The notes beneath the pieces were generated by a model, which saw only the letters and a program-made list of their open reading frames with translations, made no database searches and was not told the origin of the DNA. This document shows, piece by piece, positions 1 through 64,000 of a DNA stretch of 64,000 nucleotides; positions within the stretch are counted from its first letter, which is position 1, and each line of letters starts with the position of its first letter. This stretch comes from an uncultured Bartonella sp. (GTDB lineage Bacteria > Pseudomonadota > Alphaproteobacteria > Rhizobiales > Rhizobiaceae), in assembly GCA_946478235.1 (NCBI GenBank), contig CAMLBF010000004.1, positions 1 through 64,000 on the forward strand, read 5' to 3'. Position numbers and translations under genes: made by a program.

Positions 1-215
<215 letters not shown>

Positions 216-227
216 ATGGTTCCCCGG

Positions 228-1511
228 TTAGGTAGCGTTATGTTGGTCTAGCGTAGCAATTAGCTTGTCACCATCTTGGCCTATAATGAGGCCGTTTACG
301 ATGGTTCCGGCAAGAGCACCGTCAATTTTTGTTAAAGTGAAATCTTCTGTACGACCGATTCCATCTCGTTCGACAAGAATCATGTGTTTGCTGTTTTGTA
401 AACGCTGAAGATGACTTTGATAGGCTTTTTCTCCTGCCTTACGCAGTTTTTCTGCCCTTTGCTTGACAATATGCCGGTCGACTTGTGGCATACGGGCTGC
501 CGGCGTTCCCTCTCTAGGACTAAAGGGAAATACATGAAGATGGGTCAGTCCACATTCATCAATCAGAGATAGTGTATTTTCAAACATTTCATCTGTCTCT
601 GTCGGAAAACCGGCAATGAGATCGGCACCATAAACCATTTCAGGGCGTTTATTGCGCAATTCATTGCAAAATTCGATTGATTGATCACGTAGGTGGCGCC
701 GTTTCATGCGCTTTAAAATCATATTGTCACCCGCCTGTAGAGAAAGGTGCAGATGCGGCATGAGACGTTTTTCATGAACGAGTAATTCGGCCAATTCCTC
801 ATCAACTTCAATTGAATCTATCGAGGAAAGGCGCAAACGTGGTAAGTCCGGTACGCTGCGAAGAATAGAACGAACAAGTTTGCCCAAAGAAGCTTTCCCT
901 GGAAGATCGGGGCCATAACTTGTAAGATCCACGCCTGTCAGGACTACCTCTTGGTAGCCATTTCCATTCAGCCTTTTGATTTGCTCAACAACAGCTCCCA
1001 TTGGAACTGAGCGTGAGGGGCCACGTCCATAAGGGATAATACAAAAAGTGCAACGATGATCGCAACCATTTTGAACCTGCACAAAGGCACGGGCATGTCC
1101 TTCAATAGAGTCAACCATATGAGGCGCGTTTTCCCGCACCTCCATAATATCATTTACTTTTAGTTTTTCGTAATTATTGACGCCGAAATCAGGAAGCTGA
1201 CGATAGGAATGGGCATGCAATTTTTCTTCATTGCCTAGAACGAGATCAACCTCGTCCATATCAGCAAAATCCTGACCAAGAGTTTGCGCCGCACACCCTG
1301 TTACGATGATGCGGGCGAGCGGATTTTCTCTTTTTGCCTTACGAATGGCCTGTTTTGCTTGTCGCACAGCCTCAGCGGTTACGGCGCAAGTATTAAAAAT
1401 AACTGCACCATTTTCGAGATCATCAAGTCCTGCGGCGGCACTTTCCTTGCGCATAACCTCAGATTCAAAGGCGTTCAGTCGGCAGCCAAAGGTTACGATT
1501 TCCGTTGCCAT
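228..1511 (-). CDS. mtaB: tRNA (N6-threonylcarbamoyladenosine(37)-C2)-methylthiotransferase MtaB
   Basis: Radical SAM motif CDHRCTFCIIPYGRGPSRS, N-terminal MTTase residues (TFGCRLN, NTCAVT), LHVFPFSPREGT. Confidence 0.92.
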   Translation of the reverse strand: MATEIVTFGCRLNAFESEVMRKESAAAGLDDLENGAVIFNTCAVTAEAVRQAKQAIRKAKRENPLARIIVTGCAAQTLGQDFADMDEVDLVLGNEEKLHAHSYRQLPDFGVNNYEKLKVNDIMEVRENAPHMVDSIEGHARAFVQVQNGCDHRCTFCIIPYGRGPSRSVPMGAVVEQIKRLNGNGYQEVVLTGVDLTSYGPDLPGKASLGKLVRSILRSVPDLPRLRLSSIDSIEVDEELAELLVHEKRLMPHLHLSLQAGDNMILKRMKRRHLRDQSIEFCNELRNKRPEMVYGADLIAGFPTETDEMFENTLSLIDECGLTHLHVFPFSPREGTPAARMPQVDRHIVKQRAEKLRKAGEKAYQSHLQRLQNSKHMILVERDGIGRTEDFTLTKIDGALAGTIVNGLIIGQDGDKLIATLDQHNAT

Positions 1512-2359
1512 TAGGATAGCTTCCTTTGGTAATTACCGGTAAGGGAATCAAACCATCCTGCAAATTCGAATTCGGTTGGGCCTGTCATGATAATATGATC
1601 GTCGTTACGCCATTCTATTTGCAGGTTTCCACCTGGTAATGTCACTGTAACATGGCGTTTGGTCAAATTCCGGCGGTGAGATGCGACAGTCGCAGCACAG
1701 GCAGCCGTGCCACATGCGCGGGTTAGCCCTGCACCACGTTCCCACGTCCTTAGCATGAGTGTCTCATCAGAGGTCACGTGTGCAATGGAAATATTGCAGC
1801 GTTCTGGAAAAAATGGATCATGTTCCAATTTTGGGCCATATTGATCCAAAGCCACCTGATTAACATCCTCATTTACAAAATAAATGGCATGTGGGTTTCC
1901 CATGGATACAAGTGAAGCATCGGTCAATGGACCGTAAGAAACATCGGCATGGTTGGTGTCAGGTATGGCTGTTGCAACTGGTATTTCATTCCAGATAAGG
2001 TGTGGTTTGCCCATGTCAACCGAAACAAGGCCATTATCAAGGCGTGTTGCTTCAACTATGCCTGCCGCAGTATCGAGTTTGAAATGGTTACCCAGATTTT
2101 GTTTATACAACCATTCCACAACGCAGCGTGTACCATTTCCACAAGCTTGCGCCATCGAGCCATCAGCATTCCATATTTCAATATGGTAGTCGGTACCTGC
2201 TTTTTGAGTGTTATGAACAGCCATAATTTGATCAAAAGCGGTCTCTGTTTCTTTTGCCAATGCAATAGCAGCCTGTGGCGTAATATTTTTTTCCGCATTA
2301 CGCATATCGGCAACGATAATTTCGTTACCCAAGCCATTCATTTTGTAAAAAGGAACCAT
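1511..2359 (-). CDS. dapF: Diaminopimelate epimerase
   Basis: KMNGLGNEIIVADMR, ACGNGTRCV, GAGLTRACGTAACA active-site motifs. Confidence 0.95.
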   Translation of the reverse strand: MVPFYKMNGLGNEIIVADMRNAEKNITPQAAIALAKETETAFDQIMAVHNTQKAGTDYHIEIWNADGSMAQACGNGTRCVVEWLYKQNLGNHFKLDTAAGIVEATRLDNGLVSVDMGKPHLIWNEIPVATAIPDTNHADVSYGPLTDASLVSMGNPHAIYFVNEDVNQVALDQYGPKLEHDPFFPERCNISIAHVTSDETLMLRTWERGAGLTRACGTAACAATVASHRRNLTKRHVTVTLPGGNLQIEWRNDDHIIMTGPTEFEFAGWFDSLTGNYQRKLS

Positions 2360-2837
2360 TCTTTTTATTTACCTTTGAATTTTTACCATAATATGACCGA
2401 AAAGTCTTTAAATTGCCAGTTATAGCAATGGAAAGTAAAGGCGAAATTTAAACTGGAATGAGCCAATATACGATTTGATCAAATGATATTCGAAAATATT
2501 ATGGTATTTCACTCGTTTGGCAGCAAATTTTTTATTCTTTTTCAAACAAGGTAAATGCGATTATAAAACAAACTTATATTTAAAATTATAGTTATTTTTC
2601 AATTTCTTATATTGATTTAAGCTTTTTACGGAATGGTAAATTTCATGATAATGATGTGAAATATCCGGCAAAATGATCGTCAGATTAAAAGATTGTTGTC
2701 ATGTTTTGCTTTTTTTCTGCTGTCTTTTTGTTATTTATAACTACAATTGAATAATATTATGGAAATTGTGCATTTGATGTGCAATCTCTGATGCGCGGTT
2801 CATGAATGGTGCGCGTTGCAGCTATGGAGAGTGTAGA

Positions 2838-3383
2838 ATGGCAATCTCGAAAAGTTTAACATTAGGCCTTGCTGTCGTAGCTATGGCGCTTTCTGGTTGT
2901 ATGTCATCAAGATTGGGGAATGATGGTGGTGGCGATGCTCCGCAAGTTGTCATGCCGGGCCCTGCCAGTTCTGGCGGTATAAGTCAGTCTACATTACCGC
3001 CCCCATCAGGAAGCTTTCCTGCAGCACCAAGTAGTAATGTTGCAAGTGCAGATGCAACCGCTCCAGGCCAAACTGTTAGCCAGCAACCACCAAGCAATGC
3101 TGCAGATTTGACACCAGCCAGCGTTGCGGGTGTCTGGAAAGCTTCTATTGGAGGCTTGAACTGCCAAATAGCGACACCACAAACAAAGTATGGCCAGGGA
3201 TATCGTGCTGGTCCTCTGCATTGTCCTGCAGCCTTTACGGGGGTTAGCTCATGGGCAATTAATGGCAAACAGTTGAATTTCTATGATAATTCAGGAAGTC
3301 CGATTGCGACACTTTATTCGGCAGGATCAAGCCGCTTTGAAGGGAATACTGTGAATGGTCAGGCCGTTATTTTGAGCCGTTAA
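2838..3383 (+). CDS. omp19: Outer membrane lipoprotein Omp19 (Inh-type protease inhibitor domain)
   Basis: Lipobox LSGC; DLTPASVAGVWKASIGGLNCQIATPQTKYGQGYRAGPLHCP closely matches recalled Brucella Omp19. Start moved to 2838 (MAISKS). Confidence 0.88.
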   Translation: MAISKSLTLGLAVVAMALSGCMSSRLGNDGGGDAPQVVMPGPASSGGISQSTLPPPSGSFPAAPSSNVASADATAPGQTVSQQPPSNAADLTPASVAGVWKASIGGLNCQIATPQTKYGQGYRAGPLHCPAAFTGVSSWAINGKQLNFYDNSGSPIATLYSAGSSRFEGNTVNGQAVILSR

Positions 3384-3454
3384 TCGGCTCAAACATTCGG
3401 TTATTAAATATTTCAGGAAGTTTTTTCGATTTCTCGAGTTAAAGGATGTAGCGA

Positions 3455-4603
3455 ATGGGGGTAATGCTGGAGCGTTATGAAACGCTGGTTGAGAATGGAG
3501 ATATCAATTCCGATCCAGCTCAAATAGCTTTAACGGCTCATTTTGATCGCCTCATTTCAGACCTATCCAATAAACGATTATCGCAAAAAAGTTCGCCGCT
3601 TGGTTGGTTATTCGGAAAAAACAAAGATAGCAAAAAACCGGTTCAGGGTCTCTATATCTATGGAGAAGTTGGACGCGGCAAAACAATGCTGATGGATCTG
3701 TTTTTTTCCTGTTTGCCGGAAGGGGACAAAAGGCGAGCACATTTTAATGATTTTATGGCTGATGTGCATGATAGGATTAACGAACATCGGCAAGCGTTAA
3801 CCCGCGGTGAAACAAAACAGAATGATCCTATTCCACCCGTCGCGGATAGTTTGGCCAAACAGGCAAAAGTTTTATGTTTCGATGAATTTACCGTAACAGA
3901 TATTGCTGACGCTATGGTTCTATCTAGGCTTTTTACAGCTTTGTTTGAACGGAATGTTACATTGATTGCCACTTCCAATGTTGCACCAGATGATCTCTAC
4001 CGCAATGGTCTGAATCGACAGTTGTTTTTGCCTTTTATTTCTATTTTGAAAGAGCATGTCGAAATTGTTAATCTTGATGCCGAAACCGATTATCGCCTTG
4101 AGAAAGCTGATCGTCAGCCGGTGTATATTTCTCCATTAGGGGCTGCGACACTCAATAAAATGGATGCGGCTTGGGAGCTGGTTAAGAATGGTTGTGAGGA
4201 ACACGCCGTTGATGTGACTGTGCGTGGTCATCCGGTTCACGTTCCCCGTTCGACTGAAAAAGCTGCGCGATTTGAATATGTTGATCTTTGTTCAAAGCCA
4301 TTAGCTGCGGCGGATTATTTAGCTTTGGCAGAAAAATATCATACATTCTTCATCGATAATGTGCCTATTATGGATGATGAGCATCGTAATGAAACGAAAC
4401 GTTTCATTCTATTGGTCGATACGCTTTATGACCGTCATGTTCGTTTATTTATTTCAGCTGCCGATACTGCAAATAAACTGTATCAGGGACATTCTCATAC
4501 AACTGAAACATTTGAGTTTGAACGGACTGCTTCACGGCTTTTTGAAATGCAAAGTGAAGAATATTTGCAGATTTGGGCAGAGAAAAATCAAGCCAGTCTT
4601 TGA
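3455..4603 (+). CDS. zapE: Cell division protein ZapE (AFG1-like ATPase)
   Basis: Walker A GEVGRGKTMLMD, Walker B LCFDEFTVTDIADAM, AFG1 family layout. Confidence 0.9.
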   Translation: MGVMLERYETLVENGDINSDPAQIALTAHFDRLISDLSNKRLSQKSSPLGWLFGKNKDSKKPVQGLYIYGEVGRGKTMLMDLFFSCLPEGDKRRAHFNDFMADVHDRINEHRQALTRGETKQNDPIPPVADSLAKQAKVLCFDEFTVTDIADAMVLSRLFTALFERNVTLIATSNVAPDDLYRNGLNRQLFLPFISILKEHVEIVNLDAETDYRLEKADRQPVYISPLGAATLNKMDAAWELVKNGCEEHAVDVTVRGHPVHVPRSTEKAARFEYVDLCSKPLAAADYLALAEKYHTFFIDNVPIMDDEHRNETKRFILLVDTLYDRHVRLFISAADTANKLYQGHSHTTETFEFERTASRLFEMQSEEYLQIWAEKNQASL

Positions 4604-4842
4604 AAAATCTTACAAGATGTTCAAATTGTGTCAATATGACGCATAATTATGTGTAAATATTGACGTTTACGTAAAGTGATTTCAGTATAAATAATTGAAA
4701 TTATTGAATTTCGATTATTCTATTGTCTTTTTACCTGATTTGGCCTATCGAAAATATAGATATAAATTTTCGGGTTATTTGGAATTACCAGTCAATTTAT
4801 ACGGGAGTTTTAATCGTTCTGGTTTTTGGGGCGTTATTATGA

Positions 4843-5894
<1,052 letters not shown>

Positions 5895-5895
<1 letters not shown>

Positions 5896-5916
5896 GTGGG
5901 GTCAGCCCCACTTTTT
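5895..5916 (+). terminator. Rho-independent terminator after mdh
   Basis: AGTGGGG-tcag-CCCCACT followed by TTTTT, overlapping the mdh stop codon. Confidence 0.8.
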
Positions 5917-5986
5917 CGTTGAATAGAGTCGGATATACCGATTTTCCGGGACCGTCTTTCGGCCCAAAATAGAAAAGGAAAAATGA

Positions 5987-7183
5987 ATGAATATCCATGA
6001 ATATCAGGCCAAGCGTCTGCTTCATGAATATGGTGCACCTATTGCTAATGGTGTTGCTGTGTATTCAGTCGAGCAGGCAGAGGAATGGGCAAAAAAATTG
6101 CCTGGACCGCTTTATGTCGTAAAAAGCCAGATCCATGCTGGTGGTCGCGGCAAAGGCAAGTTCAAGGAACTTGGTCCCGATGCTAAAGGTGGCGTCCGTC
6201 TGGCAAAGTCAGTTGATGAAGTTGTAGCCAATGTAAAAGAAATGCTTGGCAAGACACTCGTCACAAAACAGACAGGTCCAGCCGGCAAGCAGGTCAATCG
6301 TCTTTATATTGAAGACGGTGCGGATATTGATCGTGAACTTTACCTATCTATTCTTGTCGACCGGACAGTCGGTGAAGTTGCTTTTGTTGTTTCAACAGAA
6401 GGTGGTATGGATATCGAAACGGTTGCTCATGACACACCAGAAAAAATCCTTACCCTAGCAATTGATCCTGAAAAAGGCGTAACCGCTGAAGATAGTACAA
6501 AGCTTTGCGATGCGTTGAAATTGGATGGCGCTGCCCGTGAAGATGGCATGAAACTATTCCCGATCCTTTATAAGGCTTTCGTGGAAAAAGATATGAGCCT
6601 ACTTGAGGTTAACCCATTGATCGTCATGAAGAACGGTCATTTGCGTTTGCTCGATTCCAAAGTATCGTTCGACAATAACGCTTTGTTCCGTCATCAGGAC
6701 ATTCTTGAACTGCGTGATACAACAGAAGAAGATCCAAAGGAAATTGAAGCTTCCAAGCATGATCTTGCTTACGTAGCTCTTGAAGGCAACATCGGTTGTA
6801 TGGTCAACGGTGCTGGTCTTGCAATGGCAACGATGGATATCATCAAGCTTTATGGTGGTGAGCCAGCTAACTTCCTTGATGTTGGTGGTGGTGCTACAAA
6901 AGAACGCGTCACAGCAGCTTTCAAGATTATTACGGCCGACCCACATGTAAAAGGCATTCTTATCAATATCTTTGGTGGCATCATGCGTTGTGATGTTATC
7001 GCAGAAGGTGTTGTTGCTGCCGTTAAAGAAGTTGGCTTGAAGGTACCTTTGGTGGTTCGTCTTGAAGGAACCAATGTCGATAAAGGCAAAGCCATTATCA
7101 ACGAAAGTGGCCTCAATGTGATTTCTGCGGATGATCTTGATGACGCCGCTAAGAAAATCGTTGCAGCCGTGAAGGGAGCTTAA
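5987..7183 (+). CDS. sucC: Succinyl-CoA synthetase beta subunit (ADP-forming)
   Basis: [15 protein letters not shown]-grasp, [16 protein letters not shown]. Confidence 0.96.
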
Positions 7184-7186
7184 ATC

Positions 7187-8089
7187 ATGTCGATTCTTAT
7201 CAACAAAGATACTAAGGTTCTCGTACAGGGCTTGACCGGTAAAACCGGTACATTCCACACGGAACAGGCTTTGGCCTATCATGGCACAAAGATGGTTGGT
7301 GGTGTAAACCCTAAAAAAGGTGGCGAAACTTGGCAGGGTGGTAATGGTGAAACATTACCAATTTTCACAAGTGTTGCTGAGGGTAAAGAAAAGACAGGTG
7401 CCGATGCTTCTGTTATCTATGTTCCACCAGCAGGTGCTGCAGCTGCAATCATTGAAGCTATTGAAGCTGAAATTGGTTTGATCGTTTGTATCACCGAGGG
7501 TATTCCTGTTCTTGACATGGTCAAAGTTAAGGCCAGATTGAACAAGTCAAAATCACGCCTTGTTGGTCCAAACTGTCCAGGTGTTTTGACTCCAGATGAA
7601 TGCAAGATTGGTATTATGCCAGGCTCTATCTTTAAGAAGGGTTCTGTTGGTGTTGTATCACGCTCAGGTACTTTGACATATGAAGCTGTTTATCAGACTT
7701 CAATGGAAGGTTTAGGCCAGACGACAGCTGTCGGTATTGGTGGCGACCCTGTTAAAGGAACAGAGTTTATTGACGTGCTAGAGATGTTCTTGGCCGACGA
7801 AGCAACTGAATCAATTGTTATGATTGGTGAAATTGGTGGTTCTGCTGAAGAAGATGCTTCCCAATTCCTGATTGATGAAGCCAAAAAAGGCCGCCATAAA
7901 CCTGTTGTAGGCTTTATTGCTGGTCGTACAGCACCTCCAGGACGTACAATGGGGCACGCTGGTGCCGTTATTTCTGGTGGTAAAGGTGGTGCGGAAGATA
8001 AGATTGCAGCTATGGAAGCTGCAGGTATCCGCGTTTCACCTTCGCCAGCTCAGATTGGCAAAACACTTGTAGACGTTCTTAAAGGCTAA
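7187..8089 (+). CDS. sucD: Succinyl-CoA synthetase alpha subunit
   Basis: CoA-binding domain, [28 protein letters not shown]. Confidence 0.96.
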
Positions 8090-8098
8090 ATGCTTGAA

Positions 8099-8211
8099 AG
8101 CCACCCGTTGTAAAATACGGGTGGCTAAATATTCAACAGAAGCAATGGCTTCTTCAACGTAATTCCGTAGGGGATACCCACGGATTTTAAGGAGACGGAA
8201 CAAACGTTCCG
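8099..8211 (+). other. Structured sucD-sucA intergenic segment: four consecutive hairpins (8099-8126, 8138-8153, 8164-8184, 8196-8211)
   Basis: AGCCACCCGT/ACGGGTGGCT (10 bp); AGAAGC-aatg-GCTTCT (6 bp); TCCGT(a)GGG-gata-CCCACGGA; CGGAAC-aaac-GTTCCG (6 bp). All read directly. Confidence 0.75.
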
Positions 8212-8220
8212 GCAGAAGAA

Positions 8221-11217
8221 ATGGCAAGGCAGGACCAGTCAAACGATCTTTTTGCACAAACTTCATTTCTATATGGCGGCAATGCTGACTATATTGATCA
8301 GTTATATGCAGAATACGAAAAAGATCCCGCTAGTGTTGATCCACAATGGCGTGAATTTTTTGAAAATCTTCAGGATAACAAAGAAGACGTGCTTAAAAAC
8401 GCCGAAGGGGCATCTTGGAAGCGTGATAATTGGCCTTTGAAAGAGAGTGGTGAACTTGTTTCAGCTCTTGACGGGGATTGGCCCACAGTCGAAAAGCATA
8501 TCGGGGATAAACTTAAAGGTAAAGCAGCTGAAGCAACCGCAAAAGGTTTACCCGCAGCTACTGATGCCGATATCATTCAGGCAACGCGTGACTCTGTCCG
8601 CGCAATTATGATGATCCGCGCTTACCGTTCGCGTGGTCACCTTCATGCCAAGCTTGATCCATTGCAGCTTCGTGAAGCGCCTGAAGATTATAACGAATTG
8701 TCTCCAGAGACCTATGGTTTCACGGCGGCAGACAATGATCGCAAGATTTTTATTGATAACGTATTAGGACTTGAATACGCTACAATTCCTCAAATGTTGG
8801 AAATCCTTAGAAATACATATTGCTCGACAATTGGCGTTGAGTTTATGCATATTTCTGATCCTGCACAAAAAAGCTGGATTCAAGAACGCATTGAGGGTCC
8901 ACGTAATTGGGTATCTTTTACACCAGAAGGTAAAAAAGCTATCGTTCATAAATTGGTTGAAGCAGAAGGCTTTGAGCAATTCTTGGATACCAAGTATAAA
9001 GGAACCAAGCGTTTTGGTCTCGATGGTGGTGAAGCGCTTATCCCAGCTTTGGAACAAATCATTAAGCGCGGCGGTGCATTAGGCGTTGAAGAAATCGTTT
9101 TCGGTATGGCGCACCGCGGTCGTTTGAATGTTTTGTCGCAGGTTCTATCTAAGTCACACCGTGCTATTTTCCACGAATTCAAAGGTGGATCATATAAACC
9201 TGATGATGTAGAAGGTTCAGGTGACGTTAAGTATCACTTAGGATCATCTTCTGATCGTGAATTTGACGGCAATAAAGTTCACCTGTCACTTTTGCCAAAT
9301 CCTTCTCATCTTGAAATTGTTGACCCAGTTGTTATGGGTAAAACACGTGCCAAACAGGATCAGCTTGTTGGTCCAACCCGCACAGACCTTATTCCTCTAA
9401 GCGAACGCGCTAAGGTTATGCCCGTTCTCATCCATGGTGATGCGGCATTTGCTGGACAAGGCGTTATTCAGGAAACTTTGGGTCTTTCTGGGCTTAAAGG
9501 TTATCGTGTTGCTGGTTCAATCCACTTTATCATCAATAACCAGATTGGCTTTACCACCAATCCGCGCTTTTCAAGATCATCGCCATATCCATCAGATATA
9601 GCGAAAATGATCGATGCACCGATTTTCCATGTTAATGGAGATGATCCGGAAGCTGTTGTTTATGTTGCTAAGGTTGCAACAGAATTCCGTCAGATTTTCC
9701 ATAAGCCGGTTGTTATCGACATGTTCTGTTATCGTCGATTTGGTCACAATGAAGGCGATGAACCATCTTTCACTCAACCACTTATGTATAAAGCAATTCG
9801 CGGTCATAAAACTACCTTGCAGCTTTATGCAGATCAATTGGAAAAAGAAGGTCATCTCAAGCCAGAAGACTTGCAAGCACAACAGCAAGAATGGCGTGAT
9901 AAGCTTGAAGCAGAGTTCGAAGCAGCTTCATCTTATAAGCCTAACAAAGCTGATTGGCTCGACGGCACATGGACTGGCTTGAAAGCCGCAGACAATGCAG
10001 ACGAGCAGCGCCGTGGCGCAACAGGTGTTCCAGTTAAAACACTGAAAGAAATTGGACAGAAATTGGTAGAAATACCGGCAGATTTCCATGTTCATAAAAC
10101 CATTCAGCGTTTCTTGGACAACCGTGCCAAAATGTTCGAAACCGGTGAAGGTATCGACTGGGCAACGGGTGAGGCTTTGGCATTTGGTTCTCTTTGCCTT
10201 GAAGGCGCACCAATCCGCTTGTCTGGTGAAGATGTAGAACGTGGTACATTCAGTCAACGTCACTCTGTTCTTTATGATCAAGAAAATGAAAACCGCTATA
10301 TCCCATTGAATAACCTTAAAAAGGGACAAGCGATCTATGAACCTGTCAACTCAATGTTGTCTGAAGAAGGCGTATTGGGATTTGAATATGGTTACTCATT
10401 GGCTGAGCCACGCGGCTTGACATTATGGGAAGCACAATTTGGTGACTTCGCAAATGGCGCACAAGTTCTGTTCGACCAGTTTATTTCTTCTGGTGAACGC
10501 AAATGGTTGCGTATGAGCGGTCTGGTTTGCTTGTTGCCACACGGTTTTGAAGGCCAAGGCCCAGAGCACTCTTCTGCTCGTTTGGAACGTTATTTGCAGC
10601 TTTGTGCTGAAGATAATATGCAGGTTGCCAACTGTACAACACCTGCCAATTACTTCCACATTTTGCGTCGTCAAATCAAACGTGACTTCCGTAAGCCACT
10701 CATTCTTATGACACCAAAGTCATTGTTGCGTCATAAACGTGCAATTTCTCCATTAAGCGATATGGGTGCAGATACTACATTCCATCGCTTGTTGTTGGAC
10801 GATGCACAGCAACTGAAGGATCAGGCAATCAAGTTGCAAAAAGACAACAAGATTCGTCGTGTCGTCTTGTGTACCGGTAAAGTTTATTACGATCTTTATG
10901 AAGAACGTGAAAAACGCGGCATAGACGATGTCTATCTGTTGCGCGTTGAGCAGCTTTACCCATTCCCGGCAAAAGCTTTGATAACTGTGCTTTCTCGCTT
11001 CTTGCAGGCAGAGATTGTCTGGTGTCAGGAAGAGCCGAAAAATATGGGTGCTTGGTCGTTCATCGAACCTTACCTTGAATGGGTGTTGGCACATATTGGA
11101 GCAAAATATCCACGTGCCCGTTATGCTGGCCGTCCTGCAAGCGCATCGCCTGCAGCAGGTCTCATGTCACAACACCTTCAACAGCTCGCAGCGTTCCTTG
11201 AAGACGCACTGGCTTAA
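8221..11217 (+). CDS. sucA: 2-oxoglutarate dehydrogenase E1 component
   Basis: N-terminal NDLFAQTSFLYGGNADYIDQLY, thiamine-PP enzyme motifs, GMAHRGRLNVL, 998 aa. Confidence 0.96.
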   Translation: MARQDQSNDLFAQTSFLYGGNADYIDQLYAEYEKDPASVDPQWREFFENLQDNKEDVLKNAEGASWKRDNWPLKESGELVSALDGDWPTVEKHIGDKLKGKAAEATAKGLPAATDADIIQATRDSVRAIMMIRAYRSRGHLHAKLDPLQLREAPEDYNELSPETYGFTAADNDRKIFIDNVLGLEYATIPQMLEILRNTYCSTIGVEFMHISDPAQKSWIQERIEGPRNWVSFTPEGKKAIVHKLVEAEGFEQFLDTKYKGTKRFGLDGGEALIPALEQIIKRGGALGVEEIVFGMAHRGRLNVLSQVLSKSHRAIFHEFKGGSYKPDDVEGSGDVKYHLGSSSDREFDGNKVHLSLLPNPSHLEIVDPVVMGKTRAKQDQLVGPTRTDLIPLSERAKVMPVLIHGDAAFAGQGVIQETLGLSGLKGYRVAGSIHFIINNQIGFTTNPRFSRSSPYPSDIAKMIDAPIFHVNGDDPEAVVYVAKVATEFRQIFHKPVVIDMFCYRRFGHNEGDEPSFTQPLMYKAIRGHKTTLQLYADQLEKEGHLKPEDLQAQQQEWRDKLEAEFEAASSYKPNKADWLDGTWTGLKAADNADEQRRGATGVPVKTLKEIGQKLVEIPADFHVHKTIQRFLDNRAKMFETGEGIDWATGEALAFGSLCLEGAPIRLSGEDVERGTFSQRHSVLYDQENENRYIPLNNLKKGQAIYEPVNSMLSEEGVLGFEYGYSLAEPRGLTLWEAQFGDFANGAQVLFDQFISSGERKWLRMSGLVCLLPHGFEGQGPEHSSARLERYLQLCAEDNMQVANCTTPANYFHILRRQIKRDFRKPLILMTPKSLLRHKRAISPLSDMGADTTFHRLLLDDAQQLKDQAIKLQKDNKIRRVVLCTGKVYYDLYEEREKRGIDDVYLLRVEQLYPFPAKALITVLSRFLQAEIVWCQEEPKNMGAWSFIEPYLEWVLAHIGAKYPRARYAGRPASASPAAGLMSQHLQQLAAFLEDALA

Positions 11218-11250
11218 TTTACTTATCACTCTGACGTATGGAAAAAAATT

Positions 11251-12468
11251 ATGGCTACTGAAATCCGTGTTCCTACTCTGGGCGAATCCGTTACTGAAGC
11301 AACCATTGGAAAATGGTTTAAACAAGTAGGCGATGCTGTCGCTGTGGATGAACCTCTGGTTGAACTTGAAACAGACAAAGTTACTGTTGAAGTGCCTTCA
11401 CCAGTTGCTGGAAAATTGACAGAGATCGTCGCAAAAGAAGGCGATACTGTTGAAGTGAGCGCATTGCTTGGTTCAATCGCAGAAGGTGCAGCAGGCAATG
11501 CTGCTCCGGCAGCAAAGCAACCTGCAACACCAACACCGGCAGCTCAACCGCAACCTGCTGCTGCGGCTCCGGCTTCGGCAGCGATGCAACCAGCTCCATC
11601 AGCTGCTAAACTAATGGCTGAAAACAATCTATCTGCTAATCAGGTAGATGGCTCTGGTAAACGTGGACAGGTTCTTAAAGGCGACGTTCTTGATGCTCTT
11701 TCTAAAGGCGTATCAACAGCGGCTTCTGCTCCTGCTGCACCACGTGCTGCATCAGCACCACAAGACGCTGCACGTGAAGAACGTGTTCGTATGACAAAAT
11801 TGCGTCAAACAATCGCTCGTCGTTTGAAAGACGCTCAAAACACATCTGCGATGCTTACAACCTTTAACGAAGTCGATATGACAGCTGTTATGGATTTGCG
11901 TAAGCGTTACAAAGACGTTTTCGAGAAAAAGCATGGCGTAAAACTCGGGTTTATGGGCTTTTTCACCAAGGCTGTTTGTCATGCATTGAAAGAAATTCCA
12001 GCTGTTAATGCTGAAATTGATGGCACTGACATTATTTACAAAAATTATGTCAATGCAGGTATTGCTGTTGGTACGGCCAAAGGCTTGGTTGTGCCGGTTG
12101 TTCGCGATGCCGATCAATTATCGATTGCTGGAATTGAAAAAGAAATCGGCCGTCTTGGACGTCTAGCACGTGATGGCAAGCTTGCTGTTACCGATATGCA
12201 AGGTGGTACATTCACGATCACCAATGGTGGTGTTTATGGATCGCTGATGTCAACACCAATTCTCAATGCGCCACAATCAGGCATTTTGGGTATGCATGCT
12301 ATCAAAGAGCGTGCAATGGTTGTTAACGGTCAAGTTGTTGTACGTCCAATGATGTACTTGGCACTTTCTTATGACCATCGTATCGTTGACGGTCAGGAAG
12401 CTGTGACATTCCTCGTTCGTGTTAAGGAATGCTTGGAAGATCCAGAACGTCTTGTTCTTGATCTTTAA
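11251..12468 (+). CDS. sucB: 2-oxoglutarate dehydrogenase E2, dihydrolipoyl succinyltransferase
   Basis: Lipoyl domain ([16 protein letters not shown]), Ala/Pro linker, E3-binding domain, catalytic [11 protein letters not shown]. Confidence 0.95.
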
Positions 12469-12483
12469 TAAAAAGGTTTTCGC

Positions 12484-12882
12484 ATGATGAATGCACCAAC
12501 AGCATTATTGGCCTTCAGTGTCGTTATGTTGTTGGTGCATATTTTTTTGCAGGCTTTTTTAGCGACTAAAGAATTAGGCATGCGCTGGAATGCCAGCGCA
12601 CGCGATACGAATGAAAGAACGACAACATTGTTTGCCGGTAGGGCAGAACGGGCCAGTGCCAATTTTCGCGAAACCTATCCTGCCTTTCTAGCGCTGATGT
12701 TGTTGGCTGAATTTCAACCTGTTGATGTTATGTTGACGGTTGCAGGAGGGACGATCTGGGCTATAGCGCGGGTTATTTATCTACCGCTTTATATGTTCGG
12801 CGTACCTTATATCCGTTCGCTTGTCTGGTTGGTATCCATTGCTGGACTTGCGATTATGCTTTTAGCTGCTTTTTGGAGATAG
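12484..12882 (+). CDS. MAPEG family membrane protein
   Basis: About 130 aa, multi-helix; ELGMRWNASARD, RAERASANFRETYPAFLALML, ARVIYLPLYMFGVPYIRSLVW pattern. Confidence 0.78.
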   Translation: MMNAPTALLAFSVVMLLVHIFLQAFLATKELGMRWNASARDTNERTTTLFAGRAERASANFRETYPAFLALMLLAEFQPVDVMLTVAGGTIWAIARVIYLPLYMFGVPYIRSLVWLVSIAGLAIMLLAAFWR

Positions 12883-13524
12883 ATGATGCATTTCTATCTT
12901 GTGGAGTGGTCCTCACTCATGGCGGTTTTCTTGGTTGCCGCAATTACACCAGGTGCTGATTTCGCGCTTGTTGTGCGTCAATCAATCGTTTACGGGCGCG
13001 AAAATGCACTCGCTACATCTTTTGGTATCGGTTTGGCGCTTTTCTTTCATGTCAGCTACACCATACTCGGGTTGGGACTGGTTATAGCGAAATCACTTAT
13101 ACTGTTTAATGTCGTAAAATGGCTTGGTGTCGCATATCTGCTTTATATCGGTATCAAAGCCTTATCATCTCGCGGCACTGCTTATGTCAATGCGGATGGG
13201 CAGACAGCGGTAAAAATGCAGCAAAGTTGGAAAAAGGCATTTATGGCAGGTTTTGCTGTTAATGCGCTTAATCCTAAAGCTGTATTTTTCTTTCTGTCAA
13301 TCTTTTCCACTCTGGTTGCAGCGACAACACCAATGAGCGTAAAATTCTTTTACGGCTTGTCGATGTCCATGTTGTTAATCGGGTGGTTTTCAACTGTTAG
13401 CATTTTTATGACAGCACCAGCAGTACGGCATAAGTTTTATCGCGCATCGAAGTGGATAGATAAGATTAGTGGTGCGGTTTTTATCGCATTTGGCATTCAA
13501 CTTATGTTTCGAAAAGCCTCTTGA
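12883..13524 (+). CDS. LysE family translocator
   Basis: AITPGADFALVVRQS, GILxxLNPKAVFFF-like pattern (NALNPKAVFFFLSIF), six helices. Confidence 0.85.
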   Translation: MMHFYLVEWSSLMAVFLVAAITPGADFALVVRQSIVYGRENALATSFGIGLALFFHVSYTILGLGLVIAKSLILFNVVKWLGVAYLLYIGIKALSSRGTAYVNADGQTAVKMQQSWKKAFMAGFAVNALNPKAVFFFLSIFSTLVAATTPMSVKFFYGLSMSMLLIGWFSTVSIFMTAPAVRHKFYRASKWIDKISGAVFIAFGIQLMFRKAS

Positions 13525-13572
13525 ATTCTGAAAAATGTATAGGTCTGTTTGGCCGTAATGAAAGGGAAAATA

Positions 13573-14979
13573 ATGTCATATGATGTCGTCGTAATCGGTG
13601 CAGGTCCTGGTGGATATGTTTCGGCAATCAGGGCAGCACAACTGGGTCTAAAAACCGCTATTATTGAGAAACGTGAAACATTGGGTGGAACATGCCTGAA
13701 CGTAGGCTGTATTCCTTCCAAAGCGCTTCTTCATGCCTCAGAAGTATTTGCAGAAGCACAACACGGCTTTGAATCTTTGGGTGTTTCTGTATCAAAACCC
13801 TCTCTTAATCTCGAAGCTATGATGACACACAAACAAAAGACCGTTGATGGTAATACAAGTGGTGTCGCATTTTTGATGAAGAAAAACAAAATTGATACCA
13901 TCTATGGATCTGGCAAGATCCTTGCTGCCGGAAAAGTTGAAGTGACAGGCAAAGATGGTGCCAAGCAGACATTGGACACCAAAAATATTATCATTGCTAC
14001 GGGCTCAGATGTCGCCGGTATACCGGGCTTAAAAATAGAAATAGATGAGAAAGTAATTGTTTCATCAACGGGTGCTTTGGCTCTCGGAAAAGTTCCGCAA
14101 CGCTTGGTTGTTGTTGGTGCTGGTGTTATTGGATCTGAGCTTGGATCTGTATGGAGCAGACTTGGCGCAAAAGTAACGGTTGTCGAATTTCTTGATAAGG
14201 TTTTGGGCCCAATGGATGGTGAAGTATCCAAGCAGTTCCAGAAACTTATGGAAAAACAGGGCATTGAATATAAGCTTGGTGCAAAAGTAACTGGTGTTGA
14301 AAAAACAGCTTCTGGCGCAAAAGTAACATTTGAGCCAGTTAAGGGCGGTGACGCTCAAACACTTGAAGCTGACATTGTCCTTGTTGCAACAGGCCGTCGT
14401 CCTTACACAGATGGCTTAGGCTTGGCAGAAGCTGGAGTCAAATTGGACGATCGTGGTCGTGTTGATGTTGATGCTCATTGGCAAACCAATGTACCAGGTA
14501 TTTACGCTATTGGTGACGTGGTTAAGGGACCAATGCTTGCCCATAAGGCAGAAGATGAAGGTGTTGCCCTTGCCGAAGTTCTTGCTGGCCAAAAGGGTCA
14601 CGTCAATTATGATGTTATACCAAGTGTTGTTTATACAGAACCTGAAGTTGCTTCAGTTGGTAAGACTGAAGAGGAATTGAAGGCTGCTGGTATTGAATAT
14701 CGCGTTGGTAAATTCCCATTTTCTGCCAATGGTCGCGCTCGCGCCATGCAAAAGACAGATGGTTTTGTGAAAATTTTGGCATGTGCAAAGACAGATAAGG
14801 TTTTGGGCGGACATATTCTTGGTTTTGGTGCCGGTGAGATGATTCACGAGATTGCTGTTTTGATGGAGTTTGGTGGTTCTTCGGAAGATTTGGGCCGTAC
14901 CTGCCATGCACACCCAACAATGTCTGAAGCTATTCGTGAAGCAGCATTGGCAACCTTCTCCAAGCCAATCAATATGTAA
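13573..14979 (+). CDS. lpdA: Dihydrolipoyl dehydrogenase
   Basis: FAD motif YDVVVIGAGPGGYVSAIRAAQLG, GGTCLNVGCIPSK redox site, HAHPTMSEAIREA. Start trimmed to 13573. Confidence 0.95.
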   Translation: MSYDVVVIGAGPGGYVSAIRAAQLGLKTAIIEKRETLGGTCLNVGCIPSKALLHASEVFAEAQHGFESLGVSVSKPSLNLEAMMTHKQKTVDGNTSGVAFLMKKNKIDTIYGSGKILAAGKVEVTGKDGAKQTLDTKNIIIATGSDVAGIPGLKIEIDEKVIVSSTGALALGKVPQRLVVVGAGVIGSELGSVWSRLGAKVTVVEFLDKVLGPMDGEVSKQFQKLMEKQGIEYKLGAKVTGVEKTASGAKVTFEPVKGGDAQTLEADIVLVATGRRPYTDGLGLAEAGVKLDDRGRVDVDAHWQTNVPGIYAIGDVVKGPMLAHKAEDEGVALAEVLAGQKGHVNYDVIPSVVYTEPEVASVGKTEEELKAAGIEYRVGKFPFSANGRARAMQKTDGFVKILACAKTDKVLGGHILGFGAGEMIHEIAVLMEFGGSSEDLGRTCHAHPTMSEAIREAALATFSKPINM

Positions 14980-15005
14980 ATAGTAATAAACCTATTTTAT
15001 TTAAG

Positions 15006-15032
15006 AAGGCTGTCTTCGGACAGCCTTTTTTA
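15006..15032 (+). terminator. Rho-independent terminator after lpdA
   Basis: AAGGCTGTC-ttcg-GACAGCCTT followed by T-tract. Confidence 0.9.
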
Positions 15033-15257
15033 TTTGAAATACGAAATAAAATAAGCCGAAAATAAAATATATGTAGAATGGTAATATTTTTTGTAATTAA
15101 AAATATCATTTATTATTATTTTAAATAATAACAGAAAAACTTTATATAAAATTTATAGACTAAGTATATATTTTTATAAGTTTTTTGTTTCAAAGTTATA
15201 ATTATAAAATCATAATTTTGGCTTGGTTTTATTTGATTGATGAACCAAGAACTTATT

Positions 15258-16391
15258 TTAACGATCAACAGCTGTTAATATAAAACCTTTTTGCCGTAGT
15301 TGTTCAACAAGACCTGTTGAACCTGGAAGATGCCCTGCGCCAACGGCGATAAAACTATTGCCTTGTTCAATAATTTTTTGAGCACGCTCGGCCATTCTAT
15401 CATTACGCTGGTCCACCAATATTTGATAGAAAATACGTTGGTTTTCAGCGCTCACATTGGATTTGAACATTTTTTCAAGGACGAAAAGCTCACCAATATG
15501 ACCCTTTTTATATAGCTGCATTTGGGTATAAAAAATATCATTATTAAGATCGGTGTTTTGCACCATGTCCTCAATAGATTCTGCATAAAAACTAATTGGT
15601 AAGCCTTTTAAGGCTGATATTTGTTCGTCGACGCTTTCAAGTCCCAATACCGGTTTGTTCTGTTTCTTGGCGTCAAAACCAAGTTGGGTATCCAGTGCGC
15701 GATAGCCATATTGTATGCGTTTGGTTTCGCAAGCTGGAATGCTTAGCGTTGTCCAGATTATCCATGGTTTGACGTTCGCCAAGGTATCATAGGGCAAACC
15801 ATGCTCTTCCAAAGTAGTCTGAAATTTCAAAAACTGTTCTGATGTTAAAAGATCTTTGAAACTTTCACCTGCCTTTGTTGTGATAAAATCCGGATCGAGA
15901 ATAATTTTTTTTGCGTAGAAATTACGGTCTGTCTCGGCGATTTCACTAAGCTCTAGAACCAATCTGTCAGATTTATCGAAGATATCTTTTTGGCGTTTTG
16001 ACAAGGTGACAATTTTAGGATCACTGACATGCATTGTTCCTAATAGATAGGAAGGCTTAATACCGCTTTTTTCAATTTTCCAAAATTTTGCATTGCCGTT
16101 TATAATCGCCTTCGACTGAGATGCGAATTTTTTCCGGTCATTTTTGGAAAATGTTTTTGTTAAATCTGTTCCACCACAAACTGGCGGTTTAGTGGGTTGT
16201 ACTTTTTTTACAAAGTTATCAAAGATAGTGTTGCTTTGGGAAAGTGCTTCTTTGGCATGCAATGGCAAGAAGGACATTGATGCAGATATTGCAAGAATGG
16301 AAAGCGTTTTTAAATAATAGCGACAATGGCATATCCGATGAAACAGTAGATGTTTGACAGTTGTAATATGTGTTTGAAGCCATTGCCGCAT
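15258..16391 (-). CDS. TraB/GumN family protein
   Basis: GTMHVSDPKIVTL, LVLELSE, GNSFIAVGAGHLPGSTGLVEQLRQKGF motifs. Confidence 0.85.
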   Translation of the reverse strand: MRQWLQTHITTVKHLLFHRICHCRYYLKTLSILAISASMSFLPLHAKEALSQSNTIFDNFVKKVQPTKPPVCGGTDLTKTFSKNDRKKFASQSKAIINGNAKFWKIEKSGIKPSYLLGTMHVSDPKIVTLSKRQKDIFDKSDRLVLELSEIAETDRNFYAKKIILDPDFITTKAGESFKDLLTSEQFLKFQTTLEEHGLPYDTLANVKPWIIWTTLSIPACETKRIQYGYRALDTQLGFDAKKQNKPVLGLESVDEQISALKGLPISFYAESIEDMVQNTDLNNDIFYTQMQLYKKGHIGELFVLEKMFKSNVSAENQRIFYQILVDQRNDRMAERAQKIIEQGNSFIAVGAGHLPGSTGLVEQLRQKGFILTAVDR

Positions 16392-16419
16392 ATGTTTATA
16401 AATTCCCCGCTAAATGTGA

Positions 16420-17658
16420 TTAGAAATTGAGTTCTTTATCACTTTTTCCTTCTCTTATACGTGTTGGCAATCCCATTTCACCAAGGCGTTTTAAAAACGG
16501 TTTGGTTGGCAATTCTTCGATATTTGCCATTGTCTTGATATCCCATTCACCATGGGCAACAAGTAAAGCAGCAGCAACAGCTGGAACGCCAGCCGTATAG
16601 GATATGCCTTGTGCGCCAGTTTCATGGTAGGCTTCTTCATGGTCAGCGACGTTGTAAATAAACACCTCACGTGGCTTACCATTTTTTTCGCCTTTTATGA
16701 GATCTCCTATACATGTTTTGCCTTTGTAATCGGGCGCAAGAGAAGATGGATCAGGCAATACCGCTTTAACCACTTTCAAAGGAATAACTTCTTGTCCTTC
16801 AGCTGTTTTCACTGGCTGTTCGGATAAAAGCCCAAGATTTTTCAAAACATTGAAAACCGTTATATACCGTTCACCAAAGCCCATCCAAAACCGGATATTC
16901 GGCACGTCCAAATTCTTTGATAAGGAATGGATTTCGTCATGACCAGTCATATAGGTTTTTTGCTTGCCGACTATAGGCAAATCCCATTCTTGGCCAATTT
17001 CAAACATCTTGTTTGAAACCCATTTGCTATTTTGCCAAGACCATACTTGGCCAGTAAACTCACGGAAATTAATTTCCGGATCAAAATTTGTGGCAAACCA
17101 CCGTCCGTGACTTCCAGCATTGATATCAATGATATCGATATCTGTCATTTTGTCGAAATAATCATGATGTGCCAATGCTGCATATGCATTCACAACACCA
17201 GGATCAAAACCTGCACCGAGAATTGCGGTTACACCGGCTTCTTCACATTCTTCCCGACGTGGCCATTCATAATTACCGTACCAAGGCGGTGTTTCACAAA
17301 TTTTCAACGGGTCTTCATGGATTGCTGTATCAATATAGGCTGCGCCGGTTTCTAAACAGGCTGATAAAACAGACATATTCAAAAAGGCTGATCCAACATT
17401 GATAACAATTTGACAACCGGTTTTTCTAATAAGATCTGCCGTTGCTTTTACATTCATGGCGTCAAGGTGATGGGTTTCAAAGACACCTTTCACCTTCATC
17501 GATTTCTTTTCTTTTACAGAAGCGATGATAGCCTCGCACTTTTGTAACGTTCGCGAAGCAATATGAAGATCACCGAGAATATCGTTATGTTGGGCACATT
17601 TATGGGCAACGACCTGTGCTACACCACCTGCACCAATAATGAGGATATTCTTTTTCAT
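16420..17658 (-). CDS. Saccharopine dehydrogenase family; probable carboxynorspermidine/carboxyspermidine dehydrogenase
   Basis: NILIIGAGGVAQVVAHKCAQ, DTAIHED, GAGFDPGVVNAYAA; adjacent to nspC-type decarboxylase. Confidence 0.87.
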   Translation of the reverse strand: MKKNILIIGAGGVAQVVAHKCAQHNDILGDLHIASRTLQKCEAIIASVKEKKSMKVKGVFETHHLDAMNVKATADLIRKTGCQIVINVGSAFLNMSVLSACLETGAAYIDTAIHEDPLKICETPPWYGNYEWPRREECEEAGVTAILGAGFDPGVVNAYAALAHHDYFDKMTDIDIIDINAGSHGRWFATNFDPEINFREFTGQVWSWQNSKWVSNKMFEIGQEWDLPIVGKQKTYMTGHDEIHSLSKNLDVPNIRFWMGFGERYITVFNVLKNLGLLSEQPVKTAEGQEVIPLKVVKAVLPDPSSLAPDYKGKTCIGDLIKGEKNGKPREVFIYNVADHEEAYHETGAQGISYTAGVPAVAAALLVAHGEWDIKTMANIEELPTKPFLKRLGEMGLPTRIREGKSDKELNF

Positions 17659-17716
17659 TCCCGGTTTGTCTCCTAATCAGTATAATTTCAAAAAGTGTTA
17701 CGAAACGGACAGTCTT

Positions 17717-18868
17717 TTATGAAAGACTATCTTGATAGTCCTTATAACCAAATTCTCGCTGAACGCGAATAGTTCCATCCAATTCTTTTATTGCAATAGA
17801 TGGCATATTAAGGCCATTGAACCAATTCTTTTTTACCATTGTATATCCAGCGGCATCTTGAAACGATAAGCGATCGCCAACTTTTAGTTTTTCAGGGAAA
17901 TGGAATGTACCAAATACATCACCTGCCAAACAAGACTTTCCGCAAACCATAATTTCATGTGGGCCGGTATTGGGCGCAATTTTGGCATTTTCCCGATAAA
18001 TAAGCAAATCCAGCATGTGGGCTTCAATCGAACTGTCCACAATGGCCAATTCCTTGCCGTTAGACAGGGTATCCAATACACTTACTTCCAGTGTTGTGCT
18101 GTTCGTAATAGATGCTTCTCCAGGTTCCAGATAAACTGTAACACCATAAAGATCAGAAAATCTCTTCAGTCTGTCTGCAAAAGCTTCTAAGGGATAACCG
18201 TTACCGGTAAAGTGGATACCGCCCCCCAAACTAATCCAATCAACATGTTTAAAGAAACTACCGAACTTTTCTTCGATATTGCTTAACATGCTGTCGAAAA
18301 GAGAAAAATCACCATTTTCGCAATTATTGTGTATCATGAAACCATTGACTAAAGGCAATACCATTTCAATTTTTTCATTTTCTCTCTCCCCTAAACGACT
18401 ATAGGGACGTGCAGGATCAGCAAGGTCGAAACTTGAAGAACTTATGCCCGGATTGAGACGTAACCCACGTTTAATATTTTTCGATTGTTGTTCGAATCTC
18501 TGAAGTTGTCCAACTGAATTGAAAATAATTTTATCGGCATAAGTGATTGCTTCATCAATTTCATGATCACTCCATGCTACAGAATAAGCGTGTGTTTCTT
18601 TGCCAAATTTTTCGCGCCCCAAACGTAGTTCATATAGTGATGAGGATGTTGTCCCATCCATATAATCGGCCATAAAATCAAAAACACCCCATGTGGCAAA
18701 GCATTTTAAAGCCAATAACGCCTTTGCACCTGATAAATCCCGCAACCGCGCGATGGTTTCCATATTGCGCAAAAGCTTAGTTTTATCGATAAGATAGTAA
18801 GGCGTTTTTATCATCATGTTATCCTGAGTAGCGGGTGTATTGATTATAACGAATCCGTGTTTAACCAT
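17717..18868 (-). CDS. nspC: Carboxynorspermidine decarboxylase (start may be 18811-18814)
   Basis: PLP decarboxylase fold: KTPYYLIDKTKL, ALLALKCFATW, LGGGIHFTGNGYPLE, GKSCLAGDVFG. Confidence 0.88.
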   Translation of the reverse strand: MVKHGFVIINTPATQDNMMIKTPYYLIDKTKLLRNMETIARLRDLSGAKALLALKCFATWGVFDFMADYMDGTTSSSLYELRLGREKFGKETHAYSVAWSDHEIDEAITYADKIIFNSVGQLQRFEQQSKNIKRGLRLNPGISSSSFDLADPARPYSRLGERENEKIEMVLPLVNGFMIHNNCENGDFSLFDSMLSNIEEKFGSFFKHVDWISLGGGIHFTGNGYPLEAFADRLKRFSDLYGVTVYLEPGEASITNSTTLEVSVLDTLSNGKELAIVDSSIEAHMLDLLIYRENAKIAPNTGPHEIMVCGKSCLAGDVFGTFHFPEKLKVGDRLSFQDAAGYTMVKKNWFNGLNMPSIAIKELDGTIRVQREFGYKDYQDSLS

Positions 18869-18988
18869 ATAGAAAGATAACGCTCAAAGTACAAATAAGT
18901 TATTGGTTAACCATACAAAAAAGATACCCATTTTCAGTTTATGTGTTTGCTATAATTGGTAGCTATCTCATTCTGGGAAGGATTCTCC

Positions 18989-19441
18989 ATGCTTATCAAG
19001 GTTTCTTTGTCTGGTGTTGCTCTTGCTTCAGCTATGTCATTGGTGATGTTTACCTCATCTGGTATTGCAGCGGATCTTTCGGTTGAGGTAGTTGCTGAGG
19101 CAAGCCAAACTGGTGCACCGACATCTATCACCAATAAAAGCAGAGGAGAGTGGAACGGTTTTAAAGGCTATCGCCATTATCGTAATGGTTATCGTAAACA
19201 TACAGATGGTTGGTGGTATCCTGAAGCTGCATTTCAACCAAATGCAAAAGCTGGTGTAGCGAATGAAAGCGTGCAGGCAATTCCTCATAAGCAAAAAGAT
19301 AGTGAAGAAAAGCCATGGCAGATAAAAAGCCATGTCGATTATTGTTCGTCCAAATACAAGACTTACTCAGCCAGCGATAACACATATCAGCCTTTTGAAG
19401 GGGCACGAAAAGCGTGTGTTTCACCCTATTATAAAGGCTGA
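18989..19441 (+). CDS. BA14K-like exported protein
   Basis: Signal peptide and C-terminal CSSKYKTYSASDNTYQPFEGARKAC, resembling the BA14K C-terminal motif. Confidence 0.65.
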   Translation: MLIKVSLSGVALASAMSLVMFTSSGIAADLSVEVVAEASQTGAPTSITNKSRGEWNGFKGYRHYRNGYRKHTDGWWYPEAAFQPNAKAGVANESVQAIPHKQKDSEEKPWQIKSHVDYCSSKYKTYSASDNTYQPFEGARKACVSPYYKG

Positions 19442-19657
19442 GCGACCTTCACGAGACGATAAGTCGCATGAGAAGATTTGCTGCTATTATTGAATAGCAA
19501 ATGCGGCTTTGTTAACAGATAACCAAATTTCTACATTTAGCTTTCAAAAAGGCTTGCACTCTTTGTGACAAGCCGTCCATTATACGAAAATAGGCGTTAG
19601 CGATTCAGACTGAACGCCCTATCTAGAATTAAGACTCAAAAAAAAAAACAGGATGGT

Positions 19658-22585
19658 GTGCGAATAATGACAGTACGGGAAGCAATGTTGATATTGCTGG
19701 TTATACTTCCCTTTGTCGGTAGTGCTATTATCGGTTTTTTTCGCTCAACAGCCAAAAATAATGAAGCTTGGTTTGCAGGTGCAGTGGCTCTTTTAGGCCT
19801 ATTATGCACAATCATGCTTTATCCTGCCATTACGACTGGCAACATAGTTCGCATAGATATTAGCTGGCTACCCCAATGGGGCTTAAATGTCACATTGCGT
19901 ATGGATGGGTTTGCGTGGTTGTTTGCGCTTCTCATTACAGGCATTGGTTTGCTTGTGGTTGTTTATGCACGCTATTACATGGATCCTGCAGATCCAGTAC
20001 CCCGCTTCTTTTCGTTTTTATTAGCCTTTATGGGCTCTATGATGGGCATAGTCCTGTCTGGAAATATTGTTCTTCTTGTTATATTTTGGGAATTAACAAG
20101 CATATTTTCATTTTTGCTCATTGGCTATTGGTACCATAATGCCAGTGCGCGTGATGGCGCACGTATGGCTTTGACCATTACGGGATTTGGTGGTTTTTGC
20201 CTTTTAGTCGGTATGCTTATTATTGGTCATATTGTTGGTAGCTACGACCTAGATATTGTTCTAAAATCCGGCACTATAATTAAAGCAAGTCCGCTTTATC
20301 TACCTGCTTTGCTATGCCTATTATTAGGCGCATTGACCAAAAGCGCACAATTTCCATTCCACTTTTGGTTGCCTAATGCCATGGCAGCGCCCACACCGGT
20401 TTCTGCCTATTTACATTCTGCCACTATGGTAAAAGCCGGCGTGTTTTTATTGGTGCGGTTTTGGCCGGTTTTTGCTGGTACAGAAGAATGGTTCTGGATC
20501 GTGGGCCTAGCTGGTCTGACCACGCTTGTTCTTGGCGCCTATTTTGCAATGTTCCAACAAGACCTGAAAGGTCTGTTGGCTTATTCAACAATTAGCCATC
20601 TTGGATTAATTACCACATTGCTTAGTCTTGCAAGTCCTCTTGCTTGTGTTGCTGCAATTTTTCACATGGTCAACCATGCTATTTTTAAAGCATCGCTATT
20701 TATGGCAGCCGGCATTATTGATCATGAAAGTGGCACGCGCGATATGCGGAAATTGTCTGGTCTTTTCCGTTATATGCCTTTTACCGGTACATTGGCACTT
20801 GTTGCGAGTGCCGCAATGGCTGGTGTTCCACTATTGAATGGCTTTTTATCAAAAGAAATGTTTTTTGCCGAAGCTGTAGAAACAAATATGGAATCGTGGC
20901 TTGATTGGGTAACACCTTATCTGGCAACGATAGCAGGGCTTTTCAGCGTTACATATTCCGTCCGGTTTATTCATGGAGTGTTTTTTGGCGGCAAACCACA
21001 AGATTTGCCCAAGACCCCGCACGAACCACCGCATTTTATGCGCTTTCCAATAGAACTATTGGTATTTTTATGCCTTTTGATCGGGATATTTCCACATTTC
21101 GCAATAGGCCGCATTCTTAAAAATGCAGTTACTGCCGTTTTAGGTGCTGAAACACCACGATATAGTCTCGCTTTATGGCACGGTTTCAATTTACCGCTGA
21201 TTATGAGCATGATTGCGCTGTTTGGTGGCTTCGTGCTGTATGTTTTTGCAAGAAAATATCTCAAATCATGTGAAGGTGGTCCTCCATTCTTCCGGCATTT
21301 GAAAGGCCAACGTATTTTCGAACGTGTTCTTGTGACAATTTCTTGGAAATGGGCGCGTTTTGCCGAGTCATTTCTTTCAACCCGGCGTTTGCAAGTGCAA
21401 GTGCGGTGGATTGTATTGGCACCTATAGTTATCATCGGTCTGGTTATTTATAAGTATGGTCTGATCTCGGCAGGATCTTTGCCATTATTTCCTCTTGATC
21501 TACCATTTCTCATTATTTGGCTGATTGGCGGGACATGCGCCATAGCAGTTGCCTGGCAAGCAAAATTCCATAGATTGGCTTCTCTTGTATTGTTAGGCGC
21601 GACAGGTCTTATGACTTGTGCAACATTTTTGTGGTTATCTGCACCAGATCTTGCCGTGACACAACTTGTTGTCGAAGTTGTAACAACGGTATTGTTATTG
21701 CTTGGTTTGCGCTGGTTGCCCAAGCGGTATGAAAGCCCTGATCTTATAGGAACAAATGGTTGGGTATGGTTGCGCCGTAGTCGTGATCTGCTTATTGCAA
21801 TTATTGGCGGGGGGAGTCTGGCATGGTTATCCTATGCTGTTATGACCCGTCCGCAGGGAGCAACAATATCCGACTATTTTCTGACCCATGCATATTCAGA
21901 TGCGGGTGGGCGAAATGTTGTCAACGTTTTGTTGGTTGATTTCCGTGGTTTTGACACAATGGGAGAAATTACTGTTCTTGCTATTGTTGCACTAACTGTC
22001 TTTGCACTATTGCGCCGTTTCCGTCCGGCGGTTGAAAGTATTGCTGCACCAACGCAACAGCAGATACAAAAGGAATTCGACGAGGCGCAACCTGATCGCG
22101 AGATTGGTGATACGGTTTCTGATTATCTCGCGGTGCCACGTATTATCATGCATTGGCTATTTCCGGTTATTATGGCTTTTGCCGTTTATCTTTTCATGCG
22201 TGGACATGATCTGCCCGGCGGTGGCTTTGCCGGCGGTGTTACAATGGCAATAGGGTTTATTTTGCAGTATGTCGCTTCCGGTACGCGTTGGGTAGAAAGC
22301 CATTTAACTGTTTTGCCATTACGCTGGATGGGATTTGGCATTCTGGCCGCAATGGCAACTGGTATTGGCTCTTGGTTTTTTGGTTATCCGTTTTTAACGT
22401 CATATTTCCAATATACCGAAATTCCACTTATTGGAAAAATGCCTACGGCAACGGCTATGTTTTTTGATTTAGGCGTTTTTTCTCTTGTGGTTGGAGCAAC
22501 GGTGTTGATGTTGATAGCCATAGCGCACCAGTCCATTCGCCATTATCGCGTTGGGAAAAAAGTAATTCGGAAAGAGGGAGAATAA
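19658..22585 (+). CDS. mrpA: Na+/H+ antiporter subunit A fused with B (Mrp/Mnh/Pha type)
   Basis: 975 aa NuoL-like domain with C-terminal MrpB-like part (LLVDFRGFDTMGEITVLAI, GHDLPGGGFAGGV). GTG start in track; ATG at 19667 possible. Confidence 0.93.
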   Translation: MRIMTVREAMLILLVILPFVGSAIIGFFRSTAKNNEAWFAGAVALLGLLCTIMLYPAITTGNIVRIDISWLPQWGLNVTLRMDGFAWLFALLITGIGLLVVVYARYYMDPADPVPRFFSFLLAFMGSMMGIVLSGNIVLLVIFWELTSIFSFLLIGYWYHNASARDGARMALTITGFGGFCLLVGMLIIGHIVGSYDLDIVLKSGTIIKASPLYLPALLCLLLGALTKSAQFPFHFWLPNAMAAPTPVSAYLHSATMVKAGVFLLVRFWPVFAGTEEWFWIVGLAGLTTLVLGAYFAMFQQDLKGLLAYSTISHLGLITTLLSLASPLACVAAIFHMVNHAIFKASLFMAAGIIDHESGTRDMRKLSGLFRYMPFTGTLALVASAAMAGVPLLNGFLSKEMFFAEAVETNMESWLDWVTPYLATIAGLFSVTYSVRFIHGVFFGGKPQDLPKTPHEPPHFMRFPIELLVFLCLLIGIFPHFAIGRILKNAVTAVLGAETPRYSLALWHGFNLPLIMSMIALFGGFVLYVFARKYLKSCEGGPPFFRHLKGQRIFERVLVTISWKWARFAESFLSTRRLQVQVRWIVLAPIVIIGLVIYKYGLISAGSLPLFPLDLPFLIIWLIGGTCAIAVAWQAKFHRLASLVLLGATGLMTCATFLWLSAPDLAVTQLVVEVVTTVLLLLGLRWLPKRYESPDLIGTNGWVWLRRSRDLLIAIIGGGSLAWLSYAVMTRPQGATISDYFLTHAYSDAGGRNVVNVLLVDFRGFDTMGEITVLAIVALTVFALLRRFRPAVESIAAPTQQQIQKEFDEAQPDREIGDTVSDYLAVPRIIMHWLFPVIMAFAVYLFMRGHDLPGGGFAGGVTMAIGFILQYVASGTRWVESHLTVLPLRWMGFGILAAMATGIGSWFFGYPFLTSYFQYTEIPLIGKMPTATAMFFDLGVFSLVVGATVLMLIAIAHQSIRHYRVGKKVIRKEGE

Positions 22586-22586
22586 T

Positions 22587-22928
22587 ATGGAAATCGTTCT
22601 TTCTCTTGCCATAGGTGTTCTTGCCGGAGCAGGAATATGGCTTATTTTGCGTCCAAGAACATTTCAGCTTATTATCGGCCTGTCACTGATTTCCTATGCG
22701 GTTAATCTATTCATATTTTCAATGGGGCGCCCACGTTCAAACTCTGCACCTATTGTTGATCCAACAAAGATTATCAATCCGGCAAATTATGTCGATCCGC
22801 TTCCTCTAGCGCTTGTGCTTACTGCTATTGTGATTGGATTTGCAACGGCTGCGCTTTTTCTTGTTATTTTGTTGGTATCGCGTGGGCTTACTGGGTCTGA
22901 CCATGTCGATGGGCGGGAGAAAAAATAG
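22587..22928 (+). CDS. mrpC: Na+/H+ antiporter subunit C
   Basis: NuoK-like small membrane protein (GLSLISYAVNLFIFSMGR, DPLPLALVLTAIVIGFA). Confidence 0.92.
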   Translation: MEIVLSLAIGVLAGAGIWLILRPRTFQLIIGLSLISYAVNLFIFSMGRPRSNSAPIVDPTKIINPANYVDPLPLALVLTAIVIGFATAALFLVILLVSRGLTGSDHVDGREKK

Positions 22929-24550
22929 TGGCTAATTTTCTTCATCACCTCATTATTTTCCCTATTTTACTGCCTATCGCAACGGGTGCCTTATTATTGT
23001 TTTATGATGAAAGGCATCGCCGGTTAAAATCATCTATCAGCATCATTTCTATTGGCTTGTTGGTCTTAACAGCAATGCTATTGGTTGCACGGGCAATTGA
23101 AATATCTCCGCAAGCAGAAGTTTATGCGCTGGGTAATTGGGTTGCACCTTTTGGTATTACTTTGGTTCTTGATCGGCTAAGTGCCTTGATGGTTCTGCTT
23201 TCCAGCATTCTGGGTGTTGCATCATTAGTGTTTTCACTTGCCCATTGGTATAAGGTTGGTCCGCATTTCCATTCCCTTATGCAGTTCATGATAGCGGGTG
23301 TTAATGGTGCTTTTTTAACCGGTGATTTGTTCAATCTTTTTGTATTTTTTGAGGTTATGCTAACAGCTTCCTATGCTTTGGCATTGCACGGGTCAGGTCA
23401 GGCGCGTGTGCGATCTGGCATGCATTATGTTGTCATTAATCTGTTGGCATCATCGTTTTTTCTTATTGGGGCTGCGCTTATTTACGGTGTTGCCGGCACA
23501 TTGAATATGGCGGATCTTGCAATGAAACTTGCAATATTACCGGTGGAAGATCGCATTATCTTTGAAACGGGAGCAGCAATATTAGGATTGGCTTTTGTTG
23601 TCAAAGCAGGTATGTGGCCACTTAATTTCTGGCTTACACCAACTTACAGCGCTGTGGCAGCACCTGTTGGGGCATCTTTTGCCATTTTAAGTAAAGTTGG
23701 GATTTATGTTATTTTAAGGCTTACACTGCTGGTATTTGGACCAGAAAGCGGAGCTTTTGCTGGTTTTGGTAATGATGTATTGTTTTACGGTGGACTTGCA
23801 ACGCTTATTTTTGGTTTTATTGGTGTTCTTGCCAGTCAGGCACTTGGACGCCTCGCCTCATATAGTGTGCTTGTATCGTCCGGCACATTGATGGCTGCAG
23901 TCGGCACAGGTAACTCTTCCCTCACAGCGGGGGCTCTTTTTTATATGGTTTCATCAACGCTGTCGCTTGCAGCATTTTTTCTATTGGTCGAGTTGGTCGA
24001 ACGTAGTCAGGATACAGCGGCCAATGTCTTGGCTGTGACGATGGAAGTTTATGGTGACGATGAAGAAGAAGAAGCCGATGAAGTGGGAACATACATTCCA
24101 GCAACTTTGGCAATTTTGGGCGCTTGCTTTGGCATAACCGCAATTCTTATCATCGGAATGCCACCCTTTTCAGGGTTTGTTGCAAAATTTATGATGATTA
24201 CCGGTGTATTCAATCCAGATGGTCTTGAGGCAAATGGATATATGCCACAACTTCGCGATTGGGTATTTGTTGCGTTTGTCATTTTGTCTGGATTTGCAGC
24301 ACTTATCGCAATGACACGCACGGGTATACGGACGTTTTGGGCATCGATTGAAGGTAAGATTCCTCGTGTGCAAGTTATCGAATTTGCGCCAGTGGCCGGC
24401 TTATTGGCGCTTTGTTTGATTTTGACAATAGGGGCAGGTCCAGTTGCCGATTATATGACAGCTGCGGCCGACGAATTACATAATCCAAAAGATTATATCA
24501 AAAGCGTATTGCCTAATGCTGTTGTAAAGAGTGGAGCGAATATTCAATGA
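22928..24550 (+). CDS. mrpD: Na+/H+ antiporter subunit D
   Basis: NuoN-like, GTG start, AGVNGAFLTGDLFNLFVFFEVMLTASYALALHG. Confidence 0.93.
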   Translation: MANFLHHLIIFPILLPIATGALLLFYDERHRRLKSSISIISIGLLVLTAMLLVARAIEISPQAEVYALGNWVAPFGITLVLDRLSALMVLLSSILGVASLVFSLAHWYKVGPHFHSLMQFMIAGVNGAFLTGDLFNLFVFFEVMLTASYALALHGSGQARVRSGMHYVVINLLASSFFLIGAALIYGVAGTLNMADLAMKLAILPVEDRIIFETGAAILGLAFVVKAGMWPLNFWLTPTYSAVAAPVGASFAILSKVGIYVILRLTLLVFGPESGAFAGFGNDVLFYGGLATLIFGFIGVLASQALGRLASYSVLVSSGTLMAAVGTGNSSLTAGALFYMVSSTLSLAAFFLLVELVERSQDTAANVLAVTMEVYGDDEEEEADEVGTYIPATLAILGACFGITAILIIGMPPFSGFVAKFMMITGVFNPDGLEANGYMPQLRDWVFVAFVILSGFAALIAMTRTGIRTFWASIEGKIPRVQVIEFAPVAGLLALCLILTIGAGPVADYMTAAADELHNPKDYIKSVLPNAVVKSGANIQ

Positions 24551-25032
24551 AGTATTTGTTGCCTTATCCACTTTTAACGCTTTCTATCCTTATCATGTGG
24601 ATGGTTCTGAATGGGTTTTCTCTAGGCCAAGGCTTGATAGGTGTGATTGTCGGATTGTTCGGCGGCTTTCTTATGCGCTTATTACAACCGGAAAAAGTGC
24701 ATATTCATAGTTGGTCAGCAATTGTCCGACTATTCTTTTGTGTTCTTATAGATGTTACGACATCAAATATAACTGTTGCGCGGCATATTCTATTTGGTGG
24801 TATAAAGCGGCATAATTCTGGTTTTGTTACCATTCCGTTGACGCTGAAAAATAGAACAGGTCTTGCTGTCTTATCCTGTATTATGACAGCATCTCCTGGC
24901 ACAGCATGGATTTCCTATAACAGCAAAAATAATGATCTTCTGATTCATGTTCTTGACCTTTCTGATGGTCAAGATTGGGAGAAGTTTATTAAACGCCGTT
25001 ATGAAACGCTACTTATGGAGATATTCCAATGA
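24547..25032 (+). CDS. mrpE: Na+/H+ antiporter subunit E
   Basis: MrpE family; IPLTLKNRTGLAVLSCIMTASPGTAW. Confidence 0.92.
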   Translation: MKYLLPYPLLTLSILIMWMVLNGFSLGQGLIGVIVGLFGGFLMRLLQPEKVHIHSWSAIVRLFFCVLIDVTTSNITVARHILFGGIKRHNSGFVTIPLTLKNRTGLAVLSCIMTASPGTAWISYNSKNNDLLIHVLDLSDGQDWEKFIKRRYETLLMEIFQ

Positions 25033-25310
25033 GTATAGTCATTCTCTACTGGGGTATTAACTTGTCGCAATTATTGCTGGGGCTAGCGATGATCTTGGCT
25101 GTGTTGAGGCTGTTGAAGGGTCCCCGCGCACAAGATCGTGTTGTTGGACTGGACACTCTTTATGCCACAACAATGATGCTGTTTGTGACTTTTGGTATGC
25201 GATCGGGTACCACAATTTATTTTGATGCGGCTTTGGTTATTGGGCTTTTAGGCTTTGTGTCGAGTGCAGCGCTTGCAAAATTTCTTATGCGTGGTGAGGT
25301 GATAGAATGA
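25029..25310 (+). CDS. mrpF: Na+/H+ antiporter subunit F
   Basis: LLKGPRAQDRVVGLDTLYATTM, GLLGFVSSAALAKF. Confidence 0.92.
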   Translation: MSIVILYWGINLSQLLLGLAMILAVLRLLKGPRAQDRVVGLDTLYATTMMLFVTFGMRSGTTIYFDAALVIGLLGFVSSAALAKFLMRGEVIE

Positions 25311-25729
25311 CAGATGAACTTCCTCTTTGGCTCGCTATCACCATTACAGCATTTTTACTGTGGGGATCAGGCCTGACCTTGATTGGTGCCATTGGTCTTA
25401 CACGCGGAAAAACCTTTTATGACCGTTTGCATATGCCAACTTTAGGAACAAGCTGGGGCGTTGGTGGAATTATCATTGCATCTATCATTTATTCAACGAT
25501 GGTTGAACACAGACTGGTTTCACACGAGCTTTTATTAGCTATTTTTCTTATTGTGACGACACCGGTAACATTGATGCTACTTTCACGTGCTGCCATGCAA
25601 CGCGATCAATCTTCAAATTCGCCTGAAGTGCCAAGCGAGCTGCGTTATCGTGAACTCAATGATAACTTAGTAACAGCGACAAATTTGGAAGAACCAGTCG
25701 ATACTGTCGCACAAGATCCGAAAGCATAA
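25307..25729 (+). CDS. mrpG: Na+/H+ antiporter subunit G
   Basis: GAIGLTRGKTFYDRLHMPTLGTSWG, TPVTLMLLSRAA. Confidence 0.92.
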   Translation: MTDELPLWLAITITAFLLWGSGLTLIGAIGLTRGKTFYDRLHMPTLGTSWGVGGIIIASIIYSTMVEHRLVSHELLLAIFLIVTTPVTLMLLSRAAMQRDQSSNSPEVPSELRYRELNDNLVTATNLEEPVDTVAQDPKA

Positions 25730-25842
25730 GAAACTGTAAGAAGCTGATTAGGGAATTCGGAGACGTTATTTTAAAAACAGTTTTTGTTAAAAATAGCAGA
25801 AAGCGCACCATTTTTATAAAATGATGCGCTTCATGAAATATC

Positions 25843-26787
25843 TTATTTTTTCACGTTGTTTACATGTTTACTTGTAACTTGTCGTCCAAAATTTGGAACG
25901 TCAACTTCTTGTCCAGCCTCAATAATGCCTCGTCTTACAGCGCGTGTGCGTGTAAACAAATTGAACAATGCTTCACCATCACCCCAACGAATTGCACGTT
26001 GCAATGATGCAAGGTCTTCACTGAACCGCCCCAACATTTCAATGATCGCATCCTTATTGTTTAAGCATATATCACGCCACATTGTTGGGTCAGAAGAGGC
26101 AAGGCGCGTAAAGTCGCGAAAGCCAGAAGCAGAATAAGCAATCACTTCTGAATTTGTGACTTTTTCTAAGTCACTGGCGGTACCAACAATATTATAAGCA
26201 ATAAGATGGGGAAGGTGAGAGGTGATCGCCAAGACAAGATCATGATGCTCTGGATCCATTTGATCCACTTTAGCACCACAAGCCTGCCAAAACTGCGTCA
26301 ACTTTTCCAATGCTTCATCATTTGTGTTGGGGAGAGGCGTCAGAATACACCAACGATTGATAAAAAGATCGGCAAAACCCGCATCTGGTCCTGAACACTC
26401 TGTTCCTGCGATTGGGTGCCCAGGGATAAAATGAACCGTACTGGGCAACTCTGGCTTCATCTGGCGAATAACCGAAGCTTTGGTTGAACCAACATCAGTA
26501 ACAAGCGCACCCGGTTTCAAATGCTGCGAGATTTCTTTGGCAACATAACCCGATGAACCTACCGGAACCGAAACAATGACCAAATCGGCATTTTCAACAG
26601 CTTTGCTATTATCTGTTGTATAACTGTCACCCAAATCAAGTTCACGCGCGCGTTCCAGTGTTGTACCGGTTCGCGTTGCAATGGCGATATGGTCGGCCAA
26701 TTTTTTTTGCCTGATAACACGTGCAAGCGAAGAGCCAATTAAGCCGATACCGATAAGTGCTATTTTATTAAATTTAACGTCTGCCAT
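25843..26787 (-). CDS. tyrC: Prephenate/arogenate dehydrogenase
   Basis: IALIGIGLIGSSLARVIR, VTDVGSTKASVI, HFIPGHPIAGTECSG. Confidence 0.9.
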   Translation of the reverse strand: MADVKFNKIALIGIGLIGSSLARVIRQKKLADHIAIATRTGTTLERARELDLGDSYTTDNSKAVENADLVIVSVPVGSSGYVAKEISQHLKPGALVTDVGSTKASVIRQMKPELPSTVHFIPGHPIAGTECSGPDAGFADLFINRWCILTPLPNTNDEALEKLTQFWQACGAKVDQMDPEHHDLVLAITSHLPHLIAYNIVGTASDLEKVTNSEVIAYSASGFRDFTRLASSDPTMWRDICLNNKDAIIEMLGRFSEDLASLQRAIRWGDGEALFNLFTRTRAVRRGIIEAGQEVDVPNFGRQVTSKHVNNVKK

Positions 26788-26791
26788 TTTT

Positions 26792-27898
26792 TTACTTCAA
26801 AAAATCTTTTAATGCAGCGACAAGGCCGCGATTAGCTTCTTCTGGACCAACGGAAATACGCAATGCATTTGGAAATCCGTATCCTGTAACGCGGCGCACG
26901 ATATAACCTTGCATTTTCAAGTAATCATCTGCACGTGCCGCTGATTGAGCATCGTTATCTGGAAAATGAACCAATAGAAAATTGGTGACCGAAGGTGTGA
27001 CCTTGAGACCTAGTCCAGCAATTTCTTCTGCAAGCCAATTGCGCCATTTTGTATTAAACGCGATAGCATAGGCTACATATTCCTTGTCTCTGAATGCTAC
27101 AGCACCAGCAACTTGCGCTGGTACGCTTACGTTAAAAGCACCACGAATGCGGTTTACAGCATCAATGACATGAACGGGAGCATACATCCACCCGATTCGC
27201 AAACCAGCCAATCCATATATTTTTGAAAAAGTGCGTGTCATGACAACATTTTCATTGGCTGAAACCAGCTCTATGCCTGCTTCATAATCATTTTCTGTTA
27301 CAAATTCGGCATAAGCACCATCAAGAACAAGCAAAACATTTTTCGGAAGTCCAGCATGAAGTTCCTTAATTTCAGCGGCAGAAAGATAAGTACCGGTTGG
27401 ATTGCCAGGATTGGCAATAAAGACAATTTTTGTTTTGTCGGTTACACTTGATAGGATTGCCTGAATATCTATCCGACAATTATTTTCTTTAACGATTACC
27501 GGAGTAGCACCCGTACCACGGATCTGTATTTCGTAAACACTGAAACCGTGTTCGGTCATGATACCTTCATCACCGGCACTTAGATAGGTATTTGACAATA
27601 ATCCTAATAAATCATCAGACCCATTGCCGGCCATTAAATTACTTTTGGAAAGGCCGGTTACTTCAGAAATAGCTTCTAATAATGGTGCTGCGGAACCATC
27701 TGGATAAAGCTCCAGATGTGCTGCAGTCTGACGATAGGCATCAATGGCTGCGGGGCAGGGGCCAAGTGGAGATTCATTGGAAGATAATTTGAATATTTTT
27801 TTTCCGCTAGCAACCTTGCTTGATCCTGGTACATAAGCGGCGATGTCCAAAATACCTTTTCTAGGTTGTGGGCGACTTGCAGTATTATTTTTTGTCAT
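26792..27898 (-). CDS. hisC: Histidinol-phosphate aminotransferase
   Basis: [45 protein letters not shown]. Confidence 0.93.
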
Positions 27899-28032
27899 CG
27901 GTATTGATCCGGTCTGTTATTCTATTTGTTTAGGAAATACCCTTGCTTGCAAAACAAGTCGAGAGAAATTCTTGACTTTTGTTAGAATAGACGACTAGCT
28001 ATTCTTTATTCTTTCAAGACGGTGCAACCGAA

Positions 28033-29217
28033 ATGACCCATAGCCAATCTAATAATACATACGACAATCCGCAAAAATCACAGGCAGATTCGCCCGATAG
28101 CAAAATTGCTTTTTTTGATAATGATCAGCCGTTAAAGCTTGATAGCGGGGTTATATTAAGTCCGTTTCAGATAGCTTACCAAGATTACGGTACGCTCAAT
28201 GATGATAAAAGCAATGCAATATTGATTTGCCATGCTTTAACTGGCGACCAGCATGTGGCCAATACTCACCCCGTAACCGGAAAGCCTGGTTGGTGGGATA
28301 CATTGGTAGGGCCCGGCAAGATTATCGATACAGAAAAATATTATGTTATTTGTTCGAATGTTTTAGGGGGATGTCTAGGGTCAACGGGGCCTGCTTCGCT
28401 TAATCCGGCAACGGGAAAGCCATATGCACTTGATTTTCCAGTAATAACGATTGGGGACATTGTTCGTGCACAGGCAATGCTTGTTGAACGATTGGGAATA
28501 GAAACACTTTTTTGTGTTGTCGGTGGATCGATGGGGGGTATGCAAGCTCTACAATGGGCATCGGCATATAAAAGTAAGGTTTTTTCGTCCGTTATTCTAG
28601 CAACAGGGGCGCGCCATTCGGCACAGAATATCGCTTTTGACGAGATTGGACGACAAGCTGTAATGGCTGATCCAAACTGGATGGGGGGGCGTTATCTGGA
28701 AGTTGGCAAGCGCCCTACGAAAGGTTTGGCAGTTGCAAGAATGACAGCCCATGTTACCTATCTGTCCGAAGCAGCTTTGCATCGAAAATTTGGTCGGAAT
28801 TTACAAAATCGTGACCAGATAACATTTGGATTTGATGCTGACTTCCAGATTGAAAGTTACCTTCGCCATCAGGGTATGACATTTGTTGAGCGGTTTGACG
28901 CAAATAGCTATCTCTATCTGACACGTGCAATGGATTATTTTGACCTAGAGGCAGAACATGGTGGCAGATTATCCAATGCGTTTACAGGTTCTCGGGGACG
29001 GTTTTTCGTTGCCTCTTTTTCTAGTGATTGGCTATTTACAACCGCGCAATGCCGCACATTTGTTCATGCACTCAATGCGGTTGGTGCGCGTGTGTCTTTT
29101 GTCGAAATAAAAACAGATAAAGGGCATGATGCCTTTTTGCTTGATGAACCGGTGATGTTTTCAGCAATTCATAGTTTTTTGACTGCCGCCGCTGAACAAA
29201 GGGGGCTTGTAATATGA
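28033..29217 (+). CDS. metX: Homoserine O-acetyltransferase
   Basis: [35 protein letters not shown] alpha/beta hydrolase motifs. Confidence 0.94.
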
Positions 29218-29846
29218 GCCAACAAGATGATCTAAAATCAACACTGAAATCCAGAACAGATTTTGATGTTATAGCGAGTTTCATCAGATCAGGCAGCCGT
29301 GTGCTCGACGTTGGCTGTGGCGATGGAAGTTTGCTTTGCCTATTGCAATCGCGGCGTTCAGTTGATGGTCGCGGCGTGGAATTGTCACAACAAGGCGTCG
29401 ACCAATGTTTGGGTAAAGGGTTGTCTGTTATTCAAGGGGATGCAGATAGTGATCTTATCTATTACCCTGATTCAGGTTTTGATTATGTTATCCTATCACA
29501 AACACTGCAAGCAACGCGCAATCCTAAAATCGTGTTGGAACAGCTTTTAAGAATAGGTGAAAGAGCCATTATTTCCATACCGAACTTTGGATATTGGCGT
29601 GCACGCGCACATCTTTTATTTTTAGGACGTATGCCCGTAACCAAAGAGTTGCCATATAGCTGGTATGATACTCCCAATATCCACTTCTGTACGATAGATG
29701 ACTTTGTAACTTTGGTAAAAGAAGTTGGTGCTGAAATTGAAGAGGCTGTCGTTCTTAATAGGCAAGGGCAACGTGTTAGCTGGAACCTACCTTGGGGCGC
29801 ATGGAACCTTTTTGGGCAACAGGCGGTGTTTTTATTACATAGATGA
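29214..29846 (+). CDS. metW: Methionine biosynthesis protein MetW
   Basis: [53 protein letters not shown] overlap with metX. Confidence 0.93.
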
Positions 29847-30802
29847 TCACTGAAACGTCTGACAATCTTGCTCGTGTTGTTCGGCATAATCTTCCTCAAT
29901 GGGGATTATCCGAAACAGCTCATATCGAGCTTCTGACAATTTCAGAAAATGCAACATTTCTGGTTCAAGATCATGAAAAGCGAAGAGTCGTAAGAATTTA
30001 TCGCCCAAATTATCATACCGATGCTGAGATAACTTCAGAGCTTTTGTGGTTACAAGCTATTGAGCAGTCAGCTATTGTTACGGTTTCACATCTGTTTACA
30101 ACGCTATCTGGTGAATTGTTTATTTCTTCTAACAATTTCAGGCTTGCCTGTTTTTCATTTATGGATGGACATGAACCAAAAATTGATAGCAATCTTGTTC
30201 ATTGGTTTTTTGAATTAGGAAAAATTTCAGCAGGATTACATCGCCAGTCGTTAAGTTGGCATAAGCCAGACAATTTTGTGAGAAAGCATTGGACTTATGA
30301 AACAATGGTGGGGCCCAATGCATATTGGGGAGACTGGCGTTGTGCTTATGGTTTATCGGATGACGACCGTAAAGTGTTGGAGATCTGTGACGCCGCATTA
30401 AAGTCAGTCACTGCGCATTTTCCACATGATGATATCAATTATGGCCTTATCCATGGTGATTTGCGTTTGGCTAATCTTCTCGTTAACGAGAATCATCTCA
30501 CAGCGATAGATTTTGATGATTGTGGCTTTTCTTGGCGCGGACTCGATTTAGCCAATTCACTGAGTTTCATTGAAGATGACCCGTCTGTGCCGGAACTTAT
30601 TGAAGCATGGTTTCAAGGTTATCAGGAAGTTATGCCGGTAACGCTTTTTATGCGGGAAACAATATCACATTTTATTATGATGCGTCGTATGCAGCTTACC
30701 GCGTGGTTGGCTAGTCATGCGAATGTGCCGACCGCTCAAAAGCTGGGAAAAAATTTTGCAAAAGGAACTGTTAAATTGGCTCAGAAATATCTGATGATGT
30801 GA
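29843..30802 (+). CDS. APH/SrkA-like phosphotransferase family kinase
   Basis: HGDLRLANLLV, AIDFDDCGFSWRGLDLANSL; ATGA overlap with metW. Confidence 0.82.
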   Translation: MITETSDNLARVVRHNLPQWGLSETAHIELLTISENATFLVQDHEKRRVVRIYRPNYHTDAEITSELLWLQAIEQSAIVTVSHLFTTLSGELFISSNNFRLACFSFMDGHEPKIDSNLVHWFFELGKISAGLHRQSLSWHKPDNFVRKHWTYETMVGPNAYWGDWRCAYGLSDDDRKVLEICDAALKSVTAHFPHDDINYGLIHGDLRLANLLVNENHLTAIDFDDCGFSWRGLDLANSLSFIEDDPSVPELIEAWFQGYQEVMPVTLFMRETISHFIMMRRMQLTAWLASHANVPTAQKLGKNFAKGTVKLAQKYLMM

Positions 30803-31892
30803 TAGCATTCTTTTGTTCAATCATCGCGACACCTTTAATTTGAGCATAAACTTTCATACCGTCCTGCAGTCCAAGCTGCTGCCATGAATATTGTGTCAAA
30901 CGAGAGAGAAAATGTACACCTTTTCCCTCAAATCCAAGTTCCAATTTTGCTAGAACTTCATGTGTGCCTTTTGTGCGTGCGGTTACTATCCGCGCGGGCA
31001 TAACGTTGAGAATTGAGCTCATTAAGGGTTTTTCAGTTGCCAAACTTACATCATTGGCAGCAATGCGAATGCGCATTTTTTGACCAACTGCTTTTTCATC
31101 GGAAGGCGCAACAAATATTCCACCAGCAACATTTATATGAAGTAGCCCAGCTTCTTTATCATAAGAATGTACAACGCCATCCAGGCTAACGGCGGCTTCG
31201 CGTGTATTAGCAAGTGGGAGATCAGGGTTAGCTTGAATTTCATCCAATGGACCAGCAGCAATAACCCGTCCCTTATCCATTAATACAAGGTAATCCGCTA
31301 GCCTTTCAACTTCATAAATGTCATGGGTTATATATATAATCGGCAAACTTAACCGATCGCGTAATCTGATCAAAAATGGCAAAATTTCATTACGAGAACG
31401 CTTGTCGAGTGCAGAAAGCGGTTCGTCCATCATGAGTATGTGGGGCTTTGATAATAATGCCCGACCGATTGCGACGCGTTGGCGTTCTCCGCCAGATAAA
31501 TTTTGCGGTGCACGATCGATAAGATGAGAAATATTGAGAAATTCAATAACCTCTTCAAAGGATGGTGAAAGATTCTTTATGTTTTTCGGCATGCCGAATA
31601 TCAGGTTTTTGCGTACCGACAAATGAGGAAAAAGACTTGCTTCCTGAAACACATATCCTAATGGGCGTTTATGGACAGGGACAAATTGATTTTCATCTTG
31701 CCAAACATCTGTTCCGATGGAAACTTTTCCATTCAAATGATTTAAACCAGCGATGGCGCGCAATATGCTGGTTTTACCACAACCTGATGGACCATAAAGA
31801 GCAGTGACACCATGTGATGGTGCGGTAAAGGAGCAATTAATCGAGAAATTGCCGAGCATACCGTTAAGTGCAATATCAATGCTTCCGCTCAT
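30771..31892 (-). CDS. modC: Molybdate ABC transporter ATP-binding protein
   Basis: Walker A GPSGCGKTS, LSGGERQRVAIGRALL, C-terminal TOBE-like region. Confidence 0.92.
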   Translation of the reverse strand: MSGSIDIALNGMLGNFSINCSFTAPSHGVTALYGPSGCGKTSILRAIAGLNHLNGKVSIGTDVWQDENQFVPVHKRPLGYVFQEASLFPHLSVRKNLIFGMPKNIKNLSPSFEEVIEFLNISHLIDRAPQNLSGGERQRVAIGRALLSKPHILMMDEPLSALDKRSRNEILPFLIRLRDRLSLPIIYITHDIYEVERLADYLVLMDKGRVIAAGPLDEIQANPDLPLANTREAAVSLDGVVHSYDKEAGLLHINVAGGIFVAPSDEKAVGQKMRIRIAANDVSLATEKPLMSSILNVMPARIVTARTKGTHEVLAKLELGFEGKGVHFLSRLTQYSWQQLGLQDGMKVYAQIKGVAMIEQKNAITSSDISEPI

Positions 31893-32575
31893 AGCGCTCT
31901 TGCTCGCATATATTTTTGTAATAGCGCAACCATAAGAATAATTAGAAAAGAAAATACGACCATTATCAATGATAAAATATTGGCTTCATGCATTTGACCA
32001 GCTTCAACATATCCCATAATCGTTGTGGAAATAACGGCCGTTTTGCCCGGCAAATTCCCACCTATCATTTGCACAACACCAAATTCACCCACTGTATGGG
32101 CAAATCCTAAAACGGCTGCTGTCATAAAGCCGGGGCTAGCAATAGGTAAAGCAACTTTCCAAAATGATTTCCATGGTGAAGCGCGTAACGTTGCTGCGAC
32201 TTCCAGGGGACGTTTTCCCATTGCTTCAAAAGAATTGCGGATTGGTTGCACAACAAAGGGAAGTGAATAAATGACCGAGCCAATCACCAGTCCTTCAAAT
32301 GTAAAAGCAAACTTATCGACGCCAAACCAAGGGCCAATAAAACCTCCCGGACCATTGGGGCCTAATAAAACAAGTAGGTAAAACCCTAAAACTGTCGGGG
32401 GCAAAACAAGAGGAATGGATATGAAGGAGGCTACAATTTCTTTAAAGTAAGATTGTGAGCGTGCCAGCCAAAGCGCAATTGGCGTGCCGATAAGCATGAG
32501 AAAACATGTCGTAACGGATGCCAATTGTGCTGTTAGCGTAATTGCTGTCCATGTCTGGGCAGAAAGAAGTGTCAT
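31889..32575 (-). CDS. modB: Molybdate ABC transporter permease
   Basis: FISIPLVLPPTVLGFYLLVLLG, AHTVGEFGVVQMIGGN. Confidence 0.93.
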   Translation of the reverse strand: MTLLSAQTWTAITLTAQLASVTTCFLMLIGTPIALWLARSQSYFKEIVASFISIPLVLPPTVLGFYLLVLLGPNGPGGFIGPWFGVDKFAFTFEGLVIGSVIYSLPFVVQPIRNSFEAMGKRPLEVAATLRASPWKSFWKVALPIASPGFMTAAVLGFAHTVGEFGVVQMIGGNLPGKTAVISTTIMGYVEAGQMHEANILSLIMVVFSFLIILMVALLQKYMRARAL

Positions 32576-32577
32576 GC

Positions 32578-33330
32578 TTATTGCTTTACCTCGGGCAATG
32601 CATAACCGTACTTTTTAATGATTGTAGCTGCTTCAGGACCCTTTAGAAAATCCATAAAGGCTTTTGCTGCTTCATTATTTTCACCGGTCTTCAAAAGCAC
32701 GGCATCTTGACGGATCGGGTTATAATAATCTTGTGGTACGATCCATTTCGAGCCACCTTTTTCATTAATAATCTGTGACAGAGCAACAAATCCAATTTCT
32801 GCATTGCCAGTTTTAACGAATTGATAGGCTTGTGAAATGTTCTGCCCTTCAACAAGTTTATCTTTTACCTTGTCATGAACTTTTAATGCGTCCAGCGTTT
32901 CAACAGATGCCTTGCCATAAGGGGCAGCATCAGGGTTGCAATAAGAAATATGGCTAATAGTTGTATCTGTTAATGTTTCCGGTCCTTTAACAAGACCTTC
33001 TTTTGTACTCCACAACACAAGTGTGCCAATAGCATAGGTAAATTCGGTTCCTTTTACTGCATATCCCTCTTCAACGGCTTTGGTAGGACGAGCTGTATCA
33101 GCCGCTAGGAATACTTCAAAAGGGGCGCCATTTTTGATCTGATTATAAAAGTTTCCAGTAGCACCAAAAGAAAGTGTTGCTGTATGACCTGTCTTGGCTT
33201 TGAATTGTTCAGCAATTTCTTTAACAGGTTCGGTAAAGTTGGCAGCAACTGCAACAACAGTTTCTCCAGCTTGTGCCCAAGCAACGCTGGCAAGTAAAAT
33301 ACCGGTTAAAAGTGCAAGTTTCGTTTTCAT
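32578..33330 (-). CDS. modA: Molybdate ABC transporter substrate-binding protein
   Basis: Signal peptide; VVAVAANFTEPVKEIAEQFKAKTGH, GAPFEVFLAADTARP. Confidence 0.93.
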   Translation of the reverse strand: MKTKLALLTGILLASVAWAQAGETVVAVAANFTEPVKEIAEQFKAKTGHTATLSFGATGNFYNQIKNGAPFEVFLAADTARPTKAVEEGYAVKGTEFTYAIGTLVLWSTKEGLVKGPETLTDTTISHISYCNPDAAPYGKASVETLDALKVHDKVKDKLVEGQNISQAYQFVKTGNAEIGFVALSQIINEKGGSKWIVPQDYYNPIRQDAVLLKTGENNEAAKAFMDFLKGPEAATIIKKYGYALPEVKQ

Positions 33331-33341
33331 TGCGACTCTCC

Positions 33342-34133
33342 CTAGCTGGTGGCAATAATTATGTTTTCAGCATCAAATGATGCAATAACTGGCATATCGG
33401 CTTTAAGTTGTTTTACAACGGGGTCATTCGGACGAGCTGTCGCTACCAGTGTTTTGCCGGCATCAATTTCAACCACAAGTTCAACGCTTGCTTCACCCGT
33501 GTTGATCGTGCGTAAAACGCCTTCGATATGATTTATTTTGTCAGGTGATTTTTTATCGGTTTTAGGGGTAACTTTAACAAAGGTCGCTTTGATCAATGCC
33601 GCAACCTGTCGTTGTTTAACAAGTCCCAATCGCTCAACACTTTTTGCCGTAATTTCAGCCTGAATTGAGACATTATCGGAAATGCGGATATCTACAAAAG
33701 CTGCTGGCGATTCGATCGTAATAGCTTGGACATGACCCGAAAGTACATTGCGAGCCGAGGTTTTCATCATAAACCCATGAAGAAGTCCGGTTGAACTTAA
33801 TCCGATATCGGAAAGATCGTCAGTGGCATTTTCTATCATAGTTGCGAGTCCGGCTTCCAGTTGATGGAAGGTCTCAATAAGCTTCAGCGCCTGAGGCGTT
33901 AGGACAGCACCACCGCCGCTCCGTCCTCCAGCTTTTTTCTCCAGCAAGGGTTTTGTAACAAGGTTTTGCATTGCATCAAGTGCATCCCATGCTGCTTTAT
34001 AGCTTAATCCAACTGCACGTGCAGCTGCCGATATTGATCCCTCTCGGCCAACGGCTTCAAGCAATTTTATCCGTTCACGACCAACAGAACCGATATGTTC
34101 CTGGCTTAAAGCAATTGTTGCAGTGACGGCCAT
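33342..34133 (-). CDS. modE: Molybdate-responsive transcriptional regulator ModE
   Basis: wHTH ISAAARAVGLSYKAAWDALDAMQ, GGRSGGGAVLTPQAL, two TOBE/Mop segments. Confidence 0.92.
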   Translation of the reverse strand: MAVTATIALSQEHIGSVGRERIKLLEAVGREGSISAAARAVGLSYKAAWDALDAMQNLVTKPLLEKKAGGRSGGGAVLTPQALKLIETFHQLEAGLATMIENATDDLSDIGLSSTGLLHGFMMKTSARNVLSGHVQAITIESPAAFVDIRISDNVSIQAEITAKSVERLGLVKQRQVAALIKATFVKVTPKTDKKSPDKINHIEGVLRTINTGEASVELVVEIDAGKTLVATARPNDPVVKQLKADMPVIASFDAENIIIATS

Positions 34134-34146
34134 ATTTCATTTCCTT

Positions 34147-34175
34147 TATATTATGTAGTTTAACTATATAACGAT
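34147..34175 (-). promoter_or_regulatory. Candidate ModE box
   Basis: Minus strand ATCGTTATATA-gttaaac-TACATAATATA: left half is a near-exact ModE half-site, 14-42 bp upstream of modE. Confidence 0.6.
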
Positions 34176-34523
34176 CGGGTAGAAAGCAAGAATTAATGAC
34201 ATAAAATTTTCTGATCCATCGCCAAGGTGACAGTTGAATTGCACGGCTTGTGTTAAATTTTTTAGCAATTTCATGATTGTTTTCATATCAAGGTAACAGC
34301 GGATTATTGACGTATTTTTCCATTTTTCAAAAGAAAATAGCGGTTAAGGAGCGTTAATCCATAATCGATAACTGGTGTTACAAAACAAAGTTATAAAGGC
34401 TTTATGTGAACTATTGCTGTGTTTTAAAAACTGCCGTAATTTACAGAGAACTTATTAGGTTATTTTTTGTCGCTGATGCGAGAAATTAAAATAAGACGGA
34501 TAATAGACAAGAGGTAAAAAACA

Positions 34524-35372
34524 ATGGCACGCACCGTTTATGTCAACGGCGAATGGCTGGACGAAACAGCTGCTAAGATTTCAATTTTTGATCGGTCGGT
34601 CATGTTTGCCGATTCAATCTATGAAGTGACATCTTTTTTTGACGAAAAATTTCTAGATTTTGATGGACATATCCAACGATTAAAAAACTCCCTTCATGCG
34701 ATCAATATCGATTTTAATGTCGATAGAGATGAGTTTTTAACGCTTCACCGCGAACTTATTAAGCGCAATGACCTCAAGGATGGAACGGTTTATCTCCAAG
34801 TTTCACGTGGCAGCGGTGATCGTAATTTTGTTTATGATAACAAAGATTATAAACCTATACTTTTTATGTTTACCCAGACAGGTATTGTTAAAAACCTGCA
34901 CACTATTCCGCAGCTGAAAATGATTTCTGTAAAAGAAGGGCGCTGGTGTCGTCGTGATATCAAAACAACGCAACTTCTATATTCATCACTGACAAAAACA
35001 CGCGCTCATGATGATGGGGTTAATGATGCTGTATATGTTGAAGATGGCTATCTTACAGAAGCAACGTCTTCAAATTTCTTTATCGTGGACAAAAATGGCA
35101 CTCTCATTACACGTCAGCTTGACCATGCAATTTTGCCAGGCATAACCCGTGCTACAATACTCGACATAGCACGGAAACATGGCATAGCTGTTGAAGAGCG
35201 GTTATTTTCCTTGGAAGAAACTTACGCTGCAAGTGAAGCATTCATTACATCGACTACTAATTTCGCCGCACCTGTTATCAGTCTTGATGGACGGGCAATT
35301 GGTGATGGTAAGCCGGGAAAAATAACATTGCGCTTGCGTGAATTATATCTTGAGCACGTTAAGCGGACCTAA
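34524..35372 (+). CDS. D-amino-acid transaminase (class IV aminotransferase)
   Basis: YVNGEWLDETAAKISIFDRSVMFADSIYEVT, TEATSSNFFIV. Confidence 0.9.
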   Translation: MARTVYVNGEWLDETAAKISIFDRSVMFADSIYEVTSFFDEKFLDFDGHIQRLKNSLHAINIDFNVDRDEFLTLHRELIKRNDLKDGTVYLQVSRGSGDRNFVYDNKDYKPILFMFTQTGIVKNLHTIPQLKMISVKEGRWCRRDIKTTQLLYSSLTKTRAHDDGVNDAVYVEDGYLTEATSSNFFIVDKNGTLITRQLDHAILPGITRATILDIARKHGIAVEERLFSLEETYAASEAFITSTTNFAAPVISLDGRAIGDGKPGKITLRLRELYLEHVKRT

Positions 35373-35374
35373 TT

Positions 35375-36415
35375 TTAACCACGCTGGCGCTTTGCTATAA
35401 CAGCAAGTGCCAGCAATGCTTGCCTAATAATTACTTCTGATAATGAAGCATTTTGGCGACTTTCCAGAACTGCTCTCTGCAATCTTTCCATAGCTTGGGA
35501 AATCTGTGAAGATGACCAATTGCTAACAGCTTGTTCCATTATTTTTTGACGGCGGAAAAAAATGGGTGGTCGAGCTGAGGCGACAGCAGAAGATGCTGTT
35601 TTATTTTCATTCTCAACGAGATTTCTTAAAAGTTGTAATTGTTGGAATTGCCGTTGGGCAGCGCTTAGAATCAAGAATAACGCACTACCTGTGGCAACTT
35701 GACGGTCAAAACGGTTATTGAAACCAACCATATCTCCCATCAAAATAGCATCGATAATTTCGTCATAGTTTAACGCACTAACATCACTGACAACTTCCTT
35801 GACGTCTTCAATGCTAATTTCACCTTTATGAAGTGCATAAAGACATAATTTTTCCAATTCGCTACGTGATATTAGCCTATCGCCGCCCAGACTATCCCTA
35901 AGCCATTTACGGGCATCAAGCGAAATTGTGAGTTTATAATCGCCTAAAACCTGATCGATCAGCCCCTCCAACGCGCGTGCATCATCGGCAAAACATGGCA
36001 ATGCCATGGCTGTGGGTGCTGTCTCAATGGCTGTGCGCAGACCTGAACCTTTTTTGAGATCTCCGGCTTCAATCAACAGGTAAGCCTGCTCAGGTGGTGC
36101 TTTGACCAACTGCCTAATGACATCGACCAAATTTTTCTGGTTTCCAACATTCCGTATCCATATGAGGCGTTCCCCACCAAAAAGTGAGATTGTGTGCGCT
36201 TCATCAGCCAAACGAGTAGGGTCGCGGTCAAGTTCACTGGCTTCAAGACGTATATTGGAAAATGGGTCGTCCAATTTAACGCCCGTTAATTTCGCAAATG
36301 CAGCTGTCCTTTCAGATACAAGACCTTTATCGGGACCATAAATAAGAATGATAGGGTACTGCTTTTGCAGTCGTCCTAAAAATCCATCAACTTCATGTGC
36401 TTTTTTTTGCGCCAA
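35375..36415 (-). CDS. holA: DNA polymerase III subunit delta
   Basis: IILIYGPDKGLVSERTAAF, ISRSELEKLCLYAL, FNNRFDRQVATGSALFLILSAAQRQFQQL. Confidence 0.9.
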   Translation of the reverse strand: MAQKKAHEVDGFLGRLQKQYPIILIYGPDKGLVSERTAAFAKLTGVKLDDPFSNIRLEASELDRDPTRLADEAHTISLFGGERLIWIRNVGNQKNLVDVIRQLVKAPPEQAYLLIEAGDLKKGSGLRTAIETAPTAMALPCFADDARALEGLIDQVLGDYKLTISLDARKWLRDSLGGDRLISRSELEKLCLYALHKGEISIEDVKEVVSDVSALNYDEIIDAILMGDMVGFNNRFDRQVATGSALFLILSAAQRQFQQLQLLRNLVENENKTASSAVASARPPIFFRRQKIMEQAVSNWSSSQISQAMERLQRAVLESRQNASLSEVIIRQALLALAVIAKRQRG

Positions 36416-36419
36416 TATA

Positions 36420-37214
36420 TTAGTCCATCAGCAATTTGTCATCGTCGAGTGCTTCGCCTCTAACTTTCTGAAACATATCGATAAGATCACCTACATCAAG
36501 GCCTCTGCGCTTTTCTGCATGCACATCAAGCACGATTTTGCCGCCATGCAACATGAAAGTGCGTTCTCCATAATCCAATGCCTGCCGCATGGAATGCGTC
36601 ACCATGAGTGTTGTTAACTTATTTTTTCTGATAACCTTTTCCGTGAGCTTCATCACAAAGTCGGCCATACCAGGGTCGAGGGCTGCCGTGTGTTCATCCA
36701 AAAGCAAAACATCAGCATCTGACAATGTTGCCATAACCAGAGATACAGCCTGACGTTGTCCTCCGGATAAACTATCCATGCGATTATGAATACGGTTTTC
36801 TAATCCTAGACCCAATTCGGCAATACGGTGTCGAAATATTTCCCGATTCTCGCGTGTAAGTGCAGATGTTAAGCCCCGTCTTTTTCCACGACAAGCAGCC
36901 AATGCCAAATTTTCTTCTATGGTAAGAGAGCCGCAACTCCCTGCAAGAGGATCTTGAAACACGCGAGCAATCATTTTCGCCCGATCAGCGGTTGATTTAC
37001 GCGAAACATCAACACCATTGATAATGACTTTTCCTTCATTTGGTAAAATATCACCAGCAAGAACACCAAGCATTGTCGATTTTCCTGCACCATTTGAACC
37101 TATTACGGTAACAAAGCTGCCTCGCTCGATTTTCAGGTTAAGGTCTATCAATGCCTGTTTTTCTAATGGTGTGCCTTGTTTGAAAGTTACCCCGATATGG
37201 TCAAGCTCAATCAT
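36420..37214 (-). CDS. ABC transporter ATP-binding protein (TrpZ-like)
   Basis: VIGSNGAGKSTMLGVLAGD, LSGGQRQAVSLVMATLSDADVLLLDEHTAALDP. Start trimmed to MIELDHIGV. Confidence 0.88.
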   Translation of the reverse strand: MIELDHIGVTFKQGTPLEKQALIDLNLKIERGSFVTVIGSNGAGKSTMLGVLAGDILPNEGKVIINGVDVSRKSTADRAKMIARVFQDPLAGSCGSLTIEENLALAACRGKRRGLTSALTRENREIFRHRIAELGLGLENRIHNRMDSLSGGQRQAVSLVMATLSDADVLLLDEHTAALDPGMADFVMKLTEKVIRKNKLTTLMVTHSMRQALDYGERTFMLHGGKIVLDVHAEKRRGLDVGDLIDMFQKVRGEALDDDKLLMD

Positions 37215-38103
37215 GTTTTTTCGCCCCAAAATAACGTGGTACAACAAGGGTCAACACGACCAGCAATGCAGTGATAAACTGTAAGTCGGTTGATGTATCA
37301 ATACCTAAACTGCTACCTTCAAAAGCAAATTGTACTGCAACGCGGTATAGTACCGACCCAATGACGCAGCTTAGAATAATGAAGAACAGATTTCTCGTAC
37401 GGAATAGTGTTTCACCGATGATGACAGCCGCTAGCCCAAAGACGATCGTACCTGCGCCACCGGTAATATCAGTTGCAATAGCGGTTTGAATATAAAGTGA
37501 ACCGCCAAGAGCAACTAACCCATTGGATAGGCCCATACCAAAATAAATTAGGCGATCTGTTTTTATGCCTTGCGCTTTGGCCATGCGAGGATTGATACCC
37601 GTTGCCCGCATAGCAAGACCTGTTTGGCTTTCAAGAAAACGCCAGATAAGGAATGCAACAATGAGAACAATGACACCAATGAATATGGGGCGTACTGCCA
37701 TATCAGGTAAATCAAATATACCGTAAAATGGCGTAAGCGCTGTATCTGCAACCCCTAAATTGACATTTGAAACACCCATGATGCCCATAATGCGCAGATT
37801 GACTGTGTAAAGGGCAGACATTGTCAAAATAGATGCAAGAAGATTAAGGATACCAAATTTTAGATTTAAGAGTGCTGTAACCAGTCCAGCAAGCATACCA
37901 GCACATAGGGCTGATAACATTGCCAACCAAGGATTTACGCCACAAAGTATCATTACACCACAAACGGTGGAGCCTAGAAGAAATGAGCCATCAACGGTCA
38001 AATCCGGAAAATCAAGGATTCTGAATGATAAATAAACACCGATAGCAACAAAGGCATAAACCAGCCCAAGCTCAACTGCACCGGTAAAAGCAAACATACT
38101 CAT
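37207..38103 (-). CDS. ABC transporter permease (TrpY-like)
   Basis: Ten-helix branched-chain-type permease; RILDFPDLTVDGSFLLGS. Confidence 0.88.
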   Translation of the reverse strand: MSMFAFTGAVELGLVYAFVAIGVYLSFRILDFPDLTVDGSFLLGSTVCGVMILCGVNPWLAMLSALCAGMLAGLVTALLNLKFGILNLLASILTMSALYTVNLRIMGIMGVSNVNLGVADTALTPFYGIFDLPDMAVRPIFIGVIVLIVAFLIWRFLESQTGLAMRATGINPRMAKAQGIKTDRLIYFGMGLSNGLVALGGSLYIQTAIATDITGGAGTIVFGLAAVIIGETLFRTRNLFFIILSCVIGSVLYRVAVQFAFEGSSLGIDTSTDLQFITALLVVLTLVVPRYFGAKKHD

Positions 38104-38160
38104 CCGGCAAGTGTCCTGTTTGTAACGCTGTGGTTGACAATGATTTTCACTTTTTCATCC

Positions 38161-39120
38161 CTACTTATCTGATGTTTTGTTTGCACGATCCAAAACTGTT
38201 TGAGGAATTGTTATTCCCATTTTTTCAGCAGCCTTTAGGTCAATTTTTATGTTTCTTGCTGGCGGTGTCACAACACTTATATCACCGGCTTTTTCACCTT
38301 TAAGAATCCGTACGACCAATTTACCGGTTTCAATGCCTGCATCATAATAATCAATTCCTTGTGCTGCAAAGGCACCCCGTCCAATTGAGCTGGGATCAGC
38401 CGTAAAGATAGGTGTTTTTGTTTCTGCTGCAACTTTTGTAGCACCTTCGAGAACTGATATGATTGTATTATCCGTTGGTACATAGATAATATCAACTTTG
38501 CCAACCAAAGCGCGTGTAGCAGCTTGAACATCAGAAGACTTTGGTGCTGCTGATGGTATAACTTCGATACCATCTTTTTCTGCCAGTTTCCGTAAAACAT
38601 TGAGTGTCGAGACGGAATTTGCTTCGGCTGAATTATAAAGGTAACCCAACTTTTTCAAATCAGGTTTGATTTCTTTTAGAAGCTTTATATGGTCTTCAAC
38701 AGGTGAGCGGTCAGAAACACCAGTTACATTACCACCTGGTTTTTCCATTGTAGGGACAAGCTTTGCCTCTACCGGATCAGATACAGCAGAAAAAACAATA
38801 GGAATCTGCTTGGTCGCTGCAAGCATTGTTTGAGCCGATGGTGTCGCTATAGCAACAATGACATCTGGTTTGTCACCTACAAACTGACGGGCAATTTGGG
38901 TTGCTGTGGTAATATTGCCTTGCGCCGATTGAAAAGTGAGAATCATGTTCTCACCATTTTTATATCCTTGTTGAGCAAGAACATCTTCAACACCCTTCCG
39001 CACCGAATCAAGTGCCGGATGGGCAACAATTTGTGTGATTTCCACTTTCACTTTGTCTGCTGCAAACGAAAGTGAGTTGAATGCAAAAACTGCAACAGCA
39101 GCCAAAAACAAACGACGCAT
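38161..39120 (-). CDS. ABC transporter substrate-binding protein (TrpX-like)
   Basis: Signal peptide; ITQIVAHPALDSVRKGVEDVLAQQGY, PVEDHIKLLKEIKPDLKKLGYLYN. Confidence 0.88.
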   Translation of the reverse strand: MRRLFLAAVAVFAFNSLSFAADKVKVEITQIVAHPALDSVRKGVEDVLAQQGYKNGENMILTFQSAQGNITTATQIARQFVGDKPDVIVAIATPSAQTMLAATKQIPIVFSAVSDPVEAKLVPTMEKPGGNVTGVSDRSPVEDHIKLLKEIKPDLKKLGYLYNSAEANSVSTLNVLRKLAEKDGIEVIPSAAPKSSDVQAATRALVGKVDIIYVPTDNTIISVLEGATKVAAETKTPIFTADPSSIGRGAFAAQGIDYYDAGIETGKLVVRILKGEKAGDISVVTPPARNIKIDLKAAEKMGITIPQTVLDRANKTSDK

Positions 39121-39191
39121 AGTTAATTCTCCCCAGAAAAATCTTATAAATCTTTATTGGAGCAGGGGTTGGAAATCAATATTTCCGCGGT

Positions 39192-39209
39192 TTTTTCGTG
39201 AACGAAAAA
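39192..39209. promoter_or_regulatory. Perfect inverted repeat TTTTTCGT-GA-ACGAAAAA upstream of the Trp-type ABC operon
   Basis: Read directly; 72-89 bp upstream of the minus-strand start at 39120. Confidence 0.5.
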
Positions 39210-39300
39210 GAATATTGTAAGAAAGTTATTTTTTATGTTGCAATCGTCTTCGTGTTAGGTCATATAGGCACCACTGAAACAGACAGCTTTCAGTTTGTGA

Positions 39301-39375
39301 GCGGGTGTAGCTCAGGGGTAGAGCACAACCTTGCCAAGGTTGGGGTCGTGGGTTCGAATCCCATCGCCCGCTCCA
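39301..39375 (+). tRNA. tRNA-Gly (anticodon GCC)
   Basis: gcgggtg...ccttGCCaagg...gtgggttcgaatcccat...cgcccgctcca: acceptor, anticodon and T arms pair; CCA encoded. Confidence 0.95.
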
Positions 39376-39403
39376 GTAAATCATTATAAAATTATGTCTT
39401 TAT

Positions 39404-39423
39404 AAAGCGTTTTGGACGCTTTT
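39404..39423 (+). terminator. Probable terminator downstream of tRNA-Gly
   Basis: AAAGCGT-tttgg-ACGCTTT followed by a short T run. Confidence 0.6.
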
Positions 39424-39611
39424 ATTCATGGTGTTGGTAAGCATAGAATCAAATGGTTCAAAGCTGAGCTGGTTGATTTTCTCCGCTACGTTAACATACT
39501 ATCGCTTCTATTGCGTGTATTAGAGCTTTAGCTACTAAATGACAAATTTGCCATCTAATGAAAAATGTTTCTATAATGTTCTTATCTCATAAATAGTGAA
39601 TCAGGTGCAGA

Positions 39612-40673
39612 ATGATAGACAAGAATATGGAACCGGTTCATCTTGTTGAAGATGAAAAAAATGGGAGTCGGTTTTTAATCTATGGTACTGATAAAGGATT
39701 ATGCCTTGATATTCGTTATGAGGGAGACGCACTCTGGATGACGCAAGCTCAGATTGCTGAACTGTTTGGTGTCGATAGATCAGTTATAACCAAACATATA
39801 GCGAATATTTTAGCAGAAAATGAACTTGATGAAAATGTGGTCAGTGCAAATTTTGCACATACCACTTTACACGGTGCTATATCAGGGAAAACACAAACCA
39901 GATTCGTGAAGCATTATAATCTTGATATGGTAATATCAGTTGGTTACCGTGTATCATCGGCTCAGGCAACAGTATTTAGGCGGTGGGCAACCGGTATCTT
40001 AGTTCAGTTTGCTACTAAGGGATTCGTCATTGATTCTCCACGTTTAAAACGGCCTGAAAATTTCGATCGTATTGCTGAACTGCGGGAAATTATTCGTGAT
40101 ATCCGGTCAGATGAAGCTAATGTTTATCGCGAATTAAAAAATATTTGCGCTATGTGCCAAGATTATGATGGTACGATAGAACAATCACGCAATTTTTTTA
40201 AGAAGATGCAGGCGAAACTCATATATGCAGTAACATCGCATACGCCAGCTGAGATTATATTTTTCAGAGCTGATAACAAGTGTAAGAATATGGGGTTGCA
40301 GACTTGGTCGAAAGACAACATTAGAAAAAGTGATGTTACCATTTCAAAAAATTATTTAGCAGAAGCGGAAATTAAAGAACTAAATCGTTTAACAACTATT
40401 TTATTAGATATATTTGAGGATCAACTTGATTTAGGTCGCATTTTAGTCATGCAAGATGCAGCTGACTTGCTTGATAACCAACTCAAAAATCTTGGTAGGT
40501 CTGTTCTGACGTCTGGAGGAACAATAAATGCAAAGCAAGCAAAATTAAAGGCAGATTTAGAATATGGCAAATTTGATGAACAGCGAAAGAATGCACAATT
40601 TGCGGAGGCTGATGCAAATATAGCAGTTTTAGCGAAAGAGATTAAAAATCTTCCTAAACGTCCTAAAAGATAA
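39612..40673 (+). CDS. RhuM family protein
   Basis: LWMTQAQIAELFGVDRSVITKHIANIL, HYNLDMVISVGYRVSSAQATVFRRWAT, DLLDNQLKNLGR; canonical RhuM layout. Confidence 0.93.
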   Translation: MIDKNMEPVHLVEDEKNGSRFLIYGTDKGLCLDIRYEGDALWMTQAQIAELFGVDRSVITKHIANILAENELDENVVSANFAHTTLHGAISGKTQTRFVKHYNLDMVISVGYRVSSAQATVFRRWATGILVQFATKGFVIDSPRLKRPENFDRIAELREIIRDIRSDEANVYRELKNICAMCQDYDGTIEQSRNFFKKMQAKLIYAVTSHTPAEIIFFRADNKCKNMGLQTWSKDNIRKSDVTISKNYLAEAEIKELNRLTTILLDIFEDQLDLGRILVMQDAADLLDNQLKNLGRSVLTSGGTINAKQAKLKADLEYGKFDEQRKNAQFAEADANIAVLAKEIKNLPKRPKR

Positions 40674-40862
40674 TTTTTAAAATATAGAATTATTTTAAAT
40701 ATAAAATGTGATTTTTATGTCATGTTGTTATTTTAATTATTTATAATAATCCATTTTTTAATTTTTGTATTTTGATTGGTATATTATTAATCAAATAAAT
40801 TTTACTTGATGTGTTGTTTTAAGTTATCTAGTTGCCTGCGTATTAAGTAGAGCGGGTGTAAA

Positions 40863-41393
40863 ATGTTTAAACAATTATTCAAAGTAACAGAAAAATCACA
40901 TCGGCATTATTGGGCAGCAATTGTAGCTGGTGTTGCTGGCGGTATGGTTTCCGGCTTTGTTAAAACCGGTACAGAAGGAATATTTCCACCACGAACACCG
41001 GATAGAGCGATTCCACCAGCCGAGGTGCTTCAGACATTCGGCATTAATGTGAATGATATGGTGTATCAATATTCAGACCATATAGTGAATTGGGGGATAT
41101 CTGGCGTCCATTATCTATTTTCGGTTGTTTTTGCTTTGTTTTATTGCCTTGTGGCGGAGCTTTTGCCGGGTGTCAAATTGTGGCAGGGACTGGCATTCGG
41201 TATTGTAGTAACTATAGGTTTCCACGGTGTCGTTATGCCGTTAGGTGGTTGGGCTCCTCCAATTTGGGATTTACCGCGTGACGAGTTGTTTTCTGAAACT
41301 GTGGGGCATTTATTGTGGGCTTGGACAATTGAGATCTGCCGTCGTGATATAAGGAATCGGATGACAAAGCTTCCTGATCCTGAATATGCCTAA
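40863..41393 (+). CDS. YagU family inner membrane protein (DUF1440)
   Basis: YWAAIVAGVAGGMVSGFVKTGTEGIFPPRTP, GVKLWQGLAFGIVVTIGFHGVVMPLGGWAP. Confidence 0.82.
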   Translation: MFKQLFKVTEKSHRHYWAAIVAGVAGGMVSGFVKTGTEGIFPPRTPDRAIPPAEVLQTFGINVNDMVYQYSDHIVNWGISGVHYLFSVVFALFYCLVAELLPGVKLWQGLAFGIVVTIGFHGVVMPLGGWAPPIWDLPRDELFSETVGHLLWAWTIEICRRDIRNRMTKLPDPEYA

Positions 41394-41605
41394 TTTATCC
41401 AATAAAGAAGTAACATAATGAGTGGCCTGCAGGCGGTAAGAAACCTGTAGGCTGCTAGTTGTTTCAATTTAGGATAACATTTGCAAATTGTCCATATTAC
41501 GACCGATTTTCTAACCTAATTTATGGTTAAAAATGGTTTTTTTCTGGTGTGTCTGCTTTCGTACTCTATACTATTCTCGGACAGCTTTCACAAAGGATGT
41601 AACCG

Positions 41606-43108
41606 ATGGAATCCATAAGCAAATTAAACCAGAAATTGTCTCAATATGTGCCATTTCGGGTTATACCCGGGATTATCTGTGTTCTCGTTTATTGGGGACT
41701 ATATCTTACACCCAAGCCTGAAGGGCTAACACCTGAAGCTTGGCATTTTGTTGCAATTTTTGTTGCAGCAATCTTAGGAATTATTCTTAAAGTTATGCCC
41801 ATCGGCGTTATGTCGATGATTACAATCGCTGTTGTCATGCTTTCTCGTGTGACTTCACCTACCTCTGCCAAAGCTGTGGGTGATGCGCTTGGATCCATGA
41901 ACAACTCCCTTATTTGGCTTATTGTTATTTCTGTTATCGTATCGCGCGGTCTCATTAAAACAGGATTGGGATCACGCATTGGATATTATTTTATCCGTCT
42001 TATGGGTAAAAGAACCATCGGCATCGGTTACGGATTAGCAATCTGTGAGCTATTGTTAGCTCCATTTACACCGAGTAATACAGCAAGATGCGGTGGTATT
42101 ATCCATCCAATCATGCGTTCAATTGCGGAGGCATACCATTCTGACCCAGAAAAAGGTACAGAAGGTAAAGTTGGTACTTATCTTGCTCTTGTTAATTACC
42201 ATGCAAATCCGATTAGTTCTGCCATGTTTATTACAGCGACAGCACCAAATCCGCTGGTTGTAAAATACATAGCAGAAGCTACAAACCAAAGCTTTACTCT
42301 GTCATGGAGCACATGGGCATTGTGCATGTTGTTGCCAGGTGTTGTAGCCATGTTGCTTATGCCATTTGTTATCTATCTGATTTCACCGCCTGAATTAAAA
42401 GTAACACCTAATGCTGTAACTTTTGCTCACGAAGAACTACAAAAGCTTGGTAGAATCAAAGGCCCTGAAGTTGTTATGCTGATTACCTTCATTGTCATGC
42501 TGGTGCTTTGGGCTGGTTTACCAGCTGCATTATTGGGACCAACTTTTGCAGTAGATCCAACAGCAGTTGCTTTCGTTGGGCTGGTAATCTTGTTACTTTG
42601 CGGAACGCTAAGTTGGGACGATGTTCTTAAAGAGAAAAGCGCATGGGATACATTGGTCTGGTTTGGTGCACTGGTTATGCTCGCCGGACAGCTTAATAAA
42701 CTTGGCGTTGTTGCATGGTTCTCAGATGGGCTTCGTGTAGCGATTGAATCGAGCGGTATGAGCTGGCCCGCAGCAATGGCTGTGCTGATCCTCACATTCA
42801 TGTATGCACACTATGTATTTGCAAGTACAACAGCACATATCAGTGCTATGATGTTGGCATTCTTGATGGTTGGTGTTCATCTTATACCAGCTGAATACAT
42901 CAATCTGTTCATGTTGCTCATGGCAGCTGCATCTACAATTATGATGTGTCTTACTCATTATGCAACAGGAACGTCACCGATCATATTTGGTTCAGGTTTT
43001 GTATCACTTGGCCGTTGGTGGGGTGTTGGATTTGTTATGAGCGTCGTAAATCTGCTAGTTTTTGCGATTGTCGGCGGCATCTGGTGGAAAGTTCTTGGCT
43101 ATTGGTAA
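41606..43108 (+). CDS. DASS family (CitT/SLC13-like) anion transporter
   Basis: LAPFTPSNTARCGGIIHPI, ANPISSAMFITATAPNPL, HYATGTSPIIFGSGFVSLGRWWGVGF. Confidence 0.9.
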   Translation: MESISKLNQKLSQYVPFRVIPGIICVLVYWGLYLTPKPEGLTPEAWHFVAIFVAAILGIILKVMPIGVMSMITIAVVMLSRVTSPTSAKAVGDALGSMNNSLIWLIVISVIVSRGLIKTGLGSRIGYYFIRLMGKRTIGIGYGLAICELLLAPFTPSNTARCGGIIHPIMRSIAEAYHSDPEKGTEGKVGTYLALVNYHANPISSAMFITATAPNPLVVKYIAEATNQSFTLSWSTWALCMLLPGVVAMLLMPFVIYLISPPELKVTPNAVTFAHEELQKLGRIKGPEVVMLITFIVMLVLWAGLPAALLGPTFAVDPTAVAFVGLVILLLCGTLSWDDVLKEKSAWDTLVWFGALVMLAGQLNKLGVVAWFSDGLRVAIESSGMSWPAAMAVLILTFMYAHYVFASTTAHISAMMLAFLMVGVHLIPAEYINLFMLLMAAASTIMMCLTHYATGTSPIIFGSGFVSLGRWWGVGFVMSVVNLLVFAIVGGIWWKVLGYW

Positions 43109-43257
43109 GAACAATAAATGTTAGGTTGAGACATCGGTCTAACATTACGCCAGTTTATTACACTGTATAAACTTATATCACTGCACAAAATTATACGATA
43201 ATGCCGATCCAATCTGGGTCGGCGTTATTTTATCACATATACATTTGTTAGAATCAG

Positions 43258-43941
43258 TTATGCATTGCTGCTATGATTTTGTTTCCAGAGATTGATAATC
43301 TTTTTTCGTGGTTCAAAATCTATTTCACTCAAGATTTGATGCACCAATTTAGCTGGTGCTTTATCTGGTGTACCGCTGTCAAAAGGCGGATGTGGATCAT
43401 ACTGTAACTCAAGCTGTGCTATTTCAGCCTTTTGTTTTCCCAACAATTCAGCGATTAGAAATAATCCAAAATCCAAGCCTGCTGTAATTCCACCGGCTGT
43501 GATGATATTACCATCAATAACAACCCGATCCTTACATGGGGTAGCTCCGAACATTGGTAAAAAATCAAGTGCAGTCCAATGTGTTGTCGCCTTTCGTCCC
43601 TTCAATAAACCAGCAGCCCCTAAAACCAGTGAGCCAGTGCAAACTGATGTTACATATTTCGCCTTTTGCGCTTGCAAGTTGATAAAATCCAGAACAAGCC
43701 TGTTATTGATAAGTTCATTGACACCGTTCCCGCCTGGTATGCATAAAACATCGCATTGGTCGGCGGTCGTGATCGGGCAGGTTGGGGTGATGGGGATTTT
43801 ATTTGTCGTCATAATTGGTTGCATTGTTTCGCCGATGAGTTGAACATCTATATCGGAAATGCTCTTAAAAGCTTCGTAAGGACCAACCATGTCTAACAAT
43901 TGCATATTTTCAAATATAAATAAGCCAATATTTATTGTCAT
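43258..43941 (-). CDS. DJ-1/PfpI family protein, isonitrile hydratase-like
   Basis: YVTSVCTGSLVLGAAGLLKGRKATTHWTALDFLP, GGITAGLDFGLFLIAELLG, LQYDPHPPFDSGTPDKAPAKLV strongly resemble recalled isonitrile hydratase InhA. Start trimmed to MTINIG. Confidence 0.8.
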   Translation of the reverse strand: MTINIGLFIFENMQLLDMVGPYEAFKSISDIDVQLIGETMQPIMTTNKIPITPTCPITTADQCDVLCIPGGNGVNELINNRLVLDFINLQAQKAKYVTSVCTGSLVLGAAGLLKGRKATTHWTALDFLPMFGATPCKDRVVIDGNIITAGGITAGLDFGLFLIAELLGKQKAEIAQLELQYDPHPPFDSGTPDKAPAKLVHQILSEIDFEPRKKIINLWKQNHSSNA

Positions 43942-44003
43942 ATAATTTATCCTTTTTATTACTATCAAAGGAAAAGAATATTGTTATTTGTATTGCAGGT
44001 TCC

Positions 44004-45017
44004 ATGACAAAAAGCCCACAAATTACGCCAAAATATAGTGACGATTATCATAACAGTCGCACGATAGTTATTTTTGCATTTGATGATGCCCAGCTGCTCG
44101 ATATAACAGGACCATTACAAGTATTTGCGACAGCGAATGAACTGAGTGACACGAAACCCTTGCCTTATCGAACAGTAATCGTTGCACAAAAGAAGATTAT
44201 AAAAACCTCAAGTGGTCTACAATTATGTTGCGAGCCATTATCGGACGTAAACGGCAAAGTTGACACAGTCCTGATTAGTGGAGGGTGTGGCATAGATGCT
44301 GTTTGTGCTTTTGAAAATGTGCTTAATTGGGTAAACAATGTGTATCAAAGGACTCGTCGCATTGGCTCTGTATGTAGCGGCGCACTGCTATTGGCGACAT
44401 TGGGGCTTTTAGATGGCAAAAAAGCTACAACACATTGGCGCAGAATTGCTGAAGTCAAACAGCGTTTTCCTGATGTTTGTTGGCAAAATGATGCCATTTT
44501 TGCGAAAGCAGGAAACATATGGACATCGGCCGGAATAACAGCAGGAATTGATATGGCCTTAGCAATGGTGGAGGACGATCTGGGGTTTGCTATTGCAAAA
44601 TCTGTAGCCCAGCAATTGGTGGTCTATTTACGTCGCCCGGGTGGGCAAAGCCAATTCAGCGAGATGCTTGATCTATTTTGCTCCGATGACCGATTTAATA
44701 TTCTCAACCAATGGATTATTGAAAATCTCTCAAAGCCAATTTCTGTCAGTATGTTGGCAGACAGATGTGCCATGAGTGAGCGTAATTTTTCACGTCTTTA
44801 TACACGGGCTACAGGGAGGACGCCGGCAAAAGCGATTAAACTATTGAGGTTGGAAGCCGCAAGACATTATATTGAACAAAATTTGCCGATGAAAACTATT
44901 GTACAGAAATCGGGTTTTGGTAGTGAGGAAACACTGAGAAAAGTCTTTCAACGACATCTTGCTGTTTCACCACAAGCCTATCGTGACCGGTTTCGTAATA
45001 TCAAAGATAAAAATTAA
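44004..45017 (+). CDS. GlxA family transcriptional regulator (DJ-1/PfpI domain plus AraC HTH)
   Basis: IGSVCSGALLLATLGLLDGKKATTHWR; C-terminal AraC HTH MSERNFSRLYTRATGRTPAKAIKLLRLEAARHYIE. Confidence 0.9.
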   Translation: MTKSPQITPKYSDDYHNSRTIVIFAFDDAQLLDITGPLQVFATANELSDTKPLPYRTVIVAQKKIIKTSSGLQLCCEPLSDVNGKVDTVLISGGCGIDAVCAFENVLNWVNNVYQRTRRIGSVCSGALLLATLGLLDGKKATTHWRRIAEVKQRFPDVCWQNDAIFAKAGNIWTSAGITAGIDMALAMVEDDLGFAIAKSVAQQLVVYLRRPGGQSQFSEMLDLFCSDDRFNILNQWIIENLSKPISVSMLADRCAMSERNFSRLYTRATGRTPAKAIKLLRLEAARHYIEQNLPMKTIVQKSGFGSEETLRKVFQRHLAVSPQAYRDRFRNIKDKN

Positions 45018-45022
45018 ATTCC

Positions 45023-45868
45023 TTAGGCTATTTCTTGGCATTTCCAGAGTTTATAAAAATGGTTTACTGGGCCATGTCCGTGGCCTACCTGCAATACATC
45101 TGATTGGGTGAGTGCTCCTGTCAGATAATTTTTTGCAATTTTTACCGAGTCGATTAAGGGTGTGGTTGGCAGTAACGCTGCAATAGCAGCAGAAATAGTG
45201 CATCCAGTGCCATGATCATTTTTGGTGTCTATTCTCGGTGCATCCAATTCAACGACATTGTCTTTATCACAAAAAATGTCAGGGCTAGTTTTACCTGCGA
45301 GATGTCCACCTTTAAGCAATACTGAATGACATCCTAGTTCAAGTAGTTTTGGTGCTTGTCGTTGCATTTCAGCCAATGACCATTGTGGCTGCTGATTGAG
45401 CAAAACAGATGCTTCGGGCAAATTGGGTGTGATAATTTCAGCCATCGGAACCAGAACCGTGCGAATAATATCGATAGCTTCCTGGTCAAGCAGCAAATCG
45501 CCGCTTTTTGCAACCATAACAGGATCCAACACAATGTTTTTAGCACGGTGATAAACTAGTCTTTCGGCAATTGTTTTCGCGATAGCGGCATTTGCCACCA
45601 TACCGATTTTGACAGCATCAACGCGTACGTCTTCAAAAACAGCATCAATTTGATCGGAAACAAATTGGGCGTCCATTGCCTGAAACGCTCGTACACCAGT
45701 TGTGTTTTGTGCAACGACAGCGGTAACGGCACTCATGGCATATGTTTTCATTGCAGAAAAAGTTTTGATATCGGCGTGCATACCTGCACCACCAGATGGA
45801 TCAGTTCCAGCAATTGATAAAATATGTGGGATGAAAGTGTTACTATCTTGATTAGGTTGTAACGTCAT
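45023..45868 (-). CDS. thiD: Hydroxymethylpyrimidine/phosphomethylpyrimidine kinase
   Basis: HILSIAGTDPSGGAGMHADIKTFSAMKTYAMSAVTAVVAQNT, DTKNDHGTGCTISAAIAA. Start trimmed to MTLQPN. Confidence 0.92.
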   Translation of the reverse strand: MTLQPNQDSNTFIPHILSIAGTDPSGGAGMHADIKTFSAMKTYAMSAVTAVVAQNTTGVRAFQAMDAQFVSDQIDAVFEDVRVDAVKIGMVANAAIAKTIAERLVYHRAKNIVLDPVMVAKSGDLLLDQEAIDIIRTVLVPMAEIITPNLPEASVLLNQQPQWSLAEMQRQAPKLLELGCHSVLLKGGHLAGKTSPDIFCDKDNVVELDAPRIDTKNDHGTGCTISAAIAALLPTTPLIDSVKIAKNYLTGALTQSDVLQVGHGHGPVNHFYKLWKCQEIA

Positions 45869-46292
45869 CGCAGCGCTTTCCTCTCCATGGATTGCTTGGA
45901 ACTTCCAAGTTTGTCCCCCAATAACCATCGAATTTTTCAAACTTATCATCAAATTGAAAGATTACCAAACCTGTACCGTATTTATCTCTCCACATTAATG
46001 TCCGAAGCGTACCATTTTCCTTGGTGGGTTCTTCAAGTGTACCTTCGGTTAGTGTATCAACATCGTGATATAGCATTTTGCCTATGAGACGGCCGTCCTT
46101 TGTCTCGTTCAATACAACTTCGGCGTTTTCCATCTTGTCGTTTTGAAAGACCGCACCACAGTACCGACCTGATGGTTTTGCAGCAGCAACTTCAGCAAAG
46201 TTCGTTTCATTTGCTTGAGTAAAGCCAATTGAAGTGAACACCGATAAAATTAACACACTGAAAAAATTTAGAAAAACTTTATTTGTGGTCAT
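45852..46292 (-). CDS. Small exported hypothetical protein
   Basis: Signal peptide (NFFSVLILSVFTSIGFTQA) and compact ~120 aa mature domain; family not recognised with confidence. Confidence 0.65.
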   Translation of the reverse strand: MTTNKVFLNFFSVLILSVFTSIGFTQANETNFAEVAAAKPSGRYCGAVFQNDKMENAEVVLNETKDGRLIGKMLYHDVDTLTEGTLEEPTKENGTLRTLMWRDKYGTGLVIFQFDDKFEKFDGYWGTNLEVPSNPWRGKRCDDVTT

Positions 46293-46457
46293 TTTTGTCT
46301 CCCCAGCTGAACCACCTATAATTCTAAAATTACCATAGTTACAAATAGAATAATTATAAATTTGAGTAAAAAATGAAGGTTAATCACATTATCGGAGGTC
46401 ACAACGTATTTAATTACGCTTTGCCATATTTGATGTAACGAGTGGTTCATTCTATTC

Positions 46458-47186
46458 GTGGAGGTGTTTATGACACGAAAAACTTCAACAATATCGAATC
46501 TTTCGATTACACGGCGCGGTTTATTATTGGGTGCTGCAGCCTGTGCTGCCGCCGCTTTGTCAGCCCGCCATGCTATGGCTCAGCCACAGGGACCGGTGCC
46601 GCTTGAAAATTATCAACGTGCTTATTTTAATGCAGAGGAATGGGCTTTCGTAATGGCAGCTACTGCCCGAATCATTCCATCTGAAGGAAAAGGCCCTGGT
46701 GCTATTGAAGCACGTGTACCGGTGTTTATTGATAAGCAATTGGCAAGCCCATGGGGACAGGGTGACCATTGGTATATGCAGGCTCCACATGATCGGGATG
46801 CTCCGCGTTATACCGGTTATCAAGCTGCTCCATCACCAGCAGCGGCATACCGCATTGCAATTCCTAAGATCAACCAATGGTGTAAAGACCAATATGGTGC
46901 GATCTTTGCAGAACTACCCGTTGAGAAACAGGATGAAGCACTGAAGCGCATTGAAAAAGACGAAGTGCTGATTGACGAATTGCGTTCAGGCGATTTTTTC
47001 ACGTTCCTGCTTCAAAACACCAAGGAAGGTTATTTTGCTGATCCACAATATGGCGGCAATTATGACATGGCTGCATGGGTATATATCGGATTTCCGGGTG
47101 CTCGTGGCAGCTTTCTTGAATGGGTTGAAAAGGACAACGTACCTTATCGGTTGGGGCCTGTTTCTCTTGCCGGTGAAAGAGCTTAA
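46458..47186 (+). CDS. Gluconate 2-dehydrogenase subunit 3 (gamma)
   Basis: Tat-type signal ITRRGLLLGAAACAAAALSARHAMA; family 3 pattern FNAEEWAFVMAATARIIPSEGKGPGA. Confidence 0.9.
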   Translation: MEVFMTRKTSTISNLSITRRGLLLGAAACAAAALSARHAMAQPQGPVPLENYQRAYFNAEEWAFVMAATARIIPSEGKGPGAIEARVPVFIDKQLASPWGQGDHWYMQAPHDRDAPRYTGYQAAPSPAAAYRIAIPKINQWCKDQYGAIFAELPVEKQDEALKRIEKDEVLIDELRSGDFFTFLLQNTKEGYFADPQYGGNYDMAAWVYIGFPGARGSFLEWVEKDNVPYRLGPVSLAGERA

Positions 47187-47189
47187 ATC

Positions 47190-48959
47190 ATGACAAAAAC
47201 AATGAAAAAGAAAGACGTTGTTATTATCGGGCTCGGATGGACCGGTGCTATCAGCGGTATTGAATTGGCTAAAGAAGGCTTGGAAATTCTGGCACTCGAG
47301 CGCGGTGAAGATCGCGATACAGTTCCAGATTTTGCCTATCCAAAGCCAGCTGACGAATTGAAGTATGGTGTCCGTCTTGGTACAGCTGTTCGTCCGCGTG
47401 ATCATACAGTGACAATTCGCAGAAGCCTTAAAGAAACAGCATTGCCTTATCGCCAATTGGGTTCATTCTTGCCTGGTATTGGTGTTGGTGGTGCGGGTGT
47501 CCACTGGAATGGTATGACATGGCGCGCCCAACCAGAAGAGTTGCGTGCGCGTTCATATGTGCAAGAAACTTTCGGAAACATTATTCCAGAGAATATGGCG
47601 CTTCAAGACTGGGGCGTTACATATGACGAGCTGGAAGAACATTATGATATGTTCGAAAAAGTTGCCGGTGTATCAGGTACTGCTGGTAACTTGAATGGCA
47701 AGATACAGGAAGGTGGTGACCCATTTGAGGGACCACGTAAAAATCCTTATCCTATGCCTGCTTTGCCTTATACATATAATGGTCGTATCTTCAGTGAAGT
47801 TACCAAGAAGATGGGCTTACACCCATTTCCATGTCCGTCAGCTATAGCTTCTGAAGCTTATACGAATCCTTATGGTATGCAGATGGGGCCATGTAACTAT
47901 TGTGGTTTCTGTGAACGTTATGGTTGTTTAAACTATTCAAAAGCATCGCCACAGGTCAGCGTATTGGCTGCTTTGAAGCGCTATAAGAACTTTGAATATC
48001 GTGTAAAATCGGAAGTGCTCCGTATTGAAAAATCAGCAGATGGTAAAACAGTAACAGGTGTTACCTATGTTGATGAAAATAACGAAGAAATCTTCCAACC
48101 AGCTGATCTTGTTATCCTTGGCGGCTTCATGATCAACAATGTGCATCTATTGCTCATTTCGGGTCTTGGACAGCCGTATGATCCAAATACGGGTGAAGGT
48201 GTTATCGGTAGAAACTACGCTTATCAAACCGCAATTGGTGGTGGAACACTGTTCTTTAAAGATAAAGTTTTCAATCCATTTGTTGGTACTGGTTGTAACG
48301 GTTCCTATCTTGATGACTACAGCTTTAACCAGATCGATTTTGCTAAACAGGGCTTTATCGGTGGTAGCCGTATTTCCACAGGTCAGACAAATGGTCAGCC
48401 AATTCGTTCGATGCCATTGCCTGCAGGCACTCCAGCTTGGGGTAGTGGTTGGAAACAGGCTGTTGGTGATTGGTATGGTCACTCTATGTCAATTGGCCAG
48501 CATGGCTCGGTTATGTCATATCATGATGCTTATCTTGATCTTGACCCAACATATAAGGACAAATTTGGTCGTCCTTTAATGCGCATGACCTTCAATTGGC
48601 ATGATAACGAGATCCATATGTCTCAATATATTGCAAGTAAGATTGATAAGATTGCAGAAGCTATTGGGCCAGATCAATATCGTCAAAGTCCTGCAATGAA
48701 AGAAGGGCAACAATATGATACCCGTATCTACCAAACAACCCACACGGTTGGTGGTGCTATCATGGGTGTTGATCGTCGCACTTCAGCAATAAATCGTTAT
48801 CTGCAACATTGGGATTTCCATAATTTGTTTATACCGGGTGCAAGCGCTTTCCCGCAAAACATACAGCATAATCCTACTGGAACAGTTGGTGCTTTGACAT
48901 ATTGGATGCTTGATAAGATCAAATCCGATTATATCAAGAACCCACGGTCTTTGGCATAG
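47190..48959 (+). CDS. Gluconate 2-dehydrogenase flavoprotein subunit (GMC oxidoreductase)
   Basis: VVIIGLGWTGAISGIELAKEGLEILALERG, GPCNYCGFCERYGC, FIPGASAFPQNIQHNPTGTVGAL. Confidence 0.92.
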   Translation: MTKTMKKKDVVIIGLGWTGAISGIELAKEGLEILALERGEDRDTVPDFAYPKPADELKYGVRLGTAVRPRDHTVTIRRSLKETALPYRQLGSFLPGIGVGGAGVHWNGMTWRAQPEELRARSYVQETFGNIIPENMALQDWGVTYDELEEHYDMFEKVAGVSGTAGNLNGKIQEGGDPFEGPRKNPYPMPALPYTYNGRIFSEVTKKMGLHPFPCPSAIASEAYTNPYGMQMGPCNYCGFCERYGCLNYSKASPQVSVLAALKRYKNFEYRVKSEVLRIEKSADGKTVTGVTYVDENNEEIFQPADLVILGGFMINNVHLLLISGLGQPYDPNTGEGVIGRNYAYQTAIGGGTLFFKDKVFNPFVGTGCNGSYLDDYSFNQIDFAKQGFIGGSRISTGQTNGQPIRSMPLPAGTPAWGSGWKQAVGDWYGHSMSIGQHGSVMSYHDAYLDLDPTYKDKFGRPLMRMTFNWHDNEIHMSQYIASKIDKIAEAIGPDQYRQSPAMKEGQQYDTRIYQTTHTVGGAIMGVDRRTSAINRYLQHWDFHNLFIPGASAFPQNIQHNPTGTVGALTYWMLDKIKSDYIKNPRSLA

Positions 48960-48970
48960 GAGAGAACCAG

Positions 48971-50272
48971 ATGAAACGTTTTCTCAAAGTAATTCTTGTT
49001 TTGGTTATATTAGCAATCATTGCTATTTTAGCTATTATGTTTGTGCCAATAAAGCGCACCGGACCAACAGAGGCACTTGCACCAGATTTCAAACCGGAGC
49101 CGGGGCGTGGTGAATATTTGGCAAAAATGGCCGATTGTGCTGCTTGTCATACAACACAAGGTGGCCAGCCTTATGCTGGTGGTCGCGAAGTTGCTAGTCC
49201 ATTTGGTATTATCTATTCATCTAATATTACTCCGGATGAAAATGGTATCAAGAATATGACACTTGACCAATTCCGTGATGCTCTGCGTGATGGTATTGGT
49301 AAAAATGGTCAATTGCTTTATCCAGCTATGCCATATGAAAATTATCGTAAAATCAGTGAGCCTGATGTGGTTGCTCTTTATAATTATTTCATGCACGAGG
49401 TTAAACCGGTTAGTGAAAAAGTTAAGAAAACCAATCTTGCATTTCCATTCAACCAACGCTGGGGAATCCGTTTGTGGAATTGGTTTGCAATTTCAGGGTC
49501 AGCTGGCTTCCAACCACGCTTTAATGACGAAAAGCTTGATCGTGGTGCCTATCTGGTAGAAAGCCTCGGACACTGCGGTGCATGTCATACACCACGTGAT
49601 TTGTTGTTCCGCCAATCTGGTACAAATAGTGACAGCAATAAATTCCTGACTGGTGAAGTTATTGATGGATGGTACGGGCCAAATCTGCGTAATGCCAATT
49701 CTTCTTTGGCTATATGGTCTGAAAAGGATATCAAGGATTACTTGCAGACGGCACGTAACGCCCATTCAGCTGCTGTAGGACCAATGAAACTTGTAGCAGA
49801 TGAATCTATGCAATATGCGACAGATAAGGATTTGGACGCTATTGCTGCCTATTTGAAGCATATTGCTTTGCCGGGTGAAGCCGATAAACCAGTACGCGAT
49901 CCAAAGAAGACAACTGATATGTTGACTGAAGGTAATCCAGATATGGCACTGGGTGCACGCCTTTACATCGACAATTGTAACGCTTGTCACTTTGTTAATG
50001 GTAAAGGTGCCGCTGGCGTTTTCCCAGAGCTTGATGGTGCAAAGATTGTCAATGCAAAAGATCCAACTGGATTGTTGCAGATTATCTTGAAAGGTTCGCG
50101 TATGCCATCAACGGCAAATCGCCCAGCAACTCTTGCAATGCCGGGATTTGGCTGGCGCATGAATGATGATGAAGTTGCAGCACTAGCAACATTCCTTCGT
50201 TCAAGCTGGACAAATGATGCGCCAAGCGTCAAAGCGTCCGATGTTGCTAAGACCCGCAATAGACCGCAATAA
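48971..50272 (+). CDS. Gluconate 2-dehydrogenase cytochrome c subunit (three haem motifs)
   Basis: Membrane-anchor N-terminus and three CxxCH: CAACH, CGACH, CNACH. Confidence 0.92.
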   Translation: MKRFLKVILVLVILAIIAILAIMFVPIKRTGPTEALAPDFKPEPGRGEYLAKMADCAACHTTQGGQPYAGGREVASPFGIIYSSNITPDENGIKNMTLDQFRDALRDGIGKNGQLLYPAMPYENYRKISEPDVVALYNYFMHEVKPVSEKVKKTNLAFPFNQRWGIRLWNWFAISGSAGFQPRFNDEKLDRGAYLVESLGHCGACHTPRDLLFRQSGTNSDSNKFLTGEVIDGWYGPNLRNANSSLAIWSEKDIKDYLQTARNAHSAAVGPMKLVADESMQYATDKDLDAIAAYLKHIALPGEADKPVRDPKKTTDMLTEGNPDMALGARLYIDNCNACHFVNGKGAAGVFPELDGAKIVNAKDPTGLLQIILKGSRMPSTANRPATLAMPGFGWRMNDDEVAALATFLRSSWTNDAPSVKASDVAKTRNRPQ

Positions 50273-50296
50273 TGGTTTATTGAATGATAAATTTTT

Positions 50297-50319
50297 AAAC
50301 GGCCTACGGGCCGTTTTTT
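50297..50319 (+). terminator. Rho-independent terminator after gluconate dehydrogenase operon
   Basis: AAACGGCC-tacg-GGCCGTTT followed by T-tract. Confidence 0.9.
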
Positions 50320-50391
50320 ATTATGGTGTTTTCTGAACCAAATTTGCTTTATAAGCTAAGACTGATTTGAATATTTCAAAACGGAAACATT

Positions 50392-51198
50392 ATGGTGCTT
50401 GCTCTTCGATCAATTTTATTTACTGCGGCATTTTATCTGACAACATTGATACAGATGATTATTTATGCGCCGTTCTATTTTTTCCTTCCACGCAAAAAAG
50501 CTTGGATTGTGCCAAAAACATGGGCGCGTGTTACGTTGTTTCTGCAGAAATATATTGCGGGAACAAGTTATGAAATTGAAGGATTGGAAAACCTGCCGAA
50601 AGGTGCATACATTATTGCCCCCAAACACCAATCTGCATGGGAGACCTTCGGTCTAGTTCCATATCTAGATGATCCATCGCTCATCATGAAGCGTGAGCTA
50701 ACGTGGATTCCATTGTTTGGCTGGTATATGTTGAAAACAGGGATAATTCCTATTGATCGTGGATCACCATTAAAAGCAATGAAGGCTGTATTAACCGGCG
50801 CCAAAGAAAAAACAGAACAAGGTCGGCAGATTTTAATATTTCCTGAAGGAACAAGACGCCAACCGGGCGATGAACCGGATTATAAACCTGGTATTATTGC
50901 TATCTATAATGAACTTGGGCTACAAGTTGTACCAATTGCACATAATGCCGGTCTTTATTGGCCTAGGGGTAACTTCCGTCGTTATCCGGGTAAGATACGC
51001 GTTCGTGTTTTGCCACCTGTAGAAGGGGGATTGAACAAACGCGAGTTTTTGCCAAAACTTATTGAAGCAACAGAAACAGCGTGTGATGAACTATTGGTAG
51101 CAGCTTCCCGTGATGCTAACCCGCCAGCAATGCCGCCGAGTGCCGTTAAACGATTGAAGCAACTTGGTATTGATTGGAACGGGCCAACGCGTGATTAA
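50392..51198 (+). CDS. plsC: 1-acyl-sn-glycerol-3-phosphate acyltransferase
   Basis: APKHQSAWETF (HX4D-like acyltransferase box), FPEGTRRQPGDEP. Confidence 0.9.
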   Translation: MVLALRSILFTAAFYLTTLIQMIIYAPFYFFLPRKKAWIVPKTWARVTLFLQKYIAGTSYEIEGLENLPKGAYIIAPKHQSAWETFGLVPYLDDPSLIMKRELTWIPLFGWYMLKTGIIPIDRGSPLKAMKAVLTGAKEKTEQGRQILIFPEGTRRQPGDEPDYKPGIIAIYNELGLQVVPIAHNAGLYWPRGNFRRYPGKIRVRVLPPVEGGLNKREFLPKLIEATETACDELLVAASRDANPPAMPPSAVKRLKQLGIDWNGPTRD

Positions 51199-51270
51199 GA
51201 CGCGTTCTATCAAAAAGAATATTATAGATTTGTATAATCGCCAATTGATACATAGGGAGCTGATAGGCTG

Positions 51271-51945
51271 ATGATAGAGCTCCAAAATGTCAGTGTTGTT
51301 ATCGGGAATCACCGTATTCTCGATGACATCAATCTGCAATTATCTGAACAACGCATTGCTGTTATTGGGGCTAATGGTTCAGGTAAAAGTACATTTGCTA
51401 GGTTATTGAATGGGCTAAGGCTTCCACAATCTGGCAAAGTACTTGTCGATGATTTGGATACATCGAAAGACGGTAAGAATATTCGTCGCAAGGTTGGTTT
51501 TGTTTTCCAAAATCCAGATAATCAGATTGTTATGCCCGTTGTCGAAGAAGACCTCGCTTTTGGTATGAAAAATATCGGTTTGGAAAAAGCGGAAATAATG
51601 CGGCGTATCGATGCTGTTCTAGAGCGCTATGATTTACAAAAAACACGTCAGCAATCAATTCAACAATTAAGTGGTGGGCAAAAGCAGCTTATCGCGATTT
51701 GCGGTGTGCTTGCCATGGAGCCGACGACAATTGTTTTTGATGAACCCACGACGCAACTTGATCTACGCAATAAGCGCAAAATTACCGAAACTATTTTGGG
51801 TTTATCGCAACAGATAATTGTCGTTTCCCATGATTTGGATATGCTTGAAACTTTTGAGCGTATCATTGTATTTGATCATGGTCGGGTTGTATGTGACGAT
51901 ATTCCTCAGAAAGCAATTTCATATTATGTAGATCTGCTGTCATGA
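51271..51945 (+). CDS. bioM: Biotin ECF transporter ATPase BioM
   Basis: [49 protein letters not shown]; next to bioN/bioY. Confidence 0.92.
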
Positions 51946-52556
51946 TAGATTCAACCTACGGAACGTCATTGATTCATCGCTTGTCTGCTGGCGTGAAACT
52001 CTGTGCTGTGTTTTTTATCAGCATTCTATTATTCATGGTTCCGCAACTATGGCTATCGTCTATAACACTTTTGTTGGTTTATTCTGGTTACATCATTGCT
52101 GGTTTTGGTGTTCTTAAGCCACTGAAACAATTAAAAGCAATCTGGTGGCTATTGATTGCTCTGTTCTTCATTCAGGGGTTAACCACAGGTTGGCTTAATG
52201 CCACGATCATATGTGTACGCCTTGCGACACTGGTGCTTCTTGCAGCACTTGTAACTTTGACAACGCCTTTCACAAAAATGATGGATTGCTTTGAAAAGTT
52301 ATTTTCATTCATTCGGTTTTTTGGCGGTAATCCTGCAAAAATATCGTTGGCTTTGTCGCTCACGTTACGATTCATTCCGGTATTTTCTGACCTCATTAAA
52401 GAAGTACGAGATGCTCAGAAAGTAAGAGGTCTAGAAGGAAACTTTTTTGCGTTGATTATGCCGGTGTTAATTCGTAGTTTGAAAATACAGGATGATGTCG
52501 CAGCAGCTATCGAAGCGAGAAGTTATGATCCTGATAAACATTTCAACAAAATTTAA
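51942..52556 (+). CDS. bioN: Biotin ECF transporter T-component BioN
   Basis: CbiQ/EcfT family; DAQKVRGLE and [10 protein letters not shown] signatures. Confidence 0.9.
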
Positions 52557-52572
52557 TTAAAATGGGGACATT

Positions 52573-53118
52573 ATGACTATCCGAGATATAGTATCGGTTG
52601 CGTTATTTGCTGCCTTTACAGCTGCATTGGGATTTATCCCGGCTATTCCACTGCCCATTATTCCTGTGCCGATAACGGCGCAGCTTTTGGGGGTTATCCT
52701 AGCTGGCGCGGTGTTAGGAGCCAAGCGCGGCTTTTTATCGATGTTATTTTTTCTTATTCTGGTAGCGGCTGGATTACCAATTTTATCAGGTGGACGTGGC
52801 GGTATTGCTGCCTTTTTCGCACCCTCTTCTGGCTATCTTATCGGATTTCCATTTACCGCCTGCGTGATCGGGTATTTCTATTCCTTCTGTCGGGAAAAAC
52901 TGGTTTTCTGGAAAGAAATAGCAATCATGGCGATTGCTGTGTTTGGTATTGATCATGTTCTTGGTATCGTCTGGCTTGTTTGCGTGACAGGTCTAGATTT
53001 TACCAAAGCACTTATTGGGGATGTCGTTTTTATACCGGGCGATCTGGTTAAAATTGTTATCGCCTATTTTATTGTTAGCCGTCTGCGCCAGGCTTTACCG
53101 GATTTTATGGATAAATAG
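52573..53118 (+). CDS. bioY: Biotin transporter S-component BioY
   Basis: PIPIIPVPITAQLLGVILAGAVLGAKRGFLS, GGRGGIAAFFAPSSGYLIGFP. Confidence 0.95.
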   Translation: MTIRDIVSVALFAAFTAALGFIPAIPLPIIPVPITAQLLGVILAGAVLGAKRGFLSMLFFLILVAAGLPILSGGRGGIAAFFAPSSGYLIGFPFTACVIGYFYSFCREKLVFWKEIAIMAIAVFGIDHVLGIVWLVCVTGLDFTKALIGDVVFIPGDLVKIVIAYFIVSRLRQALPDFMDK

Positions 53119-53124
53119 AATATA

Positions 53125-53153
53125 AATAAAAAAGCGGGTCCAAGACCCGCTTT
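53125..53153 (-). terminator. Terminator between convergent bioY and usp (T-tract on minus strand)
   Basis: AAAGCGGGTC-caa-GACCCGCTTT; T-rich flank on minus strand. Confidence 0.85.
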
Positions 53154-53174
53154 AAAAAGAAAGAGATAATCTTG

Positions 53175-53624
53175 TTATTTAATGACCATAACTGGGCGTT
53201 CACTCATTGCTATAACTTCAGATGCCTGACTTCCGAGAATGAGGCGATTAACGCCGCGTCTGCCATGTGAGGCAATGATAATAAGGTCTGCATTATGTTC
53301 ATTTGCAGCATCAACAATGCCAGCTGCAGCAAGCTGATTTTCAGCGTGAATGCCTTTTGCTTTAATTCCCAATTTTTCAGCTTTATTGAGTGCGCCTTCA
53401 AGAATTTTGCGAGCGCCATCTTCCATTTCTTTACGAAACTCGTCAAACGCACCTGGACTTGAAGCCCATTCAGCGCCAACAACAATGCCATAAGATGGCA
53501 TCAAACTTGTCACAGTTACAACAAACAGTTCACCACCGGTTTTTTTTGCAAGTTCAACGGCGGCATCAACACCACGGTCTGCTAATTCCGATCCATCAGT
53601 TGCAACAAGAATTCTCTCATACAT
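53175..53624 (-). CDS. Universal stress protein family
   Basis: ILVATDGSELADRGVDAAVELAKK, IIIASHGRRGVNRLILGSQASEVI. Confidence 0.93.
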   Translation of the reverse strand: MYERILVATDGSELADRGVDAAVELAKKTGGELFVVTVTSLMPSYGIVVGAEWASSPGAFDEFRKEMEDGARKILEGALNKAEKLGIKAKGIHAENQLAAAGIVDAANEHNADLIIIASHGRRGVNRLILGSQASEVIAMSERPVMVIK

Positions 53625-53979
53625 AATAGTTTCCTTCCCTCTTCAATTCGATAATCTATTATATCTAACAGATAGAATTGTTAATCCCGACATCAACGCC
53701 GTGAAGTCTATGTAAATTATAACATATTTTGTTGTTGGCTGGCACTATATATCTTAATGAAAATAACCAGATTAATGATCATAACTTTTTATGATTATGG
53801 GATATGGTATCAATGTTCTTGAACGTCTATTTTTACGTCAGCGTGTTTTTGAATTTGGTTTATAAAAAACAATCTCAGTCATATTTTTTCTCAAAAATTC
53901 AGGAAAGTTTTGATTTATGATAAGACTGGTTTAAATAAGATCAGTTTTGATTGAATGAATTCCTTTTGGATCGTAAGAA

Positions 53980-55065
53980 ATGCGTAATTTGGTAAGCTCT
54001 ATAGCTATTTTATTGACCATATTGTTTGTGACAACTGTTGCTCATGCTAATCCATACATCGTCGTTGATGTTACGAATGGTCGAGTTTTAAATCATAAAG
54101 AAGCTTTTGACCGTTGGTATCCTGCATCCTTGACAAAATTGATGACTGCGTATGTGACATTTCGTGCGTTACGTAGTGGGCAAGTTACATTGGATACACG
54201 TGTCACAATTAGTGCTGCCGCATCCAAATTGCCACCAAGTCATTCCGGTTATAAGCCAGGCTCAGTTCTTGATCTAAATACAGCTTTATCAATTACCTTG
54301 GTTAAATCCACCAACGACCTTGCAACAGCAATCGCTGAAACTGTCGGAGGTTCAGAACAAGCATTTGTGCAACGTATGAATGCCGAGGCACAAAGGTTAG
54401 GTATGTTCGGCACACATTTTGCCAATGCAAATGGTTTGCCAAATCCTGATAATTATTCTACCGCGCGCGATCTTGCTGTTCTTGCTACACAAATTCGTCG
54501 AGAATTTCCTGAATATGCGCATTATTTCTCTATTCCTGCGATAGATTTTGGTGGCGGACGGAAAATAGAGCAGAATTCAAATAATCTAATCGGTCGTTTT
54601 GCCGGTGCCGATGGTATGAAAACAGGTTTTATCTGTGCTTCTGGTTTTAATCTTGTTTCTTCGGCTACGCGCAAAGGTCGTACAATTATAGCTGTCGTTT
54701 TAGGCGCAGATCGTATCGATCAACGTGAAGCATTGTCTGCAAAGCTTTTAAATGATGGTTTTTCCAATCAGGGTACATCACAAACAACTTTGGCAACTTT
54801 ACAGCCATATGGTACCAAGCTTAACCAGATAACAGATATTCAGGATAAAATCTGTAATGACGAGGCATGGAAAATTCGTATGCAACATCGGGACGCTAAA
54901 GGTAAAACAATATTCGATTCACCTTATATGACAGCGCAACCAGCTCAAATCCAAGCTATGCCAGTACGCCTGATTTCAGCACCGGCACCAACAAAACCAG
55001 GAGAAATACCGGCTTGGAAAATTCCGGTACCGACACCACGTCCAGCATATGAGAACGCTCAATGA
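53980..55065 (+). CDS. D-alanyl-D-alanine carboxypeptidase (serine type, PBP5/6-like)
   Basis: [14 protein letters not shown] (SxxK), [12 protein letters not shown] (SxN), [14 protein letters not shown] (KTG). Confidence 0.92.
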
Positions 55066-56156
55066 TTAATACTCATCGACGTATTCCTGTCACCGTTATA
55101 ACCGGTTTTTTAGGATCAGGTAAAACTACATTATTAAATCGTATCCTCAAAGAACCTACATTGAAGGATACGGCGGTTATTGTTAATGAATTTGGTGAAG
55201 TTGGTATAGATCATCTTCTTGTTGAGCAAGCGGATGATGGCGTTATAGAATTATCTAATGGCTGTCTTTGTTGTACGATGCGTGGCCAATTGATTGATAG
55301 TTTGGCCAGTCTTATTGATCGTTTACAAACAGGGCGTATTGCGAAGCTTAGTCGTGTTATCATTGAAACAACAGGTCTTGCTGATCCAGCACCTATTCTG
55401 CAGGCTATTATAGGGCATCCTGCCATGTTGCAGTCTTTTGCAATCGACGGTGTTATTACAACCGTGGATGCAGTTAATGGTTATGATACGCTCGTAAAGC
55501 AAAAAGAAGCCCGAAAACAGGTTGCCTTTGCCGACAAGATTATTTTGACAAAAACAGATCTTGTAACCGATGACGATAAATTGGCATCGCTTGTTGATGA
55601 CTTAAAGTCGCTTAATGCAACGGCAACGATTATTTCCTCTCATGATCCGATGTATCAGCCCTTAGAGCTAGTAGATATTGGTGTATTTGATTTGGATAGC
55701 AAAACAGACACTGTCAAAAATTGGCTTTCCAGTGAAGTTGACGTGCATCATCACCACCATCATCATGATGTTAACCGGCATAGTGATACAATACGTGCGT
55801 TTGCTTTAACGCATGACGAACCAATACCCTATTCGGCATTGGATGCTTTTATCGAACTTTTTTGCGCAACACATGGTAACAAGATACTGCGCATGAAAGG
55901 TATTGTCTGTTTGGCGGAAGATCCATCACATCCTATCATTATTCATGGCGTGCAAACTCTATTCCATCCACCTATAAGGTTGAAAGAATGGCCGGATATA
56001 AGCCATGAAACGCGGCTGGTTATCATTACTGATGGTTTGGAAGAGACATTGGTAAGAGAAATGTTCAATGCATTTTTAAGTAAGCCCGCTATCGATACCG
56101 CTGATCGTTTGGCACTTACAGAAAATCCATTGGCAATTCCGGGTTTCAAATTTTGA
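55062..56156 (+). CDS. CobW/ZNG1-like GTPase, putative zinc metallochaperone
   Basis: Walker [23 protein letters not shown] metal motif, HHHHHHHD loop. Confidence 0.92.
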
Positions 56157-56222
56157 TATCGTATTGATCGGATATTTCATCATCATATTGGATAACACGG
56201 TTATAGTATTATCCACACATGG

Positions 56223-56474
56223 TTATGATATCGATAAGTGACAAATTCCGTCATCAAACCACTTGGCAAAGAGGAAGTGATTTTGTTGGCAGTAATGCGC
56301 TAAATCCAATGGTGCCAAAGGATCATCGCTCAATATAATGAGGCTGGTATTGGCCGGTAATTCAGCTTTCTTTTTCTGTGCTTTTAATAAGACGAGTGGG
56401 CATCGCAGCCCACGCAGATCATATAAAAACGTATCTTTAGTCACCAAATACTTTCCAAAACGGCTTTTTGTCAT
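56223..56474 (-). CDS. TusA/SirA-like sulfurtransferase family protein (start uncertain: 56474 ATG or 56444 GTG)
   Basis: YDLRGLRCPLVLLKAQKK (CPxP-like motif, here CPLV) and SDDPLAPLDLAHYCQQNH. Confidence 0.75.
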   Translation of the reverse strand: MTKSRFGKYLVTKDTFLYDLRGLRCPLVLLKAQKKKAELPANTSLIILSDDPLAPLDLAHYCQQNHFLFAKWFDDGICHLSIS

Positions 56475-57636
56475 TTTTAACGTCAGGCGTTGTATTTTCA
56501 ACAGTGACGGGCGCGCCACTTGTTTGTGCTTCTTCTTCAGCTAAAGACTGCCCAGTTGGTGTTTTTTGTTTGGCTTTTGCTGTATTCGCAGCCACATCGC
56601 TATTTGTAGAAGCTTTCGTAACAGCGGACTTTTCTGGTGTGATATCCGGTGCACCCGGTTTCTCACTTGAAGCTGGAGTTAGTGAGGGAGGTTCACGCGA
56701 TACTTTTGCTCCAGCAGCTCTTTTACGACTCCAATCAGCAACAAGGGATGCTTCTTGAACACCCTGAATAGTTGGTGATGGGGCTTTCATTTTTTTCTCT
56801 GTTGCTGAAGAGAAGGATTCATCATATTTTTTCTGATAGGAAGCGAACGCTGTTTGCATTGAGGGACTAGTAGACGCTGCAGGACAAGCGCCGGCAGGCG
56901 ATAATGTTTTCCCGTTTGTATCGCGATTGAAAACGTACCGTTTTTCACAAACATCTACTTTAGGGGGAACACGTGTGACTTCAAAAATATCATATCCCTC
57001 TTTCAACATTGTCCAGAACTTATAATTGGGATCATTGTGATAACGCGCCATATTAGCTGCGGTCATGCGGAACGGAAAAGCCTGCAATTGAAATTCGCGT
57101 TGACCACCCTTGAAAGAATCCCTACCAAAAGCATAGATTTGAGCAATATTTTCATCACTCATTGAATAGCAACCCGATGAAGAACAGGCGCCATGTACCA
57201 TAAGATGCTGTCCTGTTCGGCCATTAACCTGATCATAGGCATTAGGGAAGCCAATGTTAAAAGCAAGATAATAGTTGGAATTCGGGTTCATTTGGCTTGG
57301 GCGAATGGTATAGAAACCTTCTGGTGCCTGCCTATCACCTTCCATATATTTAGGGCCAAGTTTGCCTGACCATTTGCAAATATCGTATGACGCTATAAGA
57401 TCATATTTACCGCTGCGGGTTTGTTTCCAGATTTCAACAACGCTTTCTTCTTTAAAAACACGCACAAGAATGGGCGAATATTTTTCCATATTTTTCGCAA
57501 CCATCTTGTCTTGTAATTTTTTTGGCAATTCTTGCGTAGCTTTGCCAATTTGTGGCAAAGTTGCTGTTTCCTGACAACCACTTATAAAGGTTGTGGTAAC
57601 AAGGAAAGAAGCCATAAGCGCGGTACTTAATTTCAT
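56437..57636 (-). CDS. YafK-like L,D-transpeptidase family lipoprotein
   Basis: Lipobox ISGC; PEGFYTIRP, LMVHGACSSSGCYSMSDE catalytic HxnSxGCxR-like motif; Pro/Ala/Lys-rich tail. Confidence 0.87.
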   Translation of the reverse strand: MKLSTALMASFLVTTTFISGCQETATLPQIGKATQELPKKLQDKMVAKNMEKYSPILVRVFKEESVVEIWKQTRSGKYDLIASYDICKWSGKLGPKYMEGDRQAPEGFYTIRPSQMNPNSNYYLAFNIGFPNAYDQVNGRTGQHLMVHGACSSSGCYSMSDENIAQIYAFGRDSFKGGQREFQLQAFPFRMTAANMARYHNDPNYKFWTMLKEGYDIFEVTRVPPKVDVCEKRYVFNRDTNGKTLSPAGACPAASTSPSMQTAFASYQKKYDESFSSATEKKMKAPSPTIQGVQEASLVADWSRKRAAGAKVSREPPSLTPASSEKPGAPDITPEKSAVTKASTNSDVAANTAKAKQKTPTGQSLAEEEAQTSGAPVTVENTTPDVKNDKKPFWKVFGD

Positions 57637-57813
57637 TCATAATGCTCCGATAAACGGCAATTAATTGAATTATAACCCCAAATTTGGAAAATTTTATAAC
57701 CACCCAAAACAATAAATATTATAGTTAATAATATCATACCGTAAAAAAGATTAAACTTCTCCTAAAGTGAATAATCACCGTCATGGTTTTACCGTTGTTA
57801 ACTTATAGCAACG

Positions 57814-58476
57814 TTATTTATTAGCCAAAAGAGACGCCCCATCAACTTGAAAGATCTTGGTGGCTTTGACCTCGGCATCTTCAATCGCTGTTGACGTGGC
57901 AATGTGATAACATGCTTTTTCTACCATTTTATCATGTGGCACATAGGCTCGACCCGGATCTCCAGCTAGTATCTTTGCTCCTTGCTGTGATAATTTATAA
58001 AACCACTCCATTATGGTTTCAGCCATCGCTTTTTCGTAAAAAATATCACCGGCAAGAACAACGTCCCATAAATTGTCGCTATCAACAATGTTATTTCCTA
58101 AGGTTTCAATGATAACGTTGTTTAAAGCTGCATTAAGTTTAACGGCTTCAATGGCTAATGGATCTATGTCATTTGCAATGACTGAATGAGCACCAGCTTT
58201 TTTTGCTGCAATGGCCACAAGTCCAGAACCTGAGGCGAAATCCAATACATTTTTTCCCAGTACCTCATGAGGGTTTTCTAAAATATAGCGAGCAAGACCT
58301 TCGCCTCCAGCCCATGGAAATGCCCAAAAAGGGGGTGCCATGCCCAGCAAGTCCATTTCATCTTGGGTTTTATGCCAAAGTTCATGCACCTCGTTGGTTT
58401 GATAGAGTTTTATATCAGTAAGATTGAGGCATGATTTGGGGCTGGTATTTGCAAGGATAAACTCTTTTGGATTCAT
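57814..58476 (-). CDS. Class I SAM methyltransferase, EtfB-lysine-methyltransferase-like
   Basis: PFWAFPWAGGEGLARYIL, VLDFASGSGLVAIAAKKAGA, VIANDIDPLA, VLAGDIFYEK. Start trimmed to MNPKEF. Confidence 0.82.
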   Translation of the reverse strand: MNPKEFILANTSPKSCLNLTDIKLYQTNEVHELWHKTQDEMDLLGMAPPFWAFPWAGGEGLARYILENPHEVLGKNVLDFASGSGLVAIAAKKAGAHSVIANDIDPLAIEAVKLNAALNNVIIETLGNNIVDSDNLWDVVLAGDIFYEKAMAETIMEWFYKLSQQGAKILAGDPGRAYVPHDKMVEKACYHIATSTAIEDAEVKATKIFQVDGASLLANK

Positions 58477-58901
58477 AGAGTTGCTGGATTTAGGCCGCCC
58501 ATTCGGCAAACTTCAATCCATGCCGCTTCTGAAACTGGTTGCACTGATAACCGCATAGATGTCACGAGTGACATGTTTTGCAAATCAGGATTAGCTTTTA
58601 CATCTTTTAAAGTTACCGGTTTTGGCATGTCGCAGATCGCACGAATGTCTACACATTCCCATCTTGGGTCATCAGTCGTTGTGTCATGATGGGCAAGTGC
58701 ACAAACTTCAACAATACCTACAATTTCCAAACCTTCATTTGAATGATAAAAAAAGCCTTTATCATGAAGTTTCATAGCACGCATATTATTGCGTGCCTGG
58801 TAATTGCGTACGCCATCCCATTGCTCTCCTTCATCGCCTTTGGCTTTTTGCATTTGCCATGACCATTTGAAGGGTTCAGATTTAAATAGCCAATATGCCA
58901 T
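58473..58901 (-). CDS. EVE domain-containing protein
   Basis: MAYWLFKSEPFKWSW, WDGVRNYQARNNMRAMKLHDKGFFYHS. Start trimmed to MAYWLF. Confidence 0.9.
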   Translation of the reverse strand: MAYWLFKSEPFKWSWQMQKAKGDEGEQWDGVRNYQARNNMRAMKLHDKGFFYHSNEGLEIVGIVEVCALAHHDTTTDDPRWECVDIRAICDMPKPVTLKDVKANPDLQNMSLVTSMRLSVQPVSEAAWIEVCRMGGLNPATL

Positions 58902-58905
58902 GTCT

Positions 58906-59196
58906 TTACACCGCATCAGGATTGTTAACGACCCAATTCCAAGGACGTATTTCAATATCAGCGAAAAGTCCGGCTTTTGCGTATGGGTCGTTTGCCGCAG
59001 CACGTTCAACTTCTTCTTTTGACTGCGCTTCCACAACCATCATTGTTCCATTAGGTTTGCCATCTTCATTCAAAAACGGTCCGGCAAATTTCAGTTTGTT
59101 TCCAAGGCTTTTCAAATATTCAAGATGCGTCGGCCGTGTATCAATCCGTAATTGGCTGTGGTCTTTTTTGTCATTTCTTATAACAGCATATAGCAT
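58906..59196 (-). CDS. YciI family protein
   Basis: RPTHLEYLKSLGNKLKFAGPFLNEDGKPNGTMMVVEA, NDPYAKAGLFADIEIRPW. Confidence 0.9.
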   Translation of the reverse strand: MLYAVIRNDKKDHSQLRIDTRPTHLEYLKSLGNKLKFAGPFLNEDGKPNGTMMVVEAQSKEEVERAAANDPYAKAGLFADIEIRPWNWVVNNPDAV

Positions 59197-59199
59197 TGA

Positions 59200-60186
59200 T
59201 TAATCCTCTGATTTTAAGGGTCTCGTAATGAGCGCTGTAACAGCTTGATCAATTGTCAGGCTTCCGTCAAGTAAATGTGCGACGGCATCGATAATAGGAG
59301 CATCAATTTTTTTCTGATGAAAAAGTTGGGCAGCAATTGGTGCTGTCGCTACACCCTCTGCCAATTTCAGGCCAGTTGTTGGTTTGCTGGCTCCCATAGC
59401 AAAGCCATAGGAAAAATTACGTGATTGTGGTGATGAACACGTCAAAATGAGGTCACCTAATACAGATAAACCCGACATGGTTTCGGTTTTAGCACCCATG
59501 GCTTTACCTATGCGTCTTAATTCAGCAAAACCACGCGTGACAAGAGCAGCTTGGGCACTAGCCCCCAACCCCCTTCCACAGGCGGCACCTGCGGCAAGTG
59601 CCAAGACATTTTTGAGTGCCCCTCCCAATTCAACGCCCATTAAGTCATCGCTTGAATAACAACGAAAAACAGTACCAGAAAGAATTTTGGAAATTTGATG
59701 TGCCAATCCGAGGTTGCGGGCAGCAATTGTTACCGCTGTGGGCAAACCACGCGCAACGTCTTGGGCAAAGCTTGGTCCTGATAAAGCTGCAATGGCGTGA
59801 TTTGGCAAAATATCTTCAGCAATGTCAGACATAAAACGTCCAGTCTTTTGCTCAATTCCTTTTGCACACAATACAAGAGGAGCGTTTTTCGGTATATAAC
59901 TAGCAAAGTCGCTAAGAGCCGTGCTGAAAGATTGCGCTGGTATAACACAAAGAACCAGATCAGCATTGTCTAGTGCTTGAGCAGGGTTTGTTGTTGCTTT
60001 GATATCCTTGGGCAATACAATATCAGGCAGATATTGTTCATTTGTGTGATGGTTGTTGATAGCATCAATAATGTTTTGGTTGCGGCCAAAAAGAGTAACA
60101 TCATGTCCTAGCTGACAAGACATTACTGACAGCGCAGTTCCCCATGCACCGCTTCCCATGACAGCAATTTTTCTTTTTGACATCAT
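59200..60186 (-). CDS. gpsA: NAD(P)H-dependent glycerol-3-phosphate dehydrogenase
   Basis: [50 protein letters not shown]. Confidence 0.95.
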
Positions 60187-61262
60187 TACGCCTTTGCTCC
60201 TCTGCGTCCGGCACCAATTAACGGCGCTGATTTTTCATCCAGTGGCCAACGTGAACGTGGCGCTATGTCAAGTGACGATGTCTCGCCTTGTAAAAAATGC
60301 TCTAATCCCGCATATGCAATCATTGCTGCATTATCTGTACATAGCGACATTGGAGGAGCAATAAATGCAAACTCGTGTATATCGCATAATTTTTGTAGTT
60401 CACTACGGATAGCTTGATTAGCGGCAACACCACCAGCGACCACCAGTGCGGCTTTAGCATCTGGATAAAGTTGTTTGAAAAGACCTAGGCTTCGTTCAAT
60501 TCTGTCACTCAAAGTGTCTGTAACGGCCAATTGGAATGCGGCTGCAATATCTGCAATATCTTGCTCGGTTAAAGGTTGCATTTCTATAGCAGCTTGCCTG
60601 ACAGCAGTTTTGAGACCAGAAAAGGAAAAATCTAACCGTTTTTCACCTTTTAATGGACGAGGTAATTCAATTCGATGGCTATTACCAGAGCGGGCCAATT
60701 TTTCTATAGCTGGTCCACCTGGATACGGTAATCCTAATAATTTAGCTGTTTTATCAAATGCTTCACCAAGGGCGTCATCTATTGTTGTGCCTAAGCGCTG
60801 ATAATCGCCAAGTCCTTTCACCAAAACAACTTGTGTGTGACCACCAGATACCAGCAATAATAGATATGGGTAGGAAAGATTGTTTGTGAGTTTTGCTGTT
60901 AATGCGTGACCTTCCAAATGGTTTACTGCGATAAATGGTTTGTCTGCTGCTAATGCCAAAGCTTTCGCGGTCATTAAACCAACAAGAAGTCCCCCAACCA
61001 ATCCCGGACCACCAGTAGCAGCAATAGCATCAATATGGTGAAGTTTTGTGTTTGCCTCATCAAGCGCCTGTTTGACAAGTCCGTCAAGGATTTCAACATG
61101 AGCACGAGCTGCAATTTCCGGAACGACACCGCCATAGGGGACGTGATCTTCAATTTGACTCCATATTACATTGGACAGGATTTTTATCTTACCATTTTCA
61201 TCCCGTTCAACGATAGCAGCGGCAGTTTCGTCGCAACTTGTTTCTATTCCCAAAACGCGCAT
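60186..61262 (-). CDS. tsaD: tRNA threonylcarbamoyladenosine synthase subunit TsaD
   Basis: [50 protein letters not shown]. Confidence 0.95.
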
Positions 61263-61420
61263 GTCACGCAAGATCCCTTATTTGTCAAATGTCTCTTTTT
61301 CGGTATCATGTAAAGATCGACTTGCAAACCAATTCTGTAAAATAGATTGTGGTTGTGGCGAAGGTTAGGTGATAATGAATAAATTAATTTCAATATAGCG
61401 ATAAGCGGAGTTCTAACGGT

Positions 61421-62107
61421 ATGGCAATTCTTGTAACACGTCCAGAACCGGGAGCAACACGCACAGCAAATCGCTTACGTGCACTGCATTTTTCACCTTT
61501 CATTTTACCTTTGTCAAAAACATATAATTTGCCGGTTAATGAAAATCGGTTGATCTGTGATGTTGTTATAGCAACAAGTGAAGCTGTTTTTTTACATAGT
61601 GAAAAGAAGTTGTTGAATCAGCTATGTGAAAAGGTTTTGTACTGCGTCGGCACACGCACGGCGGAGGCTGCACAAATGGCTGGCTTTAAAAATATTGCTT
61701 ATATAGCCAGAGATATATTTGATCTTGTTCAATCGCTTGATTGTGATGCAAATACCAGGCTTCTTTATCTTGCTGGACGGATACGGCGTCCAGACCTAGA
61801 AAACATGCTTGAGACGAAGTTTCCAAATATCAATATCCTGGAAGTGTATGATACCAAACCGATTATTCTTAACGAACAGCAAAAAGCGCAGCTACCGGAC
61901 AAAATTGAAGCTGTTATGCTCTATTCTGCAATGGCTGCAACTGGTCTTACACAAATTGAACAATATATGAATGAATCAACAGTGCTTCTGTGTCTTTCTA
62001 GCAGAATTGCCAATGCAATCCCGAAAGCTATTTTGAGTGTACCTGTTATCGCATATGAACCAAATGAAGAAGCAATGTTAAACGGCTTGAAAGTAATATT
62101 GGGCTAA
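61421..62107 (+). CDS. hemD: Uroporphyrinogen-III synthase
   Basis: ILVTRPEPGATRTANRLRALHFSPFILPL, VGTRTAEAAQMAGF, AVMLYSAMAATGL; followed by mitofilin-like and hemY. Confidence 0.88.
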   Translation: MAILVTRPEPGATRTANRLRALHFSPFILPLSKTYNLPVNENRLICDVVIATSEAVFLHSEKKLLNQLCEKVLYCVGTRTAEAAQMAGFKNIAYIARDIFDLVQSLDCDANTRLLYLAGRIRRPDLENMLETKFPNINILEVYDTKPIILNEQQKAQLPDKIEAVMLYSAMAATGLTQIEQYMNESTVLLCLSSRIANAIPKAILSVPVIAYEPNEEAMLNGLKVILG

Positions 62108-62198
62108 ATGTATTGCTAAGTTTAATTATATTATTTTAAACTATTCCTTCATTTCGTGCTGTTATTTGTTAACTTGAGGACAATGAAAGCGAGGAGCA

Positions 62199-63536
62199 AT
62201 GGCACAATCTGTGAAACCACCAGCTAAATCACAGCATGCGGGCAAAAGTCGCAAACCAATAACTATCGATCATGTGCCTTTGCAAAAATCGACACCACAA
62301 GCAGAGCCTATTGCTATTGACGAAAAACAGGAAACTCCAATGTCTCAAACAGGGCATGATAAAACGACAACAGCTTCATCAAATTCTCAATCTAGGCAAG
62401 ATAATAAGCGTCCGTTGGAGAATGATAAACGTGATGACGCAAGGCAAGCTGCGATAAGTAATTCATCTAAAAGAGGTACAGGTAGCCTTTTTGTTGCAGG
62501 ATTATCGGGTGGTGTTGTCGCGCTTATCTTGGGTGCTGGATTACAGTGGTTAGGTCTTTTACCGTTTACGTCTTCCGATTCTACGGTTCAAAACAAAGTA
62601 TCAGAACTGGAAGAACAATTCGGTAATTTTAAACAGCAAATTGCTGATGGTGTTGCTTCAACGGCGCAGTTGTCGGGTGAAGATCGTAAAGCTATTGATG
62701 ATGTCGTTGCGGCTGTTGAAACATTAAACGCGAAAACCAATGATATTGGTCAGCAATTAGCCAGCACGAATAACAGTGTTGCAACTCTTAACAATACTGT
62801 AAATTCGATAGCGGCACAGAATGGTGATCCCCAAGCATTAGATGCGTTGTCAAAAAAGTTTGATAGTGTTGATCAGAAATTGTCCGCCATTGATGATGTG
62901 GTGCAAAAAACGGGAAAAGCCTTAGCACTCAGTACTAAAAACTCTGATGACATAAAAGTTTTAACACAGCAGATGGACGATATGAAATCGCAATTATCTA
63001 ACCCTGTTCAAGGGAAAGAAATTGCAATTATCACAGCGGTTAATTCATTAAAAAGCGCGGTTGATCGTGGTGGATCATATGTCAACGAGCTGCAAATTTT
63101 GCGCAGCGTTGTGCCTAGTTTAAAAGGGCTCGATGAGCTTCAAGCAAATGCAATAAAAGGGTTACCTAACCAAGCAGAACTTGCCGCAGAATTTTCGCAT
63201 ATAGCAGATAAAATTGCAGCAACCGAGAATCAGGCTGCGGAAGATGCTGGTATTGGTGAACAATTGTGGGCAGGTGCCAAGGGACTTGTTTCATCACGAC
63301 CGATTGGTGACGTTGAAGGTGATAATCCGGCAGCTATTGCGGCAAGAATGGAAGTATCCATTAGAAATGGCGATTATGAAAAAGCACTTGCTGAATGGCA
63401 GAATTTGCCACAAAATGCTAAGGATGTTTCTGCAGATTTCATGCAGAAATTGACATTGAAACGCAATACTGATGCGCTTTTATCAGAAGCATTGACGACC
63501 ATTATGCAGCCTTCTACAACAAAAGACCAACATTAA
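62199..63536 (+). CDS. Mitofilin/Mic60-like inner membrane protein
   Basis: Charged N-terminus, single TM (GSLFVAGLSGGVVALILGAGLQWLGL), long coiled coil, C-terminal helical region; located hemD-X-hemY. Confidence 0.82.
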   Translation: MAQSVKPPAKSQHAGKSRKPITIDHVPLQKSTPQAEPIAIDEKQETPMSQTGHDKTTTASSNSQSRQDNKRPLENDKRDDARQAAISNSSKRGTGSLFVAGLSGGVVALILGAGLQWLGLLPFTSSDSTVQNKVSELEEQFGNFKQQIADGVASTAQLSGEDRKAIDDVVAAVETLNAKTNDIGQQLASTNNSVATLNNTVNSIAAQNGDPQALDALSKKFDSVDQKLSAIDDVVQKTGKALALSTKNSDDIKVLTQQMDDMKSQLSNPVQGKEIAIITAVNSLKSAVDRGGSYVNELQILRSVVPSLKGLDELQANAIKGLPNQAELAAEFSHIADKIAATENQAAEDAGIGEQLWAGAKGLVSSRPIGDVEGDNPAAIAARMEVSIRNGDYEKALAEWQNLPQNAKDVSADFMQKLTLKRNTDALLSEALTTIMQPSTTKDQH

Positions 63537-63549
63537 AGGGGTATATGAC

Positions 63550-64000
63550 ATGGTTCGGGTACTTCTTTATATTCTTATAGTCGTCGTTATTGGAGCTGGT
63601 TTCGCTTGGTTAGCGAATAATCCAGGCGACCTAGTGATGACATTTGGTGCAACACGTGTGACAGTGTCATTTTTTACAGCTGTTATACTGTTTGTTGTAT
63701 TGCTGGTTGTCGCTTTACTCATCATCTGGTTATTGCGGGTATTGTTTACTGCACCGCGAAACGTATCAAAGCACTTTGCACAGAAAAGACAAAAAAAGGG
63801 TCAGGAAGCGTTATCGAGTGGACTATTGGCGGTTTTGTCGGGAGATTTGGATACAGCGCGGCGAATGAATAAACGCGTAACTAGGTATATCGACAGTGAC
63901 CATGAACCGCTAGTCAAGCTTATGGAAGCCCAAACTTTATTGCTTGAAAACGATATACCAAATGCAATTCGTGTTTACGAAGAAATGAGCAAAAATCCTA
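63550..64000 (+). CDS. hemY: HemY N-terminal domain protein, partial (runs off window end)
   Basis: Translation from 63550: MVRVLLYILIVVVIGAGFAWLANNPGDLVMTFGATRVTVSFFTAVI...; typical HemY N-terminus. Confidence 0.85.
   Translation, partial: MVRVLLYILIVVVIGAGFAWLANNPGDLVMTFGATRVTVSFFTAVILFVVLLVVALLIIWLLRVLFTAPRNVSKHFAQKRQKKGQEALSSGLLAVLSGDLDTARRMNKRVTRYIDSDHEPLVKLMEAQTLLLENDIPNAIRVYEEMSKNP

Follow-up and report, generated by a model that had tools for sequence, protein, structure and literature searches.

Structured spacers between a Shine-Dalgarno (SD) sequence and its start codon are, to our knowledge, known until now mainly from phage T4. In T4, such a structure shortens the way from SD to AUG from 27 to 11 nt at gene 25 and from 22 to 5 nt at gene 38, and mutations that destabilise the hairpin lower initiation (PMC3014915). 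Structured leaders have also been described at genes of succinyl-CoA metabolism: sucA-II (RF01758) and sucC (RF01759) are candidate leader RNAs from Pseudomonadales and gammaproteobacteria (PMC2864571). The sucA motif of Burkholderiales (RF01070), 83 nt long, combines several helices with unpaired sequence that is conserved; its SD-like AGGUGAG lies inside the last helix, within about 10 nt of the AUG, and the RNA can hide the SD. RNA thermometers and operators, too, often sit in ribosome-binding sites, and thermometers and other SD-sequestering hairpins pair with the SD or the AUG and repress when folded.

The locus considered here belongs to an uncultured, bee-type Bartonella sp., whose close relatives are likewise recorded as Bartonella; the window is the whole stretch of DNA that was analysed, 64,000 nucleotides of contig CAMLBF010000004.1. 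The operon order is mdh-sucC-sucD-sucA-sucB, with lpd further downstream, and a 131-nt spacer separates the sucD stop from the sucA start (Table 1). A first-pass annotation had pointed out four consecutive stems in this spacer, and all of them are found there letter for letter. The 146-nt region folds with a minimum free energy (MFE) of -53.8 kcal/mol, versus a mean of -31.8 kcal/mol for shuffled sequences (z -5.77; none of 200 shuffles equal), and stems 1-4 are all present in both the MFE and the centroid structures; stem 4 has a predicted stability of -7.1 kcal/mol and a mean pair probability of 0.99. The spacer has no second copy elsewhere in the genome (best other match E ~1), which rules out its being a repeated element. 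The most informative part of the arrangement, the position of stem 4 between the SD and the ATG, had been missed by the first-pass annotation.

Table 1. Features of the sucD-sucA junction; positions are those of the window.
Feature	Position	Strand	Remarks
sucD	7187-8089		upstream flank of the spacer
Stem 1	8099..8126 (arms 8099-8108/8117-8126)	+	10-bp hairpin just 3' of sucD; clade-specific
Stem 2	8138..8153 (arms 8138-8143/8148-8153)	+	6-bp hairpin; clade-specific
Stem 3	8164..8184 (arms 8164-8172/8177-8184)	+	8-bp hairpin with one bulge; clade-specific
sucA Shine-Dalgarno AAGGAG	8189..8194	+	from the sequence; 26 nt upstream of the start codon
Stem 4	8196..8211 (arms 8196-8201/8206-8211)	+	6-bp hairpin CGGAAC-AAAC-GTTCCG, between SD and AUG
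Linker from stem 4 to start codon	8212..8220	+	9 nt
sucA, 2-oxoglutarate dehydrogenase E1	8221..11217	+	ATG at 8221; conserved N-terminus M-A-R-Q

We propose, with a probability of about 0.72, that stem 4 and its flanks constitute a conserved accommodated (split) ribosome-binding site of sucA, of the type seen in T4 genes 25 and 38; the hairpin is probably kept across many alphaproteobacteria to bring the SD and the start codon to the right spacing. A split site should have its SD some 20 nt or more from the AUG, a hairpin that leaves normal spacing when looped out, and compensatory substitutions in that hairpin, and all three are seen at sucA. A distance of 26 nt between SD and AUG would be too long for initiation of the usual kind; folding would loop out 16 nt, so that the 30S subunit would see an effective spacing of about 10 nt (1 + 9), and the corresponding value is 7-10 nt in most relatives. 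By analogy with T4 genes 25 and 38, the fold would be needed for efficient sucA translation, and melting or occluding stem 4 would be expected to reduce it. The phage and bacterial sites share a hairpin between SD and AUG whose folding shortens an over-long distance, and gene 25, like sucA, lies at an intercistronic junction. However, the T4 sites belong to phage genes and are conserved no further than close T-even phages, whereas sucA is a gene of bacterial core metabolism, its layout showing compensatory conservation over the family and being traceable in other orders. The mechanism would be that known from phage T4; the setting, a bacterial core gene, family-wide and traceable through the class, is new, and no report of an SD-hairpin-AUG layout at sucA was found in the open-licence PMC literature.

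Spacers were extracted from 80 named Hyphomicrobiales loci, from 30 Bartonella genomes, and from samples of the order and the class. The layout in relatives consists of an SD (AAGGAG, AGGAGG or GGGAG), a gap that is mostly -1 to 1 nt, a hairpin of 5-7 bp with a loop of 3-7 nt, a linker of mostly 8-9 nt, and the ATG; the linear SD-AUG distance is mostly 24-28 nt, and 22-31 nt in nearly all. In Rhizobiaceae s.l. (Bartonella, Brucella, Mesorhizobium, Rhizobium and others) a mechanical detector finds this layout at 94 of 102 distinct sucA starts; the figures are 16/28 for sucA starts from other families of the order and 11/28 for those from other orders. None of the 150 sucD starts taken from these loci has it, and when sucA upstream regions are dinucleotide-shuffled it turns up in 1.5%. 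With 60 additional genomes the counts were 15/50 for the order and 5/10 for the class, versus 2.2% of shuffles. Of 113 loci that do not belong to Rhizobiaceae, 47 show the layout; the share among sucA starts of other families and orders in the class is about 40%. Several of the detector's misses still carry the hairpin, with an imperfect pair or an unlisted SD (e.g. L076, L078, L106, L241, L263). Beyond Rhizobiaceae s.l. the layout is patchy; many alphaproteobacteria, including Ruegeria (L237), do without it, and it is therefore not essential for sucA translation in the class.

Some of the lineages that lack the layout have an ordinary near SD (L044, L083, L054/L057). In L054 and L057, whose spacers measure 506 and 527 nt, and in L044 (858 nt), a gene-sized insert lies between sucD and sucA; in the Hoeflea type it contains a small ORF that, judged by eye, is SnoaL-like. 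The insert coincides with loss of the hairpin and with a near SD at sucA, which amounts to a natural replacement experiment. Among the records read, a 3.72-Mb Sinorhizobium meliloti sequence titled 'plasmid pSymB' (CP090106.1, L176) carries mdh-sucCDAB and seems, from its size, to be a mislabelled chromosome.

Within genomes, the layout is close to specific for sucA. Run over ~865 kb of the genome to which the window belongs, with 709 predicted genes, the detector picks out, apart from sucA, one weak ORF with a GTG start, its rate at other ATG/GTG/TTG triplets being 1.8e-4. In ~430 kb of a second genome together with a Sinorhizobium meliloti segment, 411 predicted genes in all, the best two of seven matches are the two sucA genes.

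The stem 4 hairpin is maintained via compensatory change. In an alignment of 55 Hyphomicrobiales sequences, 5 of its 6 pairs have compensatory two-sided changes, and standard pairs fill 93.6% of the pair cells. Covariation scores 0.384 in this alignment; shuffled alignments give 0.151, with 0/500 reaching the real score, and slid controls give 0.152 at most. RNAalifold independently recovers the helix. The sequence, loop and length of the hairpin, on the other hand, are free to vary. The 105 distinct sequences contain 42 different stems and 70 different loops, without enrichment of GNRA (one) or UNCG (none) loops, while the linker to the AUG is nearly constant: 47 sequences have 9 nt and 30 have 8 nt, together 77 of the 105. 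As the stems and loops vary freely and the linker does not, these comparisons indicate that geometry rather than sequence is preserved.

The position of the SD itself is unusual. In 95 related sucA upstream regions, the median distance between the AUG and the strongest anti-SD site is 23 nt, with 85% at 17-30 nt, whereas the strongest site of sucD has a median of 7 nt. The mean anti-SD energy in these sucA regions is -8.9 kcal/mol at the distant site versus -4.6 kcal/mol near the AUG. At the loci outside Rhizobiaceae, the association of hairpin and distant SD, with the energy contrast seen there, is partly built in, as the detector demands an SD upstream of the hairpin. Most of these sucA genes are without a good SD close to the AUG. 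A near 4-nt SD and the split layout tend only weakly to exclude each other (Fisher p 0.035), as 4-mers occur by chance. What speaks against the split-site reading is that its effective spacing in the window, 10 nt, exceeds the usual SD spacing in this genome (mode 7 nt, only 19 genes counted).

A misplaced start, with the true start inside the hairpin, was ruled out, as an in-frame ATG, GTG or TTG at canonical spacing is found there in only one of 105 relatives. In L100 (genome G046) the usual ATG is followed by a frameshift, a 2-nt insertion at sucA codon 4, and the remaining frame would instead match a GTG that lies within the hairpin, some 9 nt from the SD; this is either an assembly error or a real change. 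Out-of-frame ATGs within the hairpin number 13 in 105 relatives. Other Bartonella, e.g. L010 and L109, have one in the hairpin loop at a linear spacing of about 9 nt from the SD (AAGGAGACGGAATAGATGTTCCG), and the stem 4 fold may also hide this decoy.

Stems 1-3 belong to the 3' side of sucD and are clade-specific structures in their own right, not one unit with stem 4. They are confined to the bee-type Bartonella clade, most of which retains all four stems, and are lacking in other Bartonella and in all other families. Within the clade, stem 1 has two-sided changes in 4 of 10 pairs, stem 2 in none, and stem 3 likewise in none, its changes being one-sided only. The place of stem 1 is taken by an unrelated hairpin in L101 and also in other families. 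More generally, in most of loci L008-L175 the first 70 nt past the sucD stop contain a strong hairpin of lineage-specific, unrelated sequence, so that the position is kept and the sequence is not; the spacer fold has a mean z of -2.96 over 141 spacers, with 62% below -2. In sister species within the bee-type clade (L092-L097), stem 1 has a counterpart with GATTTTTTT behind it that resembles an intrinsic terminator between sucD and sucA; the window has lost this T-run. No intrinsic terminator (GC-rich stem plus T-run) is called in the sucD-sucA spacer of the window, so the earlier remark that none of the stems is followed by a T-tract holds for this window, the sister species differing at stem 1. 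Stem 1 is probably an mRNA 3' stabiliser, or a weakened terminator that forms a partial end of the sucCD transcript. Spacers of the Mesorhizobium type (L022-L047) consist of short, nearly identical repeats (GGGAGTAGGGCAGTAGG, GTGAATAGTGAATAG), which make up long inverted repeats with imperfect pairing.

How far do these observations fit other explanations? The first-pass annotation had suggested a cis-regulatory RNA tuning sucA against sucCD. A conserved cis-acting element is indeed present, in the form of stem 4; the four stems do not form a unit, and of the four it is stem 4 alone that passes the covariation comparison across relatives by which that suggestion was to be judged. A composite, riboswitch-like leader built of all four stems would be in keeping with the strong overall fold (z -5.8) and with the retention of the stems in most of the bee-type clade. 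We nevertheless give it hardly any credence, and rejected it as a four-part leader on account of the clade-specific stems 1-3: these are missing wherever one leaves that clade while stem 4 stays, two of them are without two-sided change, no Rfam family matches even at a permissive threshold, and the conserved unpaired nucleotides typical of an aptamer are absent. Nor is it at all probable that the stems, without any part in translation, are just ordinary signals of mRNA ends and processing at the sucD-sucA junction, such as transcript stabilisers, weak terminators or RNase sites. The unrelated hairpins that follow sucD in most lineages and the T-run behind stem 1 in the sister species do speak for such signals, which are a good explanation for stem 1, but they leave unexplained a covarying stem 4 that is fixed within 1-2 nt to both the SD and the AUG. 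The intrinsic terminator or attenuator pattern of a stem with a T-run is likewise limited to the sister species' stem 1.

The more serious competitor, though still an unlikely one, is that stem 4 is an operator or switch through which temperature, a helicase, a protein or a small RNA would set sucA translation higher or lower; the hairpin itself would then lower basal initiation, and its effect on spacing would be secondary. The hairpin is conserved at a single metabolic gene, the predicted accessibility of the SD and AUG is moderate (about 0.4-0.5), and a binding site for a regulator that recognises shape only would also conserve a hairpin in the spacer. However, with stem and loop sequences unconserved and loops of 3-7 nt, a sequence-specific readout of stem 4 is not expected, and the 70 distinct loops in 105 sequences do not provide the conserved unpaired nucleotides of a riboswitch or protein operator. 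Predicted stabilities across relatives range from -4.6 to -17 kcal/mol, with no tuned threshold. Stem 4 is, like the RNA thermometers and SD-sequestering hairpins, a small hairpin at a ribosome-binding site; unlike the classical cases, it does not pair away the SD or the AUG, its SD lies outside the hairpin, and its fold would, by the T4 analogy, be expected to help.

Kinship with the sucA and sucC leader motifs of beta- and gammaproteobacteria, which the first-pass annotation had mentioned, is not borne out. A scan of the window with the covariance models of all 4227 Rfam families gave no match at the gathering threshold, and only chance-level ones at E up to 10, so that no family matches the spacer; sucA-II (RF01758) and sucC (RF01759) are thereby ruled out, cmscan giving no match to either in the window. 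RF01070 has no match in the whole genome of the window, whereas 15 of 249 genomes from the phylum carry one. Membership in it is ruled out by cmscan and by six real members that were read: these share with stem 4 the presence of a structured RNA directly upstream of sucA, but the element described here is a single hairpin downstream of an exposed SD, and the expected sign of its effect is opposite to that of RF01070.

The accommodated ribosome-binding site, as we read stem 4, bears on how such sites are recognised in general. Gene finders, start-site annotation and calculators of ribosome-binding site strength treat the spacing between SD and start codon as linear, and a hairpin in a ribosome-binding site is normally read as inhibitory; sucA would break both rules. 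The dozens of independent stem variants are a natural comparative test bed for the handling of structured SD-AUG spacers by the 30S subunit. A stronger version of the same idea, in which sucA is translated only when the hairpin is folded and this layout, a structure-ON switch, has been selected across much of Alphaproteobacteria, is possible, but we advance it tentatively and consider it rather doubtful. If it were true, anything that melts the hairpin, be it heat, a helicase or a small RNA, would turn down 2-oxoglutarate dehydrogenase. In rhizobia, Brucella and Bartonella, the sucA hairpin may be a point of control over the TCA cycle at its 2-oxoglutarate branch.
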